A stretch of 64,000 nucleotides of DNA. It comes from Bacteroidota bacterium. Lineage in GTDB: Bacteria > Bacteroidota > Bacteroidia > B-17B0 > Aurantibacillaceae. The notes beneath the pieces are model-generated. The model saw only the letters and a list, made by a program, of their open reading frames with translations. It searched no databases and was not told where the DNA came from. Positions 1-64,000 of the stretch are shown here, one piece after another; within the stretch, counting starts at the first letter, position 1; the number at the start of each line of letters is the position of its first letter. The stretch spans positions 124,001 through 188,000 of the forward strand of contig JAUXZS010000029.1 in assembly GCA_030692515.1 (NCBI GenBank), read 5' to 3'. The position numbers were made by a program, and so were the translations under genes.

Positions 1-83
1 CTTGCACCCCAATAACCTTTGGTTAAATTTAGGATTTTTTTTCTGCGAGCCCTGCTGGCTACGTGATTGACACTTCTTGGCAT
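1..83 (-). CDS. rplT: 50S ribosomal protein L20, N-terminal part (cut by window edge)
   Basis: Read on the minus strand from the ATG at 83-81, the first 27 codons begin [18 protein letters not shown] and continue NLTKGYWGA, the conserved N terminus of L20, which binds 23S rRNA early in large-subunit assembly. The rest lies outside the window. It follows rpmI on the same strand with a gap of about 120 bases, the usual rpmI-rplT order. That leader holds a short inverted repeat (GGTTAA/TTAACC, about 146-168). In other bacteria L20 or L35 represses its own operon, but nothing here proves it. Identification is firm. Confidence 0.93.
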
Positions 84-202
84 TTTTTTTAATTTTTACT
101 TTGAATTTTAGTGCTCATCTAAGAGACTTTTTGACTAAAATTCGGGTTAAACATTTGTTTAATTAACCGATTTTTTTTCGATAATTTTTAAAGAGCTTTC
201 GC

Positions 203-397
203 TTAGATACACAACATGAACTTCACGTTCGGGGTATCGGCTTTACTTACTAGGCCACTCTTAGTTAAACCGCGTTTACGGTCTTTTTCCTTTTTAGTTA
301 AGATGTGACTTTTGAAAGCATGCTTTCTTTTAATCTTACCGCTTCCAGTCACACTAAAACGCTTCTTAGCGCTGGAATTAGTTTTCATTTTTGGCAT
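203..397 (-). CDS. rpmI: 50S ribosomal protein L35
   Basis: A 64-residue, very basic protein starting [14 protein letters not shown] with the L35 core ([17 protein letters not shown]) and ending in the NVKFMLC segment common in Bacteroidota. L35 is a small structural protein of the large ribosomal subunit. The length matches the family, and the ATG at 397-395 gives the canonical N terminus. rplT follows on the same strand. The usual upstream neighbour infC is absent: the gene before it is an exported BNR-repeat protein, and a good promoter motif lies just ahead of rpmI, so the pair is probably transcribed on its own. Confidence 0.95.
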
Positions 398-418
398 TTT
401 TTCTTTTTTTTAGGTTGG

Positions 419-450
419 CAAAGATATTGTTTTATTCGTTTTACGCAAAG
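419..450 (-). promoter_or_regulatory. Predicted Bacteroidota-type promoter of rpmI-rplT
   Basis: On the minus strand TTTGCG (444-449) stands 17 bases ahead of TATCTTTG (419-426), a full match to the TAnnTTTG -7 consensus. The start codon lies about 20 bases downstream. Motif match only; no transcription start is known. Confidence 0.6.
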
Positions 451-552
451 ATTTAGTGAGTTTATTTTGACTTTTCTTGCCCAAAAACCAAACTGGCTCT
501 ATAATTTACGGCAAATAAGCTCAAAGCTATTGTCATTTTAACATTATTCTAA

Positions 553-3500
553 TTACCTAGAGTAAACCGGTAATCTTCCATGAGTTGCTGGAATCTTAAG
601 GTTTTCAGCCTTTTTCTCGATAACATCTACCAATTTATCTAACTCAACTATTGAAGCATAAACAGTGCTAAACTCTGTTTTTGTATTAGCATATTTATCT
701 AACATGGTTTGCGTTGGACCCATTGATTGACTCCAGCTTCCTCCTACAACTCCCTCAACCGAGCCAATTAAACCCGGCAATGTCTCAAATTCACGTTTTG
801 CAAGACTTCTATCTCCATTTAAAACCAAATCAATTTGTTTTTCCTTTGCTTCAAATGTATTAATATCCACTAAAAGACTTACCGCATTTACATTCCCGTT
901 TAACGCGCCTTTTTTAATAAACTTTATTCTTTCTTTTAAGTGATCAAAATAATCAGAGGTTCCTAAAACAACTCTTCTAAATTCACCTATTTCCTTATTG
1001 AATGCAAGTAGCTTTTGTTGATCCGGCAATGGCAAAGTGGATTGATTTAAAGTAGAAATTGTAAAAGCAGTTTTTTCGACTAAATTTTCTACCGCTCCAT
1101 TATACACCTTATCTAATTTAATAAAATATTTTCCGGGTATTGCAACCGGCCCTTCATCCGCAGAATAATATGGATTTGATTCATCATGAGTATTAAAATT
1201 AATTGGCGATGTAACATCATAACGACCATTCCAAGTAAAACGAGATAAACCTTTTTTTGCAGGCAAATTAATTTTACGCACATCATTACCTTGCTCATCT
1301 GTAATTGTTGCTAAAACATAAGCCGCATCTTCATTATCCTCTAAACGAATACTATCTGCCGTTGGATAAAAAACATCTTTATTATTTTTGATATTCTCTT
1401 TTTCCTTATCGGTTCTTTTTTCTTTTAAAGTTTTATAATCGTCTTTAATATAATAAGAAATAGTTGCGCCTATAGGAGGATTTGGTGCAGTAAAAAAAGA
1501 TTCTCCTTGAAAAGATTTTCCTTTATGTCCGTATGGCGTAGATTGAAAAAACACCAAGCCATTTTTAATTGGAAAAATAACAGCCGACTTTTTCAAATCA
1601 TCTGCTTTAATATTTTGCAGCAATGTATAATCATCCAAAACAAAAAAGCCTCTTCCAAAAGACGCCAACACAATAGCATTTTCATCTTTTTGAATAGCAA
1701 TATCTTTAATGCAAACTGCCTCGGGTAAACCAGCAGTTAATTCAACCCAATTTTTACCGGCATCTAAACTAAAATAAAATCCAAACTCGGTACCACAAAA
1801 AATAAGCTCTGGATTTTTATGGTCTTCTGCGATACTATAAACCGCCGCGCTTACAGGAAGTGTTGTGCTAATGTTTGTCCATGTTTTTCCTTTATCGTTA
1901 CTTTTAATTAAATAAGGTTTAAAGTCTCCTTGTCTGTGATTATTAAAAACGGCATACACCACATTTTCATTATGCTCCGACGCTAATAAATAATTCACCA
2001 AAGGTTGCATTTTAAATCCACTCACATTAATTTGAGGAATGCCTGCAATGTTATCAATCTTTGTCCAACTTGTTCCACCATTATCGGTAACTTGAATTAA
2101 GCCATCATCGGTTCCTGCATAAATTAAATTTTCATTTTTAGGAGATTCTGTAAGTGCAGTAATATTTCCGAATAAAGAAGTAGAAGCGTTTTTTGCAACT
2201 GCATCCATACTCCAAACTTTTCCCATTATCGCTAATTTATTTCTATCAATTCCCCTTGATAAATCCGGACTAATCACCTTCCATGAGTTGCCTCTTTCAT
2301 CACTTCTAAAAACTTTGTTAGCAGCAAAATAAATTCGTTTGTTATCAAAATTACTTATCAGTATAGGTGCGTCCCAATTAAAACGATAAGCTGGCTCACC
2401 TTCTTTTTCAATGGGTTTAATGTCTACAATTTCTCCGTTCTTTTTATCGTAGCGAACTAATCCACCATATTGCCATTCGCTATAAATAATATTTGGTTCT
2501 TTTGGATCTACTCTACTTTGAAAACCATCTCCACCAACTGTAACAAACCAATCTGCGTTAATAATTCCACTACCACTCATTGTTCTGCTTGGCCCGCCTA
2601 GTGTATTATTGTCTTGTGTTCCTCCATAAATATTATAAAATGGTTTTGCATTATCTACACATACTCTATAAAATTGTGTTATTGGTAAATTAGCTTTGTA
2701 ATCCCAATTAGTTGCATTATCAAAACTCTCATACAATCCACCATCACATCCCATTAAAAAATGACCAGTATTTTTTGGATCAATCCATAAAGCATGATTA
2801 TCTACGTGCTTACTTTTTTCGCCCATTCCCTTAAATGTTTTACCACCGTCGGTAGTAACTTGAGCCCAAGTTTCCATTGAGTAAACTTTATTCACATCTT
2901 TTGGATCAGCAATTAATTCTTGATAATAATTTCCATCCGATGCGTGAGCACTCTGTTTTTCCCAACTTGCACCTCTATCTGTACTTTTGTAGAAACCTTT
3001 ATTTTCTTTTCCTTCAATCATGGCGTAAACCACGTCGGTATTTGCCGGAGAAACAGCTAAGGCAATTCTTCCTTTATCATCCGCAGGTATTCCATTCGTT
3101 AATTTATCCCAAGTAGCGCCTGAGTCAGTACTTTTATAAATAGCGCTTTCTGGTCCGCCGCTAATGTATGTCCACTCATGTCTGCGACGTTGATGCGCAG
3201 CTGCATACAAAATATTTGGATGATTAGGGTCAATATGCACTTCGTTAAAACCAGTATTATCGCTTACGTTTAAAACTTGTTTCCATGTTTTACCTCCGTC
3301 TGTTGTTTTGTAAATACCACGCTCGCCACCAGCACTCCAAACCGGACCATAAGCCGCAACATAAACAATATCAGAGTTAGTTGGGTCTATTGCAAAATTG
3401 CCAATATGTTCTGATTTTTTTAGACCAACATTCTTGAATGATTTTCCGCCATCTTCACTTTTATAAACACCATCACCATAACCAACGGCTCGCTGATTGT

Positions 3501-3882
3501 TGTTTTCGCCACTACCAACCCAAACAATATTTGTATTATTTTTATCGATAGCAATACAGCCAATAGAATAAACCCCTTGCCCATCAAAAATTGGTTCAAA
3601 AGTTACGCCGGCATTTTTGGTTTTAAAAACACCACCTGCTGCTGCAGCCACATACCATTCATTTTTATTTTTAGGATTAACGGCAATGTCAATTACTCTG
3701 CCTGAGGTAACCGCAGGACCAATATTACGAAATGATAAAGATGAGTATGTTGATGGATTTAAGAAAAGTGGTTTTTCTGGTTCTTTTTTCTCATCTCCTT
3801 TTTTTGGAGATTCTTTTTTTTGCGCAACAAAATTTGATGCTACTAAAGTAGCTGCTAAACATAAAATTTTAATTTTTCTCAT
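553..3882 (-). CDS. Exported sortilin/VPS10-like BNR-repeat protein
   Basis: 1109 residues with an N-terminal signal peptide (residues 1-20, ending ASNFVAQ) and a charged linker. The body opens with the SLSFRNIGPAVTSGR motif typical of the large bacterial BNR/sortilin-like family. At least nine Asp-box motifs (S/T-x-D-x-G-x-x-W/F) are visible near residues 140, 193, 250, 302, 345, 525, 600, 662 and 705, predicting one or two beta-propellers; the last 350 residues form a separate region. Relatives are often annotated as glycosyl hydrolase, but no catalytic residues can be assigned and the substrate is unknown. There is no clear T9SS C-terminal domain. Same strand as rpmI but 155 bases upstream of it and probably transcribed alone. 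Confidence 0.8.
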   Translation of the reverse strand: MRKIKILCLAATLVASNFVAQKKESPKKGDEKKEPEKPLFLNPSTYSSLSFRNIGPAVTSGRVIDIAVNPKNKNEWYVAAAAGGVFKTKNAGVTFEPIFDGQGVYSIGCIAIDKNNTNIVWVGSGENNNQRAVGYGDGVYKSEDGGKSFKNVGLKKSEHIGNFAIDPTNSDIVYVAAYGPVWSAGGERGIYKTTDGGKTWKQVLNVSDNTGFNEVHIDPNHPNILYAAAHQRRRHEWTYISGGPESAIYKSTDSGATWDKLTNGIPADDKGRIALAVSPANTDVVYAMIEGKENKGFYKSTDRGASWEKQSAHASDGNYYQELIADPKDVNKVYSMETWAQVTTDGGKTFKGMGEKSKHVDNHALWIDPKNTGHFLMGCDGGLYESFDNATNWDYKANLPITQFYRVCVDNAKPFYNIYGGTQDNNTLGGPSRTMSGSGIINADWFVTVGGDGFQSRVDPKEPNIIYSEWQYGGLVRYDKKNGEIVDIKPIEKEGEPAYRFNWDAPILISNFDNKRIYFAANKVFRSDERGNSWKVISPDLSRGIDRNKLAIMGKVWSMDAVAKNASTSLFGNITALTESPKNENLIYAGTDDGLIQVTDNGGTSWTKIDNIAGIPQINVSGFKMQPLVNYLLASEHNENVVYAVFNNHRQGDFKPYLIKSNDKGKTWTNISTTLPVSAAVYSIAEDHKNPELIFCGTEFGFYFSLDAGKNWVELTAGLPEAVCIKDIAIQKDENAIVLASFGRGFFVLDDYTLLQNIKADDLKKSAVIFPIKNGLVFFQSTPYGHKGKSFQGESFFTAPNPPIGATISYYIKDDYKTLKEKRTDKEKENIKNNKDVFYPTADSIRLEDNEDAAYVLATITDEQGNDVRKINLPAKKGLSRFTWNGRYDVTSPINFNTHDESNPYYSADEGPVAIPGKYFIKLDKVYNGAVENLVEKTAFTISTLNQSTLPLPDQQKLLAFNKEIGEFRRVVLGTSDYFDHLKERIKFIKKGALNGNVNAVSLLVDINTFEAKEKQIDLVLNGDRSLAKREFETLPGLIGSVEGVVGGSWSQSMGPTQTMLDKYANTKTEFSTVYASIVELDKLVDVIEKKAENLKIPATHGRLPVYSR

Positions 3883-4094
3883 CTTAAAATAATTAATAGG
3901 AAAACAAAACTAACATTTTAAGCCAGTTAAGCAAAACCGTTAAATTGAATGTAATCATTTAAATAACTCATTTTTAGAATATTAGATAGGTATTCGTGGG
4001 TATAATTAAATCAAAATTCACGCTAAAAGGGGGAGATAATTTTATTGAAACAAACAAAAATCAAGTGCATTTATTTTTTAGACTCTACTAAAAA

Positions 4095-4126
4095 TTTGTT
4101 TAGCCTAATAAAATTTAATATTTTTG
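4095..4126 (+). promoter_or_regulatory. Predicted mntR-mntH promoter with candidate metal-repressor operator
   Basis: TTTG (4095-4098) and TATTTTTG (4119-4126) are 20 bases apart, matching the Bacteroidota -33/-7 pattern. Between them is TTAGCCTAA (4100-4108), a small inverted repeat resembling the half sites of DtxR/MntR-family operators, well placed for autorepression. The -7 element ends three bases before the ATG, so the transcript would have little or no leader. The promoter is a motif match; the operator is an inference. Confidence 0.5.
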
Positions 4127-4129
4127 TGC

Positions 4130-4798
4130 ATGACAATTTCTCTTACAGAAGAAAATTACCTTAAAGCAATTTATACTTTAAGTCGCTTGGGGGATGAATC
4201 TGAAGTGACCACCAACGAAATTTCTAAACACCTTAAAAACAAAGCGGCTACTGTTACCGATATGCTTAAGCGTTTGGCTGAGAAAAAATTAATTAATTAC
4301 ATTCCCTACCAAGGAGTTAAATTAACGGAAAAAGGAAAACGCACTGCCATTAAAGTAGTTAGAAAACATCGCTTATGGGAAGTTTTTTTAGTGGATAAAT
4401 TAAATTTTAAATGGGATGAAGTGCATGAAATTGCAGAACAATTAGAACACATAAATAGTGATGAATTAATACAACGCTTGGATGTTTTTTTGGGGAAACC
4501 AAAGTTTGATCCTCATGGCGACCCAATCCCAGACGCTAACGGCCAATTAAATACCATAAAAGCTCTTCCATTAAATCAACGTAAATCAAAAGGCAATTTT
4601 ATTTTTGTTGGTGTTAACGAACATTCAAAATCTTTTTTACAACACCTTACCGGTATAGGTTTAAAAATAGGCGATTCGTTATTAATAGAAGAAATAAACG
4701 AGTTTGATAATTCTTTTAAAGTAAAAATAAATAAAACTAACAGTCAGTTTTTTAGTAATAAAGTAGCTTCTAATATTTTAGTTGAAATTAAAAAATGA
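4130..4798 (+). CDS. mntR: DtxR/MntR-family metal-dependent transcriptional repressor
   Basis: 222 residues starting MTISLTEENYLKAIYTLS, the usual N terminus of iron/manganese-dependent DtxR-family repressors. Order: winged helix (about 1-60), metal-binding and dimerisation region rich in His, Glu and Asp (about 61-140, including VVRKHRLWEVF and HEIAEQLEHI), and a C-terminal FeoA/SH3-like domain (about 145-222). The ATG at 4130 is chosen over an in-frame TTG two codons upstream because it gives the family N terminus. Its stop overlaps the start of the NRAMP gene (ATGA), so the two are translationally coupled. It most likely represses mntH, and itself, when Mn(II) is plentiful; regulation by Fe(II) cannot be excluded. 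Confidence 0.88.
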   Translation: MTISLTEENYLKAIYTLSRLGDESEVTTNEISKHLKNKAATVTDMLKRLAEKKLINYIPYQGVKLTEKGKRTAIKVVRKHRLWEVFLVDKLNFKWDEVHEIAEQLEHINSDELIQRLDVFLGKPKFDPHGDPIPDANGQLNTIKALPLNQRKSKGNFIFVGVNEHSKSFLQHLTGIGLKIGDSLLIEEINEFDNSFKVKINKTNSQFFSNKVASNILVEIKK

Positions 4799-6657
4799 GC
4801 AAGTCCTTAGAAGAAGTTAATGCAAGTGTAAACACAAACTCAGGCAGCCCAATAAAAAGGTTGCTTGCATTCTTGGGTCCTGCCTACATGATTAGCGTTG
4901 GTTATATGGACCCAGGCAATTGGGCAACCGACATTGCTGGCGGAAGTAAATTTGGCTATAGCTTATTATGGGTTTTAGTAATGAGTAATATTATTGCTTT
5001 ATTATTGCAGAGTCATTGTGTACGATTAGGAATTGTAAGTGGCAAAGACCTTGCTCAAGCATCTAGAGAAACTTACCCAAGATTTGTAAATTTATTTTTA
5101 TATGGCTTAGCAGAAATTGCCATTGCTGCTTGCGATTTAGCAGAGGTTATTGGAATGGCAATTGGTATACATTTATTATTCCCTAACATTAGTATTTTAG
5201 TTGGTGTTTGTATTACAGTAACCGATAGTTTTATTTTATTGTTTTTATTAAACAAAGGCATTAGAAAATTAGAAGCCTTTATTATTTGTCTCGTACTTTT
5301 AATTGGCGTTTCTTTTTTTATTCAACTCACCATTGCAAAACCCGAATTAGGAGAAATTGCAGGAGGCTTATTTCCATTCATACAAAACGACGAAGCCCTT
5401 TATATTGCTATAGGAATTATTGGTGCAACCGTTATGCCGCATAATTTATATTTGCACAGCTCCTTAGTTCAAACCCGAAAGTTTAAACGAAACCCCGTAG
5501 AAATAAAAAAAGCAATTCGTTTTAATATTATTGATAGCGCCATTGCATTAAACCTTGCCTTATTTGTGAACGCAGCTATTTTAATTTTAGCCGCCACCAC
5601 TTTTTTTAAAATGGGAAAATTTGATGTGGCCGAAATAGAAGATGCGCATCAATTGTTAGAACCCATGTTAGGAAGCACACTTGCTCCCATTTTATTTGCA
5701 GTAGCTTTAATTGCAGCCGGACAAAGCTCAACCATAACCGGCACATTAGCTGGACAAGTTGTAATGGAAGGTTATTTAAATTTACGTTTACAACCTTGGA
5801 TTAGAAGATTACTAACAAGATTAATTGCAATCATCCCTGCGTTTTTAACTATCTATTTTTTGGGAGATGGCGCGTCTGGAAGACTATTAATTTTAAGTCA
5901 GGTTATTTTAAGTTTACAATTAGGTTTTGCTGTTATTCCATTAATTCATTTTGTGAGTGATAAAAAGAAAATGGGTGAATTTGTAATTCCACTATGGCAA
6001 AAAATTCTTTCTTGGATAGCTGCTTTAATTATTATTTCGTTAAATGTAAAATTGGTGTTTAATGAGATTTCTGATTTAATCCTTAATGGTGAATCATCTT
6101 TACTTTTTAGCTTTACACTTGTGCCTATATGTATTTTTTGCATACTCATGCTTGTATATATTACTGTTGTGCCATTTATAACTAAAGAAAAAATTAATAA
6201 AAACTTAGGTTTTCATAACGAGTTATCGCCCTTAAAATTAGATTTTGCAACTAACATTAAACGCATTGCGGTGACTGTAGATTTTAGCGATAGCGATAAC
6301 AAAGCCATTAACAAAGCATTACAATTAGGAAATAAAAACTCTACCTTAATTTTAATTCATATTTTAGAAAGCACCAATGCCATGGTGTATGGCGAAAACT
6401 CATTTGATTTAGAGCGCGAAGAAGATTATCAAAAATTAAAAAAGTACCAGCAAGAATTACAAGAACAAAATATTACAACCGAAATACAATTAGGTTTTGG
6501 AATTCCAAAACAAGCAATACCCGAACTCATTATTAAAAATAATTGCGATATCATTATTATGGGAACGCACGGACACAGAACCATAAAAGATATTTTATTA
6601 GGAAGCACTATCGAAAGTGTAAGGCACGAAATTAAAATTCCTTTGGTGTTGGTGTAA
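4795..6657 (+). CDS. mntH: NRAMP-family Mn(II)/Fe(II) transporter fused to a universal stress protein domain
   Basis: 620 residues. The first 460 or so are an NRAMP proton-coupled divalent-metal importer with about 11 membrane helices. The TM1 metal-binding motif is MDPGNW (38-43) and the TM6 motif is MPHNLYLHSS (from residue 214). From about residue 489 to the end is a universal stress protein domain starting KRIAVTVDFS and ending with the nucleotide-binding pattern MGTHGHRTIKDILLGS. Such fusions are familiar in Bacteroidota; the Usp domain may sense nucleotides or modulate transport, but its role is not established. Co-transcribed with the repressor. The last 18 codons, from AGC at 6603, are repeated three times downstream (see the tandem array). 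Confidence 0.9.
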   Translation: MSKSLEEVNASVNTNSGSPIKRLLAFLGPAYMISVGYMDPGNWATDIAGGSKFGYSLLWVLVMSNIIALLLQSHCVRLGIVSGKDLAQASRETYPRFVNLFLYGLAEIAIAACDLAEVIGMAIGIHLLFPNISILVGVCITVTDSFILLFLLNKGIRKLEAFIICLVLLIGVSFFIQLTIAKPELGEIAGGLFPFIQNDEALYIAIGIIGATVMPHNLYLHSSLVQTRKFKRNPVEIKKAIRFNIIDSAIALNLALFVNAAILILAATTFFKMGKFDVAEIEDAHQLLEPMLGSTLAPILFAVALIAAGQSSTITGTLAGQVVMEGYLNLRLQPWIRRLLTRLIAIIPAFLTIYFLGDGASGRLLILSQVILSLQLGFAVIPLIHFVSDKKKMGEFVIPLWQKILSWIAALIIISLNVKLVFNEISDLILNGESSLLFSFTLVPICIFCILMLVYITVVPFITKEKINKNLGFHNELSPLKLDFATNIKRIAVTVDFSDSDNKAINKALQLGNKNSTLILIHILESTNAMVYGENSFDLEREEDYQKLKKYQQELQEQNITTEIQLGFGIPKQAIPELIIKNNCDIIIMGTHGHRTIKDILLGSTIESVRHEIKIPLVLV

Positions 6658-6666
6658 ATTGCAGTA

Positions 6667-6711
6667 AGACCTTCAAGGTCTTAACAAATTTCCGAGAGAC
6701 CTTGAAGGTCT
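6667..6711. terminator. Double AGACCTT(C/G)AAGGTCT hairpin after mntH
   Basis: AGACCTTCAAGGTCT (6667-6681) and its exact reverse complement (6697-6711) form a 15-bp stem with a 15-base loop; each arm is also nearly self-palindromic. Ten bases after the mntH stop it could end transcription, though no long U-tract follows. The same palindrome recurs at 7210-7254 in the third unit of the array and resembles dispersed intergenic repeats seen in other Bacteroidota. Confidence 0.55.
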
Positions 6712-6829
6712 GAAAAGATTGAGTGAATTAATTCTTTGACTAACAAAACCCAATGTCGTGCTGACGAAGGAAGCATCTATTGTATAGATACCAAATAATA
6801 AACCCAGAAAATCTTTATTAGCTAAATTT

Positions 6830-6906
6830 CGTCATTGCGAGGCTTTTTTGCCGAAGCAATCTCATACTTAGAGTTGTTTGAGATTGCTTCGTTCCTCGCA
6901 ATGACG
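6830..6906. repeat. REP-like 77-base hairpin, copy 1
   Basis: Outer arms CGTCATTGCGAGG (6830-6842) and CCTCGCAATGACG (6894-6906) pair over 13 bp. Inner arms GAAGCAATCTCA and TGAGATTGCTTC pair over 12 bp around a short loop. The sequence matches the style of dispersed extragenic palindromes (TCATTGCGAGG...GAAGCAATC) known from several phyla. It sits at the end of the first array unit. Confidence 0.85.
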
Positions 6907-7058
6907 CAAAAGCAGAAAGCACCACCGAAAGTGTAAGGCACGAAATTAAAATTCCTTTGGTGTTGGTTTAACACATTTTCATGTCATGCTGACGAAGGAA
7001 GCATCTAAATTAGAGATATAAAAAGACAATCATAAAAAAATTGATTTAATAAAAAGTT

Positions 7059-7135
7059 CGTCATTGCGAGGCTTTTTTGCCGAAGCAATCTCATACTTAG
7101 AGTTGTTTGAGATTGCTTCGTTCCTCGCAATGACG
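7059..7135. repeat. REP-like 77-base hairpin, copy 2
   Basis: Same sequence and length as the copy at 6830, at the end of the shorter second unit, whose middle part differs. Both outer and inner arms are conserved. Confidence 0.85.
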
Positions 7136-7209
7136 CAAAAGCAGAAAGCACCATCGAAAGTGTAAGACACGAAATTAAAATTCCTTTGGTGTTGGTTTAA
7201 ATTGCAGTA

Positions 7210-7254
7210 AGACCTTCAAGGTCTTAACAAATTTCCGAGAGACCTTGAAGGTCT
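7210..7254. repeat. Double AGACCTT(C/G)AAGGTCT hairpin, second copy
   Basis: Arms at 7210-7224 and 7240-7254 repeat the hairpin that follows mntH, with identical spacing, directly after the third copy of the gene tail. Confidence 0.8.
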
Positions 7255-7372
7255 GAATAGATTGAGCGAATTAATTCTCTGACCAACAAAACCCATTATC
7301 GTGCTGACGAAGGAAACATCTGTCGTATATATACCAAATAATAAACCCAGAAAATCTTTATTAGCTAAATTT

Positions 7373-7449
7373 CGTCATTGCGAGGCTTTTTTGCCGAAGC
7401 AATCTCATACTTAGAGTTGTTTGAGATTGCTTCGTTCCTCGCAATGACG
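7373..7449. repeat. REP-like 77-base hairpin, copy 3
   Basis: Third copy of the hairpin, closing the third unit; it is followed by the fourth and last copy of the mntH tail. Confidence 0.85.
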
Positions 7450-7535
7450 CAAAAACAGAAAGCACCATTGAAAGTGTAAGACACGAAATTAAAATTCCTT
7501 TGGTGTTAGTGTAGAATGGTCTTCTCGCAAGCAAA

Positions 7536-7695
7536 TGTCACATCGAGTAGAAAATTCTGTCTCTTTGAAAGCTTGCAAACAAGCCGGCTCAAATGTAAAC
7601 AATACATTTTCCCTGTATCGAGATGCTGAGAGCTTCATTGCGTTCTCGATACAATTTTTCGCAAGAGGCAAAGCGAAAAATCACTCGAACTGACA
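7536..7695. mobile_element. Small MITE-like element bounded by imperfect inverted repeats
   Basis: TGTCACATCGAGT (7536-7548) and ACTCGAACTGACA (7683-7695) are inverted repeats matching at 11 of 13 positions. Inside are two perfect stems: TGTATCGAGA/TCTCGATACA (7614-7623 and 7644-7653) and ATTTTTCGC/GCGAAAAAT (7654-7662 and 7673-7681). No transposase and no believable ORF is present, and no target-site duplication is obvious. It could be a non-autonomous element or a compound extragenic repeat. The remaining bases up to 7762 hold nothing recognisable. Confidence 0.5.
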
Positions 7696-7762
7696 TGCCC
7701 TGATGTCTTACTGAACGTTTAAGAGGGGTTCGATAAGAACCAAAAACAGTAGTAGAAATACG

Positions 7763-9352
7763 TCACCTAATCAAACTTACATTTCCTTTTATGTCTTTAA
7801 ACTCATTAAATCTGTTAGTATATTTGATTAAATAAAAATAAACACCACTACCACATACTTCGCCACTTGTAGTGTGACCATCCCAATTAATAGTGTTGAT
7901 TTTAGAGTTCTCGTTTAATATTGATTCTTCAATACTATAAATTAAAGCTCCCCATCTGTTATAAACGTAAACAGAGTTTAATCTTGCGCCAAATGGCATT
8001 TTAAAACGCCAAACATCATTTACGTTATCATCATTTGGAGTGAAGATATTTGGGATTACTAGTTCTTTAAAACAGGTATCGCTTACTTCAATTGTTATAG
8101 TGTAGTTTTTAATAAAGGGACAAAATAATCCTGAACCATCATTTTTAATTGAAATGTTTATGTCATAAAAGCCTGCTGAAATAATTGTATTACTTATTTT
8201 TGCCTGAGTAAAAGTATTAGTGTAACTTTTTAATGATAGATTGCTCTGCCAATTATAACTTGTGCCTAACGTTGGTGTATTTATTACTATTAAATTAGTA
8301 GTATCATTAGGGCAAAGAACTAAAGAACTGCTTTGTATTTGCGGCGTGCCTATAAACTTTGGTTTTACCTGAATAAATACAGTATCTTTTGTAATTATAC
8401 CACAAACATCCTGATGCACAATATAATTTTGCGATGTTGTAGGCTTAACATATAATCCCCCACCTGTTGCAATTTGCGAAGCGTTATTAAACCAAATACA
8501 TTCTAAACCAACCTCGGGCGGACGACCAATAAAAACACTATCGCCATTGCATAAAACTGTATCTCTCCCTGCGTAGGGTGGTAAATCAGCTTCAATAACC
8601 GACACGTCATCGATATAATATTCAGCAACCATTCCAATCGACAAGGGATAAACAAGGCTATATGTTGCAGTGGCATAACTTTTAAAATTACCAAGAGTAA
8701 GATAATTTTCAGTTCCTGTTGCAGTAAAAGTACCTTGAACTTTCATCCAATTTAAAGTGTCAGAATAGAATACACCTGTTGGACTTTTGACCTGAGGATT
8801 CACTATAGCTTCTCTTGCAGGTAAAATTGTCGCAATAGTACCGCTATCAAAATATAAACCTAATTCGTCAATTGCATACTGTGATCTATTTAATAAATTA
8901 GCATAATGCGTAACGCAATATTTTTTATCCTTAAGTAATTTTTTTATTAATTGGGTTTGTATATAACTTCTCCATGAAACAGAAGCTGGTGAGCTTTTAA
9001 AATAATTCATATAAGCGTACGCACGGCCTGAACGAGGAAGTTGGTCAAGCACATTAGTGTTAAAACAATCTGAATTCGAATTTCCACCACCGCCACCGCC
9101 TTTAAGACTATCCCAGCCATTTGCGTTATTGATATAAAAGGAGCCTCCACAGATATCAACATCTTCAAAGCTTGGATTAATAACATAATTTACTTGCCCT
9201 AAATTTATTAGATATAAAAAACAAAAAACAAAAGACAAGAGATAGTCCCTTGCCTTTTGTTTAAAAATTGAAACAAAAATTTTATTTGTTAATAATGATT
9301 TTATGTAAATCATAAGTACCATCTGGTAATTTAACTTTTTTAAAATAAGCAT
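7763..9352 (-). CDS. T9SS type B cargo protein with gliding-associated C-terminal domain
   Basis: Up to 529 residues. After a hydrophobic export segment (about residues 35-55) comes a region starting INPSFEDVDICGG, like the N-terminal beta-sandwich of many secreted Bacteroidota proteins. Next is a Cys-containing Ig/PKD-like middle part (GRDTVLCNGDSVFIG; SSSLVLCPNDTTNL). A CHU_C gliding-associated domain closes the protein (about 440-529: IFTPNDDNVNDVW, YNRWGALIY, WDG, GVYFYLIKY, end GNVSLIR). That domain is a T9SS type B sorting signal, so the protein is exported to the surface or medium. Ligand and function are unknown. The start is uncertain; the first ATG lies 2 bases after the preceding gene and leaves a long leader. 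Last gene of the B12-riboswitch operon. Confidence 0.8.
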   Translation of the reverse strand: MLILKKLNYQMVLMIYIKSLLTNKIFVSIFKQKARDYLLSFVFCFLYLINLGQVNYVINPSFEDVDICGGSFYINNANGWDSLKGGGGGGNSNSDCFNTNVLDQLPRSGRAYAYMNYFKSSPASVSWRSYIQTQLIKKLLKDKKYCVTHYANLLNRSQYAIDELGLYFDSGTIATILPAREAIVNPQVKSPTGVFYSDTLNWMKVQGTFTATGTENYLTLGNFKSYATATYSLVYPLSIGMVAEYYIDDVSVIEADLPPYAGRDTVLCNGDSVFIGRPPEVGLECIWFNNASQIATGGGLYVKPTTSQNYIVHQDVCGIITKDTVFIQVKPKFIGTPQIQSSSLVLCPNDTTNLIVINTPTLGTSYNWQSNLSLKSYTNTFTQAKISNTIISAGFYDINISIKNDGSGLFCPFIKNYTITIEVSDTCFKELVIPNIFTPNDDNVNDVWRFKMPFGARLNSVYVYNRWGALIYSIEESILNENSKINTINWDGHTTSGEVCGSGVYFYLIKYTNRFNEFKDIKGNVSLIR

Positions 9353-9354
9353 CT

Positions 9355-10482
9355 TTAAGAATTAATCACCTCTACCAACTTTTTACAATTTTCAGCATTA
9401 TCAAAATTTGAAATTTGTTTTTTTCGTTCTTCAAGATGAGATTCAGAAAATGGTAATGCATAAACAGAATTAATTTTTTGAATAAAATCAGTTCCTGAAT
9501 TTACAATCATAAAGCCATTATTCTCCTTAATTCCCGTGCCTTCCGTCATGTTTTTGTTGCAAACAATAAATCTGCCTTTAAATAACACGTTTAATAATTT
9601 TAATTTTAAACCAGTTGGTTGAGCTGTATATAAAACATGCATTTGTGCATCATGAATTAATTTATTCATTTCGCTTTCCTGAGGACTATCCATTAAACTT
9701 ATGTGTTGATGATTTTTGATTGCATCTTTTAAAAAGTCTGGAGGATTTAAGCCTGCAATAACAATCGGTAATTTTATTTTAGAAAAAACATTTTCTATTA
9801 ACCAAATTGCAGCTTCGTAATTTTCGGAAATACTTAAGTTACCATGAAACAATATAAATTTACCAATACCAAGCTCGCTAGTTAATTTTTCGTTGGCATG
9901 AAAACTCGGCAAATACAATGTTTTAACTTTTGGATAATTTACTTTAAAATAATCGGCATCGGTTTGGTTTACGGCCAAAATATAATCGGTATGGCCTACA
10001 ATAGATTCGAAACGTTTTAATTTTTTCGCTTCTATTTTTAAATAGATTTTTTTTAAACTGTTTTTTTCAGACTTAGATAATTCTAAATAATAATCGTGTT
10101 CGATATTGCTATGACGGTATATTTTTTTTCTGTTCGCAAAACGTTTATCATTTAATAAATAGCAAGTATGCAACACTTCAAATAAAATAGGAAAACCGTT
10201 TGATAATAAATTCTTCTCTAATTCTATTGATTGTCGTGATTTAACGGTATAAGGAAGTAATGATAGATTGGCCAACAAACCAGTTTTGCGCTCGTAATAA
10301 TAAACCTTTTCGCACAAGGCTTCTAATTCTGGAGATGGTTTTCTGCCGTAACTGAAACAATGTAAATAAATTTTAATGCCAGCTTTTTTTAACCAAACCA
10401 ATTTATAATAAACATCAATTACCCCTCCGTAATTTGCAGGAAAAGGCACATCAAATGAAATTATATTAATTGCGTTGCTCAA
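9355..10482 (-). CDS. GT-B fold glycosyltransferase (family 4-like)
   Basis: 375 residues with the two-domain layout of group 1/GT4 glycosyltransferases. The N-terminal Rossmann part (INIISFDVPFPANYGGVIDVYYKL) has the early Gly-Gly acceptor loop. The C-terminal domain opens with FHGNLSISENYEAAIWLIE and reaches the nucleotide-sugar region GLKLKLLNVLFKGRFIV. No signal peptide or membrane helix, so it is probably cytosolic or peripheral. It starts 19 bases after the propeller lipoprotein gene and ends 2 bases before the T9SS type B gene, so it belongs to the same transcription unit. Its substrate and any link to B12 uptake are unknown; it may glycosylate an exported operon product, which is speculation. 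Confidence 0.75.
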   Translation of the reverse strand: MSNAINIISFDVPFPANYGGVIDVYYKLVWLKKAGIKIYLHCFSYGRKPSPELEALCEKVYYYERKTGLLANLSLLPYTVKSRQSIELEKNLLSNGFPILFEVLHTCYLLNDKRFANRKKIYRHSNIEHDYYLELSKSEKNSLKKIYLKIEAKKLKRFESIVGHTDYILAVNQTDADYFKVNYPKVKTLYLPSFHANEKLTSELGIGKFILFHGNLSISENYEAAIWLIENVFSKIKLPIVIAGLNPPDFLKDAIKNHQHISLMDSPQESEMNKLIHDAQMHVLYTAQPTGLKLKLLNVLFKGRFIVCNKNMTEGTGIKENNGFMIVNSGTDFIQKINSVYALPFSESHLEERKKQISNFDNAENCKKLVEVINS

Positions 10483-10501
10483 CAGTCAAAGATGACTATT
10501 T

Positions 10502-11536
10502 TTATTCGAAATAAAAACCGTTTGCGTTTATTCCGGCGTTAAAATATTTTTTTTGAGCACCATTGGCTCCAAAAATATAAATTGTTGATTTTTGAATGTA
10601 GTCTAATGCATCGGCAGCATAAATAGTATAATCGTTAGGATTTACGCCCAGTCCATAAAAATTTTTAGTGCCGTTTGAAATAAATTCAGTTACCGGAAGC
10701 GCATTTGAAGTAATGGGCATTTTATAAATGCCGCCATTTAAAAAATAAAGAGTGTCTTTAGTTTTATTTAAACATAAACTGTTGGGCGAATCGTTATTAC
10801 TAAACTGAAAAGACTGTTCGATTTGATTTGTTAAGGGGTTAATTCGTGATAATTTTCCTAAAATAGAATTTGTGTTATCACCACCGCTTAACACCCAAAT
10901 TTTATCATTTTTATCAATTTCAATACTTCCGTTATTAATTCCAACGCTAATGCTATCGGTTTTTGAATCGGTAATAGTATTAATAACGTAACAATAATCT
11001 CTTTTCATATTGGTTACAAGTGCTTTATTGTAAATTAAAACCATTTTTTCTGTCCAACCACTGCATGGTATAGAAGAGGTTTTAGTATTTGTATTTAAAT
11101 CAATAACATTGATAGCATTGGCGTTATAATCACTCACGTAAGCTTTTTGATTTGTTATTGGCAATACATAACGTGGAGAAGAAAGATTAGTTATTTGATT
11201 TATTTTTTTAAATTGATTATCGCACACAATAATTTTACCTGAATTATTTACAACCAAATAAAATTTATCATTTATTTTAGATAAGCTCTGTGCCACATCT
11301 CCAATAATGGGAGAACTCGTATTTTGTGATTGATAAAAATTTTCTATTACGGCATCGTTTCCACTATCAAATAAAGACACAGAGGAATTACCGCTACCAA
11401 AATTTCCTTCATTAATAACATACACTTTTTTGGCAGTAGTTAATTGAACCTGCGGTTGAATAACATCTTGCGGTTTATCTTTAACACAAGATGATAACAC
11501 GAATAGCAATAAAGTTATTTTAAAATAATTGATCAT
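10502..11536 (-). CDS. DUF5074/YVTN beta-propeller lipoprotein, BtuG-like
   Basis: 344 residues from the ATG at 11536. An earlier in-frame ATG at 11572 would place its first codons inside a strong hairpin and weaken the signal peptide. Lipoprotein signal MINYFKITLLLFVLSSC with Cys17 as the lipidated residue. The remainder shows repeated propeller blades (KVYVINEGNFGSGNSSVSLF near the start, then QKAYVSDYNANAINVIDL and DKIWVLSGG). This arrangement resembles the DUF5074 family that includes BtuG, the surface lipoprotein of gut Bacteroides that captures cobalamin and docks on BtuB. Its place behind a B12 riboswitch and a BtuB-like receptor supports the same role here. Assignment is by similarity in memory and context; ligand residues were not checked. 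Confidence 0.75.
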   Translation of the reverse strand: MINYFKITLLLFVLSSCVKDKPQDVIQPQVQLTTAKKVYVINEGNFGSGNSSVSLFDSGNDAVIENFYQSQNTSSPIIGDVAQSLSKINDKFYLVVNNSGKIIVCDNQFKKINQITNLSSPRYVLPITNQKAYVSDYNANAINVIDLNTNTKTSSIPCSGWTEKMVLIYNKALVTNMKRDYCYVINTITDSKTDSISVGINNGSIEIDKNDKIWVLSGGDNTNSILGKLSRINPLTNQIEQSFQFSNNDSPNSLCLNKTKDTLYFLNGGIYKMPITSNALPVTEFISNGTKNFYGLGVNPNDYTIYAADALDYIQKSTIYIFGANGAQKKYFNAGINANGFYFE

Positions 11537-11545
11537 AAAAAATAA

Positions 11546-11571
11546 TGGCGCAGTAAAATTATACTGCGCCA
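11546..11571 (-). promoter_or_regulatory. Intra-operon hairpin ahead of the BtuG-like gene
   Basis: TGGCGCAGTA (11546-11555) and TACTGCGCCA (11562-11571) form a perfect 10-bp stem with a 6-base loop. On the transcribed strand it is followed by ATTATTTTTT and then the ATG. It could be a leaky terminator or an mRNA-stabilising structure that sets the ratio of the propeller lipoprotein to the upstream proteins. Confidence 0.6.
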
Positions 11572-11577
11572 AATAAC

Positions 11578-12540
11578 TTAGTTTTTAATTAATTTTTTTA
11601 CTGTTTTGTTATCTCCAGAAATTAACTCTAACATATAAATACCTTGTTGCAAAGAGTTTAATTCGATTGTATGGTGCATTTCTAATAATGTTTGCTCATA
11701 AACTAATTTACCGTTCATATCAATAATCGAAAGCAATGTTGAATGATTCGAAGCAACATCAATTGTTAGTGAAGAGATAAATGGATTTGGATAAATATTG
11801 CTTTTTAAATTTGCAGTATTTTTTACAATACCAACTGTAGAATAGGTTGTGGTAAAATTATCAATCCCAAAAAACAAAGGTGTGTTTGGTCCAAAATTAC
11901 CATTATCGCTTGTGTACATAAAAAACTTCACGCTATCTACATTCCCTAAACTACTTGTGTTTACCCATTGCCAAGTATCCACAATATAATCTAATGTATT
12001 ATTAGCAAAACGAAAATCTGCTAAATAAAACGGCACGCTGTCTTGTAATAAAACGCCGCCCTTATAACCTCTAACGGTTACTTTAAAAAAATCAGGGTCG
12101 TTACCACTTACACCACCAAATTTTTTAGCGAAAGAATCGCCAAGCTTCATTGACTTATAAGCATAGGTAGTGTTGGTGATATAAAAACCGTTTACGGTAT
12201 TTGAAGGAGAGCTTAAATTTATTACACCATTGGCTTGAGCAATTGCGTATGTATTTGAATTGTTATAACCAAACTTTGGTTTTACCCCATACAAATTGCC
12301 AAAACCTGCAGTAGCAGAATCATATTTATTGGTGTAAGCAAAACCACCACTCCAATAATTAAAACCTGTATCCCACTTATACTGGAAAGAAGCATTACTA
12401 GTTGTAAAAGGTGTGCTTGTTGTGCTAGTGTAAGCAGAGTTGGGCGAAAGCGTAAATGTCTCAAAATCTGCAATGGCTGTTTGTGCTTTTAGAGAAAAAA
12501 TTCCTAAAGCAAGCGTTAAAATGGTAATTGTTTTTTTCAT
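11578..12540 (-). CDS. DUF4465 protein, BtuH-like, with T9SS type A sorting domain
   Basis: 320 residues: signal peptide (1-19, ending SLKAQ), a DUF4465 domain (about 22-235) and a T9SS type A C-terminal domain (about 248-320: YPNPFISSLTIDV, GKLVYEQ, LNSLQQGIYMLEL, KKLIKN). DUF4465 hallmarks visible are WSGGFAYTN, YITNTTYAYKSMKLGDSFAKK, FFKVTVRGY, VPFYLADFRF and LFFGIDNF. In gut Bacteroides a protein with this type of domain (BtuH) is reported as a second cobalamin-binding surface protein. Here it is exported by T9SS rather than as a lipoprotein. It starts 11 bases after the BtuB-like gene. Cobalamin binding is inferred from family and operon. Confidence 0.8.
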   Translation of the reverse strand: MKKTITILTLALGIFSLKAQTAIADFETFTLSPNSAYTSTTSTPFTTSNASFQYKWDTGFNYWSGGFAYTNKYDSATAGFGNLYGVKPKFGYNNSNTYAIAQANGVINLSSPSNTVNGFYITNTTYAYKSMKLGDSFAKKFGGVSGNDPDFFKVTVRGYKGGVLLQDSVPFYLADFRFANNTLDYIVDTWQWVNTSSLGNVDSVKFFMYTSDNGNFGPNTPLFFGIDNFTTTYSTVGIVKNTANLKSNIYPNPFISSLTIDVASNHSTLLSIIDMNGKLVYEQTLLEMHHTIELNSLQQGIYMLELISGDNKTVKKLIKN

Positions 12541-12551
12541 GTTTATTATTT

Positions 12552-14537
12552 TTATTTTTTCGTTTGTAATGTAATACCAATTTCATAATTTCTTAAAGGC
12601 ATTGGTCGGCCTAATAGGATTGTATAATTTTCATTAAATAAATTATTGCATGCTCCAAAAACATTAAAGCTAATCACTTTAAAATTAATTGTATGGTTTA
12701 ATCGTAGAGAAGAAATCTGATAAGGATTTAACCATTGCGAATTATCGCTAGTAGTATAGCGATAACCAACATATTGATTAAAAAAAGTAATTGCTGTTTT
12801 TTTGTATCCAATTAAAACATTCGAATTAATTGTATAGCGCGGTGTATAAATTAATTGTTTGTTAACCGAGTTGTTATTTTCTTGATTGTTAGATTCAATA
12901 GTTGACAGCACATAACCTGTTACAATATTTACAGCACATCTAAATTTGTTTTTAATATAATTAACCCGCCAGGTTGTTTCTGCTCCTCTACTCCAAACTT
13001 GTTGAATGTTTATTGGAGAAGGATTTCCTCCCGCACCGGGAATCCATAATATCCAATCATTAATTTTTCTGTTAAACACTGCTCCGGAAACAAAAAAAGT
13101 AGTGTTATTAATTTGTCTGTTATAATTAATGGCGCCTTCTTGCGTATAACCTTGTTCGGGTTTTAAATTAATATTACCGCCCGGCAACCAATACAACTCA
13201 TTTAATGTTGGGTGGCGATAAACTTTAGCACCATTTAATGTTAAAGCAATTTGTTTGGTTAATTTATAATCTGCAGAAACATTTCCTGTAATTGGGAATG
13301 CGCCCGTACTAAAATAATCTATTCTTGCGGCAGTATAAACCAAAAGTTTGTTGTTTAAAAATGAAAATTTATTGCCAAGCAAAAACGATAATTTATTTAA
13401 ACTTTTTGTTGATGCGTAATTATTGGTTGTAGCAGAACTGGATGTAAAATTTACTCCAAAATTTAGTTGGTGTTTTTTATTCCAAGTTAAATAATTTTCG
13501 TTTTCTGCAATTAAAGTTTGTGTTTTACTTTTAGAAAATAATTGAACAAGACTATCGGTATAATTAATTTTATCATTAAAATAACCGGCTCTTATTGTTG
13601 ATTTAAAATTTGTATTTATAAAACTCCAGTCGGCAGTAATTCTCGACGCCACATCATCTTGGTACGTTTTACTTTCTGTTTTATAATCATAAGATGGTAG
13701 TCGCCTTTGATTTGAATTTATCCAAGCATTAACTGAAAGTATTTGTTTTGAATTAATTAAAAATTTTAATTCCTGCATTAATCCTAAAAAATTATAATCG
13801 GCATTTTTTTGTTGTTTAATTTGATTTTCCTTATCGGTAGTGTCTTTATAGTTAAAATTATTGTTACTGATATTATTATAAACTTTTGTTGAAGAAATAA
13901 AACGGCTTTTACTAAATAAAATATTTGTAGATAGGTTTTTTAAACCAAAACTCCCAGCTCCAATACTTGCCGATGTAGTTAAACCTTGATTAAATAAATT
14001 AGAGTTTTTTAAATGTATGCTTCCACCAACCGCGCCACTACCCCATAAAGAAGAAGAACCTCCATATTCTATTTCAATATTTTCAAAAAGAGAAGCGGGA
14101 ATTAAAGAAAGATCGGATTGACCCAGCATAGCATTTTGAATATTAAATCCGTTCCATAAAATTGCGGTCTGCGAGGCGTTACCACCTCTAAAACTTGTTG
14201 TAGATAATGCTCCCGGCCCATAACTTTTAATAAAAATGGGTGTATTTAAACTTAAAACATCAGCAATAGAATTAAATTTAAATTGTTGTTTAATAGTAGA
14301 ATCAATTGTTTCAGTTTTTTTTCCAATTCTAGAAAGTTCTATTCTATTTGCCCTTACCTCCACATTTTTTAAGGAGATAGTATCTTGAGCAAAAAAATAA
14401 TTTGTAGCTAAGGCCAATAAAATAACAGCCTTAATTTTAAAATTAAATCCACAAGCAAAATGCTTATTTATTGTTACAGTCAATTTTTGATAATTTTTGT
14501 GCGTCTTTAGCCTCACATCCCGAAAGCTTTTAAACAT
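12552..14537 (-). CDS. btuB: TonB-dependent receptor, BtuB-like cobalamin transporter
   Basis: Up to 661 residues. A signal peptide (core AVILLALATNYFFAQ) is followed by a TonB-box-like segment DTISLKNVEV, a plug domain (about 60-185: TTSFRGGNASQTAILWNG, LWGSGAVGGSIHL) and a 22-strand barrel (HPTLNELYW, KPEQGYTQEGAINY, NLFNENYTILLGRPMP). The barrel imports its ligand across the outer membrane using TonB energy. The riboswitch directly upstream identifies cobalamin as ligand. The start is uncertain: the ATG at 14537 touches the aptamer and gives about 35 residues before the hydrophobic core; GTG or TTG codons further in are alternatives. First gene of a five-gene operon. Confidence 0.88.
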   Translation of the reverse strand: MFKSFRDVRLKTHKNYQKLTVTINKHFACGFNFKIKAVILLALATNYFFAQDTISLKNVEVRANRIELSRIGKKTETIDSTIKQQFKFNSIADVLSLNTPIFIKSYGPGALSTTSFRGGNASQTAILWNGFNIQNAMLGQSDLSLIPASLFENIEIEYGGSSSLWGSGAVGGSIHLKNSNLFNQGLTTSASIGAGSFGLKNLSTNILFSKSRFISSTKVYNNISNNNFNYKDTTDKENQIKQQKNADYNFLGLMQELKFLINSKQILSVNAWINSNQRRLPSYDYKTESKTYQDDVASRITADWSFINTNFKSTIRAGYFNDKINYTDSLVQLFSKSKTQTLIAENENYLTWNKKHQLNFGVNFTSSSATTNNYASTKSLNKLSFLLGNKFSFLNNKLLVYTAARIDYFSTGAFPITGNVSADYKLTKQIALTLNGAKVYRHPTLNELYWLPGGNINLKPEQGYTQEGAINYNRQINNTTFFVSGAVFNRKINDWILWIPGAGGNPSPINIQQVWSRGAETTWRVNYIKNKFRCAVNIVTGYVLSTIESNNQENNNSVNKQLIYTPRYTINSNVLIGYKKTAITFFNQYVGYRYTTSDNSQWLNPYQISSLRLNHTINFKVISFNVFGACNNLFNENYTILLGRPMPLRNYEIGITLQTKK

Positions 14538-14540
14538 TGT

Positions 14541-14690
14541 GCCTTTGGCAGGTCTTCTGACTTATCCTTAATAAAACGCCTTCCCGTTTTAACAGTGGCT
14601 TACGAATGTTTTATTTCCAAAAAGGACTCACAGCAGCGGGTACTATTAGTGAATTTCACACTATTCCCTATTAATCTTTTGCATGCCAGC
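14541..14690 (-). ncRNA. Cobalamin (B12) riboswitch aptamer
   Basis: On the minus strand the aptamer shows the standard elements in order: P1 arm CTGGCA, AATAGGGAA, GTGTGAAATTCAC, the core CCGCTGCTGTGA, GCCACTG, GGGAAGGCG, and the B12 box AGTCAGAAGACCTGCC (14547-14562) followed by the closing P1 arm. It lies between a promoter motif and the BtuB-like gene, so the operon should be shut down when cobalamin is bound. The expression platform must overlap the first codons; no terminator hairpin with U-tract was found, which favours translational control. Confidence 0.93.
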
Positions 14691-14739
14691 ATAACTTTTT
14701 TATGGTCAGACTGGTTTTAAAAAAGAACCAATTGCAGGG

Positions 14740-14747
14740 CAAAGATA
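14740..14747 (-). promoter_or_regulatory. Predicted -7 element of the B12 operon
   Basis: TATCTTTG on the minus strand, a full match to TAnnTTTG, about 50 bases ahead of the aptamer. No convincing -33 element is visible. Confidence 0.55.
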
Positions 14748-14797
14748 AAAATTGTATTTTAATTAAAGAATTTATTTTTTCTTTGCATAATTATTAA

Positions 14798-15478
14798 ATG
14801 GAACAATTTCAAAAAATAGAATTAATAGAATACTTAACAACGTTTATTTCTGACTCCAGAAAAAAACGTTTTGATGAAGTTATTTCTCAACGCACCGATC
14901 ATTTACGCATTGTTTTAGAAGATGTTTACCAAGGCCATAATGCCAGTGCTATTTTAAGAAGCTGCGATTGTTTTGGTGTGCAAAACATTCACTATATCGA
15001 AAAAAGAAATAACATTAAAATTAGCGCAGATGTGGATATGGGTAGCAGTAAATGGCTTAATATTCATCAACATAAAAACAATGATAATAACACGCTTCAT
15101 GCGATTAATGATTTAAAAAGCAAAGGCTATCGTATAGTTGCAACAACTCCACATAAAAACGATTGCACCATAGATAAATTACCGGTAGATAAAAAATTAG
15201 CCCTAGTTTTTGGGACAGAAATAGAAGGTATTTCGGAGACAGTATTTGAACACGCTGACGAATTTGTAAAAATACCCATGTATGGCTTTACCGAAAGTTT
15301 TAATGTAAGTGTGTGCGCGGCATTATGTATGTACGAATTAACAACACGCATTAGAGAAAGCGTACCAAATTATTTATTAACTGAAGATGAAAAAATAGAT
15401 ATTTATTTTAATTGGTTAATAAACAGTATTGATTCGAGTGTTGGCTTGATTGAAAATTTTTATAGAGACAAAACATAA
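14798..15478 (+). CDS. trmH: SPOUT-family RNA 2'-O-methyltransferase, TrmH-like
   Basis: 226 residues. The three SpoU/TrmH motifs are present: motif 1 VLEDVYQGHNASAILRSCDCFGV (about 35-57, with the conserved Asn and Arg), motif 2 LVFGTEIEGIS (about 138-148) and motif 3 IPMYGFTESFNVSVCAA (about 160-176), which together make the trefoil-knot SAM site. There is a C-terminal helical extension as in TrmH, which methylates G18 of tRNA. The alternative is another rRNA or tRNA 2'-O-methyltransferase of this family. A TTTG motif 14 bases ahead of the ATG is a weak promoter match. Divergent from the B12 operon, convergent with hemW. Confidence 0.82.
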   Translation: MEQFQKIELIEYLTTFISDSRKKRFDEVISQRTDHLRIVLEDVYQGHNASAILRSCDCFGVQNIHYIEKRNNIKISADVDMGSSKWLNIHQHKNNDNNTLHAINDLKSKGYRIVATTPHKNDCTIDKLPVDKKLALVFGTEIEGISETVFEHADEFVKIPMYGFTESFNVSVCAALCMYELTTRIRESVPNYLLTEDEKIDIYFNWLINSIDSSVGLIENFYRDKT

Positions 15479-15490
15479 TCATTAGCCACG

Positions 15491-15508
15491 TCCCGATTGC
15501 TATCGGGA
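15491..15508. terminator. Short hairpin between convergent trmH and hemW
   Basis: TCCCGAT (15491-15497) and ATCGGGA (15502-15508) form a perfect 7-bp stem with a TGCT loop, 12 bases past the trmH stop. No U-tract follows. The sequence resembles a dispersed intergenic palindrome of Bacteroidota. Confidence 0.45.
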
Positions 15509-15575
15509 TATACTAATTTCACAAATATATTTTATTTAGAAAACTTTTCTTTTCCACTTCGTGAAACTATTAGCT

Positions 15576-16697
15576 TTATTCAAGAAAAAAATCAGCAGCT
15601 ATTCCATCCGCATATAAACGCGCTTGATTTGTTAGAGTATAAGTTGCATTATTTATTTCAAAATCTGCTTTCTTTTGTTCTGCAATTTTTAAAAAATGTA
15701 AAAGAGTAGTCTCACCAAATAATAATTTTATCTCTTCCGTATCACATCCCCAAATTGTTCTCAATCGTGTAAGAACATATTCGTTAAACCTATCCTTAAT
15801 CGACAACTCTTCTTTTTCAAAAAAATCGGTTTTGTTTTCGATTGCTTTACTGTACAAGCCGTTGTTTTTTAAATTCCACTGACGAGAAACGCCATTAAAA
15901 GAATGCGCAGAAGGTCCGATTCCTAAATAGTGTTTTTGTAACCAATAATTGCTGTTATGTTTTGCGAAAAAACCAGCCTTCCCAAAATTTGAAATCTCAT
16001 AATGAATAAAATCAGATTGCTTTAAAAAATCCGTCATTAATAAAAATTGTTGGCTACTTAAATCATCACTTACTGATGGCTCTTTTCCTTTTAAATTATT
16101 GACTCCTAGGGCAGTTTTGTTCTCTATGGTTAAATTGTAAGATGAAATGTGCTGCGTATTTAAACTAACCGCTTGTATTAATGTGTTTTCCCAAGTTTTT
16201 AAATCTTGGAATTTACTACCATAAATAAGGTCAATAGTAATATTATTAAATCCTTTTTCTTGAGCTAAAAGAACAGAATTAACAGAATCTTTGGCAGTAT
16301 GGGCTCGATTCATCCATTTTAACTCTTCATCATTAAAACTCTGCAAACCAATACTTAACCTGTTGATTCCTATAGACTTCCATAGATTTAAATTTTCTGC
16401 TGAAATATCATCAGGGTTAGTTTCAATTGTAATTTCAATAGATGAATCATAAACAAAAAATTTATTTATAGCAGTAAAAATGGCTTCAAATTCAGATTTA
16501 TTTAATAAACTTGGTGTTCCTCCGCCAAAATAAATAGTGCTTAACTTCTTGTTTTTAAAGTAGTTATGTCGTAATTCAATTTCCTTAATAATATTAAGTA
16601 CTACTTCATTTTTAATACTCAAATTGGTGCTAAAATGAAAATCGCAATAGCTGCAAGCCTGCTTACAGAAAGGGATATGAATATATAGTCCGCTCAA
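15576..16697 (-). CDS. hemW: Radical SAM protein HemW (heme chaperone, formerly HemN-like)
   Basis: 373 residues with the radical-SAM cysteine motif CKQACSYCDFHF at residues 11-22, followed by TIYFGGGTPSLL and TIETNPDDI, the HemW pattern. A C-terminal HemN/HemW domain is present (NGLYSKAIENK, LSIKDRFNEYVLTRLRTIWG). HemW relatives bind heme and an iron-sulfur cluster and deliver heme to membrane enzymes; they lack coproporphyrinogen oxidase activity. Length and N terminus fit HemW rather than the longer true HemN. Cytosolic. No same-strand neighbour upstream; the next gene is divergent. Confidence 0.9.
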   Translation of the reverse strand: MSGLYIHIPFCKQACSYCDFHFSTNLSIKNEVVLNIIKEIELRHNYFKNKKLSTIYFGGGTPSLLNKSEFEAIFTAINKFFVYDSSIEITIETNPDDISAENLNLWKSIGINRLSIGLQSFNDEELKWMNRAHTAKDSVNSVLLAQEKGFNNITIDLIYGSKFQDLKTWENTLIQAVSLNTQHISSYNLTIENKTALGVNNLKGKEPSVSDDLSSQQFLLMTDFLKQSDFIHYEISNFGKAGFFAKHNSNYWLQKHYLGIGPSAHSFNGVSRQWNLKNNGLYSKAIENKTDFFEKEELSIKDRFNEYVLTRLRTIWGCDTEEIKLLFGETTLLHFLKIAEQKKADFEINNATYTLTNQARLYADGIAADFFLE

Positions 16698-16866
16698 ATC
16701 TTACTTGTTGTTATGTTTGTTGATGAAACCGTCTTTACTAAAGATTAAGCCCTAAAAATATTATATAAAAAGTACAAATTTTACCTTTTTTAATCAAATA
16801 TTTAATTTTTTTAACGATTTGTATAATAATTATTATATTAGCAGCCTATAAACTCATAATTAAAGT

Positions 16867-18930
16867 ATGAAAAACATTACTAAGTTTACTTTAACCGCAG
16901 CAGCTCTAGTTATTTTTGTTGCAAACGGATTTTCACAAAAACTGCTAAAAAAAGCAGACGCGGCTTTCGAAGCTCGTCAATATTTTAACGCTATTAACAT
17001 GTATAAACAAGCATATGCTAGCGCTCCTAAGGACAAAAAAGCATCCATAATGTTTAAATCTGGATATGCATCGCAAGAAATTAATGATTATAAAGGTGCT
17101 GAAACCTTTTATCAGAAGGCAATTGCGGCTAATTATGATGACCCTACAGTTTACTTCCGTTTAGCTGAAGTTTTAAAAAGCCAAATGAAATACCCTGAGG
17201 CAATTATTGAATTTAATAATTATAAAGCCAAAGGTGGAAATGCTAAAAAAGCAGATTTGGGTGTAAAATCTTGTGAGTTAGCTCAGCAATGGAAGGATGC
17301 TCCGCAGCGTTATAAAATTGAAAATATGTCTTTAATCAACTCTAAGGAAAGCGATTATTCTCCGAGTTATAGCGATAAAAAATACAAAACTTTAGTATTC
17401 ACTTCTCGTAGAGAAGGTGCATTAGGTTCTCAAGAAGTTAATGTTGGGTCAAATCACTCAGATATATTTGAAACTAAATTAGATAAAAACGGTAAATGGT
17501 CTACTCCAGTTTTATTACCTCCATCAATTTCTTCTCCAGTAAATGAAGGGCAAGGTTGGGTAAGCAAAAAAGGTGATATGATTTTCTTCACTCGTTGTCC
17601 TGAAGAAAAAAACAAACAAGTAAAGTGTGGTTTATATATGGCTAAAAAACAAGGTAGTACTTGGGGCGTAGCTACACGTTTACCTTTTAATAATGATACC
17701 GTTCAATTCGGACATCCGACATTATCTGCTGATGGTAAATTTTTATACTTTACTTCAAGAATGAGTGGTGGATACGGCGGATTGGATATTTGGAGATGTA
17801 CTTTTGATCCAAAAGCAAACGTTTGGGGACAACCAACAAATGCCGGACCAGCTGTTAATACAGAAGGGAATGAAATGTTCCCTACAATTTCTGATGACGG
17901 AAAAAAATTATATTTCTCTTCTGATTACCACCCAGGAATGGGAGGTTTAGATATTTTTGTTGCGGAGGCTGGAGCTGATGGGAAATTCACAAAAGCAGTA
18001 GAAAATCTTAAATATCCTATTAACTCATCTTTTGATGATTTTGGAATTATTTTTGAAGGTAAAAAGCAACGTGGTTACTTAACTAGTAATCGTGAAGGTG
18101 GAAAAGGAAGTGATGATATTTGGAGTTTTAATTTACCATCGTTAACCTTTAATGCAAAAGGTATGGCAATGAGTAAAGGTAATGATATGACTGGCGCTGG
18201 AAGAGGTGAAGCTGTAGAATTAGTAAAAGTGAAAATTATCGGAACCGATGGTTCAATTAAAGAATTCACTACAAAAAAAGATGGTAATTATGATTTTAAA
18301 CTTAAAGAAAAAACACAGTATACAATAACAACTATTACTGATAAATCTACAAAGTCACCTACATTTGATAAAGGATATTTGGCTTCTAAAGATCAACGTA
18401 TTATTTCTACTATAGGTTTAGATAAGTCTAAAGATTTTATTGCTGATTTTGAATTAACTCCGGTTGTTCCTTTTATTCGTATGCCACAAATTTTATATGA
18501 ATTAGGTAAATCTACTTTACTTCCAGAATCAAAAGATTCTTTAGCATTCTTATATCAAACTTTAGCTGATAATCCTTCTATTGTAGTTGAATTAAACTCT
18601 CATACAGATAGTCGTGGAGACGCTGCTAAAAATCAAGTTTTATCACAAGAACGTGCACAGTCTTGTGTAGATTATTTAGTAAAAGAAAAAGGAATCAACC
18701 CTGCTCGTTTACAAGCTAAAGGTTATGGGAAAACACAATTATTAATCTCTGACGATGTTATTGCAAAAGCTAAAACAAAACAAGAAAAAGAAGCTTTACA
18801 TGCATTAAATCGTAGAACAGCATTCCGTATCTTAAATTGGGATTTTGTTGACCCTAATGCTACTAAATCTGGAACAACACCAACTAAAACTAAAAAAGAT
18901 GGTGATGAAGAAGATGAAGACGAAGAGTAA
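16867..18930 (+). CDS. PorE-like outer-membrane protein: TPR, PD40 propeller, OmpA domain
   Basis: 687 residues: signal peptide (1-23, ending NGFSQ), TPR-like helices (about 25-160: ARQYFNAINMYKQAY), a PD40/WD40-like propeller (about 165-420, blades such as HPTLSADGKFLYFTSRMSGGYG and FPTISDDGKKLYFSSD), a carboxypeptidase-regulatory-like domain (about 430-525) and a peptidoglycan-binding OmpA domain (about 534-660: ELNSHTDSRGDA, RLQAKGYGKTQ). An acidic tail (DEEDEDEE) ends it. The order matches T9SS component PorE, which ties the system to peptidoglycan, but generic OmpA-PD40 proteins are common in this phylum and there is no lipobox. Monocistronic, with a strong terminator after it. Confidence 0.8.
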   Translation: MKNITKFTLTAAALVIFVANGFSQKLLKKADAAFEARQYFNAINMYKQAYASAPKDKKASIMFKSGYASQEINDYKGAETFYQKAIAANYDDPTVYFRLAEVLKSQMKYPEAIIEFNNYKAKGGNAKKADLGVKSCELAQQWKDAPQRYKIENMSLINSKESDYSPSYSDKKYKTLVFTSRREGALGSQEVNVGSNHSDIFETKLDKNGKWSTPVLLPPSISSPVNEGQGWVSKKGDMIFFTRCPEEKNKQVKCGLYMAKKQGSTWGVATRLPFNNDTVQFGHPTLSADGKFLYFTSRMSGGYGGLDIWRCTFDPKANVWGQPTNAGPAVNTEGNEMFPTISDDGKKLYFSSDYHPGMGGLDIFVAEAGADGKFTKAVENLKYPINSSFDDFGIIFEGKKQRGYLTSNREGGKGSDDIWSFNLPSLTFNAKGMAMSKGNDMTGAGRGEAVELVKVKIIGTDGSIKEFTTKKDGNYDFKLKEKTQYTITTITDKSTKSPTFDKGYLASKDQRIISTIGLDKSKDFIADFELTPVVPFIRMPQILYELGKSTLLPESKDSLAFLYQTLADNPSIVVELNSHTDSRGDAAKNQVLSQERAQSCVDYLVKEKGINPARLQAKGYGKTQLLISDDVIAKAKTKQEKEALHALNRRTAFRILNWDFVDPNATKSGTTPTKTKKDGDEEDEDEE

Positions 18931-18950
18931 AATTCGGACAAATTATTTAA

Positions 18951-18982
18951 AAAAGGCTACATTATTTGTAGCCTTTTTTTTT
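18951..18982 (+). terminator. Rho-independent terminator
   Basis: AAAAGGCTAC / GTAGCCTTTT stem (18951-18960 and 18968-18977) with a seven-base loop and a run of T residues to 18982, 20 bases after the OmpA-family gene. Confidence 0.9.
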
Positions 18983-19022
18983 GACGTAATGTTGTAATTA
19001 TTAAGTATCAAAAAAAAACAAA

Positions 19023-22000
19023 ATGCAAAATTTTGTAGTATATAAATCAAGTGCCGGAAGCGGGAAAACCTTTACGCTCGTTAAAGAATATCTGCGCCTT
19101 TCCTTATCTGATGAAAAAAAATTAATTACTAATTATAAAAGAATATTAGCGGTTACATTTACTAATAAAGCTGCGGCTGAAATGAAACAACGCATCTTAG
19201 ATGCGCTAAATCAAATTGCCAACCAACCAAAAATGGTTTTTGTTGGCGAGTTGCTTTGCAGCGAATTAAGAATTAAAGAAGAAGAACTAAGAAAAAGAGC
19301 TAAAATTGTTCTTAGTCAAATCTTACACCATTACTCAGATTTTTCAATTGGAACCATTGATAGCTTTACACACAAAATAGTTAAAACTTTCGCGCATGAT
19401 TTAAAACTGCCGGTAAATTTTAATTTAGAAATGGATGTGGAAGGATTTTATGACAAAGTAATCTCATCACTTTTTTCGCAGATTGGAGAAGATGAATATG
19501 TAAGTAAATTACTAAAAGAATTTGTATTAACAAAAGCAGAAGAAAACGCAAGCTGGGATCCTGAAAAAACAATCAAAGAATTCGCGAAATTATTACAGAA
19601 AGAAAATTCAGATACATACCTTAATCAACTTAAACTTTTAAATACGCTTGAGCTCGAAGAAATAAGAAAAGAATTATTTGCTTATATATCCTATTACAAC
19701 AGTTTTTTAAAAACAGAAGGGCAAAAGGCTATTTCGTTAATATTAAAAAACGGTTTAAGTGATAGCGACTTTACTCATAAACTACATGGTCCCCAAAGTT
19801 TTTTTAAAAAATGTATTAATCAAACAGTTGAAATTGAAACCACCATTAAAGGCAGAGTAATAGATGCAATTGAAAAAAATCAATGGGCTGATAAAAAAGG
19901 CGATAATAAAAATAAAGTAGAAGAAATTATTCCTGAACTAAACGCGTTAGCTAAAAGTTTAATTGACTTTATAAAAGAAAACCATTCTTATTATAGTTTA
20001 TGCAAATTATTAAGTACACAAATATATCCCCTCCTACTTCTTAAAAAAATAGAAGAAATAAGTTCAGAAAAAAAGCAAGAAGAGCGTTTGGTTTTTATAA
20101 GTGAGTTTAACAAGAATATTTTTGAATTAATAAATAATGAACCCACACCATTTATTTATGAAAGACTAGGCGAAAAATATCAGCACTATTTACTTGATGA
20201 GTTTCAAGACACCAGTACATTGCAATGGCATAATATTCTTCCGTTAATTGACAACTCTTTATCTAGTGGCTGGTATAATTTAATTGTGGGCGATGGCAAA
20301 CAAAGTATTTACAGATGGAGAAATGCAAATGTACAACAGTTTATAGATCTTCCTAAAATAGAAAACACAAGTAATAATTTTTTGGTTGAAGAAAGAAGTG
20401 ATAATTTAAAACGGAATTTTACCGAAAATTTATTAAATACAAATTTCAGAAGTCTTAAAACAATTATAGACTTTAATAACGATTTGTTTGATAAATTAAA
20501 TATTGAACACCTAACCGATGTTCATAAAAAAATATATCACAATCAACAACAAAACATTAAGCATGCGGGAACTGGTCTAATAACTGTAAACACGGGTAAA
20601 ATAAATAAGGACGATATAGATGTACTTAACTTTAAACTCGTAAAAGATTATATTCAAAACGCCCGAAACTCTAATTTTGACTATAGAGATATTTGTATTA
20701 TAGTCAGGAAAAATACGGATGGAAACAACATCGCTAATTATTTGTTAGAAAACAAAATCCCAATTATTTCTTCAGATTCTTTACTCTTAAAAAATAATTT
20801 AGAAATTAATACTATCGTTGCTTATCTTAACTATTTATCTAACAATCAAGACAAAGTTAGCGCCACAGCTGTATTAAATTATCTGCTTCAATCAAAACAA
20901 ATTACAAATAAAGAATTTACTAGTAGCGCTAAAAAACTAGCAAAAAACAGCACGTTATTTGAAGTACTTAAATCATTTAATATCGAACTTCCAAACGAAA
21001 ATTTATCGCTTAACAACTTGTTCGACCATTGTTTAATTATTATAAATGCTTTATCATTAAATAAGAATGGCTACACGTATTGCCGTTTCTTTTTAGATGA
21101 AGTTAACGAATACTTAATTACCAAAAATTCAAATATCGCTTCGTTTTGCGAATGGTGGAAAACCCGTAGTAATAAAGCTTCCTTAATTATACCAGCAAAT
21201 ACAAACGCGGTGAAAATAATGACCATACATGCCAGCAAAGGCTTAGAATTTCCGGTTGTAATTATTCCTTACTGTAATTGGAATTATTATAAAGCCAATG
21301 ATAACTGGGTTAACATTACTAACCAAAAAGTAAAATTACCTGTTGCCGCAATTAATTTCACATCTAGCGTTAAAGATGCCGGTTTTGAAAAAGAATATCA
21401 CTTAGAAGAACAAGAGCAAATTCTTGAAAATCTTAATCTACTTTATGTTGCATTCACAAGAGCCGTTGAAAGACTACATATTATTTCAGCGCATTCAAGT
21501 CCGCGAAAAACACTTGTGTGTAATTGGCTGGATAAATACCTAATTCCAAATTACGCTGAAAAGGAACCAAATTATTTTGAAATTGGGCAATCAAATAATA
21601 AACAAATCCAAACTGATAAAATAGATTTAAACCAATATAATTTAAATCCATTAAAGTTCGAAACTTCAACAGATGTTGTTCAAATAAAAGCTGCCTATTT
21701 AATGAACTCTGAAGATGCTTTAGAGGCAAAAGAAATGGGAATTATCATTCATTCTATCTTATCTAAAATCACCCATAAATTACAAGTAGATGAAGCCGTT
21801 AATTCTGCTTTAATAGATGGCATAATTAATCAATCACAAATTATTTCCATAAAGGAGAAACTTAATAAACTTGTTAATCATCCCGAATTACTTAATTATT
21901 TTTTACCCGAAAAAAATTATAAAATAGAAGCTGAAATGGCCACCTTTTCGGGTGAAGTATTAAGACCCGACAGAATAGTTATTGAAGATAATGCTACCAT

Positions 22001-22151
22001 TATTATTGATTATAAAACCGGTAAACAAAACAATAAAAAATACTTTAAACAATTATTAAAATACCAAGAAGCGTTAGAAAACATGGGATATATTAACGTA
22101 AAAAGTTTGTTAGTTTACATTGAAGATTTAGCGATTATCGAACTAAATTAG
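19023..22151 (+). CDS. RecB/AddA-like UvrD-family helicase with C-terminal nuclease domain
   Basis: 1042 residues. Superfamily 1 helicase motifs are visible: Walker A YKSSAGSGKTFTL (8-20), TFTNKAAAEMKQRI, motif II LDEFQDTS (about 392), motif III GDGKQSIYRWRNAN, motif V TIHASKGLEFPVVIIP and motif VI LLYVAFTRAVERLHI. The last 110 residues carry a PD-(D/E)XK RecB-type nuclease signature (RPDRIVIED...IIDYKTGK, near residue 995). It probably serves recombinational repair of double-strand breaks. The usual partner subunit (AddB-like) is not adjacent. Whether the nuclease is active was not tested. It stands between two terminated or independent units. Confidence 0.85.
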   Translation: MQNFVVYKSSAGSGKTFTLVKEYLRLSLSDEKKLITNYKRILAVTFTNKAAAEMKQRILDALNQIANQPKMVFVGELLCSELRIKEEELRKRAKIVLSQILHHYSDFSIGTIDSFTHKIVKTFAHDLKLPVNFNLEMDVEGFYDKVISSLFSQIGEDEYVSKLLKEFVLTKAEENASWDPEKTIKEFAKLLQKENSDTYLNQLKLLNTLELEEIRKELFAYISYYNSFLKTEGQKAISLILKNGLSDSDFTHKLHGPQSFFKKCINQTVEIETTIKGRVIDAIEKNQWADKKGDNKNKVEEIIPELNALAKSLIDFIKENHSYYSLCKLLSTQIYPLLLLKKIEEISSEKKQEERLVFISEFNKNIFELINNEPTPFIYERLGEKYQHYLLDEFQDTSTLQWHNILPLIDNSLSSGWYNLIVGDGKQSIYRWRNANVQQFIDLPKIENTSNNFLVEERSDNLKRNFTENLLNTNFRSLKTIIDFNNDLFDKLNIEHLTDVHKKIYHNQQQNIKHAGTGLITVNTGKINKDDIDVLNFKLVKDYIQNARNSNFDYRDICIIVRKNTDGNNIANYLLENKIPIISSDSLLLKNNLEINTIVAYLNYLSNNQDKVSATAVLNYLLQSKQITNKEFTSSAKKLAKNSTLFEVLKSFNIELPNENLSLNNLFDHCLIIINALSLNKNGYTYCRFFLDEVNEYLITKNSNIASFCEWWKTRSNKASLIIPANTNAVKIMTIHASKGLEFPVVIIPYCNWNYYKANDNWVNITNQKVKLPVAAINFTSSVKDAGFEKEYHLEEQEQILENLNLLYVAFTRAVERLHIISAHSSPRKTLVCNWLDKYLIPNYAEKEPNYFEIGQSNNKQIQTDKIDLNQYNLNPLKFETSTDVVQIKAAYLMNSEDALEAKEMGIIIHSILSKITHKLQVDEAVNSALIDGIINQSQIISIKEKLNKLVNHPELLNYFLPEKNYKIEAEMATFSGEVLRPDRIVIEDNATIIIDYKTGKQNNKKYFKQLLKYQEALENMGYINVKSLLVYIEDLAIIELN

Positions 22152-22185
22152 CTATATTCGTGGGTAAAATTTACATTATTTTAAA

Positions 22186-24192
22186 ATGAAAAAAACAATT
22201 CTATCGCTAATACTTTTTAGCTCCTTAAATTTTTTATCCCAAAAAGCCGGTATAAATTTTTCTTATATAGACTCTAGCGTTACACCGCAAAATGATTTTT
22301 ACACATTTTGCAATGGTAATTGGCAGAAAAAATTTATTTTACCCGAAAGCGATGCCCGATACGGAAGCTTTAATGAAATAAACAACAACAACTTAAAAAA
22401 TATTAAAATCATTTTGGATAATGCTTCTAAAAATAAAACAGCTGCTCCAAATTCAAATGCCCAAAAGCTCAGAGACTTTTACAATACCGCAATGGATTCT
22501 GTAAAAGCAGACAAATTGGGTTATAGTCCTATCAAGGAACAATTAGAAAAAATAGAAAAAATAAAAACGGTTAACGACCTAATTATTTTAAAATCTAAAT
22601 TTGATTTCGACGGAGTTAGTTTATTTTTTGTTGATGGCGTTTCGCCGGATGCTAAAAACAGCAAGAAAAACTCATACAATTTGTCACAGTCAGGAATGGG
22701 ATTGGGAGAAAGAGATTATTACTATGCACCGCAATACGATTTAATTAGAATAGAATATAAAAAATATCTCGCAAACTTATTTGAGTTAATTGGTTATTCA
22801 AAAAATGAGAGTTACGATAATGCAAAAATAGTTTTTGAATTTGAAAAAATAATAGCTGGCAAAGCATTTACAAGATTAGAAATGAGGGATGTCGAAAAAA
22901 TGTATAATGTTTATACTCCCGCAACTTTAAAACAATTGGCGTCATCAATAGATTGGGATTCTTACTTTAAACAAAAAAACATTAAACAACCAGATACAAT
23001 TATAGTAGCCATGGTTGACTATTTAAAAAATGTAAGCTCTGTTATTAATACAACACCAATTGAGACTTTAAAACTTTATGCAAAAGCGCAATTGATTATG
23101 GATGCCGCTCCGTATTTATCGAGTGCCTTTGAAACTGTTCATTTTGATTTTAGAGGTAAGATTATTAGTGGCGCTAAACAAATGAAGCCTCGTTGGCAAC
23201 GCACACAAAGCACAATGGATAGAGTTATTGGAGATATTGTTTCAGAGGAATTTGTAAAAAAACATTTTACCCCTAAAGCAAAAGCCAAAGTAAATTCTTT
23301 AATTGATAATTTGGTTCTTGCATACCGTGATAGAATTGCTTCAAGAGATTGGATGGAAGCAGAAACTAAAAAGCAAGCAAACAAAAAACTTGATTTATTG
23401 ATTAGAAAAGTTGGGTATCCCGAAAAATGGAAAAATTATTCTAAACTTCAAATTACAACAGATAATTATTGGGCAAATTACAATAGAGGGATTAAAAACG
23501 CAGTGATAGAAAATTTGGAAGAATTATCAAAACCAGTTGATAGATATAAGTGGCAAATGACGCCAGTTACCGTAAATGCTTATTACGACCCCACAACAAA
23601 TGAAATAACTTTTCCAGCAGCTATTTTACAACCACCATTCTTTGATGCAGATGCAGAAGATGCAGCAAATTATGGTACCATGGGCGCAATCATCGGTCAC
23701 GAGTTAACTCATGGTTTCGATGATCAAGGTTCTCAATTTGATGCGGATGGGAATATGAAAATGTGGTGGTCTAAACTAGATTACGATAATTTTATAGGCA
23801 AAACTAAAGGAATAGTAAATCAATTTAATAATTACGTTGCAATAGATACTTTACGTGTAAACGGAAGTATGACGCAAGGTGAAAATATCGCAGACCTTGG
23901 TGGCTTAACAATGGCGTATTATGCGTATAAAAAATCTTTAAAAGGTAAGTCCTCTACAAATATGGGAGGTTATACCGGTGAACAGCGTTTTTTTATAGCT
24001 TGGACGCAAGGCTGGAAAACAATTTGCAGAGATGCTGAACTAAAAAGACTACTGACAGTTGATTATCATTCGCCCGGATATTTTAGAGCCTTTGCCCCTC
24101 TTACCAATTTGAATGAGTTTTACGAAGCCTTTAATGTAAAAGAAGGTGATAAAATGTATACACCAACAAGTAGCCGTGTAGAAATTTGGTAA
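22186..24192 (+). CDS. M13-family (neprilysin-like) zinc metallopeptidase
   Basis: 668 residues with a signal peptide (1-19), an M13 N-terminal domain (DFYTFCNGNWQKKF) and the catalytic domain: zinc motif IIGHELTHGFDDQG (near residue 504, HExxH), the third ligand motif ENIADLGG (near 565) and the conserved NAYYDPTTNEITFPAAILQPPFF. It cleaves small peptides in the periplasm or outside the cell. Full family length. The PBP4-like gene starts within its last codons, so the two are probably translated together. Confidence 0.9.
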   Translation: MKKTILSLILFSSLNFLSQKAGINFSYIDSSVTPQNDFYTFCNGNWQKKFILPESDARYGSFNEINNNNLKNIKIILDNASKNKTAAPNSNAQKLRDFYNTAMDSVKADKLGYSPIKEQLEKIEKIKTVNDLIILKSKFDFDGVSLFFVDGVSPDAKNSKKNSYNLSQSGMGLGERDYYYAPQYDLIRIEYKKYLANLFELIGYSKNESYDNAKIVFEFEKIIAGKAFTRLEMRDVEKMYNVYTPATLKQLASSIDWDSYFKQKNIKQPDTIIVAMVDYLKNVSSVINTTPIETLKLYAKAQLIMDAAPYLSSAFETVHFDFRGKIISGAKQMKPRWQRTQSTMDRVIGDIVSEEFVKKHFTPKAKAKVNSLIDNLVLAYRDRIASRDWMEAETKKQANKKLDLLIRKVGYPEKWKNYSKLQITTDNYWANYNRGIKNAVIENLEELSKPVDRYKWQMTPVTVNAYYDPTTNEITFPAAILQPPFFDADAEDAANYGTMGAIIGHELTHGFDDQGSQFDADGNMKMWWSKLDYDNFIGKTKGIVNQFNNYVAIDTLRVNGSMTQGENIADLGGLTMAYYAYKKSLKGKSSTNMGGYTGEQRFFIAWTQGWKTICRDAELKRLLTVDYHSPGYFRAFAPLTNLNEFYEAFNVKEGDKMYTPTSSRVEIW

Positions 24193-25616
24193 ACAAACTT
24201 TATAAACTTTTTTTAATTTGTCTATTGCCCTTTTCATTCAAGGCGCAAATACCTACTCTGGTTGAATCTTGGAAAACCGATAAGGATTTAAAAAGTGCCA
24301 CACTTAGTTTTTGTGTTATAGATGCTCAAAGTGGTGAAATTGTATCTGAATTAAACTCTCATCAATTTGTTATTCCTGCAAGTACACAAAAAGTAATTAC
24401 AACCGGAGCCATACTGGGTACTCTTGGTCCCAACTATAAATATTCAACCAAACTATTTTATACCGGAAGTCTAAATAAAGAAACCGGAATACTATCTGGC
24501 GACTTAATAATTTACGGCAGCGGCGATCCCACTTTACAATCAGAATATTTTACAAAAGACACAAATCAAATAACCGATAAGTGGGCGCAAATATTAAAAG
24601 AAAAAGGCATAAAAGAAATTAAGGGAAAAATAATTGGAGACGCAAGTTATTTTGAAAGAATAATACCCGGAAATTGGATTTGGGCCGACATAAATAATTA
24701 TTTTGGCGCTGCGCCATGTGGCTTATCTTACAACGATAATAAATTTAAAATTCTTTATAATAGTAAAGAAAATGGAACAAAGGCGATTGTAAGTAAAACA
24801 ATTCCAGCATACTGTAATACTACTATTTGCATAAACTCAAATGTAATAAGCAAAGGTACAGAAGACGAGGCCTTTGTTTATGGCGACCCTTATAGTTATA
24901 CGAAAGAGGTGAGCGGAAAAATTCCTCCAAACAAAACAAATTTTGAAGTTGAGGCTACTTTACCGGATCCTGCTCTATTGTGCGCCGAAAAATTATTTAC
25001 TTCTTTAAGTAAAATCGGTATTAAATGTAATCAACATTTAATTGAATCTAATTACAAACGTAGCGATAGTGTAATTTCTAAACAACTTTTATATACTCAT
25101 TACTCTCCCTCATTAGATAAAATAATTTATCATACCAATTTAAAAAGCAATAACCTCTACTGCGAAACATTATTAAGAACTTTAGGAAAGGGCAGCATGA
25201 GTTCAGGAATAAATGCAGTTGAAAGTTATTGGCAAAAAAAAGGTTTAGATGTGTCTGAACTTTTTATGGTAGATGGAAGTGGCTTGAGTAGAGCAAATAC
25301 TGTAACCACAAGTTTTCAATCAAATTTGCTAACAACAGTTTTCAACGACAGCGCACTTTATAAAATATTTAATAGCTCTTTGCCGGTTGCCGGAAAAAGT
25401 GGGAGTATGAGTAATATTGGTAAAGGAAAATTAATTGAGAATAATATGCGCGCCAAAACAGGCTATATTAATAGAGCAAGAGGTTATTGCGGTTATGTAA
25501 AATCAAAATCGGGAAAAGACCTTGCTTTTTCAGTTTTGTTTAATAATTATAATTGCTCCGCAAAGGAAGCTAAAAACAAGATTGAAAAATTTTTAATTGC
25601 CGTTGGTGAATTGTAA
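24186..25616 (+). CDS. dacB: D-alanyl-D-alanine carboxypeptidase/endopeptidase, PBP4 (S13) family
   Basis: 476 residues with a signal peptide (1-20). The three penicillin-binding motifs are present: SxxK as PASTQK (Ser66, Lys69), SxN as SNN near residue 320, and KTG as RAKTGYIN near 425. The large insertion domain between the first two motifs is typical of S13. It trims or cleaves peptidoglycan cross-links in the periplasm. The only start that keeps the signal peptide is TTG at 24186; there is no ATG in frame. It overlaps the stop of the M13 peptidase gene by 7 bases, suggesting coupled translation. Confidence 0.88.
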   Translation: MVNKLYKLFLICLLPFSFKAQIPTLVESWKTDKDLKSATLSFCVIDAQSGEIVSELNSHQFVIPASTQKVITTGAILGTLGPNYKYSTKLFYTGSLNKETGILSGDLIIYGSGDPTLQSEYFTKDTNQITDKWAQILKEKGIKEIKGKIIGDASYFERIIPGNWIWADINNYFGAAPCGLSYNDNKFKILYNSKENGTKAIVSKTIPAYCNTTICINSNVISKGTEDEAFVYGDPYSYTKEVSGKIPPNKTNFEVEATLPDPALLCAEKLFTSLSKIGIKCNQHLIESNYKRSDSVISKQLLYTHYSPSLDKIIYHTNLKSNNLYCETLLRTLGKGSMSSGINAVESYWQKKGLDVSELFMVDGSGLSRANTVTTSFQSNLLTTVFNDSALYKIFNSSLPVAGKSGSMSNIGKGKLIENNMRAKTGYINRARGYCGYVKSKSGKDLAFSVLFNNYNCSAKEAKNKIEKFLIAVGEL

Positions 25617-25658
25617 CTTTATAAAATACTTTGGGCTCAAAATTCAAATTCTTTACTT

Positions 25659-26993
25659 ATGAAATATCTTATAAAAAATGCTACGCTTGTTAACGAAGGA
25701 GAAATTGGTTGTTTTGATGTTTTAATCGAAGATCAACTCATTTCAAAAATAGATAGGAACATTGAAATTGATGGGAATTATACGGAAATAAATGCCGAGG
25801 GTTTATTTTTATTGCCCGGCGCAATAGATGACCAAGTTCATTTTAGAGAGCCTGGATTAACACATAAAGGAGAAATATATACGGAAGCAAAAGCTGCGGT
25901 TGCTGGAGGTGTTACATCGTTTATGGAAATGCCAAATACAAATCCACTCGCAGTTACAATTTCTGAATTAGAAAAAAAATATAAAAGAGCTTCAGAATGT
26001 TCCCTAGCCAACTACTCATTTTTTATGGGTGGCACCAATACTAATTTAGAAGAAACTTTAAAAGTAGATTATTCAAAAGTATGTGGACTAAAATTATTTT
26101 TAGGGTCTTCCACCGGCGATATGTTGGTGGACCACTTAGATGCCCTCGAAGGTTTTTTCTCAAAAACAACAGCCTTAATTGCAACTCACTGTGAGTACGA
26201 CCCCTTAGTAAAAGAAAATCAAAAACGTATTGTAGAGCAGTACGGCGAAGATCTTGAAGCTTATTTTCACCCAATAATTCGTAGCGAAGAGGCTTGTTAT
26301 AAATCTTCGTCGTTTGCAGTTGAGCTCGCAAAAAAACATAACACGCGCTTACATATTTTACACATTTCTACCGCCAAAGAATTAAGCTTATTCACTAATA
26401 AAATTCCTTTAAAAGAAAAAAAAATTACTGCAGAAGCATGTATTCACCATCTTTGGTTTAGTGATGAAGATTATAAAACAAAAGGTAATTTTATAAAATG
26501 GAATCCAGCAGTAAAAACAGGTTATGATAGAGATAAAATTTTTGAAGCTGTATTAGATGGGACTATTGATGTTATTGCAACCGATCATGCGCCACATACT
26601 CTTGAAGAAAAACAATTATCTTATTTAAAAGCGCCAAGCGGTGGGCCATTAGTTCAGCACAGCATTTTAGCGATGTTAGATTTTTATCACGATAAAAAAA
26701 TCAGTTTAACTCAAATCGTTGAAAAAATGAGTCACAATGTTGCTACTCTTTTTAGGATTGAAAAAAGAGGTTTTATTAGAGAAGGTTATTTTGCCGATCT
26801 TGTTTTAGTTAATTTAAACAAGCCTCAAACCGTTACTAAAGAAACGTTATTGTATAAGTGTGGCTGGAGTCCATTTGAAGGACATACTTTTAAAAGCAGC
26901 ATTGAAAAAACATTTGTAAATGGCCACTTGGTTTATGACAACGGAAAATTTGATGAAAATAAATTCGGAAGTCGTTTATCATTTAATATTTAG
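25659..26993 (+). CDS. pyrC: Dihydroorotase
   Basis: 444 residues of the amidohydrolase superfamily. Motifs: GAIDDQVHFREPGLTHKGE (54-72), FMEMPNTNPLAV, CGLKLFLGSSTGDMLVD, the histidine-bearing LHILHISTA, and ATDHAPHTLEEK near residue 307. It converts carbamoyl-aspartate to dihydroorotate in pyrimidine synthesis. The usual first metal-binding histidine of the HxH motif is Gln59 here; from memory this DDQVH form is common in Bacteroidota dihydroorotases, so it does not by itself imply inactivity. It starts 42 bases after dacB, and the inositol phosphatase gene follows 3 bases later. Confidence 0.88.
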   Translation: MKYLIKNATLVNEGEIGCFDVLIEDQLISKIDRNIEIDGNYTEINAEGLFLLPGAIDDQVHFREPGLTHKGEIYTEAKAAVAGGVTSFMEMPNTNPLAVTISELEKKYKRASECSLANYSFFMGGTNTNLEETLKVDYSKVCGLKLFLGSSTGDMLVDHLDALEGFFSKTTALIATHCEYDPLVKENQKRIVEQYGEDLEAYFHPIIRSEEACYKSSSFAVELAKKHNTRLHILHISTAKELSLFTNKIPLKEKKITAEACIHHLWFSDEDYKTKGNFIKWNPAVKTGYDRDKIFEAVLDGTIDVIATDHAPHTLEEKQLSYLKAPSGGPLVQHSILAMLDFYHDKKISLTQIVEKMSHNVATLFRIEKRGFIREGYFADLVLVNLNKPQTVTKETLLYKCGWSPFEGHTFKSSIEKTFVNGHLVYDNGKFDENKFGSRLSFNI

Positions 26994-26996
26994 AAT

Positions 26997-27809
26997 GTGG
27001 AAACACAAATCTTAAACTCCATTTTACCCTTAGTCATTTCTACTGCAAAAAAGGCAGGTGCTTTTATTAGAAAAGAACGAGAAAATTTTTCTTCTGATAA
27101 AATAGAAGTGAAAGGATTGAACGATTTAGTAAGTTATGTTGATAAAACATCGGAAGCCATAATCGTTAAGGAGCTTCAACTTATTTTTCCGGAAGCGGGT
27201 TTTATTGTTGAAGAAAACACCCTCTCATTTAAAAAAGAATATAATTGGATTGTTGATCCTTTAGATGGCACAACAAATTTTATTCATGGCATACCATGTT
27301 ATGCAGTCAGCATTGCCCTAGAGCATAAAGGCGAGATTATTTTAGGTGTGGTTTATGAAGTTAGTCGCTCTGAATGCTTTTACGCCATTAGTAGAGGTGG
27401 TGCGTTTTTAAATGAAAAACCTATAGTCGTTTCAAAAAACAAACACTTAAAAGATTGTTTAATTGCAACAGGTTTCCCAATTTATAATTTTGAGAAAATT
27501 GTACCCTACTTAAAAACTCTGGAATATTTTATGCGAAACACGCATGGAATTAGAAGGATTGGCGCAGCCGCAGCCGACCTTTGTTATTTAGCTTGTGGGA
27601 GAGTTGATGCTTTTTTTGAATATAATTTAAATTCATGGGATGTTGCCGCGGGTGTTTTAATTGTTAAAGAAGCCGGCGGAAAGGTTTCAGATTTTAAAAA
27701 AAGCAATGATTGGCTGTTTGGAAAAGAGCTAATCGCAGCAAATCCGACCGTTTTTGATGTTTTTTCAAGTGAAATTCAAACAAATTTCAGTCAAAACAAC
27801 AAAATTTAG
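26997..27809 (+). CDS. Inositol monophosphatase-family phosphatase (SuhB-like)
   Basis: 270 residues. Mg-binding motifs are VEEN (near 75), WIVDPLDGTTNFIHG (84-98) and WDVAAGVLIVKEAGG (near 215-230), the three family signatures. Likely substrates are inositol-1-phosphate, or 3'-phosphoadenosine-type or other sugar phosphates; the sequence does not decide. The start is GTG at 26997: the ATG two bases earlier is out of frame and soon meets a stop. Four bases separate the GTG from the pyrC stop, so the two are likely co-transcribed. Confidence 0.88.
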   Translation: METQILNSILPLVISTAKKAGAFIRKERENFSSDKIEVKGLNDLVSYVDKTSEAIIVKELQLIFPEAGFIVEENTLSFKKEYNWIVDPLDGTTNFIHGIPCYAVSIALEHKGEIILGVVYEVSRSECFYAISRGGAFLNEKPIVVSKNKHLKDCLIATGFPIYNFEKIVPYLKTLEYFMRNTHGIRRIGAAAADLCYLACGRVDAFFEYNLNSWDVAAGVLIVKEAGGKVSDFKKSNDWLFGKELIAANPTVFDVFSSEIQTNFSQNNKI

Positions 27810-27915
27810 AGCTCCGCGATGTAAATAACTAGTGGGAATACTTTTTGTCTAAATGGAAATTTTTTCTATATTTAGGCCAATTAAAAATTAAACCCGAATT
27901 GCTAAATTATATTTT

Positions 27916-29916
27916 ATGAAGCGTATTATTATTTTACTTTTAGTGCAATTTTTTAGCGTTGTATACTCTCAAACAACCAACACTAGAAACTGGAGAAAAA
28001 CTGAAAAAGACTCCATGGCAAACGCATTTTTGTTATACGAGGAAAAAAATTACAAAATGGCTCTGCCATATTTCGAAAACATTCACAAAGGTCACCCAAA
28101 AGAAGAATTCGTTAAGTACGTTTATGGCAAAACAGCTTTATACAGAAGTGATAAATACGAAGAAGCATTAAACATGTTACAGCAGATTTACGCTAAAAAC
28201 CCAAAAGTAGATCTTATTGAATATGATCTTGCGCGCGCCCTTCATTACAATTATAAGTTTGACGAAGCGCTTGAAATGGTTGATAGGTTTATGGCAAACA
28301 AACGCACTAGACTAGAAGATAAACCCGCTGCAGAATTTTTAAAACAGTACATTCTTAATGCCAAATATTACAACTCTATACCAACTCAGGCAAAAATTAC
28401 AAATATTGGCAAGCCAGTAAATAGTCCTGATGAAGAATATGTTCCAACAATCTCGGCAGATGAATCAATGCTAATTTATACTTACACGGGGCCAAAAAGT
28501 AAAGGAGGAAAAATAAACGAAACCATAATGGCGCCCGATTCAATTAATGGTATTTATATGGAAGATGTTTTTATGTCTATTAAAGCAAATGATGAATGGC
28601 AAGCACCGGTGCCTTTAGATAATATTAACACAAAAAGTCATGATGCTGCAATTTCATTAAGCCAAGATGGACAAGTATTATATATTTACAGAGATGACGC
28701 CGAAGGTCATGGAGATATTTATGAAAGTGCCTTAACAGGCGAAACGTTTTCATTTCCATTAAAATTAAAAGGAGAAATAAACACTATTTATCAAGAAGGT
28801 CACTGTTCTTTATCACCAGATGGTAAAACGCTTTATTTCACAAGTGATCGCCCTGGAGGATTTGGAGGAAGAGATATTTACAAAGCACAATTATTATCAG
28901 ATTCAACTTGGGGAAAGATTGTTAACCTTGGCGACTCAATAAACACAAAATACGACGAAGATTCTCCATTTATTCATCCCGATGGTTCATCTTTATTTTA
29001 TAGTTCTAACGGACCAAAAAGTAGTGGAGGTTTTGATATTTTTAGAGCTTACATGGATCTTTCAGATTCTACATTTAAAAAAACAGAGAATTTAGGATTC
29101 CCTATTAACACACCAGATGATGACATTTATTTTGTATTAGCTGCAAACGGAAGCAGAGGTTATTATAGCAGTGGTAAAGCCGGTGGCGAAGGCTTAAAAG
29201 ATATTTATTTGGTTGAAACCGGATTTGATGCAAAAAAACCGGTGTTATTATTTGTAAAAGGTAAAGTTACTTTTGATAGTATTCCTGTAGAGTCTGTTAT
29301 TAAAGTAGAAATAACCTCCAAAAACAACGCTGTTTTTAATACCCTCAAAACAATTCCAGGTACCGGAAATTATATGATTTCGTTGCCTCCTGGGCAATCA
29401 TATAAAATTACTTATGCCTACAAAGATGAAAAGCCAAAGACCTTTGAGTTTGACGCAAGCCAAATTACAGCTTACACAGAAAAAATAGTTGACATTAAAT
29501 TTGCAACTCCGGTTGATACAATTCCTGTTGCGGCAGTTGTTCCTGGTAAACCATTACCCAACGAATTTGACAAAGAGGCCATAACATTATTACAGAAAAA
29601 AATAAGTAAATACTCTTCGGCTTACGGAAAAATTTCTGCAGAAGGTTTAGAATTTAAAGTACAAGTTGCTGCCTTTAAAAACCCTAAAAATTATAAATTT
29701 AAACACTTAAAAGGTTTAGGGAAAATTGATAAATTAATTTTAGGTGATGGCATTACGAGAATAACCATTAACGGTTCATTTAATACATTAGAAAAAGCGT
29801 GGATACACAATAAAAAAGTAATCAGAGCAGGGCAAGATGATGCCTTTGTAACAGCACTATACCAAGGCAAACGCGTTTATCTTGAAGAACTAGTTAAGAT
29901 GGGAATTTTTAAATAA
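27916..29916 (+). CDS. Exported TPR-PD40 protein with SPOR-like C terminus
   Basis: 666 residues: signal peptide (1-18), TPR-like helices (about 30-150), a PD40 propeller (about 165-445; blades such as EEYVPTISADESMLIYTYTG and HCSLSPDGKTLYFTSDRPGG), a carboxypeptidase-regulatory-like domain (about 450-530) and a C-terminal SPOR-like segment (FKVQVAAFKNPKNY, about 577-666) that could bind denuded peptidoglycan. It parallels the PorE-like protein at 16867 but has the SPOR-like module in place of OmpA. Function unknown; an envelope-anchoring or T9SS-associated role is a guess. It has its own terminator. Confidence 0.78.
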   Translation: MKRIIILLLVQFFSVVYSQTTNTRNWRKTEKDSMANAFLLYEEKNYKMALPYFENIHKGHPKEEFVKYVYGKTALYRSDKYEEALNMLQQIYAKNPKVDLIEYDLARALHYNYKFDEALEMVDRFMANKRTRLEDKPAAEFLKQYILNAKYYNSIPTQAKITNIGKPVNSPDEEYVPTISADESMLIYTYTGPKSKGGKINETIMAPDSINGIYMEDVFMSIKANDEWQAPVPLDNINTKSHDAAISLSQDGQVLYIYRDDAEGHGDIYESALTGETFSFPLKLKGEINTIYQEGHCSLSPDGKTLYFTSDRPGGFGGRDIYKAQLLSDSTWGKIVNLGDSINTKYDEDSPFIHPDGSSLFYSSNGPKSSGGFDIFRAYMDLSDSTFKKTENLGFPINTPDDDIYFVLAANGSRGYYSSGKAGGEGLKDIYLVETGFDAKKPVLLFVKGKVTFDSIPVESVIKVEITSKNNAVFNTLKTIPGTGNYMISLPPGQSYKITYAYKDEKPKTFEFDASQITAYTEKIVDIKFATPVDTIPVAAVVPGKPLPNEFDKEAITLLQKKISKYSSAYGKISAEGLEFKVQVAAFKNPKNYKFKHLKGLGKIDKLILGDGITRITINGSFNTLEKAWIHNKKVIRAGQDDAFVTALYQGKRVYLEELVKMGIFK

Positions 29917-29937
29917 TACATTTTATTTTCTGCATAA

Positions 29938-29975
29938 TAAAAAAACCTGCATGAACATCATGCAGGTTTTTTTTT
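29938..29975 (+). terminator. Rho-independent terminator
   Basis: Stem CCTGCATGA (29946-29954) / TCATGCAGG (29958-29966) with a three-base loop, flanked by A-run and T-run, 20 bases past the stop of the TPR-PD40 gene. The A-rich side could also terminate leftward transcripts. Confidence 0.9.
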
Positions 29976-29990
29976 ATGTTCATTCAAATT

Positions 29991-30038
29991 TTATTCTTTT
30001 TCCAATAACATCATCGCCCAGTTCGTGCGGATTTTGTA
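29991..30038 (-). pseudogene. Remnant copy of the prmA 3' end
   Basis: On the minus strand this encodes Y-K-I-R-T-N-W-A-M-M-L-L-E-K-E-stop, against S-Y-K-N-E-N-E-W-A-M-M-L-F-E-K-E-stop at the end of prmA. The final 30 bases (29991-30020) match 26 of 30 in prmA (30512-30541), with three of the four differences synonymous. It lies on the same strand as prmA, about 475 bases past its stop. It has no start of its own and is a gene-tail duplicate, not a functional gene. Confidence 0.65.
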
Positions 30039-30259
30039 ATCCTTGCGCAATATAACTCGTAAAATAATTTCCTTTTTAAAATTAATTTAGTAAGCGTTTT
30101 TGCATTCATGAAATTCGAAGCTGAAAGTTAAATAATTCTCTTTCTAATATAGTCGACCATCAAATTCTCGGTAACGCCTATCTTTATTGATTTAAATTTT
30201 AAATTACGGGATAAATATCTGCCGGAAATATTTACAACATCTTAAATTTTCGGTATTTT

Positions 30260-30413
30260 TTTTGTCACTTTTGGCGCTCAAAAGTAACCAAAACGCTTTT
30301 GATCTTTTGAAGGAGATTTTTATTTTGGCGATGTAGAGACAGCCAAAATAAAACCATTGCCTGTCTAAACTCTTGTCTGCATGCCGATTCAACTAACCGC
30401 AGAGTTTAGACAG
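30260..30413. repeat. Cluster of three perfect inverted repeats between prmA and its tail copy
   Basis: ACTTTTG/CAAAAGT (30267-30273, 30279-30285), TTTTATTTTGGC/GCCAAAATAAAA (30318-30329, 30342-30353) and CTGTCTAAACTC/GAGTTTAGACAG (30361-30372, 30402-30413). The first resembles a dispersed CTTTTGGCGC-type intergenic repeat of this phylum. No ORF in 29976-30511 is convincing; short ones show no family features. The stretch could be a non-coding RNA, a repeat element, or both. Confidence 0.7.
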
Positions 30414-30511
30414 CAATTATCTCTGCAAAAAATCAAAATAACATTACGTTGAAAAACTGTGCGCCAATAAAACTTATTTTCTAAATTGACTTTTTGAGGG
30501 ACGACTATTTA

Positions 30512-31339
30512 TTATTCCTTTTCAAACAACATCATTGCCCATTCATTTTCATTTTTATAAGAAACAAATTTTAAGTTGTGTTTGGCGGCAACGCTTTTTA
30601 ATTCATCCATATCGGTTACAAAAAAACCACTTAAAAATAATTTTCCAGTTGACGCTAATTTTTTTGCGTAAAACTCCAAATGTTTTTTTAAAATATTTTT
30701 ATTAATGTTTGCAATAATCATATCAAAGGGTTTTTCATTTTCTAATGATTCAATATCTCCCTTTGTTACAACTATTTTACTGCAATTATTTGTCGCGCAA
30801 TTTTCAATACTGTTCTCAACACTCCATTCATCAATATCAATTGCTAAAATATCAGTTGCTCCTAATTGCATAGCCAAAATAGCTAGTATGCCCGTACCAC
30901 AACCCATGTCTAAAACTCGTTTGTTATTAAAGTAAGTTTCAAACATAGCTCTGCATACTAAACGTGTTGTTTGATGATGACCAGTACCAAAACTCATTTT
31001 GGGCATAATCACTATTTCATGCTTTACTTTATTATTTTTTTCATGAAACGGAGCACGAATAGAAAGTAAATCATCAACTAATACAGGTTCAAAGTTTTTT
31101 TCCCATTCAGCATTCCAATTAGTAAGTGGAATTTTTTTTATCTCGCAAGTAAATTTAAAATCCTCGAAATCAAAATTAGATAACTCAACGTTGGTTGCAC
31201 TCTCTTCTTTTATATAAGCAGTAAATCCTGAATCGTTAAAATCAAAACTATCAAATTCATATTCAGAAATTAAAGCCATTAAAATTTCAGAACCCGGCTC
31301 TGGCGGACTAACTGTAAATTGATAACTTAAATAACTCAT
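30512..31339 (-). CDS. prmA: Ribosomal protein L11 methyltransferase
   Basis: 275 residues. An N-terminal substrate-recognition domain (about 1-95) is followed by a class I SAM methyltransferase domain: MPKMSFGTGHHQTTRL (about 110-125), VLDMGCGTGILAILAMQLGA (about 138-157), IIANINKNIL (the PrmA NPPY-like region) and FLSGF. It methylates lysines and the N terminus of ribosomal protein L11. It follows tpiA by 9 bases in a permease-tpiA-prmA operon. Its last 16 codons have a diverged copy about 475 bases downstream. Confidence 0.93.
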   Translation of the reverse strand: MSYLSYQFTVSPPEPGSEILMALISEYEFDSFDFNDSGFTAYIKEESATNVELSNFDFEDFKFTCEIKKIPLTNWNAEWEKNFEPVLVDDLLSIRAPFHEKNNKVKHEIVIMPKMSFGTGHHQTTRLVCRAMFETYFNNKRVLDMGCGTGILAILAMQLGATDILAIDIDEWSVENSIENCATNNCSKIVVTKGDIESLENEKPFDMIIANINKNILKKHLEFYAKKLASTGKLFLSGFFVTDMDELKSVAAKHNLKFVSYKNENEWAMMLFEKE

Positions 31340-31348
31340 TGAAGAATT

Positions 31349-32107
31349 TTAAAAAGAAGAAATTATTTTACAAAAATCATCGGCCTTTAAACTTGCGCCC
31401 CCAATTAAACCACCATCAACATCGGCACAGGCAAATAATTCGGCAGCGTTTTGCGCATTGCAACTTCCGCCATATAAAATCGGAATTTTTCCGGCAGCCT
31501 CATTTGAAAATAAATGAGTAATAATTCTACGAACATATGCGTGCATTTCTTGCGCTTGCTCTGGCGTAGCAGTTTCTCCAGTACCAATGGCCCATACGGG
31601 CTCATAAGCTAGATAAATTTTATCTAATTGTTGTTCTGAAAAAACTTTAAGAACATTTTCTAATTGTTGCTTAACAGTTTCGAAATGTGTGGCGTTTTTA
31701 CGTTCTTCTAATTGTTCGCCAAAACAAAAAATTACTTTTAAATTGTTATTTAATGCGTGTTGTATTTTTAAAATTAGTTGTCCGTCGTTTTCATTAAAAA
31801 AATGTCTTCGTTCGCTATGTCCGACTAAAATATATTGGCAACCAACCGAACTAAGCATTTCTACAGAAACTTCGCCGGTGTAGGCGCCTTTAAGATGTTC
31901 GCTACAATTTTGCGCGCCAACAAAAAAATTTGTTTCAGTTATTAAATTATCGGCAACTGTTTTAAGGAAAGGAAAAGGCGGAAAAATAATTTTTTCTATC
32001 TCCTGAAAATTTTTTGATTTTAATTTCATGCTCGCAACTAAATCAATTGCATCATCAAGAGTAGAATTCATTTTCCAATTTCCTGCTACTATCTTTTTTC
32101 TATTCAT
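31349..32107 (-). CDS. tpiA: Triosephosphate isomerase
   Basis: 252 residues. AGNWKMN (8-14) holds the catalytic lysine, VGHSERR (near 95) the catalytic histidine and AYEPVWAIGTG (near 165-175) the catalytic glutamate. GGSCNAQNA and the C-terminal phosphate loop GLIGGASLK complete the barrel. It interconverts glyceraldehyde-3-phosphate and dihydroxyacetone phosphate in glycolysis. Full length; starts 6 bases after the permease gene. Confidence 0.97.
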   Translation of the reverse strand: MNRKKIVAGNWKMNSTLDDAIDLVASMKLKSKNFQEIEKIIFPPFPFLKTVADNLITETNFFVGAQNCSEHLKGAYTGEVSVEMLSSVGCQYILVGHSERRHFFNENDGQLILKIQHALNNNLKVIFCFGEQLEERKNATHFETVKQQLENVLKVFSEQQLDKIYLAYEPVWAIGTGETATPEQAQEMHAYVRRIITHLFSNEAAGKIPILYGGSCNAQNAAELFACADVDGGLIGGASLKADDFCKIISSF

Positions 32108-32113
32108 TCAGAA

Positions 32114-33193
32114 TTATTTTACCCTAACACGCGGGTCTAAGATACCGTATATAATATCAACGATTATATTTATTCCAACAAAAATAGCGGCAAAAATTAA
32201 TGTTGCTCCCATTACAACGGGTAAATCATTTTTACTCAAGGCTTCAACAACTTCATAACCAATTCCTTTCCAACTAAAAATTTTCTCTACAAAAACAGCA
32301 CCTGCCATTAATCCCGCAAACCATCCCGAAATTGCTGTAACAACGGGGTTTAACGCATTTTTAAGAGCGTGCTTCCAAATTATTTTACGATAACTTAATC
32401 CTTTTGCTTTTGCAGTGCGAATATAATCTTGAGATAAAACATCCAATAAAGAACTTCTTGTTAATTGAATAATAATGCTCAAAGGGCGCATTCCAAGCGT
32501 TATTGCAGGTAAAATAAGATTTTTTAGTTTTAATGTTTCGCCATTCCAAACATCAATATCGTATAAACTACCAGAAGGATCAAGACCAGTATAAGCAGAA
32601 AGTACATAACCAAAAAGCCAGGCAACTATTAAACCAACCAAAAAAGAAGGTGCACTCATCCCAATAACAGTAGCCAAAACAAAAACAATTCGGTCAAAAA
32701 AAGAGTTTTTTCGGGTAGCCGTTAAAATACCGAATAATATTCCAAAAAAGGAGGCAATAATAATGGCTGCAAAGGCTAATACTGCGGTTTCGGGCAGGGT
32801 ATCTTTGATAATTTCTGTTACGTCCCTTTTAGTAATATAACTTCTCCGCAAATAAGGCCATTTAAATACAACAACACGGTTGTCACCAGCGGTAAATAGT
32901 GGGGTCCACGAGTATTTTTCAGGATTTAAAAACCATAAACTTTTGTTATTATTGGGATTATGGATGGATATTGGAGATAAATCATTTAAATAATGACTGT
33001 ATTGAATAACAATTGGCTTATCAGTGCCCAAATCTCTATGAATAGCTTCTACTGCTTCTTTACTCGCTCTTTGTCCGAGCATAACCGTAGCGGGATCTCC
33101 AGGCAAAACATTGAACAAAAAGAATATAGTGGTGACTACACCAAACAGCACCAAAATGCCATAAAAAAATTTTGAAAGAATAAATTTTACCAC
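32114..33193 (-). CDS. ABC transporter permease of the DppB/OppB type
   Basis: 359 residues with about six membrane helices. The N terminus VLPGDPATVMLGQRAS is the hallmark of DppB/OppB-type permeases, and the EAA loop region (DYIRTAKAKGLSYRKIIWKHALKNAL, within about 270-300) contacts the ATPase. Its C terminus, LDPRVRVK, is also typical. It would import di- or oligopeptides, or nickel, with a DppC-type partner, ATPases and a binding protein, none of which are in the window. A periplasmic insertion (about 70-110) is a little longer than in E. coli DppB. First gene of the tpiA-prmA unit. Confidence 0.88.
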   Translation of the reverse strand: MVKFILSKFFYGILVLFGVVTTIFFLFNVLPGDPATVMLGQRASKEAVEAIHRDLGTDKPIVIQYSHYLNDLSPISIHNPNNNKSLWFLNPEKYSWTPLFTAGDNRVVVFKWPYLRRSYITKRDVTEIIKDTLPETAVLAFAAIIIASFFGILFGILTATRKNSFFDRIVFVLATVIGMSAPSFLVGLIVAWLFGYVLSAYTGLDPSGSLYDIDVWNGETLKLKNLILPAITLGMRPLSIIIQLTRSSLLDVLSQDYIRTAKAKGLSYRKIIWKHALKNALNPVVTAISGWFAGLMAGAVFVEKIFSWKGIGYEVVEALSKNDLPVVMGATLIFAAIFVGINIIVDIIYGILDPRVRVK

Positions 33194-33262
33194 AGTTAAA
33201 AACGTACAAGCGCTAAGATAATTAATTATATTTATGAATAGAAACTGTTTTTAGATAAAGCT

Positions 33263-33270
33263 TATTTTTG
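33263..33270 (+). promoter_or_regulatory. Predicted -7 element of the patatin-like gene
   Basis: TATTTTTG, a TAnnTTTG match, 23 bases ahead of the TTG start. The -33 region has no clear TTTG. Confidence 0.45.
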
Positions 33271-33293
33271 TACAGATAAGATTTGATATTTTT

Positions 33294-35591
33294 TTGAGAA
33301 AAACCCTAAATATTGTAGCACTTTTGCTCTTTTTACTTACTGTTGGTTCTGTAAAAGCCCAAAAAATTGGCTTGGTACTAAGTGGCGGTGGGGCAAGCGG
33401 ACTCTCTCATATCGGAGTTTTAAAGGCTCTAGAAGAAAATTCTGTGCCAGTAGATTATATTTCAGGCACATCAATTGGTAGTTTAATTGGAGCCTATTAT
33501 GCCGTAGGCTATTCTCCTAAAGAAATTGAAAATTTAGTAAAAACTATCTTTTTTCAGAGTATTACAAAAGGTGATTTGCCAGCAAAATATGAATATATGG
33601 TAAAAAAACGCGATGATTATGCGTCTTGGCTCACATTTAAATTAAACATCAAGGATAACTATCTAAAAAATTTACCAACTAACGTTATAAATTCTATTCC
33701 AATTGATTATTATTTAATGGAAACATTTACCGGCGTATCTAATTCGGTAAATAACAATTTTGATAGTTTAATAGTTCCTTTTAGATGTGTTGCATCTGAC
33801 GTTCAAAATAAAAAATCTGTAACTTTTAGAGATGGTGATTTATCAAGTTCAATAAGAGCGAGCATGAGTTATCCATTTTATTTACGTCCTATTTCAATTG
33901 ACGGAAAATTATTATTTGATGGAGGCTTGTATAATAACTTTCCTACAGATGTAATGTATAACGATTTTAATCCAGATTATATTATTGGAGCAAATGTTGC
34001 CGAAAAAAATCTGCCACCTGATGATGATAACTTATACTTACAATTAAGAAATTTATTGATGACACAAACCAATTTTGAACCAGTGTGTGAAAATGGAATT
34101 TTAATTGAGCCTTGGAGCGATGTTAGTGTTTTTAATTTTGATAATGCGCAAAGGCTTATAGACAGTGGATATTACGCAACCCTTAGAGCAATTCCTCAAA
34201 TAAAAAAACAAGTTCAAAGAAAATTAGACCTAAAAAATCTTGAAGAACAAAGAAAAAAATTTAAAGAGTATCAAAAACTCGAAAACATTGTTTATGATAA
34301 TTTGGAGGTTACTGGGTATACTAAAAATCAAGAGCATTTTATTTCTAAAAGTATTTTTTATAAAAACAAACCATTCACCATTAATCAATTAAAAAAACGT
34401 TATTTTAGATTGGCCGGTGATGATAAAATAAAAAACATTTTTCCTGTTTCAGTTATTGATACAGTAACAAAAAAATACACCTTAAAATTATTTGGGAAAA
34501 AAGAAAAGCCTTTTTATGTTGATGCGGGTGCAATTCTCTCTAACCGGCCAATAAGCGAAGCCTTTTTAGGTTTACAATACAATCATTTAGGTAAAATAGG
34601 AACTAGCATATATGCTAATGGCTATTTAGGGAAATTATATTCTGGTACGCATTCTCATATCCGTTTTGATTTTCCGGGAAAAAATCCTTTTTATATTGAA
34701 CCATCTTTCACCTATTCGCGTTGGGATTATTACAGTAGTAGTGTTTTGTTTTATGATTTTTTAAAGCCTGCATTTCTAATTCAAGAAGATAAATTTGGCG
34801 AAATAAAAGTTGGCGTGCCAGTTGGAAATATTTCGCAAACAAATTTTGCGGCAGGTTATACAGAGTGGACAAATCAGTATTACCAAACAGAAAATTTTAC
34901 AAAATTAGATACAACAGATAAAACTTATTTTGACTATTGGTATTTGCAAGCAAATTACACTATAAATACATTAAACAGAAAAATGTATGCTTCGGAAGGC
35001 TCTTTTGTAAACGCCCGCGCAAGATTTTTACAAGGAAGAGAAAGTCATCAACCAGGAAACACAAGTATTGACACTTCCTCATTTAAAAACATAATACAAC
35101 CAACTTGGTTACAATTAAAATTAACCATCGATAAATATTTTAAAACATCAAAAAGTTTCAAGGTTGGTGTTTTTGGAGAAGGTGTTTATTCTACCCAAGG
35201 TTTTTTTAGTAATTATCAGGCAACTATTTTATCTACCCCTGCCTTTAATCCCACCCCCGAAAGTCAAACATTTTTTATTGAGGCCTACCGAGCACACAAG
35301 TATTTAGCAGGCGGCTTAAAATTAATAGTTACACCAATTAAAAATATTGATATTAGAACTGAAGCATATATATTTCAACCAATAGAATCAATTCTTAAAA
35401 CAAGCGATGGCGGCTCAAGGTATAGTAGTCCTTTTTTATATCGTTATATTTCTGGTTTAGCTGCATTGGTTTATAATAGTCCAATAGGGCCCGTTAGTTT
35501 AGGCGTAAATTATTACGATCAAAATGACAATTCATTTTCTTTCTTTTTTCATATCGGTTACATTATTTTTAACCGAAAATCAATTGACTAA
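33294..35591 (+). CDS. Patatin-like phospholipase with outer-membrane barrel (PlpD-like)
   Basis: 765 residues: signal peptide (1-23), patatin domain (about 25-300) with oxyanion loop SGGGASG (30-36), nucleophile motif GTSIG (Ser60) and DGG motif with Asp near 209, so the Ser-Asp dyad is intact. A POTRA-like segment (about 330-400) and a beta-barrel of the Omp85/BamA type (about 405-765) follow. It is probably a type V-like autotransporter or outer-membrane lipase. The start is TTG at 33294, as no ATG in frame precedes the signal peptide. It converges with and overlaps the next gene by 4 bases. Confidence 0.88.
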   Translation: MRKTLNIVALLLFLLTVGSVKAQKIGLVLSGGGASGLSHIGVLKALEENSVPVDYISGTSIGSLIGAYYAVGYSPKEIENLVKTIFFQSITKGDLPAKYEYMVKKRDDYASWLTFKLNIKDNYLKNLPTNVINSIPIDYYLMETFTGVSNSVNNNFDSLIVPFRCVASDVQNKKSVTFRDGDLSSSIRASMSYPFYLRPISIDGKLLFDGGLYNNFPTDVMYNDFNPDYIIGANVAEKNLPPDDDNLYLQLRNLLMTQTNFEPVCENGILIEPWSDVSVFNFDNAQRLIDSGYYATLRAIPQIKKQVQRKLDLKNLEEQRKKFKEYQKLENIVYDNLEVTGYTKNQEHFISKSIFYKNKPFTINQLKKRYFRLAGDDKIKNIFPVSVIDTVTKKYTLKLFGKKEKPFYVDAGAILSNRPISEAFLGLQYNHLGKIGTSIYANGYLGKLYSGTHSHIRFDFPGKNPFYIEPSFTYSRWDYYSSSVLFYDFLKPAFLIQEDKFGEIKVGVPVGNISQTNFAAGYTEWTNQYYQTENFTKLDTTDKTYFDYWYLQANYTINTLNRKMYASEGSFVNARARFLQGRESHQPGNTSIDTSSFKNIIQPTWLQLKLTIDKYFKTSKSFKVGVFGEGVYSTQGFFSNYQATILSTPAFNPTPESQTFFIEAYRAHKYLAGGLKLIVTPIKNIDIRTEAYIFQPIESILKTSDGGSRYSSPFLYRYISGLAALVYNSPIGPVSLGVNYYDQNDNSFSFFFHIGYIIFNRKSID

Positions 35592-37006
35592 TTATTTTTT
35601 TTATAAAGGTCGAATAGCTTAGTTTTTAAATTAACCTTGTTGTAATTTATAATTGTGCTATCAGGGGCGTCTTTATCAAGTATTCGAAATTCATTTGTTA
35701 CATTTTTTGGATCGATGCTAATATTATAATAGCGAATTAAATAACATTGTAATGGCCAATCATTCCACCTATGTTCTGAAATGCTAACTGAAGAATATTC
35801 GGGGATAACGTTTCCAAATTCGTTAACATCATCAATCATATCGGCATCCCTACTTTTTTTTCCAACATTAAAACCCGAGAAAATAATTATTGAACTAAAT
35901 AATATCATTGAAAATAATATCAATGCATTTTTATATTTTGAATTCAGAATTTTATTTGACCATAAATATACTGGCTCCGAAATAAGTAACGCAAAACCGA
36001 TTGCAAAAAAAGGTAATGAAGGAATAAAATAAAAACCCTTTTGTACTTTGGTAACTATAAGTGGTAAAACACCAGAAAAACCAATTAAAATAAAAAAAAT
36101 AGCTAATGCAATTTTGTTCTTTTGTACTTTAAAATTTTTTCTTGAAAACAAAAGAACAATTATTACTATCGCAAAAGGAATTATTAATTCCAATACTATT
36201 CTTCCTAAAATATAAAAATGAGATTCTACAGTTGGGTTCTCCCCTATTCTATGCAAAACTCTTTTAATAAAATAGTTAGTAAGACTTTCTCTAGCATCAG
36301 GAAAACTAAATAGAACTGCGTAAATTAAAACAGGAATAATAACTAAAATAAAAGTTTGAAAAACTAGTTGCTTAATGTTAAGCTTTTTGAATACCAACCA
36401 ATAAATAAATGGTAAAGCAATGGGGAAAAAGCCAGGAATGCCTTTAGAAAAAGTAGATAAAAAAATAAAAAAACCAGAAAAAATTAAATATCGAATTGAT
36501 TGATTTATATTGTCTATTGATTTTAAATAAAACAAAACGGAAAGTAAAATAAAAATACCCATTGTGTTTTCGTGCATGTTATTTGAAAATGACCAAAAAC
36601 AAACAGGAATAGTTATCCATAAAATTAATGGCAACCAACTTATTTTAAGTTCATCTTGCCCTTTATTTATTTGTTTCCAAATAGCAACAATTAATAAGCA
36701 GGTAAATGCAATCGTTACTATAACATAAATTCTTTCGGTATACATTCCGTTGCCAAAAATTTTAAAAAAAACAGCTTGTATGGCAAAAACTAAAGGGGGG
36801 TGTTCATGAAAAGTGGAAAGGCCACCAAAACCAAACTTACTAAAAACAGGAAACCAAAAACTCCCAATACCGTTGGCTAAATTTTTTGAAACACAGGTAT
36901 AAAGCATGCCGTCCATAAACATACCGTTTTGAATTATAGTGGGAAGTGTTAATCCCATTATAATCGAAAGAGCAATTAAAAAAAATGGAAGTTGATTTTT
37001 CTGCAT
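35588..37006 (-). CDS. GT39/ArnT-like membrane glycosyltransferase
   Basis: 472 residues with about ten to twelve hydrophobic helices. The first periplasmic loop contains the likely catalytic aspartate (MFMDGMLYTCVSKNLANG, Asp32) and FHEHPPLVFAIQ, as in GT-C enzymes of the ArnT/dolichyl-phosphate-mannose-dependent type. Such enzymes move a sugar from a polyprenyl phosphate to lipid A, protein or glycan. Donor and acceptor are not evident. Overlaps the patatin-like gene tail to tail; no operon partners. Confidence 0.75.
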   Translation of the reverse strand: MQKNQLPFFLIALSIIMGLTLPTIIQNGMFMDGMLYTCVSKNLANGIGSFWFPVFSKFGFGGLSTFHEHPPLVFAIQAVFFKIFGNGMYTERIYVIVTIAFTCLLIVAIWKQINKGQDELKISWLPLILWITIPVCFWSFSNNMHENTMGIFILLSVLFYLKSIDNINQSIRYLIFSGFFIFLSTFSKGIPGFFPIALPFIYWLVFKKLNIKQLVFQTFILVIIPVLIYAVLFSFPDARESLTNYFIKRVLHRIGENPTVESHFYILGRIVLELIIPFAIVIIVLLFSRKNFKVQKNKIALAIFFILIGFSGVLPLIVTKVQKGFYFIPSLPFFAIGFALLISEPVYLWSNKILNSKYKNALILFSMILFSSIIIFSGFNVGKKSRDADMIDDVNEFGNVIPEYSSVSISEHRWNDWPLQCYLIRYYNISIDPKNVTNEFRILDKDAPDSTIINYNKVNLKTKLFDLYKKNN

Positions 37007-37065
37007 TCTAGATTAGCATGGTAACAATTAGTTATAAAACTAAATAAAAATACCTTCAATTATAT

Positions 37066-37094
37066 TAAAAATAAAAGCCGCTATTAAGCGGCTT
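37066..37094 (-). terminator. Rho-independent terminator of the DUF2795 gene
   Basis: On the minus strand AAGCCGC / GCGGCTT (37088-37094, 37075-37081) with a six-base loop, followed by TTTATTTTT, just after the stop codon. Confidence 0.85.
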
Positions 37095-37102
37095 CTAATT
37101 AT

Positions 37103-37324
37103 TTAAAATTCATCCTCGTTAAAAAAGAAATCATCTTTTGTTGGATAGTCTGGCCAAATTTCTTCAATGGTTTCATAACTTTCACCTTCATCTTCCATCT
37201 CTTGTAAATTCTCTATCACTTCCATTGGTGAACCGCTTCGCATAGCAAAATCAATCAATTCATCTTTAGTTGCAGGCCAAGGTGCATCTTCTAACCAACT
37301 TGCTAATTCTAATGTCCAATACAT
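37103..37324 (-). CDS. Small acidic DUF2795-family protein
   Basis: 73 residues starting MYWTLELASWLEDAPWPATKDELIDFAMRS, with the family features of this short acidic protein: a W-P-A-x-K-x-E segment near residues 15-25, an N-L-Q-E-M segment and an acidic C terminus (FFFNEDEF). It is probably cytosolic. Function unknown. Single gene with its own terminator; a TTTGC motif about 40 bases upstream is a weak promoter match. Confidence 0.8.
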   Translation of the reverse strand: MYWTLELASWLEDAPWPATKDELIDFAMRSGSPMEVIENLQEMEDEGESYETIEEIWPDYPTKDDFFFNEDEF

Positions 37325-37515
37325 ATTTTTATTTTTAAATTTTTAGCCTTTTATTTTCATGCAAAGAAAATAATTTTTTGCTAAGATGAAAGGATTATTT
37401 TTAAAAAATTTCGTGATTCTTTAAACTATATAATCAATTGATAAACAAGTAGTTATATAAAATGCGTAAAAATTATCGCTTAAATTTTGTGATTTTCGAG
37501 GCTTTAAATAAAAAT

Positions 37516-40500
37516 TTATTCTTTTAAAAGCTTTTTATAAAATAATTTACCTTCAATTTCAACTTTTATAAAGTAAGTTCCTGAAGCAAGATTAAGACCC
37601 GAAAAAGAAATTTTTTGTTGTATTTCTCCAGCTTCTTCCTTTAATTCAATTACTTTTATTTCTCGTCCGGTTATATCTATCAGTGCAATTTTAATTTTTG
37701 AATTATGTAGATTTACTAATTTAAAATTAATTTGATTTGAAAATGGATTTGGAAAAACCTCCAAACTTATTAAATCAGAATTTTCTTTAATTCCAATATT
37801 TATTGTTGTTGTATCAACTTTTTGACCATTACTGCTAATAACAGGGCTAAATAAACCGGCACCATTTTCAGCCATAATATTAAAATAATAAATTGTGTTT
37901 TGCGTTAAACTTAAAGTATGTGCGATTACCGAAGTTGCCGCCCAGTTACTTGTCCAGGTTTGTGTATTTGTAGCGCCTGGACTTGTTCCAATACTATACC
38001 AGTACCTATAAATTGAAGAGTTTGGGTCGACTGATGTTCCCCAATTTGCCCTTAGAGAATCTGTAGTATTAACAGTTGTAATATCTGCCGCAGGCCCATC
38101 ATTAACAAAAGCAATATTACTTGGTGGTGTCCAATCAACATTTACATCATGAAAATAAATAGAAGATAAATTTCCAGCAGAATCCTGACAAATAGATTTT
38201 ATTTTTCCGGCATTTTGGGTAGGACTTGGATTTAAATAACGCATATCGTTTGCTAATCCGCTTCCAACATTAACATTTACGTTTGCAGCTCTTGAACGAT
38301 ACACTTTTATCTCATCAATACTATATTTACAATTTCCGCTTCTAAAACTAACAGAGTTTCCATTTTGGTAAGGAGCAGTGTCGGTCCAAGTAGCAATAAT
38401 ATTATTATTCCAATAAACGGAAATTTTACCGGTAATTCTATCAAAAATTACTTTTATATCATACCATTGGCCGGCAGAAAATGTATGTGTTTGAGAAATT
38501 TTTGGTGCACCAATAACATCATTTATCGTTTTATAAATTTCTACTTTTTGATCATCCAATCTAAACCACACAAAATAAGAATTATTTCTATTTGGCAAAG
38601 TTGGGTTATCGCAAGCAAAATGCAAACCGGCACGACGTGTTGTTCCAGCCCCTTCAAACTTAGCTAGGAAATGATACATGTACCTGTTACTTAATGATTG
38701 CGTAAGCGAAGTGTAAATATTTGTATTACCTGCAGCCGGACTCGCTTCATCCGTTTGCTGTAAAGCGTTTCCAGCAATTCCCCAAACACCAACGGTTTGA
38801 GTCCACTCAGGATGAATAGCATTATCAAAATTATCTGCTAAAAATCCTTTAGTATAATTTGCTCGCCATTCTGTACCATCAAAATCAATCACTTGATAAT
38901 ATCCTTTTTCAACGCCACTTCCCCCAATATTATCTACATCACTAATTGTAGCGGTAAATGCGGCAGTCTTCCAAGCGTTAGCTGAATTTACAACTGTAGT
39001 TGGCGCAACATTATCAATTGGTCCAGCTGTAACTGTTCCGTTCATTATAAAATTAGCGGCCCAACCCGCAGCAGTTGTAGCGCAATCACTTCTAAATTCA
39101 ACTAATATACTATCATTAACAGAAGTAACCGGACCAGGATTCACTGTTCCGGTATATTGCCCTATTAATGGAGAATTAATTGAGCCGCCGTTATAAATAA
39201 ATAAATTATCATACCCAGCTTCTAAGGCAAAAGATGTAAAACTAAGGGTAATGTTGGTTGTTGCGGGCTTCGTAAATAACCAAAATTTTCGCTCATCACT
39301 TCCATAATTAGCAGCAGCTCCACCACTATCATAAAAAGCACCAGAAGATGTTGTGTAGGTTGCAGTAATCGAATATGTGTTATTTATTAATTTATAAAAT
39401 TTTGCCCAATTCCATAATGGACCAGGATCTGTATGAGATTGATTTGGATTCATTTGATGCCCTTTAACTTTAACACAGCTTCCTTGTAGGCATTGCGCAG
39501 TTGTACCGCTACAACCAGGGCCGTAATAGGTGCGAAGCGGATTAATATTATTACTTACACAAATATCTTTTGTTAAGGCCGCCGATGAATTATACATTGC
39601 GTTTGTAAACCATGAGGCATTGTTAATATAACCTTCATGCTCAATCCCAACCGTGTAAGGGTTTTCGGAGCCAACGTGCCAGGCTTTTGCGCTTTCTAAT
39701 ACCATTTGTGTTACTTGTCCGTCAGAACTTCTTATAACATAGTGAGCAGAAGCGCTCGCTGAGCAATTTTGAAACCATGAGATGCAACCCGCGTAACTTC
39801 CTTGCACAAAATGAATTGTAACAGCAGAAATTTGCGTGCCGTTACGACTGCTATAATTACAACTTGCTGCTGGATTATATAATGCAGGAGGATAGTCGGG
39901 CGACATTACCGACGCATTGGACGTTAATTTGTATACATCGCCATTTTGGTTTTTTACAGAAGAGTTATTTATTGTAATACTTTTTGAACTTAATATAGAA
40001 TAATTGTCACCAAAAATTTCAGCAAGATTTATTTTATGATTTGGAAAACTGTAAGCATCCTGAAATTCTGATTTTGATAAGAACCAAAACAACTGATACA
40101 AATGAGCATTTAAAGCAAAATTATTTTGAATCTCATTAACAACTGGTAATTCACTTAATTCGATTAAAATAGATTGATACTTACTAATATCTTCGGCGAA
40201 AATATTTTTTTCTGTCTGTAAAACACTAAACGCTTTTGCATAAGCTAAAATAGAAGTTTCAGGAGAGGCAATTATTTTTTCTTCAGAAAAACCAGAAAGT
40301 TGTGAAACTCGACTTAAATTATTTCTGAAATAATTTTTCCCATCTAAAACTAAGCCCATAACACCGTAAGTTTTTGGGTAACCAATACAACTTGGCTCAG
40401 TGCTATTATCTATATGTTGAAAGCGAGTTTGCGTAAACGAAACAGCTTCCAAAATTCCTTTAGGGATAGAAGGATTTAAACTATAGGCTTTTTTAAATGC

Positions 40501-40587
40501 TTTTGAATAAGGATTTTCAATTAATAATTCATTTGCTGACGAAATTAATAAAGCAAACGAAAATAGAAAAGTAAGTAGTTGTTTCAT
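37516..40587 (-). CDS. Large secreted N-acetylmuramoyl-L-alanine amidase, T9SS type A cargo
   Basis: 1023 residues: signal peptide (1-17), a helical N-terminal domain (about 25-130: GILEAVSFTQTRFQHI, YGVMGLVLDGKNYF) reminiscent of lysozyme-like folds but without an obvious catalytic Glu, and an amidase_2 domain (about 250-400: TIHFVQGSYAG, SAHYVIRSSDG, WHVGSENPYTVGIEHEGY, GHQMNPNQSHTDPG) with likely zinc ligands His, His and Asp or Cys. A CUB-like domain (about 410-515), a laminin-G-like or jelly-roll region (about 590-780), a fibronectin type III domain (about 830-930) and a T9SS type A domain (VFPNPFSNQINF to the end KKLLKE) follow. It would cleave peptidoglycan outside the cell, so prey or other bacteria are plausible targets. 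Confidence 0.85.
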   Translation of the reverse strand: MKQLLTFLFSFALLISSANELLIENPYSKAFKKAYSLNPSIPKGILEAVSFTQTRFQHIDNSTEPSCIGYPKTYGVMGLVLDGKNYFRNNLSRVSQLSGFSEEKIIASPETSILAYAKAFSVLQTEKNIFAEDISKYQSILIELSELPVVNEIQNNFALNAHLYQLFWFLSKSEFQDAYSFPNHKINLAEIFGDNYSILSSKSITINNSSVKNQNGDVYKLTSNASVMSPDYPPALYNPAASCNYSSRNGTQISAVTIHFVQGSYAGCISWFQNCSASASAHYVIRSSDGQVTQMVLESAKAWHVGSENPYTVGIEHEGYINNASWFTNAMYNSSAALTKDICVSNNINPLRTYYGPGCSGTTAQCLQGSCVKVKGHQMNPNQSHTDPGPLWNWAKFYKLINNTYSITATYTTSSGAFYDSGGAAANYGSDERKFWLFTKPATTNITLSFTSFALEAGYDNLFIYNGGSINSPLIGQYTGTVNPGPVTSVNDSILVEFRSDCATTAAGWAANFIMNGTVTAGPIDNVAPTTVVNSANAWKTAAFTATISDVDNIGGSGVEKGYYQVIDFDGTEWRANYTKGFLADNFDNAIHPEWTQTVGVWGIAGNALQQTDEASPAAGNTNIYTSLTQSLSNRYMYHFLAKFEGAGTTRRAGLHFACDNPTLPNRNNSYFVWFRLDDQKVEIYKTINDVIGAPKISQTHTFSAGQWYDIKVIFDRITGKISVYWNNNIIATWTDTAPYQNGNSVSFRSGNCKYSIDEIKVYRSRAANVNVNVGSGLANDMRYLNPSPTQNAGKIKSICQDSAGNLSSIYFHDVNVDWTPPSNIAFVNDGPAADITTVNTTDSLRANWGTSVDPNSSIYRYWYSIGTSPGATNTQTWTSNWAATSVIAHTLSLTQNTIYYFNIMAENGAGLFSPVISSNGQKVDTTTINIGIKENSDLISLEVFPNPFSNQINFKLVNLHNSKIKIALIDITGREIKVIELKEEAGEIQQKISFSGLNLASGTYFIKVEIEGKLFYKKLLKE

Positions 40588-40707
40588 GAATAAATTTTAG
40601 TGTTGTGAAGATAAAAAATTTAAGCTGAAAGTATTATTAAATAAGTAAAAGAGATGGTTTTTAGTATTGAATGTCTACTAAATCGATTTTAGTACTCTGA
40701 AAAAGAA

Positions 40708-42030
40708 TTAATTATAAATTATTTTTTTTGTAACTGTATAATTTGAGTAATTAATTTTAGCGAAGTAAATACCTTTTTTCGATTCTTTTAAATCAATTTT
40801 TGTTTTATAAGATTCAATTACATCATATTTTAAAACTATTTGTCCTAAAACATTTTGAATTACAATAGAACTTGGCAAATCCATTTCAGAATTTAATACT
40901 ATTTCAAAGTCTCCGCTGTTTGGGTTTGGGTAAATTTTAATTTCGGAATTTAAATCATCTAAGTCTGTTTCGTTTTCATCACCAAATAATTCAAAGTTGC
41001 TTTTGGATATTATATTTGGTGACATACCTCGTGAGGAAATACTGTTCGGGCACGGAGCGATTACAGCATGGAACTCTGACCCATTTTGTACAATAAATCC
41101 ATCTTTTAAATTAATTTCATTTGAAGCTGTATATATTACATGCGTTTGGCTCTCAATTACCACATCACCATTACCATTATTACCTCCTACACTATTTCCC
41201 GCTGCGAGAGTTGAACCAGCCTCCTCCTTAAAATTATTCCCTTCAATAGCAAACGCCGCATATACTGGGTAGTTATAGGTTTTATTTTGGATAATATAAT
41301 TATTATCGCAGCTTTCAAATACTTCAACATCGTCAATATAAAAACCACCTGATTCGGCTAACAACGCCAGAGTTGTTAATTGATTGGAATTAAAAGATAT
41401 ACTACGCTCAACTAATTGAAAAGCACAGCTTGGACTAAATCCTGCTTGATAGTTGGCATTTGAAAGCTCTTCTAAAATGTTATTATTATCTTGCCAATTT
41501 GTTGGGCCTTTTTTTGACCCAAAAAATCTTAAATGACAAAAGTTTAAAGTGTAATTACAACCTTGCGGTACTGAGCCTTTAGGCTTGTTAGCTCCTCTGC
41601 GAACTAATTTGTACCTTATTTTAAAAGTTTTAGTATTATCAAATGTAGCCCCATTTTCTAAAGCAATAGCAACATTATCTTTTCGTTGTTTATTGCAACT
41701 TCCATTTACTATTTCTGTAGCTAGTTTAATAAAACGTTCACTTGCATTATTTATAGTATTACATGATGGAGTAATTGAATTATTACAACTAGCTATATTT
41801 ATCCATTCCGTTGAAGGAACTTTCCAATTCGTACCTGGTACTGAACCGCCGTGCGGATTTACACGCCAATTTTGTACTTTTGAATTAAAGCCGCTACTAT
41901 TTAAAGTTCCTAAGGCACAAGTTGTTTGTGTGTTTTGAGTTAATTGAAACCCATTATTAGGTACAATATTATTTTGTCCAATTGAGCTAAAGTTATAAAA
42001 TAAGGTTAGAATAATTATTTTTTTATACAT
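40708..42030 (-). CDS. T9SS type A cargo with 3-coathanger-like stack
   Basis: 440 residues: signal peptide (1-18), a Cys-rich beta-sandwich (about 20-245: NIVPNNGFQLTQNTQTTC, GGFYIDDVEVFESC) like carbohydrate-binding modules, a segment (about 280-325: VIESQTHVIYTASNEINLKD, GSEFHA) matching the 3-coathanger repeat found in many exported Bacteroidota proteins, and a T9SS type A C-terminal domain (about 365-440: YPNPNSGDFEIVLN, GIYFAKINY, KKIIYN). Ligand unknown. It overlaps the preceding beta-barrel gene by 8 bases and is the last gene of the three-gene surface operon. Confidence 0.78.
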   Translation of the reverse strand: MYKKIIILTLFYNFSSIGQNNIVPNNGFQLTQNTQTTCALGTLNSSGFNSKVQNWRVNPHGGSVPGTNWKVPSTEWINIASCNNSITPSCNTINNASERFIKLATEIVNGSCNKQRKDNVAIALENGATFDNTKTFKIRYKLVRRGANKPKGSVPQGCNYTLNFCHLRFFGSKKGPTNWQDNNNILEELSNANYQAGFSPSCAFQLVERSISFNSNQLTTLALLAESGGFYIDDVEVFESCDNNYIIQNKTYNYPVYAAFAIEGNNFKEEAGSTLAAGNSVGGNNGNGDVVIESQTHVIYTASNEINLKDGFIVQNGSEFHAVIAPCPNSISSRGMSPNIISKSNFELFGDENETDLDDLNSEIKIYPNPNSGDFEIVLNSEMDLPSSIVIQNVLGQIVLKYDVIESYKTKIDLKESKKGIYFAKINYSNYTVTKKIIYN

Positions 42031-42748
42031 GTAATTGAAATGTTAAAAGTGGATTAAAATTTGTTGGTGAAAACCCATAAATATATATAACAGGGATGTA
42101 ATTTGATATTAATAAAGAAATTGAGTGTTTTTTTATTTTCTTTTCAATCCCAAGTCTATTAACAAAACTAAAATTAGCTTTTGTATTAATAATTTTATTA
42201 TTATCATAAAATTGTGAGCTATAATTGTCTGTATTAGTAACTATACCATTATTTGAAAAGGTAAAAAAACTGTTAGAATTTCCATTAACGTGAAGGACAG
42301 AATAAACGCCCGCGTCTAAAATTACATTATACTTATTTTGCTTTTTTAAAAAAAATCTTTTGCGATAACAAATTTCCGTAATATAATAGTTATAATTTAT
42401 TTTGAAATTAATTTTTGTTGTATTTGAATTATTATTTTGATCAACTTCATAACGTGTATTTATAATTGCATGTTGACCATAAAAGTAAGAGCCGCCAAAC
42501 AAAATATAATGCGATGATTTTATGCAACGCTCGTACTGTAAGGTAAAACCAGTTAGAACATTGTTTACAGATTTATCATTTTTAGTTTTAGAATTATAGG
42601 GGAAATCTTTAGCGAATGGCATTCTTGAAAGTCCTCCATAAACACTTATAACAAAACCATTTTGTTTCAAAACGCTATCTAGTTTTTGAGCAGATAAGCC
42701 AAAACTAATTACAATAAAAGTGAATAAATATTTAATTTTCGATATCAA
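42023..42748 (-). CDS. Outer-membrane beta-barrel protein, unknown function
   Basis: 241 residues with a signal peptide (about 1-20, ending LSAQ) and alternating hydrophobic strands ending with a typical C-terminal aromatic pattern (FNPLLTFQLHV). This resembles small porin-like or PorT-like barrels, but no family is recognised. It lies 10 bases after the tail-fibre-like gene and overlaps the T9SS cargo gene, so it may anchor or export one of them. That is inference from position. Confidence 0.65.
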   Translation of the reverse strand: MISKIKYLFTFIVISFGLSAQKLDSVLKQNGFVISVYGGLSRMPFAKDFPYNSKTKNDKSVNNVLTGFTLQYERCIKSSHYILFGGSYFYGQHAIINTRYEVDQNNNSNTTKINFKINYNYYITEICYRKRFFLKKQNKYNVILDAGVYSVLHVNGNSNSFFTFSNNGIVTNTDNYSSQFYDNNKIINTKANFSFVNRLGIEKKIKKHSISLLISNYIPVIYIYGFSPTNFNPLLTFQLHV

Positions 42749-42758
42749 TATGTTTTTT

Positions 42759-44201
42759 TCACTTCTTTTTTAATAATTCAATTTCTTTTTTTGCGCTTTC
42801 TAGTTGTTTATCCAATTCCACAGTATATAAAGTTAATTCTTCAACTTTTTTTAGTAATATAGATGACATTTCACCTAAGTCTAAATCGTTTTTTACAACT
42901 TCTCTTTCACTTGGAACTCCTTCTAAATGTTTATGTTTTTTATAATATAGTTCTACTTCATTTAAAGGTTTTAATTTATAATTTTCCTCGAAAACATAAT
43001 CTGGTAAGGTGCCTAATTTTACTTTAATCGACCTGCAATATAATGCTCCAGACCCATCAACTAAAAATTCAAAGTTTCCATTTGTGCCATTAATCATAGC
43101 AATTTGTCCACCAACCGTTAATGCAGACGCAGGACTCCCAAAAGATTTGCCAATTTGAACTCTGCCATCAGCGTATATTACAAAATTTTCATTTGTTGTA
43201 GAGTTTGGATTTAAACCTGAAATTCGAAAAGCCTTTTTATTTATCTCTGTTAAAATTTCGCAACGACCATCGCCGAAAACACCAAATTTTTCAATATTAG
43301 TGGTTGCATTAATATCGCCAATGCTTAACATTTTATTAGTTGCAACTGCTGATAATAATTGAACTCGTCCGTCACCAAACACTGTATATGGATTTGAATT
43401 ACCATTGTTTAAAATAGAATAGCTACGCACATTGTTATTTGATGTAACAACTTCCATCGCCGTTCCTCCACTAATATTAATTTTAAATAGCGGCAATCCA
43501 AAGCCAGTTGTGGCTCCAGTTAATGGTCCAATTTCAACAAATTTATTCATGCGCACTTGGTCGCCCATAAAAACTGTGCCGCCTGCTAAATTTATTTTAG
43601 TATTGCGTACACATTTATTATTGATGAATAAATCGCCCGGGGTAGTGCCATTTAAAGAGCCTCCAATATCTATATAACCATTACCAACACCAGCATTATT
43701 TTCAATAAACATACTTAATGTAGATTTATTTGTACCAACACCAATATCAAATGATGAAAAAACACCGAGTCCTGGCCCAGGGGTAAACCATCCGCCGCTG
43801 CTAACAACACACGCAGCTGGGTCATCGCCACTTATTGGTGGGGCTGTATTACCAAGAACAACAATGGGACCGTTACCTGTTGTTGTATTGGGAGTAACAA
43901 CTTTTAATCCTCTGTTGTAATTTAAAAACAAACTACCTGCCAAATTAATATCACCCGCAACTTTTAAATCTTGTTCTGCAACAACTTGGTCTTTTGCTCT
44001 TAAAGTATCATTTGCGGTTATACATTGCCCACTAATTGGACCGCCTGCAGTAATAGTACTAGTAACTATTATATCAGAGGCGGTGAAAGTTGTAGCCGTT
44101 TGGCTTTTACCTGTAGCCGCAATAAAAACCATAGCTACTAAGCATTTAAAGCTTGTTACAGCTTGGTTTAAGGATAGGGGGGGGGTAGGCAGTATTTTCA
44201 T
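42759..44201 (-). CDS. Tail-fibre-like surface protein with C-terminal coiled coil, probably phase-variable
   Basis: 480 residues: a hydrophobic export segment (KCLVAMVFIAATGKSQ, about 19-34), a repetitive beta-rich stalk (about 35-390: repeats of the form FGVFGDGRCEIL, FVIYADGRVQIG, YTVFGDGRVQLL), then a C-terminal region PLNEVELYYKKHKHLEGVPS and a coiled coil (about 445-480). This layout is known from Bacteroidota cell-surface or phage-tail-fibre-like proteins related to endosialidase chaperone domains. Codons 6-9 contain nine consecutive C residues, upstream of the signal peptide, so loss or gain of one C would stop translation within about 11 or 19 codons. First gene of the operon. Confidence 0.72.
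   Translation of the reverse strand: MKILPTPPLSLNQAVTSFKCLVAMVFIAATGKSQTATTFTASDIIVTSTITAGGPISGQCITANDTLRAKDQVVAEQDLKVAGDINLAGSLFLNYNRGLKVVTPNTTTGNGPIVVLGNTAPPISGDDPAACVVSSGGWFTPGPGLGVFSSFDIGVGTNKSTLSMFIENNAGVGNGYIDIGGSLNGTTPGDLFINNKCVRNTKINLAGGTVFMGDQVRMNKFVEIGPLTGATTGFGLPLFKINISGGTAMEVVTSNNNVRSYSILNNGNSNPYTVFGDGRVQLLSAVATNKMLSIGDINATTNIEKFGVFGDGRCEILTEINKKAFRISGLNPNSTTNENFVIYADGRVQIGKSFGSPASALTVGGQIAMINGTNGNFEFLVDGSGALYCRSIKVKLGTLPDYVFEENYKLKPLNEVELYYKKHKHLEGVPSEREVVKNDLDLGEMSSILLKKVEELTLYTVELDKQLESAKKEIELLKKK
44177..44185 (-). repeat. Nine-base C homopolymer in the coding start of the surface protein gene
   Basis: G9 on the plus strand (C9 in the mRNA), positions 16-24 of the reading frame. 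It is the longest G/C run I saw in this AT-rich window. With eight C the frame ends at codon 11 (TAA), with ten at codon 19 (TAA). Confidence 0.9.
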
Positions 44202-44320
44202 TCTTTACTTGTTTTAATCTAAATTATAACAAGAATTAACGAAAGTCTAATTTTTTTAGACGAGAAGGGTTATTTTACGCACCAAAAAATTTCATAACCA
44301 AACATCCTGATTTTAGTACG

Positions 44321-45322
44321 TTATTTATTTCTTTTAAAAAAATTATCCAGCATTTTTTTTGCCAATGAAAAGGGTTGAAAATTGCTTTGGCTACTTTTTG
44401 TTTTTAACGCTTCAATAGCTGCATTAATTTTTGGGTCAGAGTAAAATTTATGTTTTAATTGTTCATCAATTGTTTTTAGAAAAAGATCGAACTGTTGCTC
44501 TTTTCTTTTTTGACTAAAAAAACCATTCGAAATTGTAAAGTTTTTATACTCCTCAATCATTTTATAAACCTCATCAATACCTTTATTTTCGGTACTTGAG
44601 CAAACTAATGTTTTTGGAATCCATCCACTTTCTGATGCTTGAAACAAATGCATGGCGTGTGCATATTCTGATCTTGCCATTTTTGCTTTTTCAAAATTTG
44701 CACCATCTGCTTTTGTAATTACTAAAGCATCTGCCATTTCCATAATGCCGCGTTTAATGCCTTGCAGCTCATCACCAGCGCCAGCCAACATTAATAACAA
44801 AAAGAAATCGGTTATTTTACTCACTGCAATTTCGCTTTGTCCTACACCTACTGTTTCAATAATAATAAAATCAAAACCCGCGGCTTCGCATAATAAAATT
44901 GTTTCGTATGTTGAGCGGGCAACGCCTCCTAAATTGCCGCTACTTGGCGATGGACGAATAAAAACATTTTCTTTTACAGAAAGTTCTTCCATTCTAGTTT
45001 TATCTCCTAAAATGCTTCCTTTAGTTTTATCGCTCGAAGGGTCAATCGCTAGCACGGCCAGTTTATGTCCGTGTTTTAAAACTTCGTTTCCAAAACTTTC
45101 AATAAATGTACTTTTGCCAACTCCCGGAACACCTGTAATTCCTAACCTAAACGATTTTCCTGTTTTATTAATAATGCCTTCAATTATTTTTTCCCCTAAC
45201 TCTTGATGATTTTCGTTTTGAGATTCAATAATTGTGATTGCCTTGCTTAAAATAGCTATGTCAGCATTTAGGATGCCGTCAATAAAAAATTTTGGTGGTT
45301 GATTATGAAAAAGTGAACTCAA
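44321..45322 (-). CDS. meaB: MeaB-type GTPase, methylmalonyl-CoA mutase chaperone
   Basis: 333 residues of the G3E family. Walker A is GVPGVGKST (64-72), followed by AVLAIDPSS, GDKTRM, IRPSPSSGNLGGVARST, the switch motif IETVGVGQSE and the base motif ITKADG. MeaB guards methylmalonyl-CoA mutase, gating delivery of adenosylcobalamin and its reactivation. The mutase is not in this window. Its presence implies B12-dependent metabolism and fits the B12-uptake operon at 8-14.7 kb. It starts 1 base before the amn stop region, so the two are probably co-transcribed. Confidence 0.93.
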   Translation of the reverse strand: MSSLFHNQPPKFFIDGILNADIAILSKAITIIESQNENHQELGEKIIEGIINKTGKSFRLGITGVPGVGKSTFIESFGNEVLKHGHKLAVLAIDPSSDKTKGSILGDKTRMEELSVKENVFIRPSPSSGNLGGVARSTYETILLCEAAGFDFIIIETVGVGQSEIAVSKITDFFLLLMLAGAGDELQGIKRGIMEMADALVITKADGANFEKAKMARSEYAHAMHLFQASESGWIPKTLVCSSTENKGIDEVYKMIEEYKNFTISNGFFSQKRKEQQFDLFLKTIDEQLKHKFYSDPKINAAIEALKTKSSQSNFQPFSLAKKMLDNFFKRNK

Positions 45323-45323
45323 T

Positions 45324-46097
45324 TTATTCGAATCTTAAATGTTTAACCGAAATGCCTTTGCTCTGTAATTCTTTAAGTGAGTTTATTCCAATTTCTAAAT
45401 GCGCGTTAACATAATTTTCAGTTACTGCTTTATCACTAGCATCTGTTTTAACACCTTCGGCTACCATTGGCTGATCACTTACCAATAATAATGCTCCAGT
45501 AGGAATTTCGTTATGAAAACCAACCGAAAAAATAGTTGCAGTTTCCATATCAATTGCCATTACACGTAGCCTTCTTAAATATTCCTTAAACTCTTCATCA
45601 TGCTCCCAAACTCTGCGATTAGTTGTGTAAACAGTTCCGCTCCAATAATCTCTACCACTTAAACGTATTGTATAAGAAATTGCTTTTTGCAAACTAAATG
45701 CCGGAAGAGCGGGCACTTCAGGTGGAAAATAATCATTACTAGTACCCTCTCCTCTAATTGCAGCAATAGGCAAAATTAAATCGCCAATCTGATTTTTTTT
45801 CTTTAATCCTCCACACTTCCCCAAAAACAAAGCAGCTTTAGGTTTAATAGCGGTTAATAAATCCATGACGGTTGCCGCTCCTGCACTACCCATTCCAAAA
45901 TTAATAATGGTAATATTATTAGCTGTTGCAGTTTGCATTGGCCTATCTAACCCTTTTACCTCAACATTATAAAGCTTCGCAAACATATATACGTAGTTAG
46001 AGAAATTTACTAAAAGAATATATTCTCCAAACTCGTTTAACGGAACACCAGTATAACGAGGCAACCAATTATTTACAATTTCTTCTTTACTTTTCAT
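45324..46097 (-). CDS. amn: AMP nucleosidase, short form
   Basis: 257 residues of the purine nucleoside phosphorylase fold: TIINFGMGSAGAAT, LFLGKCGGL (phosphate-site-like), RGEGTSNDYFPPEVPALP and the ribose-binding MAIDMETATIF. It hydrolyses AMP to adenine and ribose-5-phosphate. The protein lacks the separate N-terminal domain of the E. coli enzyme (484 residues), as is usual in Bacteroidota. Cytosolic. Directly upstream of meaB with 1 base between them. Confidence 0.85.
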   Translation of the reverse strand: MKSKEEIVNNWLPRYTGVPLNEFGEYILLVNFSNYVYMFAKLYNVEVKGLDRPMQTATANNITIINFGMGSAGAATVMDLLTAIKPKAALFLGKCGGLKKKNQIGDLILPIAAIRGEGTSNDYFPPEVPALPAFSLQKAISYTIRLSGRDYWSGTVYTTNRRVWEHDEEFKEYLRRLRVMAIDMETATIFSVGFHNEIPTGALLLVSDQPMVAEGVKTDASDKAVTENYVNAHLEIGINSLKELQSKGISVKHLRFE

Positions 46098-46245
46098 ATG
46101 GGATAATCTTTATTTAATTTATTACACACAATAACCGCCATCTTTTTATACAACAGAAGTTATATCATACTATTCATAATTTGTAAACTAAATTTTTCCA
46201 AAAAATCAATTAATGTAAATATATTTAAAAAATATTTGTCATCCT

Positions 46246-46680
46246 TTGAACTTACCAATAAAATATCCATTATTTAATACAAGACTTAAAAAGCAAAAAG
46301 AGCAAACCTATATTTTTGACGAGGTTAGAAAAAAATGGCTGGTTTTAACGCCTGAAGAATGGGTACGCCAACACTTAATTCATTTTTTAATTAAAGAAAA
46401 AAAATATCCAAGCTCGCTCATTTCTATTGAAAAAGAAATTATTTTAAACGACCTAAAAAAACGTTACGACATAGTTGTATACAACAAACAACTAAAGCCG
46501 ATTCTTATTATTGAATGTAAGGCGCCCTACATTGACTTAGATAAAACAGTTGTAGAACAGGCGCTGCGTTATAACTTAATTATAAAAGCCGACTACTTGA
46601 TGATTAGCAATGGTGTAAGTGATTTTACTTTTAATAGCTCAAACGAACAAATTATTTTACCCGATTACTTAGAGCTTTAA
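46246..46680 (+). CDS. Stand-alone HsdR-N-type PD-(D/E)XK nuclease domain protein
   Basis: 144 residues, entirely one domain of the type I restriction HsdR N-terminal class: VRQHLIHFLIKEKKYP (conserved helix), then KRYDIVVYN (catalytic Asp near residue 73) and ILIIECKAP (Glu-x-Lys near 90), followed by Q-A-L-R-Y. The nuclease motif looks intact. No HsdM, HsdS or helicase is nearby, so it is not a restriction system as seen. Similar single-domain proteins are widespread in Bacteroidota with no settled function. The start is TTG at 46246, as no in-frame ATG exists. Ends converging on the esterase gene with a 4-base overlap. Confidence 0.75.
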   Translation: MNLPIKYPLFNTRLKKQKEQTYIFDEVRKKWLVLTPEEWVRQHLIHFLIKEKKYPSSLISIEKEIILNDLKKRYDIVVYNKQLKPILIIECKAPYIDLDKTVVEQALRYNLIIKADYLMISNGVSDFTFNSSNEQIILPDYLEL

Positions 46681-47810
46681 TTTTTAATGAACTTAATCAC
46701 ACTTTTATTACTCGCACTTGTAATTTGCAAAAAATAAATTCCTGAATTTAATTCGCTCACATTAATGGAGTTTGCAGAAGTCTCGTTAATAATTGTTTCG
46801 CCAATTAAATTAACTACTTTGAGTTTACAATCGCTAATACCCTCTAGGTATAATGTTTCAGTAACCGGATTCGGGAAAATTTTTATATTATTTTTAAAAG
46901 ACATTTCGTTTAAGCCTACGCCAGATATAAATTGATTGAGTTTATATTGTCTAAAAAATCTCCAAATCTCAACACTTGCATTAAAATCCTGATTGGTGTT
47001 TGCAATAAAAGGAAATGCCCCAGGCCATGAATGACTACCGCCAAAAACCTTATATAATTCAACTGTACTTCCATTTGTACCATTGGTATATTTATAATTT
47101 ACAGCGTATGAATTATCTGAAGTATTAATATTTGGAACCGAATAGGTTATTGGTGCCGCATTACAATTACTATGCATTCTCCATTTTTTTACAACACTGT
47201 CAATATGAGCAAAAGTGCCACTACCATTGTATGGCACTGTGGCATCGTTGGTGCCATGAATTTCCATAATAGGAAAAGGTCTTGTTGGTGCACAGGTAAA
47301 CCAAGAGTTTAACATGCTTCCGGTAACCGAAGCAATTGCTGCTATTTTATTTGGTAGATTACAAGCTAAATAATAACTCATAATACCTCCATTACTCATG
47401 CCACAACTATAAACAGAATTTAAATCAATGTTATAATTTAATTTTAAAGAATCAATTAAATCGCTCATAAAAAGCACATCATTCTCTGTTCCACCAAAAC
47501 CAGCATTCCAATACGGACTGCCGTTTGGTGCTTTACCATCAGGATGAACCACTAAAAAATTTGCGGTATCTGCAATGGGCATAAAATTTGAATATAATTG
47601 CTGCTGCGATGCGTTAGAGGTATATCCATGTAAATTTAATATTAATGGCACTGCTTGTGAACCAGTATATATATTGGGCACATACAGTCTGAATTTTCGC
47701 ATAATATTGTTAGACTTAATACTATCAATTATTGTTACGCCGCTTTGCGAAAAACAAAACAAGCTTGTTGTTAAGAACAAGCTTGCTACTATAAATTTCT
47801 TTAATATCAT
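46677..47810 (-). CDS. Secreted PHB-depolymerase/feruloyl-esterase-like hydrolase, T9SS type A cargo
   Basis: 377 residues: signal peptide (1-21, ending LFCFSQ), an alpha/beta hydrolase domain of the LpqC/PHB-depolymerase type (about 22-290) and a T9SS type A domain (about 300-377: IFPNPVTETLYL, LNSGIYFLQI). The triad is probably the Ser of GMSNGG (near 140), the Asp of IHGTND (near 185) and the His of GGSHSWPG (near 260), with LNLHGYTSN forming the oxyanion loop. It likely cleaves esters in plant polysaccharide, polyester or lipid. Lies between dnaN and the HsdR-N protein. Confidence 0.82.
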   Translation of the reverse strand: MILKKFIVASLFLTTSLFCFSQSGVTIIDSIKSNNIMRKFRLYVPNIYTGSQAVPLILNLHGYTSNASQQQLYSNFMPIADTANFLVVHPDGKAPNGSPYWNAGFGGTENDVLFMSDLIDSLKLNYNIDLNSVYSCGMSNGGIMSYYLACNLPNKIAAIASVTGSMLNSWFTCAPTRPFPIMEIHGTNDATVPYNGSGTFAHIDSVVKKWRMHSNCNAAPITYSVPNINTSDNSYAVNYKYTNGTNGSTVELYKVFGGSHSWPGAFPFIANTNQDFNASVEIWRFFRQYKLNQFISGVGLNEMSFKNNIKIFPNPVTETLYLEGISDCKLKVVNLIGETIINETSANSINVSELNSGIYFLQITSASNKSVIKFIKN

Positions 47811-47834
47811 AATGAGACCAAGGTAGTGAAAAAA

Positions 47835-48956
47835 TTAGTTATTCAACATAACCGGCATTACTAACATTAAAATATCTTCAGCTGGATTTGATTTGTTGTT
47901 TGGTAGAATAATTCCTGCACGATTAGGAGCGCTCATTTCAATTGTAATTTCATCGCATTCCAGGTTGCTTACCATTTCCATTAAAAAACGCGAATTGAAA
48001 CCAATCTCCATATCTTCTCCAACATAAGTACAGGTCAATAATTCATGCCCTTCGTTTGCAAAATCTAAATCCTCAGCACTTACACGTAATTGACTGCCGG
48101 CAACTTTTACACGTATTTGATGAGTAGCTTTATTTGAAAACACACTCACGCGTTTTAAAGCGCCTAAAAAGGCACTTCTATCAACGGTTAATTTGTTTGG
48201 GTTTTGTTTAGGGATAACCGCTTCGTAGTTTGGATATTTACCATCAATTAAACGGCATACTAAATTTACATTTCCAAAACTGAATAAAGCGTTGGTTTTA
48301 TTAAAATCAACTTTAACAGCATCATCTACGCCGGCCAATAAACTTTTTAAAACATTTAAAGGTTTTTTTGGCATAATAAAAGAGGCAGAAGTCCCTGCCT
48401 TTGCATCGTTACGTGTGTATCGTACTAATTTATGAGCATCTGTTGCAACAAAAATAGAATTTACTTCTGTAAATTGGCAAAACACACCACTCATTACTGG
48501 TCGCAAATCATCGTTACCAGTTGCGAAAATAGTTTTATTAATTGCGTTAGCTAATACATCACTTTTAATTACAATAGAAGATTGAGAATCTAGTGCTGGT
48601 AGTTTTGGATATTCATCACCGTTTTGTCCAGAAATATTATAATCACCGGTTTCGGTTTTTAATTTAATGGAGTGTTTTGCTTTATCTAAACTAAAAGAAA
48701 TTGGTTGTTCAGGTAAATTTGAAAGAGCATCTAATAATGTTTTCGCAGGTATTGCAATATTGCCGGTTTCGTTTGACTCTACCTTTAAAGAAGTTGTAAT
48801 GGTTGTTTCCATATCACTTGCTGATAAAACCAACTCATCTTTATTTATCTCAAACAAAAAACAATCTAAAATTGGAATAGTGTTGTTCGAGTTTAAAACT
48901 CCACCTATAGATTTTAAATGTTTTAGTAATGTAGACGCTGATACAACAAAATTCAT
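47835..48956 (-). CDS. dnaN: DNA polymerase III sliding clamp (beta subunit)
   Basis: 373 residues from the ATG at 48956, which gives the family start MNFVVSASTLLKHLKSIGGV; an ATG 12 codons further upstream would add a non-conserved hydrophobic leader. Motifs include IPILDCFLFEI, DALSNLPEQPI, GQNGDEYPKLP, ATDAHKLVRY and the C-terminal LVMPVMLNN (the usual LVMPM tail). The ring dimer tethers the polymerase to DNA. No dnaA or recF is adjacent. It starts 71 bases after the DUF4340 gene. Confidence 0.95.
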   Translation of the reverse strand: MNFVVSASTLLKHLKSIGGVLNSNNTIPILDCFLFEINKDELVLSASDMETTITTSLKVESNETGNIAIPAKTLLDALSNLPEQPISFSLDKAKHSIKLKTETGDYNISGQNGDEYPKLPALDSQSSIVIKSDVLANAINKTIFATGNDDLRPVMSGVFCQFTEVNSIFVATDAHKLVRYTRNDAKAGTSASFIMPKKPLNVLKSLLAGVDDAVKVDFNKTNALFSFGNVNLVCRLIDGKYPNYEAVIPKQNPNKLTVDRSAFLGALKRVSVFSNKATHQIRVKVAGSQLRVSAEDLDFANEGHELLTCTYVGEDMEIGFNSRFLMEMVSNLECDEITIEMSAPNRAGIILPNNKSNPAEDILMLVMPVMLNN

Positions 48957-49027
48957 AGTTTTAGTTTTAAAAAACAAAATTAAAGTTAGCAACCGAATAA
49001 ACGTGCAAACTAAGTTTTAGTTTTAAA

Positions 49028-50068
49028 CTATTTTTTAACAGAAACGTTTGGCTCAAAATAAGCCTGAGTAATTAGTAATTTTCCAAAAACAAAATATTGG
49101 ATTAAAGCCCATTCTTTATCATTTGCAAATTGTAAATATAATCTATCTGGATCATTTTGATAATTAACTCCAATCTCGCTAGTGATAGCAGCATTAGGGG
49201 TTTTATTATAAAATTTATATTCACTTGTTTTAAAATCGGTAGTAGTAATGCTAATAACGGCAAAAGGTTTATTTACAAATAGCGAATCGGTTAGTTTTTT
49301 ATTTTTTCCTGTAATAAGAACCTCGTAAGAAATGTTTTGAAAATAAGCTAAATATTGCTTCATTTTCATTTCATCAAAAGGAATTTCAGAACCCTTTGAG
49401 TTTTTTAGACTGAAAGAAGTAGTACTATTTAAATCAACTGTAAATGATGAATCGGGCATATTAAAATGTTGAACTTTAATTTGCTTTAACTGTGGCGGAA
49501 TATAATTTAAAACAATTCTATCGCGCCATTCATTTTCCTTAGCAATAAAACGAGGAATAAGATATCCCTTGAAGCCAGGTATAAAACACACGTATGGGTC
49601 TTTGTAATTCTCTCCGGTTTCAATATCCGTTAAAATCATATAGGAGCCTTCAGAATCAGGAGTTTCATGCCCAACATAATATTGTTTTACTAAACCATCT
49701 TTGGTATAAATCTCCACCTTTAAAGCGGTTGAGGCCATTAACTTTAAAACTGCATCTTTTGCGGTTTTTGGCACTGGCATTTTAACTTCAACATGTTTTA
49801 TTACTTCTAACAGATTTAATATTGCATCTGTTCGGCAATTATACTTTTCATTTACCACCCAACCTTTTGGTGTGCGGGTTATTGTAGCGTTATCACCTTC
49901 TTTATCTGCAATAAAAATTTTCGTGATAGCAGCGGTATCTTTAATTTTAAAATTTCTAGCGTCTTCATCAACAGTTGTTGATGCATGCTTAGACTTATAA
50001 ATAAAAACAGAAAGTACAGCAAGAATTAATAATACTGCAATAATTATTACTGAAGAAAATTTTTTCAT
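49028..50068 (-). CDS. DUF4340 membrane-anchored protein
   Basis: 346 residues: one N-terminal membrane helix (about 5-26), then a periplasmic or exported body with the DUF4340 pattern (ITKIFIADKEGDNATITRTPKGWVVN near 45-70, STALKVEIYTKDG, YYVGHETPDSEGSYM). Members often sit near gliding or ABC-type machinery, but their function is unknown. It starts 21 bases after the PorP/SprF gene and is probably in the CotH-PorP-DUF4340 unit. Confidence 0.78.
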   Translation of the reverse strand: MKKFSSVIIIAVLLILAVLSVFIYKSKHASTTVDEDARNFKIKDTAAITKIFIADKEGDNATITRTPKGWVVNEKYNCRTDAILNLLEVIKHVEVKMPVPKTAKDAVLKLMASTALKVEIYTKDGLVKQYYVGHETPDSEGSYMILTDIETGENYKDPYVCFIPGFKGYLIPRFIAKENEWRDRIVLNYIPPQLKQIKVQHFNMPDSSFTVDLNSTTSFSLKNSKGSEIPFDEMKMKQYLAYFQNISYEVLITGKNKKLTDSLFVNKPFAVISITTTDFKTSEYKFYNKTPNAAITSEIGVNYQNDPDRLYLQFANDKEWALIQYFVFGKLLITQAYFEPNVSVKK

Positions 50069-50089
50069 TTTTTTATAGAACGATACAAA

Positions 50090-51133
50090 TTATTTAAACT
50101 CGCTGCGAGAATCAAATAAAGAGCTAGCTAAATTATTATAACGGAAACCTATTTCAAATCCGCCCGCGTATCTTGTAGCATTTCGGTATCCTGAAATATT
50201 AATGTCATACGATGTAAAAAATGCAATGTCTCCGATTTCGTAAATTAATTTAGGAATTAAGGCGTCTTTTGAACGGTAAAACAATCCAACCCCTATTCCA
50301 TTCTCCGTTTTTTGACCGGTTACCTTAGTGCCCATTTTAATACGATATTTTACGTAAGAACCGGCAACAAATTGCCAAGCTTTTCCTTGCTGATTATACA
50401 AAAAAGTTGGTGTAACAGAAAATTTTGTGTCTTCAAAATCAAAGTGAGTAATAATTTGACTCGTTAATCTAACAGGGATGCGATATGTAGAGCCTGGACC
50501 AAAATCCTGAACAGCTTTATTTAAATGAAAAGCTCCAAATGAAATTTTAATTGAAGAAACATCATCATGATCTTGGTCTGTTATTACTTTACTATATTCC
50601 CAAGCCATTCCGGCGGCTATATCGGTAGTAGTAAACTGACGGTAAACAACTGTTTCACCGCTGGCAAGCGTATTATCAATTTCGTTACCATCAAACTGAG
50701 AGCTATATGTTAACTTATTGTAGTTTGCGTTATTTGCAGACACACCACCGGCAATACCTACACTAAAAGCACTTCTTCTTCCAGTTTTAATAATGCCACT
50801 AATATTTAACAGGGCGTTTGTTTTTTGTAAATTAGCTGAGCCTGCTTTATCATTAAAAACAGTTAATCCCATTCCTAAAAAGGCTTTACGTTTTTTAGAT
50901 TTAAATAAGCCACCATCTACTGAAACTGCTATAGTTTGAAAAGCGTTATTCATTGCAGCCCATTGGCTTCTATAATTAACAATGGCTCTAAAATATCCAT
51001 TATAAAAACCAGTATTTGCCGGACTGTTAAATAAGGGTGCTTCATTAATATTAGAAAAGTGAATGTCTTGTGCTTTAAAATCTGCGCTACAAACAACCAA
51101 TAAAAAGCTAAAAATGTATATTATTTTTTTCAT
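50090..51133 (-). CDS. PorP/SprF-family T9SS outer-membrane protein
   Basis: 347 residues with a signal peptide (1-21) and the PorP/SprF pattern: DIHFSNINEAPLFNSPANTGFYNGYFR at the start, YRSQWAAMNNAFQTIAVSVDG, then repeated barrel strands and GGFEIGFRYN at the end. Proteins of this family help T9SS cargo with type B C-terminal domains reach and stay on the cell surface, as SprF does for SprB. It lies 19 bases downstream of such a cargo gene. The likely partner is therefore the CotH protein immediately upstream. Confidence 0.9.
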   Translation of the reverse strand: MKKIIYIFSFLLVVCSADFKAQDIHFSNINEAPLFNSPANTGFYNGYFRAIVNYRSQWAAMNNAFQTIAVSVDGGLFKSKKRKAFLGMGLTVFNDKAGSANLQKTNALLNISGIIKTGRRSAFSVGIAGGVSANNANYNKLTYSSQFDGNEIDNTLASGETVVYRQFTTTDIAAGMAWEYSKVITDQDHDDVSSIKISFGAFHLNKAVQDFGPGSTYRIPVRLTSQIITHFDFEDTKFSVTPTFLYNQQGKAWQFVAGSYVKYRIKMGTKVTGQKTENGIGVGLFYRSKDALIPKLIYEIGDIAFFTSYDINISGYRNATRYAGGFEIGFRYNNLASSLFDSRSEFK

Positions 51134-51152
51134 AAAAATTTTTAAACTAAAA

Positions 51153-53882
51153 TTACCTCACTAATGTTACGTTTCCTTTTAACAATTTTGATTCATTAAA
51201 AATATTTTTATAGGTAATTAAATAGGCATAAACACCAGTGATGGCTTGTTGTCCTTTAAAATAACCATCCCAACCTTGAGTTGGATCTGTACTTCTAAAA
51301 ACTTCTTGACCCCACCGGTTCCAAATGCGGAAATCATATTCCCTTGCAAACAATGCGCTACCTAAAGGCATAAACATATCGTTATTGCCATCGCCATTTG
51401 GAGAAAAGCCTGTCGGCATAATAACATCATTCTTTTTATCTGTAAATACCGCAACAACATTTTCAGATCTATTAAAACCAATTGCCAAGGAATCTAAACT
51501 TAAAGGTGCGCTATTTAGAGGAGTATGATTTTCAAATTCCCAATGGTGAAAAACAAATGTAGTATCCAAAGGAATTGCTTTTAATGCCATTGTGGTTGAG
51601 TAATAACGTCCCTTCCATAAATAATTATTAAGCACAAGTGAGTTTAATTTTACACTGCCGGCACCCGCAGGCTTAACATCCACAGTTATATCAAATGGGC
51701 CAGTCATACCATAACAGCCTGTAACATTAAAACCAGTATTAGGACTACCGCCTTGCACAAAATCACATCTTTTGTAAATTGTTCTTCTAAGTTCTGAAGT
51801 AAGAGTATCCCATAAATCAATTGCTGTGTTAAATTGTCCAGGTAACGGAACAGACGCTGGATCTTCGTGATATTTAAATTCTTTCAAATACAAACTTTTT
51901 ACGTAATCAAAATGCGCTAAAATATTTTCGCACTTTAAAGGGCCGTTTAATAAATCCTGGTAACGATTTTTATATTCTAATTGAAATGATAGGTTACCTG
52001 TGTTAGGTCTCATTAAATAATAAAGCATATTGCCATGACCATTACCTGCACCAGGACTAACTGCATAGGTAGAACTATGCACTGTACAAGGAGAAGTGTA
52101 AATACTATTGTAAACTAAAGTGTTGGTTGCTACTGCTGTAAAATTAAAAATTGCAGGTGTGTTCCATAAATAATAGTGAAACTTATTTCCTGGTTTAGTT
52201 GGTTGTCCACCACGCGCATAAGCAACATTAAAATTCCATATGTCGCTATTCATAGCGTAACTATTTAAAATCATATAATCTATAAAGCTCTCTTTATCCA
52301 AACGGCTCATTGCAGTATTATAACGAGAAGCGTTATTCATTGGTTGAGTAGTAATCCAGTCGTAAACGCTGGTTCTAAAATTATTCGAAAATGTAGTAAC
52401 TGCGCCATCGTTATTATGATAAAAAAGCATGTCTAAAGAATCTTTTGATTGACCATTATAATACCTTTCAAACTCAGCATCATAACATTCTCTTAAATCA
52501 TAAACACCACTGTATTTACCATTAATAAACGCTACTACTGGTTTAATATGAAGAGGGCTTACGTGTAAATTATTTTTTGCAGCTAAAGATTGATAAAAAA
52601 CATCACGAATTCCTGTACCGAATGAAATCCCTCCATTTGTTGGAGAAGGTACTGATGAATGGCTTTCAAAATCACCAGCTTTTAAGTGCAAGGTGTAAAA
52701 TGATCTTCTGGGTGTAGTACCCAATCCTTCGACATTAAAAACGTTCCCTTCAAAATTACAACCAAAGCCTCGTCTATCATCTATAGTAATAAATAAACCT
52801 TTTTGTTTTGTTATCCAAGATTCATTCGGGGGTCGACTAATTTGTGCATAACCCTCCGTCATTTGAACCTTTTTATCGTAATACTCAACGTGTATTTGAG
52901 GGCCTGGATTAATACCTCCAGCATTAAACCAATTCGTATCTAACTTATCTATTGCTAAAGAAACAACCCCAAATTCAGGGTGAAAATCATTATGTTCTTG
53001 ATCAATAAAATACGTATTTGTTTGACAAAAACTTGGCAAATAATCCAATGTACAAGTGGATATCGGAGTAAGTGTTGTAGGGAAAGCTACAGCCCTAATA
53101 ATTGAAGTGTTTACAACAATTATCGGATTTAAAAAAGAATAAATAGCGTCCGTCATTGTAGGAACACTTCCATCAATGGTATAATGTATTTCAAAACAAC
53201 CACCGGAGGAATCGGCGGCGCCCCCTAAAAATATATCAATTTGATTAATTGGCACTGCTGGAGGATAAAAGCCTCCTGCATTTACCGTGCTATTGTATAC
53301 AGTGGCTGGTGTAAATGAAGGGGTTGGCGCATAATTTCTATAAAAACTTCCAGGTACAGTTGGATTTGATAAAGTAAAAGAGTTTGTTGGGTAAAGACGC
53401 CATGCGGCAACCCCAATATTAAAAATATCAACACGACCTCTTGTGTGGTTTGCCTTTGTTCTTTGAACAAAAATTGAATCTCGAACAACTCCTTGTGCAG
53501 TAGTTAAAATTAACCATTGGTTTTTACATTGGTCTAAAGTAAAATTAGTGTGATAATTAGAGCCTACGGTTTTGTTTTTACCACTTAACCAAACTGCTTT
53601 GTACGAGCCGGAAGACATTGTAAATGTTGAAGGAAAGGCCCATTTTTTTAAATTATTTCTGTCGTTACTTAACCAATAGCCATTCAAAGTTACAGAGCTT
53701 GTGTGCGCATTATAAATCTCAACCCAGTCGCTCTGATTTCCATAATTATCAATAACTCCCGAGAAATTACTTGCCGAGTACTCATTTAAAACAATTGCCA
53801 CATTGCTTTGAGCTTTTAGAGTGGTTAAACTGCTTAGCACTAGTAATAAACCAAAAACTAAAAAAAGTTTTCTTTTTAACAT
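51153..53882 (-). CDS. CotH-kinase-family surface protein, T9SS type B cargo
   Basis: 909 residues: signal peptide (1-24), lamin-tail domain (about 28-140: VLNEYSASNFSGVIDNYGNQ, SDWVEIYN), chitobiase-like segment (about 215-270: IHYTIDGSVPTMTDAIY), CotH-like kinase domain (about 300-620: PVVAFINGKYSGVYDLREC, FIDYMILNSYAMNSDIWNFN) and a CHU_C gliding-associated C-terminal domain (about 815-909: PTGFSPNGDGNNDMF, WNRWGQEVF, GWDGYFKG, GVYAYLITY, end GNVTLVR). CotH relatives phosphorylate spore-coat or other proteins; kinase activity here is unproven. The last domain sends it out by T9SS, probably aided by the adjacent PorP/SprF protein. Confidence 0.85.
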   Translation of the reverse strand: MLKRKLFLVFGLLLVLSSLTTLKAQSNVAIVLNEYSASNFSGVIDNYGNQSDWVEIYNAHTSSVTLNGYWLSNDRNNLKKWAFPSTFTMSSGSYKAVWLSGKNKTVGSNYHTNFTLDQCKNQWLILTTAQGVVRDSIFVQRTKANHTRGRVDIFNIGVAAWRLYPTNSFTLSNPTVPGSFYRNYAPTPSFTPATVYNSTVNAGGFYPPAVPINQIDIFLGGAADSSGGCFEIHYTIDGSVPTMTDAIYSFLNPIIVVNTSIIRAVAFPTTLTPISTCTLDYLPSFCQTNTYFIDQEHNDFHPEFGVVSLAIDKLDTNWFNAGGINPGPQIHVEYYDKKVQMTEGYAQISRPPNESWITKQKGLFITIDDRRGFGCNFEGNVFNVEGLGTTPRRSFYTLHLKAGDFESHSSVPSPTNGGISFGTGIRDVFYQSLAAKNNLHVSPLHIKPVVAFINGKYSGVYDLRECYDAEFERYYNGQSKDSLDMLFYHNNDGAVTTFSNNFRTSVYDWITTQPMNNASRYNTAMSRLDKESFIDYMILNSYAMNSDIWNFNVAYARGGQPTKPGNKFHYYLWNTPAIFNFTAVATNTLVYNSIYTSPCTVHSSTYAVSPGAGNGHGNMLYYLMRPNTGNLSFQLEYKNRYQDLLNGPLKCENILAHFDYVKSLYLKEFKYHEDPASVPLPGQFNTAIDLWDTLTSELRRTIYKRCDFVQGGSPNTGFNVTGCYGMTGPFDITVDVKPAGAGSVKLNSLVLNNYLWKGRYYSTTMALKAIPLDTTFVFHHWEFENHTPLNSAPLSLDSLAIGFNRSENVVAVFTDKKNDVIMPTGFSPNGDGNNDMFMPLGSALFAREYDFRIWNRWGQEVFRSTDPTQGWDGYFKGQQAITGVYAYLITYKNIFNESKLLKGNVTLVR

Positions 53883-53918
53883 AATAATTTAACGTTTTAG
53901 TTCAAAAATAAGTAATTC

Positions 53919-53926
53919 CAAATATA
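53919..53926 (-). promoter_or_regulatory. Predicted -7 element of the CotH-PorP unit
   Basis: TATATTTG on the minus strand, 36 bases ahead of the start codon; a full TAnnTTTG match without an obvious -33 partner. Confidence 0.45.
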
Positions 53927-53988
53927 CACATAAGTACGTGAAAACTAAAAAAAACGTTGGGTACGTTTAGATAATTATTAAATTCTTA

Positions 53989-54020
53989 TTGTTAATTACG
54001 AAATCAAAAAGCTAACTTTG
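53989..54020 (+). promoter_or_regulatory. Predicted purF promoter
   Basis: TTG (53989-53991) and TAACTTTG (54013-54020) are 21 bases apart, fitting the Bacteroidota pattern; the start codon follows 10 bases later. Upstream, AAACGT/ACGTTT (53952-53957, 53963-53968) is a small inverted repeat between the divergent promoters, a weak operator candidate. Confidence 0.55.
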
Positions 54021-54030
54021 CACAAGGATT

Positions 54031-55932
54031 ATGAGCGATATTATACATCACGAATGCGGAGTTGCACTTATTAGGTTGCTAAAGCCGCTTGAATACTATA
54101 AAACTAAATATGGTTCGGCAAGATATGGCTTACATAAGCTATACCAAATCATGGAAAAAATGATTAACCGTGGGCAAGATGGGGCCGGTATTGCCACTAT
54201 CAAATTTGATGCGCAACCAGGAACCACCTACCTAGACCGTTTAAGATCTATTGAACCCAAGGCAACTCAAGATATTTTTGGTAAAATAAATAACCTATTT
54301 GTCAACGCGCAACAAAATAATCCTGAAGCATACAAAAGTGCAAATTGGCAAAAAGAAAATATTCCTTTCCTAGGCGAATTGATGTTAGGTCATTTACGTT
54401 ATGGCACTTTTGGTAAAAATAGTGTTCAAAGTTGTCACCCATTTAAACGTCAAAATAATTGGATGAGTCGCAATTTAGTGGTTGCCGGGAATTTTAATTT
54501 AACCAATGTAGACGAACTTTTTACTCACTTAGTTGAACTTGGTCAGCACCCAGTAGAAAAAGCGGATACCGTTACTGTAATGGAAAAAATTGGTCATTTT
54601 TTAGATAAGGACAACGACCGTTTATTCAAAAAATTTAAAGAACAAAACGATAAAAATTTTGAGATAAGTAAATTAATTCAGGCTAATATTGATGTAGCAT
54701 CTATTCTTAAAGAAAGCAGCAAGCGCTGGGATGGTGGCTATGTTATGTGCGGTATGATTGGGCATGGAGACGCTTTTGTTTTACGTGATCCAAATGGAAT
54801 ACGACCAGGATATTTTTATCAAGATGACGAAATAATTGTAGTAGCCAGCGAAAAACCAGTAATACAAACTGTTTTAAATGTTCCTTTTGAAAATGTAAAA
54901 GAGATTAAGCCCGGCCACGCTTTAATTATTAAAAGGGATGGTACATTAACTGAAGAGGAAATAATTGAACCACAAAAAAAATTATCTTGTTCTTTTGAAC
55001 GAATTTATTTTAGCAGAGGTAATGATGCGGATATTTACAAAGAACGCAATCAACTTGGAAGAAATTTAACTCAAAGTGTTTTAAACGCCGTTAACCAAGA
55101 TTTAGAAAATACTGTTTTTAGTTATATTCCAAACACTGCCGAAGTTGCATTTGGCGGGTTAATTGAAGGGATTGATGATTATGTAAATACATGGAAGGCA
55201 GAAGAAATTATTAAATTAAAAGATAATTTATCGGGAAAAGAATTAAAAAAAATATTAGCAACGCATCCAAGAATTCACAAAGTAATTTTAAAGGATGCTA
55301 AGCAACGCACTTTTATTACGGCAGATGAAGGAAGAGATAGCCTAGTTAATTTAGTGTATGATATTACCTACGGCACGGTAAAAAAAGGGGTTGATAGTTT
55401 GGTAATTTTAGATGATAGTATTGTTAGAGGTACTACTTTAAAACAAAGCATTTTAAAAATATTAGATAGATTAGAGCCTAAAAAAATAATTGTTGTTAGT
55501 TCGGCTCCTCAAATTAGATATCCTGATTGTTACGGTATTGATATGGCTGTGCTTGGAAAATTTGTTGCTTTTGAAGCGGCAATTAACTTACTTAAACAAA
55601 ATGGTAAAGAAAAATTCTTACAAGACGTTTATCAAAGAGCAAAAGTAGAAGTTGAGAAACCAAAGGAAGAACAAATCAATTTGGTTAAAGAAATTTACGC
55701 TAATTTTTCTGCCGAACAAATATCTGATAAAATTGCTGAAATAATAAAACCCAAAGATTTAAAAGCTGAATTTGTTTTAATTTATCAAAAATTAGATGGT
55801 TTGCATACTGCTTGTCCGAATAACTTAGGTGATTGGTATTTTAGTGGGAACTATCCTACGCCAGGCGGAAATAAAGTTAGCAACCAGGCTTTTGTAAATT
55901 ATATGGAAGGCAATAATGCTAGAGCGTATTAA
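54031..55932 (+). CDS. purF: Amidophosphoribosyltransferase
   Basis: 633 residues. An N-terminal glutamine amidotransferase domain, with the likely catalytic Cys9 in HHECGVALIRL exposed after propeptide removal, and motifs RGQDGAGIAT and HLRYGTFG, is followed by a phosphoribosyltransferase domain whose PRPP loop is LVILDDSIVRGTTL (near 455-468). It catalyses the first committed step of purine synthesis. The length exceeds that of the E. coli enzyme (505), as in other Bacteroidota, with an insertion around residues 80-110 and a long C terminus. It is not in a purine operon here; purC lies 6 kb away. Confidence 0.93.
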   Translation: MSDIIHHECGVALIRLLKPLEYYKTKYGSARYGLHKLYQIMEKMINRGQDGAGIATIKFDAQPGTTYLDRLRSIEPKATQDIFGKINNLFVNAQQNNPEAYKSANWQKENIPFLGELMLGHLRYGTFGKNSVQSCHPFKRQNNWMSRNLVVAGNFNLTNVDELFTHLVELGQHPVEKADTVTVMEKIGHFLDKDNDRLFKKFKEQNDKNFEISKLIQANIDVASILKESSKRWDGGYVMCGMIGHGDAFVLRDPNGIRPGYFYQDDEIIVVASEKPVIQTVLNVPFENVKEIKPGHALIIKRDGTLTEEEIIEPQKKLSCSFERIYFSRGNDADIYKERNQLGRNLTQSVLNAVNQDLENTVFSYIPNTAEVAFGGLIEGIDDYVNTWKAEEIIKLKDNLSGKELKKILATHPRIHKVILKDAKQRTFITADEGRDSLVNLVYDITYGTVKKGVDSLVILDDSIVRGTTLKQSILKILDRLEPKKIIVVSSAPQIRYPDCYGIDMAVLGKFVAFEAAINLLKQNGKEKFLQDVYQRAKVEVEKPKEEQINLVKEIYANFSAEQISDKIAEIIKPKDLKAEFVLIYQKLDGLHTACPNNLGDWYFSGNYPTPGGNKVSNQAFVNYMEGNNARAY

Positions 55933-55940
55933 AAGTTAAA

Positions 55941-56001
55941 AGCAGTGACTTTATTAAATTATTAAGAGCAGTGACTTCATTAAATTGTTGCGCAATTTAA
56001 T
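55941..56001. repeat. Direct repeat and palindrome after purF
   Basis: A 24-base segment starting AGCAGTGACTT occurs at 55941-55964 and 55967-55990 with three mismatches. The second copy runs into ATTAAATTG/CAATTTAAT (55979-55987, 55993-56001), a 9-bp stem that overlaps the end of the convergent lipoprotein gene and may terminate transcripts from both sides. Confidence 0.6.
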
Positions 56002-56329
56002 CCTCTAAAATACTTATACTGTTTACACCATCAATTTGAATTGTTCTTTTTCCTCCTTCTTTTTTTGGAATAGAAATTGTTGAGGTATATACTTTTTTTG
56101 TTTTTGTAATGCACTTAATTGTTCTATCTCCCGAATTTATTTTTCTGTATTCTGTTGTGGCCTGTATATCTATTTGCGAAAAAATAATATCGCTTCCTCC
56201 AATAATTACAGAGTCCATTATTTCCGTATTGTAATTGGTGAATCGTACTTCATATCCTTTACCACAAGAAGTAAAAATAAAAAAGAGAGAAATTAAAATA
56301 AAGGCAAATAAACTTTTTAAAAATTTCAT
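55997..56329 (-). CDS. Small putative lipoprotein, unknown function
   Basis: 110 residues with a lipoprotein signal peptide (MKFLKSLFAFILISLFFIFTSC, cut before Cys22 in the FTSC lipobox) and a small basic beta-rich body (TEYRKINSGDRTIKCITK, TSTISIPKKEGGKRTI). No family recognised. It converges with purF and lies 28 bases after smpB, so it may be the second gene of a smpB unit. Confidence 0.65.
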   Translation of the reverse strand: MKFLKSLFAFILISLFFIFTSCGKGYEVRFTNYNTEIMDSVIIGGSDIIFSQIDIQATTEYRKINSGDRTIKCITKTKKVYTSTISIPKKEGGKRTIQIDGVNSISILED

Positions 56330-56357
56330 TATTTCAAATTTAAAATTAGAATAGCAG

Positions 56358-56810
56358 TTAAAATTTTCTATTCATTTCTCGTTCAATATCTTTTTTCTTA
56401 ATATCATCGCGTTTATCGAACAATTTTTTTCCTTTCGCTAAAGCAATTTCCATTTTAGCAAAACCCTTATCGTTAATAAATAATCTTGTTGGGATTACAG
56501 TTAATCCTTGGTCTTTTACTTTTTTCAATAGCTTATTTAATTCTTGTCTGCTTAGCAACAACTTTCTTTCTCTTAAAGCTTCGTGCTGATAAAAAGAAGC
56601 ATCGGCATACTCCGAAATATGAAGATTTTTTACAAATAACTCGTCGTTTCTAAAATAGCAATAACTATCCGATAGTCCGGCTTTCCCCTCTCTAATAGAT
56701 TTTATTTCGGTTCCTTTTAAAACTAAACCTGCCACAAGCGTGTCCAAAAATTGATAGTCAAATTTTGCTCTGCGGTTTTCAATGTTAATCGTATTGCTTA
56801 ATTTAGCCAC
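56358..56810 (-). CDS. smpB: SsrA-binding protein SmpB
   Basis: 150 residues with the SmpB pattern: NRRAKFDYQFLDTLVAGLVLKGTEIKSIR near 13-40, GKAGLSDSYCYFRNDELFV, LHISEY, the long RERKLLLSRQELNKL, and the basic tail LAKGKKLFDKRDDIKKKD. It carries tmRNA to stalled ribosomes for trans-translation. The ssrA gene itself is not in the window. Divergent from the GNAT gene with 21 bases between starts. Confidence 0.96.
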   Translation of the reverse strand: MAKLSNTINIENRRAKFDYQFLDTLVAGLVLKGTEIKSIREGKAGLSDSYCYFRNDELFVKNLHISEYADASFYQHEALRERKLLLSRQELNKLLKKVKDQGLTVIPTRLFINDKGFAKMEIALAKGKKLFDKRDDIKKKDIEREMNRKF

Positions 56811-56831
56811 AAAGCAAAGTTACAATTAAAA

Positions 56832-57332
56832 ATGCAAAATTCGTCCCTTTTATTAAATCCGGTTTCTGAAAATGATTTAAATCAAATTGCAGAACTAGCT
56901 AAAACAATTTGGCAAAAACATTATGTTCCAATTATTGGACAAGAACAAGTAGATTATATGTTACAAAAAATATATAATTACGATAGCTTATTGGATCAAA
57001 TAAAAAATAAAAACCAAAACTATTATTTTATACAATCAAATAATACAACCATTGGTTTTTTATCTGTAACGCCAGAGGAAAATAATTGCTGGATGTTAAA
57101 TAAATTTTATTTGCTAGAAGAGACTGCCGGAAAAGGATTTGGCTCTATAATTTTAGAAAAATTAAAGAATAGTATTAAGCCAAAAAAAATTAAGTTAACT
57201 GTAAACCGAAATAATATTAAATCGATTAATTTTTATTTTAAAAATGGTTTTACAATTGAGTCTAGCGCCATATTTGATATTGGCAATGGTTATGTGATGG
57301 ACGATTTTATAATGGTGTGGCAACAGGGCTGA
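56832..57332 (+). CDS. GNAT-family N-acetyltransferase
   Basis: 166 residues. The acetyl-CoA-binding motif A region is FYLLEETAGKGFGSIILEKL (about 93-112), a slightly degenerate form of the R/Q-x-x-G-x-G/A loop; motif B is INFYFKNGFTIE. Substrate unknown: small molecules, proteins and antibiotics are all possible. Divergently paired with smpB. Confidence 0.8.
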   Translation: MQNSSLLLNPVSENDLNQIAELAKTIWQKHYVPIIGQEQVDYMLQKIYNYDSLLDQIKNKNQNYYFIQSNNTTIGFLSVTPEENNCWMLNKFYLLEETAGKGFGSIILEKLKNSIKPKKIKLTVNRNNIKSINFYFKNGFTIESSAIFDIGNGYVMDDFIMVWQQG

Positions 57333-57416
57333 CGCAGGATACAAGACTATAAGATACAATGCAACAGGATAGAGAACAGAATCGCGAAACCAGAAACTTT
57401 TAACTTTCTAAACTTT

Positions 57417-59453
57417 TCAACCTTCCAAACTTTTATTATCAAGCATTTTTTCAAGAGAATACATTTCATCCCTCAATCTTGCAGCTTCATTAAAATTCAT
57501 TTCTTTTGCAGCGCGTAACATGGCTGTTTTTGCTTTTGCAATTTGTTTTTTTAATTCGTCCTTACTCATGTATTGTATAACCGGATCAGCTGCTACATCA
57601 AGTGCTTCCGGCTCAAGATATACTCTTACTAATTTTCCATCCACAGTAATTTCTGTACCACTCATAGTAGGCTGTAATAACTGTTTTCGTCCTGCCTGAA
57701 CGGGTGTAATGTTGTGTTTAAAATTATAGTCAATTTGTTTTTTTCTTCTACGCTCCGTTTCCTCCATCGTTAATTTCATGCTGTCTGTAATTCTATCCGC
57801 ATACATGATAACTCTTCCGTTTACATTTCTTGCGGCTCTACCAACAGTTTGCACTAAACTTCTTACATTTCTTAAAAAGCCTTCTTTATCGGCATCTAAA
57901 ATGGCCACTAAACTTACTTCGGGTAAATCCAAGCCCTCACGCAATAAATTAATTCCAATTAAAACATCAAACATACCAACACGTAATTGTCGCAAAATTT
58001 CAACACGCTCCAAAGTATCAACTTCACTATGTATGTATCGGCATCGTACATTTAACTTTGTGAGATATTTGGTTAACTCTTCTGCCATACGTTTAGTTAA
58101 AGTTGTAACTAAAACACGCTCGTCTTTTGCAACAACTTTATGAATTTCATCTAACAAATCATCTACTTGATTGGAGCAAGGTCTAACTTCAATTAAAGGG
58201 TCTAATATTCCTGTAGGACGGATTAATTGTTCTACCACTATTCCTCCCGCTTCCGCTAATTCAAAATCTGCGGGTGTTGCGCTAATATAAATTACCTGAT
58301 TTAGCATTGCGTAAAACTCTTCAAATTTAAGCGGGCGATTATCTAAAGCAGAAGGCAAACGAAATCCATACTCCACCAAATTTTGTTTCCTGCTAAAATC
58401 TCCTCCATACATTGCTCTTACTTGCGGTAAAGAAACGTGACTTTCATCTACCATCAATAAAAAATCATCCGGAAAATAATCTATCAAACAAAATGGTCGT
58501 GTTCCCGGTAAGCGTCCATCAAAATAACGTGAATAGTTTTCGATGCCACTACAATAACCCAATTCACGCATCATCTCTAAATCAAAATTAACTCGCTCCT
58601 CTAATCTTTTAGCTTCAATGGTTCTACCTTGTTTATTAAAAAATTCTACTTGCTTTACCATATCTTCTTGAATAAAGACCATTGCTTTTTGAAGCGTGTC
58701 TGGCGCGGTAACAAAAATATTTGCAGGATAAACACTAAACGAATCAAATTTATTTATGATATGATTATTGGCGCTATCAAATGTTTCTATACTTTCAATC
58801 TCATCACCAAAAAAAAGTATTCGTAAACAGTAATCTGCATAAGGTAAGTTTACATCTACCGTATCTCCTTTCACTCTAAAAGTTCCTCTTTCAAATTCTG
58901 CAGTAGTGCGTGAGTATAAAGAACCAACAAATTGGTGTAATAATTTATTTCTGGAAATTAATTGTCCTACATGAATAGGAATAATATTCTTTTTAAAATC
59001 AGACGGATTACCCATACCGTAAATACAACTTACGGAACTTACTACTATCACATCTCTCCTTCCAGACAATAATGCAGAGGTTGTGCTTAATCGTAATTTT
59101 TCTATTTCTTGATTGATTGCTAAATCTTTTTCGATGTATGTTCCTGTAGTTGGAAGAAATGCTTCGGGTTGATAATAATCGTAATAACTTACAAAATATT
59201 CTACAGCGTTGTTTGGAAAAAATTGTTTGAACTCACTAAACAATTGCGCGGCTAAAGTTTTATTATGACATAAAATTAAAGTGGGTTTACTTACTTGTTG
59301 AATAACATTGGCGGCTGTAAATGTTTTTCCAGAACCGGTAACGCCCAACAAAACCTGATGCTTTGAATTTGAACGAATGCCTTCAACCAATTGCTTAATT
59401 GCTTGAGGCTGATCGCCTGTTGGTTGAAATTCAGATATCAATTCAAAATTCAT
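57417..59453 (-). CDS. uvrB: Excinuclease ABC subunit B
   Basis: 678 residues. Walker A LLGVTGSGKTFTAANVI (35-51), the beta-hairpin SYYDYYQPEAFLPTTGTYIEKD (near 92-113), DESHVSLPQVRAM (motif II region), TLTKRMAEELT, EGLDLPEVSLVAILDADKEGFLR and the C-terminal UVR motif (AAKEMNFNEAARLRDEMYSLE, about 645-665) that binds UvrC. It verifies damage and loads UvrC in nucleotide excision repair. Complete. Downstream bases to 57333 are an A/T-rich run of TTAAAAGTTTC-like repeats with nothing recognisable. Confidence 0.97.
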   Translation of the reverse strand: MNFELISEFQPTGDQPQAIKQLVEGIRSNSKHQVLLGVTGSGKTFTAANVIQQVSKPTLILCHNKTLAAQLFSEFKQFFPNNAVEYFVSYYDYYQPEAFLPTTGTYIEKDLAINQEIEKLRLSTTSALLSGRRDVIVVSSVSCIYGMGNPSDFKKNIIPIHVGQLISRNKLLHQFVGSLYSRTTAEFERGTFRVKGDTVDVNLPYADYCLRILFFGDEIESIETFDSANNHIINKFDSFSVYPANIFVTAPDTLQKAMVFIQEDMVKQVEFFNKQGRTIEAKRLEERVNFDLEMMRELGYCSGIENYSRYFDGRLPGTRPFCLIDYFPDDFLLMVDESHVSLPQVRAMYGGDFSRKQNLVEYGFRLPSALDNRPLKFEEFYAMLNQVIYISATPADFELAEAGGIVVEQLIRPTGILDPLIEVRPCSNQVDDLLDEIHKVVAKDERVLVTTLTKRMAEELTKYLTKLNVRCRYIHSEVDTLERVEILRQLRVGMFDVLIGINLLREGLDLPEVSLVAILDADKEGFLRNVRSLVQTVGRAARNVNGRVIMYADRITDSMKLTMEETERRRKKQIDYNFKHNITPVQAGRKQLLQPTMSGTEITVDGKLVRVYLEPEALDVAADPVIQYMSKDELKKQIAKAKTAMLRAAKEMNFNEAARLRDEMYSLEKMLDNKSLEG

Positions 59454-59536
59454 TTATTCGTATTTTAAATTATACATCTCCAAAAAATTAAATTTTTTTA
59501 AGCGAAAAAGTGTTTTTTTGGAAATGTTATGCAAAG

Positions 59537-60346
59537 TTACTTAATCAATTTATATTTCGCAGCAGCAAATTCTTTGTTACAATAATTAAAATGCCACCAT
59601 TCGCTGGTAATAGGGAAAAACTTTGCGTTCTGCATAACTTTTCTTAACAATTTTCTGTTTTCAAAAGCCTCTTGCGTTAACTCTCCGCTTTTTAAAAACT
59701 GCCATTCATAAACCGGTTGCGATAATTTTCCAAAAAAATCAAATTCCGAACCCATCTCTAATAATTTATGAGTGCTATTATCAATAATAGAAACATCCAA
59801 AGCGCAGCCATAGTTATGAAGTGAAATCGCAAATGGCGGCGATAAATAAGCGTATTTAATATTTGGTGGCATATCTAAGCTATCCCACATCATTTGCTGC
59901 ACATGCAAAGGTCGACTTGCATCAAAAATTATTAAAGAATAATTGGGGTATAATTGTTTTAAATAAAATTGTGCGTTACAAATTCTTATAGCAACATCAC
60001 AGGGGAAATAAGCTTTTCTTAGACCGTCATAAATATTTAACTTTAGAAAATTATCAGTGGATGCATATTTTAAATCAACTTTTATGGATGTATCCAAACT
60101 TTGAATATCAATAAGGTCATATTCTTTAAAAACATATTCTAAATAAGAAGTGTCGGCATTTGTTTTTAATTTAATTGCCGAAGCGCTAATATTAAAAGTA
60201 TCGTTGAAAGCAATAATTGGTCTTTTTGATATTTTATTGCCCTTGCATTCAGGAGCAGTATTGCATCCAAAAAACAAAAAAATCGTTACTAAAATATATA
60301 CTTGATAAATTCTCAAAAAATAATGGTTTGTTTCGTAAATTTTCAA
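59537..60346 (-). CDS. VanX/DdpX-like D-Ala-D-Ala dipeptidase lipoprotein (M15D)
   Basis: 269 residues. The export signal ends LFFGC (Cys28), a lipobox-like site, so it is probably a lipoprotein. The M15D pattern follows: DLKYASTDNFL (about 93-103), IFDASRPLHVQQMMWD (about 138-153), the zinc motif SLHNYGCALDVSI (about 176-188, SxHxxGxAxD) and EWWHFNY (near 248-254, Glu and His ligands). VanX-type enzymes hydrolyse D-Ala-D-Ala. With an envelope location it more likely recycles peptidoglycan peptides than confers vancomycin resistance. No vanA/vanH-like genes are nearby. Confidence 0.82.
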   Translation of the reverse strand: MKIYETNHYFLRIYQVYILVTIFLFFGCNTAPECKGNKISKRPIIAFNDTFNISASAIKLKTNADTSYLEYVFKEYDLIDIQSLDTSIKVDLKYASTDNFLKLNIYDGLRKAYFPCDVAIRICNAQFYLKQLYPNYSLIIFDASRPLHVQQMMWDSLDMPPNIKYAYLSPPFAISLHNYGCALDVSIIDNSTHKLLEMGSEFDFFGKLSQPVYEWQFLKSGELTQEAFENRKLLRKVMQNAKFFPITSEWWHFNYCNKEFAAAKYKLIK

Positions 60347-60383
60347 AGCAAATGGCTAATTTTGAAAGACAAAAAATTAACTT

Positions 60384-60872
60384 ATGCCTTCATTTGATAT
60401 CGCCAGTAAATTAGATGCTCAATTATTAGACAATGCAGTAAATGTAGCAAAAAAAGATATATTAAACCGTTGGGATTTTAGAGACAGTAAAAGCACCATT
60501 GAATTAAATAAAAAAGATTTAATAATAAATATTAGTACCGAAAACGATATGCGTTTGGATGCAATCTTAGATGCCATTCATTCACGTATGATTAAACAAA
60601 ACCTCGACCCACGAGGACTAGATGAAAGTAAAGAGCATTACCCAAGTGGTCCTTTAATTAAAAAAGATATTAAAGTTAGACAAGGTTTAGAAAAAGAAGC
60701 TTGTAAAAAAATAATGAAGGATATTAAAGACAGTAAAATAAAAGTTACTGCTCAAATCATGGATGATATTATTCGAGTTACAGCAAAAAAAATAGATGAT
60801 CTTCAAGCCGTAATAACATTATGTCGTAAAGGAGATTATGAAGTGCCTTTGCAGTTTATTAATATGAAGTAA
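60384..60872 (+). CDS. YajQ-family nucleotide-binding protein
   Basis: 162 residues, complete: MPSFDIASKLDAQLLDNAVNVAKKDI at the N terminus, RWDFRDSKSTIEL, ENDMRLDAILDAIHSRMIKQ, and the C-terminal GDYEVPLQFINMK. YajQ-family proteins bind cyclic di-GMP or other nucleotides in some bacteria; the role in Bacteroidota is open. It starts 38 bases from the divergent VanX-like gene and precedes the GHMP kinase by 32 bases. Confidence 0.93.
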   Translation: MPSFDIASKLDAQLLDNAVNVAKKDILNRWDFRDSKSTIELNKKDLIINISTENDMRLDAILDAIHSRMIKQNLDPRGLDESKEHYPSGPLIKKDIKVRQGLEKEACKKIMKDIKDSKIKVTAQIMDDIIRVTAKKIDDLQAVITLCRKGDYEVPLQFINMK

Positions 60873-60904
60873 TTAAATTCAAAATAAAGGTCTCACACTA
60901 ATAT

Positions 60905-61930
60905 ATGATAATAAGAAGTAAAGCTCCATTAAGGATTGGATTAGCAGGTGGAGGAACAGATGTTAGTCCGTACGCGGATATTTACGGTGGCGCAATTTTA
61001 AATGCCACTATTGATTTATACGCTTACGCATCATTAGAGCCACTTTCAAACGGTAAAATAGAATTTTGTTATGATGGAACTGATCGTTGTGTGATTTTAG
61101 AAAGTAAAAAAGAATTAGAGTTAGTGGAAGGATTTGAATTGTTTATTGGCGTTTACAATCGTTTAGTAAAACAATTTAATTTAGATGCTTTATCCTTTCG
61201 TTTAACCTCCTACATCGAAGCACCTCAGGGCTCTGGACTTGGCACCTCTTCTACCATTGTGGTTTCTTTAATTGGTGCCTTTGTAGAGTGGTTAAAATTA
61301 CCTTTAGGTAAATATGACATTGCGCATTTAGCTTACGAAATAGAACGTGTTGATTTAAACATGAGCGGTGGAAGACAAGACCAATACGCCGCAACATTTG
61401 GTGGCATTAATTATATGGAGTTTTTGAGCGACGACCGAGTAATTGTAAATCCGCTACATTTAAAAGATAAAATAATAAATGAATTAGAATTTAATTTGCT
61501 TTTATATTTTACAGCAACACAACGTTTATCGGCAACTATTATAAATGAACAAGTACAAAATGTAAAAGATAAAAACGAAAAATCGGTTGATGCCATGCAT
61601 AATTTAAAAGAGCAAGCGCATCAAATGAAAGATAGTTTATTGCGTGGTGAAATAAATAAAATTGGTGAAATATTAAATTTTGGCTGGAAAAATAAAAAAG
61701 CAATGGCGCAATCCATCACCAATCCACTCATTGATAAAATATATGATACAGCATTACAAAACGGCGCAACTGGTGGAAAAATTTCTGGTGCCGGTGGTGG
61801 TGGCTTTATGTTTTTTTTATGCCCCGGCGTTACAAAAGTAAAAGTGTCAAAAGCCATTGAAGCCATCGGTGGAAAAACACAATCCTTTAAATTTACAAAA
61901 GAAGGGTTAGTAACATGGACGATCAATTAG
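60905..61930 (+). CDS. GHMP kinase, heptose-7-phosphate-kinase-like (HddA type)
   Basis: 341 residues with GHMP motifs: SKAPLRIGLAGGGTDVSPY (5-23), ATP-binding PQGSGLGTSSTI (near 109-120) and GKISGAGGGGFMFFL (near 290-305). Residues such as GGTDVSPYAD and SGGRQDQYAA match D-glycero-alpha-D-manno-heptose 7-phosphate kinase, which makes heptose for surface polysaccharide or S-layer glycan. Other sugar kinases of the family, such as fucokinase-like enzymes, cannot be excluded. Its partners are not adjacent. 32 bases after the YajQ-family gene. Confidence 0.82.
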   Translation: MIIRSKAPLRIGLAGGGTDVSPYADIYGGAILNATIDLYAYASLEPLSNGKIEFCYDGTDRCVILESKKELELVEGFELFIGVYNRLVKQFNLDALSFRLTSYIEAPQGSGLGTSSTIVVSLIGAFVEWLKLPLGKYDIAHLAYEIERVDLNMSGGRQDQYAATFGGINYMEFLSDDRVIVNPLHLKDKIINELEFNLLLYFTATQRLSATIINEQVQNVKDKNEKSVDAMHNLKEQAHQMKDSLLRGEINKIGEILNFGWKNKKAMAQSITNPLIDKIYDTALQNGATGGKISGAGGGGFMFFLCPGVTKVKVSKAIEAIGGKTQSFKFTKEGLVTWTIN

Positions 61931-62015
61931 TTAAATAGTAAATAGCGAAAAGTTAATAGTAAACAAATAGCAGTAAAACAGTAATTTCAAAATAAGAAAC
62001 GTGAAACAAGAAACA

Positions 62016-62966
62016 ATGAACATAAAAACATTAGACGTCACCAATTTTAAATTCGAAAATCAAACAGCTTACTATAAAGGAAAAGTGCGCGATGTATACA
62101 CTATCGGAGATTCTTTATTAGTAATGATTGCCAGTGATAGAATAAGTGCATTTGACGTTGTTTTACCAAGAGGTATTCCTTACAAAGGACAAGTATTAAA
62201 TCAAATTGCAGAGCAGTTTTTAAATGCAACTAAAGATATTATTCCTAATTGGTTAATATCAACTCCGCATCCAAACGTAAGCATCGGTCGTATGTGCCAG
62301 CCTTTTAAAGTTGAAATGGTTGTTCGCGGATATTTATCAGGACATGCGGCAAGAACCTACGCGAGTGGTTTAAGAGAACTGTGCGGCGTAAAATTAGCAG
62401 AAGATTTAAAAGAAAGCGATAAATTACCTCAACCCATAATTACTCCTACTACAAAGGCTTCTCAGGGTCACGACGAAGATATTAGTCGCGAAGAAATTAT
62501 TAAACAAGGCATTGTAAGTAAAGAACATTACGAACAATTAGAAAAATACACTTTAGAACTTTATGCACGCGGACAAGAAATTGCTCACAAAATGGGTTTA
62601 ATTTTAGTAGATACTAAATATGAATTTGGTTTGTTTGATGGTAAAATTTATTTGATGGATGAAATTCACACCCCTGACTCTTCGCGTTATTTTTATTTGG
62701 AAGGTTATCATGAGCGTCAGCAAAAAGGAGAAGAACAAAAACAATTGAGTAAAGAGTTTGTAAGAAGATGGCTAATTGAAAATGGTTTTCAAGGCAAAGA
62801 AGATCAGGCTGTTCCCGAAATGAGCGACGATTGGGTAACTGAAATAAGCAACCGTTATATTGAATTATATGAAAAAGTGGGTGGTAAAAGCTTTGTAAAG
62901 TCAAATTATGACAACATATTAGAGGATATTGAAAATTCAATAAAAACTGAACTAAAAAAATTATAA
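62016..62966 (+). CDS. purC: Phosphoribosylaminoimidazole-succinocarboxamide synthase
   Basis: 316 residues from the ATG at 62016; a GTG five codons upstream is the alternative. Motifs: [29 protein letters not shown] (about 19-47), [45 protein letters not shown] and [28 protein letters not shown]. It adds aspartate to CAIR in purine synthesis. This is the longer class of PurC, usual in Bacteroidota. The 85 bases before it are AT-rich short repeats without a clear promoter. Confidence 0.95.
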
Positions 62967-62993
62967 CTTTACAACATCACTAAAACAAGCAGA

Positions 62994-64000
62994 ATGAAAG
63001 ATATTTTCGAAAAAATTAAAGCAAATTTAGGTCCTATTGGCGAGCACGCTAAAGAATCACATGGTTATTTTACTTTTCCAAAACTTACAGGAGATATTAA
63101 TCCGCATATGGATTTTCGCGGGAAAAAGCTTTTAAACTGGAGCTTAAATAATTATTTAGGATTAGCAAATCATCCAGAAGTAAGACAAGCAGATATTGAA
63201 GGTGCTACAAAGTTTGGTTTAGCGGCTCCTATGGGTGCACGTATGATGAGTGGAAACTCTGATTACCATGAAGAATTAGAAAAAGGCTTATCAAAATTAG
63301 TTCAAAAAGAAGACACTATCCTTTGTAATTTTGGTTACCAAGCAATGGTATCAGCCATTGATGCCATTGTAGACCGTCATGATGTTATTGTTTACGATGC
63401 CGAAAGTCACGCTTGTATTTTAGATGGTGTGCGTTTGCATATGGGTAAGCGTTATGTGTTTAAACATAATGATATTGAGGATTTTGAAAAACAAATGGTT
63501 CGTGCAACAAAACTAGCCGAAACTACTGGTGGAGCAATTTTAGTTATAACAGAAGGTGTTTTTGGAATGCGTGGCGACCAAGGAAAACTAAAAGAGATTA
63601 TTGACATGAAGAAAAAATTCTATTTCCGTTTATTTGTTGATGATGCACACGGAATTGGAACAATGGGCCCTAATGGTGGCGGAACGGGCGAGGAACAAGG
63701 TTGCAACGATGGAATTGATATTTATTTTGGAACCTTTGCAAAATCATTTGCTTTAATTGGAGGTTTTATTAGTTCAACAAAAGAAATTGTTACTTTCTTA
63801 CGCTATAACATGCGTTCTCAAATCTTCGCTAAATCTTTACCATTACCATTGGTTTTTGGATTATTAAAAAGATTAGAGTTGTTAAACAAACATCCAGAAT
63901 ACAGAACTAAATTATGGGACATCGCTAATAGCCTTCAAAAAGGACTGGTAGATGCAGGCTTCAATATTGGAGATACCAACACAATGGTAACTCCGGTTTA
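62994..64000 (+). CDS. Alpha-oxoamine synthase-family PLP enzyme, serine palmitoyltransferase-like (cut by window edge)
   Basis: At least 335 residues read to the window end, from the ATG at 62994. The motifs are those of the family: WSLNNYLGLANHPEVRQAD, GARMMSGN, NFGYQAMVSAIDAI, ESHACILDGVRL, ITEGVFGMRGD, VDDAHGIGTMGPNG, and FGTFAKSFALIGGF with the PLP-binding lysine (near residue 258). In Bacteroidota proteins of this shape include serine palmitoyltransferase, which starts sphingolipid synthesis. The alternatives are 8-amino-7-oxononanoate synthase and 2-amino-3-ketobutyrate CoA ligase, which the fragment alone does not exclude. Confidence 0.78.
   Translation, partial: MKDIFEKIKANLGPIGEHAKESHGYFTFPKLTGDINPHMDFRGKKLLNWSLNNYLGLANHPEVRQADIEGATKFGLAAPMGARMMSGNSDYHEELEKGLSKLVQKEDTILCNFGYQAMVSAIDAIVDRHDVIVYDAESHACILDGVRLHMGKRYVFKHNDIEDFEKQMVRATKLAETTGGAILVITEGVFGMRGDQGKLKEIIDMKKKFYFRLFVDDAHGIGTMGPNGGGTGEEQGCNDGIDIYFGTFAKSFALIGGFISSTKEIVTFLRYNMRSQIFAKSLPLPLVFGLLKRLELLNKHPEYRTKLWDIANSLQKGLVDAGFNIGDTNTMVTPV

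What the first reader, a model, noticed from the sequence alone, without database searches (positions are those of the whole stretch)
6602..7515. Transporter gene tail repeated three times, in frame, with palindromic DNA between the copies
Seen directly: the last 57 coding bases of the mntH-usp gene (18 codons with stop) recur at about 6917, 7146 and 7460. Units of 315, 229 and 314 bases each end in the same 77-base hairpin. Differences between copies are mostly synonymous, and every copy keeps the stop codon. A simple duplication would not need to preserve synonymous changes only, so each copy may once have been the working gene end. Inference: a repeat element that duplicates or regenerates a gene's 3' end when it inserts, or serial unequal crossover that always leaves an intact gene. 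Unit 2 has a different middle, which argues against one recent tandem event. The prmA locus looks alike.
Basis: partly seen in the sequence, partly recalled or inferred. Interest (0 to 1): 0.75.

Follow-up and report, generated by a model that had tools for sequence, protein, structure and literature searches.

The report
Displaced gene ends beside transferred DNA
The end of a metal-transporter gene is repeated three times behind the gene, and similar left-over gene ends lie behind other genes in this and related bacteria, most likely as footprints of DNA that was added at a gene's end while the gene got a new, working tail.

Summary
The last 54-57 bases of mntH-usp (4795-6657) recur at 6917, 7146 and 7460 (spacings 314, 229, 314), each behind an identical 77-base hairpin. 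Seven sites vary in the 54-base tail; six changes are silent.

No clear copy was seen in 29 genus relatives (one had only 45 bases to read). prmA is similar: a 30-base in-frame prmA tail lies 492 bases downstream, attached to the flank that several relatives have behind prmA.

In 2266 genes of this genome and other, mostly Bacteroidota, sequences, 11 gene tails recur in downstream non-coding DNA (0.07 expected), against 2 gene heads upstream. Over nine other loci 55 of 92 differences are silent, far above neutral. An aconitase-cargo-displaced-tail module is shared with a distant species. Two cargo genes match phage-defence candidates.

Best reading: homology-anchored recombination adds DNA at a gene's 3' end, gives the gene a new tail and displaces the old one; at mntH this is combined with tandem copying of a palindrome-rich spacer. 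No dedicated element or enzyme is shown. Related events are known; the short, stop-aligned, 3'-biased form at housekeeping genes looks like a new variant.

The parts
4795..6657 (+). mntH-usp gene (Nramp transporter fused to a universal stress protein domain); its last 55 bases are T0 (6603-6657)
6667..6711 (.). GACCTT double palindrome in spacer U1 (6658-6916)
6759..6778 (+). TGCTGACGAAGGAAGCATCT palindrome half in U1; G024 and G010 carry a longer palindrome of this kind directly behind their single gene end (by eye)
6830..6906 (.). 77-base hairpin, copy 1
6917..6971 (+). tail copy T1, one Ile-to-Thr change; T1 with the start of U2 is the part of the array that matches the gene ends of G024 and G010 best
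6987..7006 (+). palindrome half in U2 (spacer 6972-7145, without the GACCTT insert)
7059..7135 (.). 77-base hairpin, copy 2, identical
7146..7200 (+). tail copy T2, silent changes only in the 54-base tail
7210..7254 (.). GACCTT double palindrome in U3 (spacer 7201-7459)
7302..7321 (+). palindrome half in U3, one mismatch
7373..7449 (.). 77-base hairpin, copy 3, identical
7460..7514 (+). tail copy T3, five silent changes against T0 including TAA to TAG; homology to T0 ends at the stop codon
7515..7762 (.). flank behind T3, unlike U1-U3
7763..9352 (-). CHU_C (type IX secretion signal) gene between mntH-usp and the gene (9355-10482) whose relative follows directly in G024 and G010 (by eye)
29991..30020 (-). 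displaced prmA tail, followed by its flank and a terminator-like hairpin (29939-29973)
30021..30511 (.). about 490 bases without an ORF of 100 aa between the working prmA stop and the displaced tail; the first 60 have no match behind prmA in the 11 relatives compared
30512..31339 (-). prmA (ribosomal protein L11 methyltransferase), working copy

Best explanation
These are displaced gene ends. Step 1 (inferred): incoming DNA from a related cell, carrying the 3' end of a gene plus extra DNA, is anchored by homology in the resident gene. Step 2 (inferred): its other side joins inside the resident gene's last 24-211 bases, either by illegitimate joining or as single-crossover integration of a small circle. 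Step 3 (seen as structure): the resident gene keeps an intact, slightly different tail, then comes the new DNA, then the old tail, which at prmA and aconitase is still attached to its native flank. The gene is never broken, so the event is tolerated at 3' ends. In the mntH-usp array the same kind of end was multiplied: a unit of gene tail plus palindrome-rich spacer was copied in tandem, probably by strand switching or unequal exchange at the hairpin spacer, with exchange between diverged alleles, so the copies carry mostly silent differences. The last copy, T3, is followed by a different flank and an extra gene. No dedicated enzyme is proposed.
For: (a) prmA: displaced tail plus 60 bases of flank aligns with G032 at 94% over 52 bases and with G014 at 84% over 86; the working tail aligns no more than 3 bases past its stop in any of 11 relatives; the displaced tail is nearer to G032 (29 of 30) than to the working tail (26 of 30). 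(b) Aconitase in G000: displaced tail plus flank aligns with five relatives over 131-142 bases (78.8-83.1%) and a sixth over 82; the working tail extends at most 3 bases past its stop in any of the eight loci compared. (c) 11 of 2266 genes have their tail repeated in downstream non-coding DNA at score 22 or more, 0.07 expected; gene heads upstream 2, 0.10 expected; Fisher p 0.022. (d) Nine loci other than the window's mntH: 55 of 92 differences silent, 24.6% expected, p 8e-13; without the two longest 24 of 35, p 7e-8. (e) Homology stops within 3 bases of the stop codon at mntH T1 and T3, prmA, aconitase, C58, arginase, G001a, L152 and C66:37185. (f) U1 and U3 differ in clusters: 10 of 88 bases in the middle, 0 of 77 in the hairpin, longest identical run 124, permutation p 0.008; sites 6624 and 6654 show all four combinations among T0-T3, so exchange or a repeated change is needed. 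(g) Aconitase, BRO gene and displaced tail occur in G000 and the distant G006, unbroken at 82% over BRO end and tail, each with its own flank. (h) Homologous-plus-illegitimate joining, and circularisation with single crossover, are described in PMC3240628 (abstract).
Against: No empty-site strain of the same species was available, so the steps are inferred. All four mntH tails share codon CCT where the seven closest relatives have CCG or CCA, so any donor was of the same lineage. At C58 the two tails are closer to each other (86%) than to any of seven relatives, which fits plain duplication too. At aconitase two of eight loci (G024, G006) do not share the native flank. At prmA three of 11 relatives gave no match for displaced tail plus flank, and G021 gave none for either tail. 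G003 shows no case in 314 genes. The 3'-versus-5' bias may be selection only. At L194, L140, C66:491, C66:605 and mntH T2 homology runs past the stop into a repeat or terminator, as tandem duplication predicts.
Confidence: 0.55

Rival explanations
1. Plain tandem duplication of gene tail plus spacer by replication slippage at the hairpins, followed by drift. The gene keeps its end because the copy nearest the gene stays in frame; mostly silent changes are luck or recent age.
For: The hairpin is a strong palindrome. Tail plus repeat are copied together at mntH T2, L140, C66:491 and C66:605. Short shared letters (AAGCAC) lie at the junction.
Against: Silent excess at mntH and pooled elsewhere. 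T3 is followed by a different flank, not a spacer. At prmA and aconitase the two tails have different flanks, only one of them native.
Confidence: 0.22
2. Site-specific integration: the gene tail is the attachment site of a small element moved by a tyrosine integrase acting in trans, as is recalled for islands in the 3' ends of tRNA genes or mnmE.
For: Same topology; short 3' repeats, 11 of 13 measured loci at 24-70 bases; an mnmE-like case in L152; the aconitase module shared by two species.
Against: No integrase was recognised among the six cargo proteins scanned; no common motif noticed at the starts of the copies (by eye); many unrelated genes are hit; displaced tails are diverged. The genome was not searched for integrases acting in trans.
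Confidence: 0.08
3. Assembly artefact: strain variants of a metagenome were joined so that two alleles of one gene end lie in series.
For: The identical run of 124 bases could mislead short-read assembly.
Against: Cases also occur in the single-contig G001 and in the Flavobacterium hercynium DSM 18292 record. The aconitase module is found in two separate genomes.
Confidence: 0.1
4. The array is kept for a function, such as transcription termination between convergent genes or mRNA 3'-end protection by stacked hairpins, and the tail copies ride along.
For: The hairpin is identical in three copies while the spacer middle differs; convergent gene layout.
Against: No clear tail copy behind the gene in 29 relatives, one of them with only 45 bases to read; no expression data; does not explain coding-like changes in the tails.
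Confidence: 0.05

Closest known systems
Homology-facilitated illegitimate recombination (HFIR)
   Same: One side joined by homology, the other without; integrates small DNA molecules (PMC3240628, abstract).
   Different: Described from laboratory transformation and conjugation, at 3 in 10^10 per recipient cell in that abstract; here only end products are seen.
T6SS orphan immunity arrays and rhs orphaned 3' regions (PMC5361080, passages read)
   Same: New module inserted at a gene's 3' part, old 3' part and downstream gene pushed back, repeated to make arrays; the authors propose an HFIR-like mechanism.
   Different: There the new 3' end is a different module and the displaced immunity gene is kept; here the tail encodes nearly the same peptide and most leftovers are 24-70 bases at housekeeping genes.
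rtT repeats behind the E. coli tyrT tRNA genes (recalled; no paper found)
   Same: Tandem units behind a gene, each starting with a copy of the gene's 3' end (recalled).
   Different: tRNA gene rather than protein gene, so no coding constraint on the copies.
CGTC-tagged REP palindromes (PMC3733652, passages read)
   Same: The 77-base hairpin starts with CGTC and has the form of two inverted halves.
   Different: Rare in this genome (11 exact hits of the 13-base core, six of them in this array); family consensus not compared.
Small variable segments (PMC2884548, passages read)
   Same: Short variable segments, 10-18% flanked by direct repeats; illegitimate recombination proposed.
   Different: The passages read do not describe repeats that are copies of a gene's own end with stop codon.

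Membership tests
Products of homology-anchored insertion (HFIR type) | One border inside a homologous gene, other border without homology | tested here: met
   prmA and aconitase: working tail followed by DNA unlike the relatives' flank, displaced tail followed by native flank; the donor itself was not seen
Products of homology-anchored insertion (HFIR type) | Donor and recipient alleles of different origin | tested here: inconclusive
   prmA and aconitase tails lean to different relatives over short stretches; C58 and mntH tails do not
Products of homology-anchored insertion (HFIR type) | Microhomology at the illegitimate border | not testable with these tools
   donor sequence unknown; only AAGCAC shared at the mntH junction
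Integrase-made 3'-end integration | Integrase gene in the element | tested here: not met
   none among six cargo proteins scanned; non-coding inserts and trans-acting integrases were not scanned
Integrase-made 3'-end integration | Direct repeat of the gene's 3' end with the gene restored | tested here: met
CGTC-tagged REP | CGTC end tag and palindromic stem | tested here: met
   sequence and fold; in this double form the tag letters pair with their inverted copy
CGTC-tagged REP | Match to a published family consensus, high copy number | tested here: inconclusive
   few copies in the genome; consensus not compared
REP moved by RAYT transposase | RAYT flanked by the same REP | not tested
   four Y1_Tnp matches in the genome; their flanks were not read

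The most novel reading that the evidence does not exclude
Gene-end cassettes: once cargo is bracketed by two copies of a conserved gene's last 25-70 bases, the host's own recombination can move it between species and add it behind the same gene again and again without harm, like an integron without an integrase. Single-gene phage-defence candidates (PDC-S13 behind aconitase, PDC-S27 behind an arginase-family gene, perhaps an AAA_15 ATPase behind methylmalonyl-CoA mutase in G001) would use such sites; the mntH array would be a non-coding run of the same kind.
Probability: 0.2. Interest if true: 0.8.

Novelty: new variant of a known kind. Interest (0 to 1): 0.55.

Why it matters
Displaced gene ends are a simple, countable footprint: a stop-aligned, in-frame copy of a gene's own tail in the non-coding DNA behind it. 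They mark where single genes or spacers were added, can tell which side is native, and can be searched for in any genome. If the defence-gene link holds in a larger count, they would point to how lone defence genes spread outside islands. Here 2 of 6 cargo proteins match PADLOC models at E of 1e-100 or less, against 3 to 5 of 120 random, not size-matched proteins (the table gives families, not members); p 0.018 to 0.036, chosen after the fact.

Tried and rejected
Dedicated REP transposition as cause: four Y1_Tnp matches exist in the genome, but the passages read say that CGTC palindromes apparently lack a dedicated transposase, and it would not explain the loci where the tail is followed by a cargo gene. 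Set aside, not excluded.

Known RNA family in the array: the only match in the window at gathering thresholds is a cobalamin riboswitch at 14530-14747.

First self-comparison of the window showed only one palindrome and not the known repeats; redone with short queries. A first reading of relatives forgot strand and was redone. A first protein-level survey had controls inflated by neighbouring genes and was redone with ORFs masked. The nucleotide survey did not list prmA (no exact 9-base seed) and left out genes within 2500 bases of a sequence end, L152 among them.

Rows left out of the pooled silent count: three nucleotide-level hits, namely C66:37185 (62 bases, 77%, stop not kept), C66:605727 (tail of 32-33 bases, stop not kept) and C68:88047 (25 bases, not at the stop); two short ones, C66:491324 and C66:375907; and G001:322929, which scored 32 at protein level but has no nucleotide match. 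Protein-level detection favours silent changes; of the nine pooled loci seven were also found at nucleotide level and prmA; L152 was found at protein level only. Changes inside one locus were counted as independent.

Weak hits among relatives: G004, G027 and G036 gave matches of 18-22 bases between the last 300 bases of mntH-usp and downstream DNA; the one in G004 is an AT-rich 18-base match near the gene end. I treated them as chance.

Paper searches that gave nothing useful. In the listings I saw no paper on displaced tails at housekeeping genes; this does not show that none exists.
Full report
What is there. mntH-usp (4795-6657) encodes an Nramp metal transporter joined to a universal stress protein domain. 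Its last 55 bases (T0) recur at 6917, 7146 and 7460 (T1-T3), giving T0-U1-T1-U2-T2-U3-T3-flank. U1 and U3 hold a GACCTT double palindrome that U2 lacks; all three hold one half of a TGCTGACGAAGG palindrome and a 77-base hairpin that is identical in the three units and folds far better than shuffles (z -9.8). In the whole-genome search no tail turned up elsewhere among 29 listed matches (40 of 70 candidates scored).

The tails look like coding sequence. Among four 54-base tails seven sites vary, six silently, one of them in the stop codon; the exception is Ile to Thr in T1. Chance under random change is 0.0006, or 0.004 with fourfold transition weight. A further mismatch at 6602 near the junction would be non-silent if counted; then it is 6 of 8, chance 0.002 to 0.012.

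Relatives. I read the gene end and downstream DNA of 29 orthologues from the genus (30 loci with G000; 40 of 40 genomes have the gene). G026 had only 45 bases downstream, G034 and G038 826. No copy comparable to those in G000 was seen; G004, G027 and G036 gave matches of 18-22 bases that I take as chance. In G024 and G010 the single gene end is followed by a palindrome with TGCTGACGAAGG and then, by eye, by the next gene; their best match in the array is T1 with the start of U2. So T1-U2 seems to keep the oldest arrangement, and the CHU_C gene (7763-9352) behind T3 is extra in G000.

prmA. A 30-base in-frame prmA tail with stop lies at 29991-30020, 492 bases behind the prmA stop. With its flank it matches the prmA ends of G032 (94% over 52 bases) and G014 (84% over 86), whereas the working end goes no more than 3 bases past its stop in any of the 11 relatives compared. 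Three of the 11 gave no match for displaced tail plus flank, and G021 none for either tail. The displaced tail is therefore most likely the native end.

Survey. A stop-aligned protein test on 1404 genes of G000 (about 1.66 Mb of 4.33 Mb) gave 7 genes at score 32 or more, 0.5 expected from permuted tails; G003 0 of 314 (0.1 expected); single-contig G001 3 of 315 (0.2), one of which has no nucleotide support; 80 named loci, mostly Bacteroidota, 3 of 732 (0.0); the 58 mntH and prmA loci of relatives 0 of 234 genes. A nucleotide test on 2266 genes found 11 tails repeated downstream at score 22 or more (0.07 expected) and 2 heads repeated upstream (0.10 expected), p 0.022 for the difference. Of the 11, C68:88047 is not at the stop, and C66:37185 and C66:605727 have lost the stop.

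Two forms. In the first the copied stretch ends within 3 bases of the stop codon and cargo or other DNA separates the tails: prmA, aconitase (68 bases, 88%), C58:291149 (211 bases, 86%), arginase family (127 bases, 80%), methylmalonyl-CoA mutase in G001 (70 bases, 80%), an mnmE-like gene in L152, a Cyclobacteriaceae assembly (64 bases, 95%). In the second the match goes on behind the stop into a repeat or terminator: mntH T2, a dtxR-like gene in Flavobacterium hercynium DSM 18292, C66:491, C66:605, and mntH-usp again in L194, a Chitinophagaceae assembly, where the shared part is a terminator-like hairpin and a gene lies between. An lgt-like gene in G001 lies between the two forms (32 bases, match ends 7 past the stop). 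The names mnmE, dtxR and lgt are recalled from the protein tails; no family search was run for them. Displaced tails are 24-211 bases long, median 50 over 13 loci (lengths entered by hand).

Origin of the differences. Over nine loci without the window's mntH, 55 of 92 differences are silent where 24.6% is expected (p 8e-13); without the two longest 24 of 35 (p 7e-8). Divergence therefore arose mostly while both tails were in use. Some tails have since decayed (stop codons inside the arginase and G001 copies).

A shared module. In G000 the working aconitase end is followed by a terminator-like hairpin, a BRO-N gene and a displaced aconitase tail. With its flank this displaced tail aligns with the aconitase ends of five relatives over 131-142 bases and a sixth over 82, of eight loci compared. 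G006, whose mntH-usp protein is 74% identical, has the same order; the match runs unbroken over the BRO end and the displaced tail at 82%, with a different flank behind it. G008 has a BRO gene about 1.9 kb behind the aconitase end, and G075 a stretch like the BRO 3' part 374 bases behind it, too close for a full gene of this kind; no displaced tail was listed for either. This shows cargo travelling next to the aconitase end, in two cases together with the tail.

Cargo. The BRO-N gene matches PADLOC PDC-S13 (5e-126), the ATPase behind the arginase-family gene PDC-S27 (1.7e-196), and the ATPase in G001 is AAA_15 with best PADLOC match AriA (1.4e-19). Three other cargo proteins (L194, L152, C58) match nothing in Pfam or PADLOC. 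Among 120 random G000 proteins five PADLOC models reach 1e-100 with one member each, so 3 to 5 proteins; 2 of 6 against these gives p 0.018 to 0.036. PDC stands for phage defence candidate (PMC11514479, passages). This is a lead on few cases, chosen after the fact.

Mechanism. The structure gene-new tail-insert-old tail-native flank is what homology-anchored insertion or single-crossover integration of a small circle gives. Both are described (PMC3240628, abstract), and serial displacement of 3' ends into arrays was proposed for V. cholerae T6SS loci, with rhs genes named as a like case (PMC5361080, passages). For mntH, U1 and U3 differ in clusters (10 of 88 in the middle, none of 77 in the hairpin, p 0.008), and two tail sites (6624, 6654) show all four combinations, which points to exchange between diverged alleles rather than one duplication. 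All four tails share a codon not seen in the seven closest relatives, so this happened inside the lineage.

Limits. Junction microhomology could not be tested. The 3' bias may reflect selection, because insertion before a gene separates it from its promoter.

Verdict. The regenerating-element idea is not needed; gene-end renewal by recombination explains most of it. New variant of a known kind, interest 0.55.

Noticed in passing
window 14530-14747 (-): Cobalamin riboswitch (Rfam RF00174) in front of the gene 12552-14537, which looks like a TonB receptor by eye.
   Followed up: no
L231:14803-18121 (G000:C68) and L271 (G006:C85): Aconitase, BRO-N gene (PDC-S13) and displaced aconitase tail in two distant species.
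   Followed up: partly
L308:3548-8892 (G001:C1): AAA_15 ATPase (best PADLOC match AriA) behind a methylmalonyl-CoA mutase gene, followed by a displaced 70-base tail.
   Followed up: partly
G000:C66:199687-202427: Arginase-family gene and convergent ATPase (PDC-S27) with a decayed 127-base arginase tail beyond it.
   Followed up: partly
L152:6888-9053: mnmE-like tail (64 bases, 95%) displaced past a 213-residue gene without a family match; mnmE is recalled as an integration site of islands elsewhere.
   Followed up: partly
L140:7593-7986: Flavobacterium hercynium DSM 18292: dtxR-like gene tail and a 150-base repeat duplicated in tandem, an array of the same build as the finding.
   Followed up: partly
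G000:C66:375907-377178 (-): By eye, a REP-like palindrome is read in frame inside the coding end of a gene, shortly before its last residues, with an 8-residue tail copy behind the gene.
   Followed up: no
G024:C6:68194-68760: Second, broken prmA-like copy (54% identity over residues 94-274, six stops) in G024.
   Followed up: no
window 7515-7762: By eye, the flank behind T3 holds a further palindrome (around TATCGAGATGC...TTCTCGATA), so several palindrome families meet in this one intergenic region.
   Followed up: no
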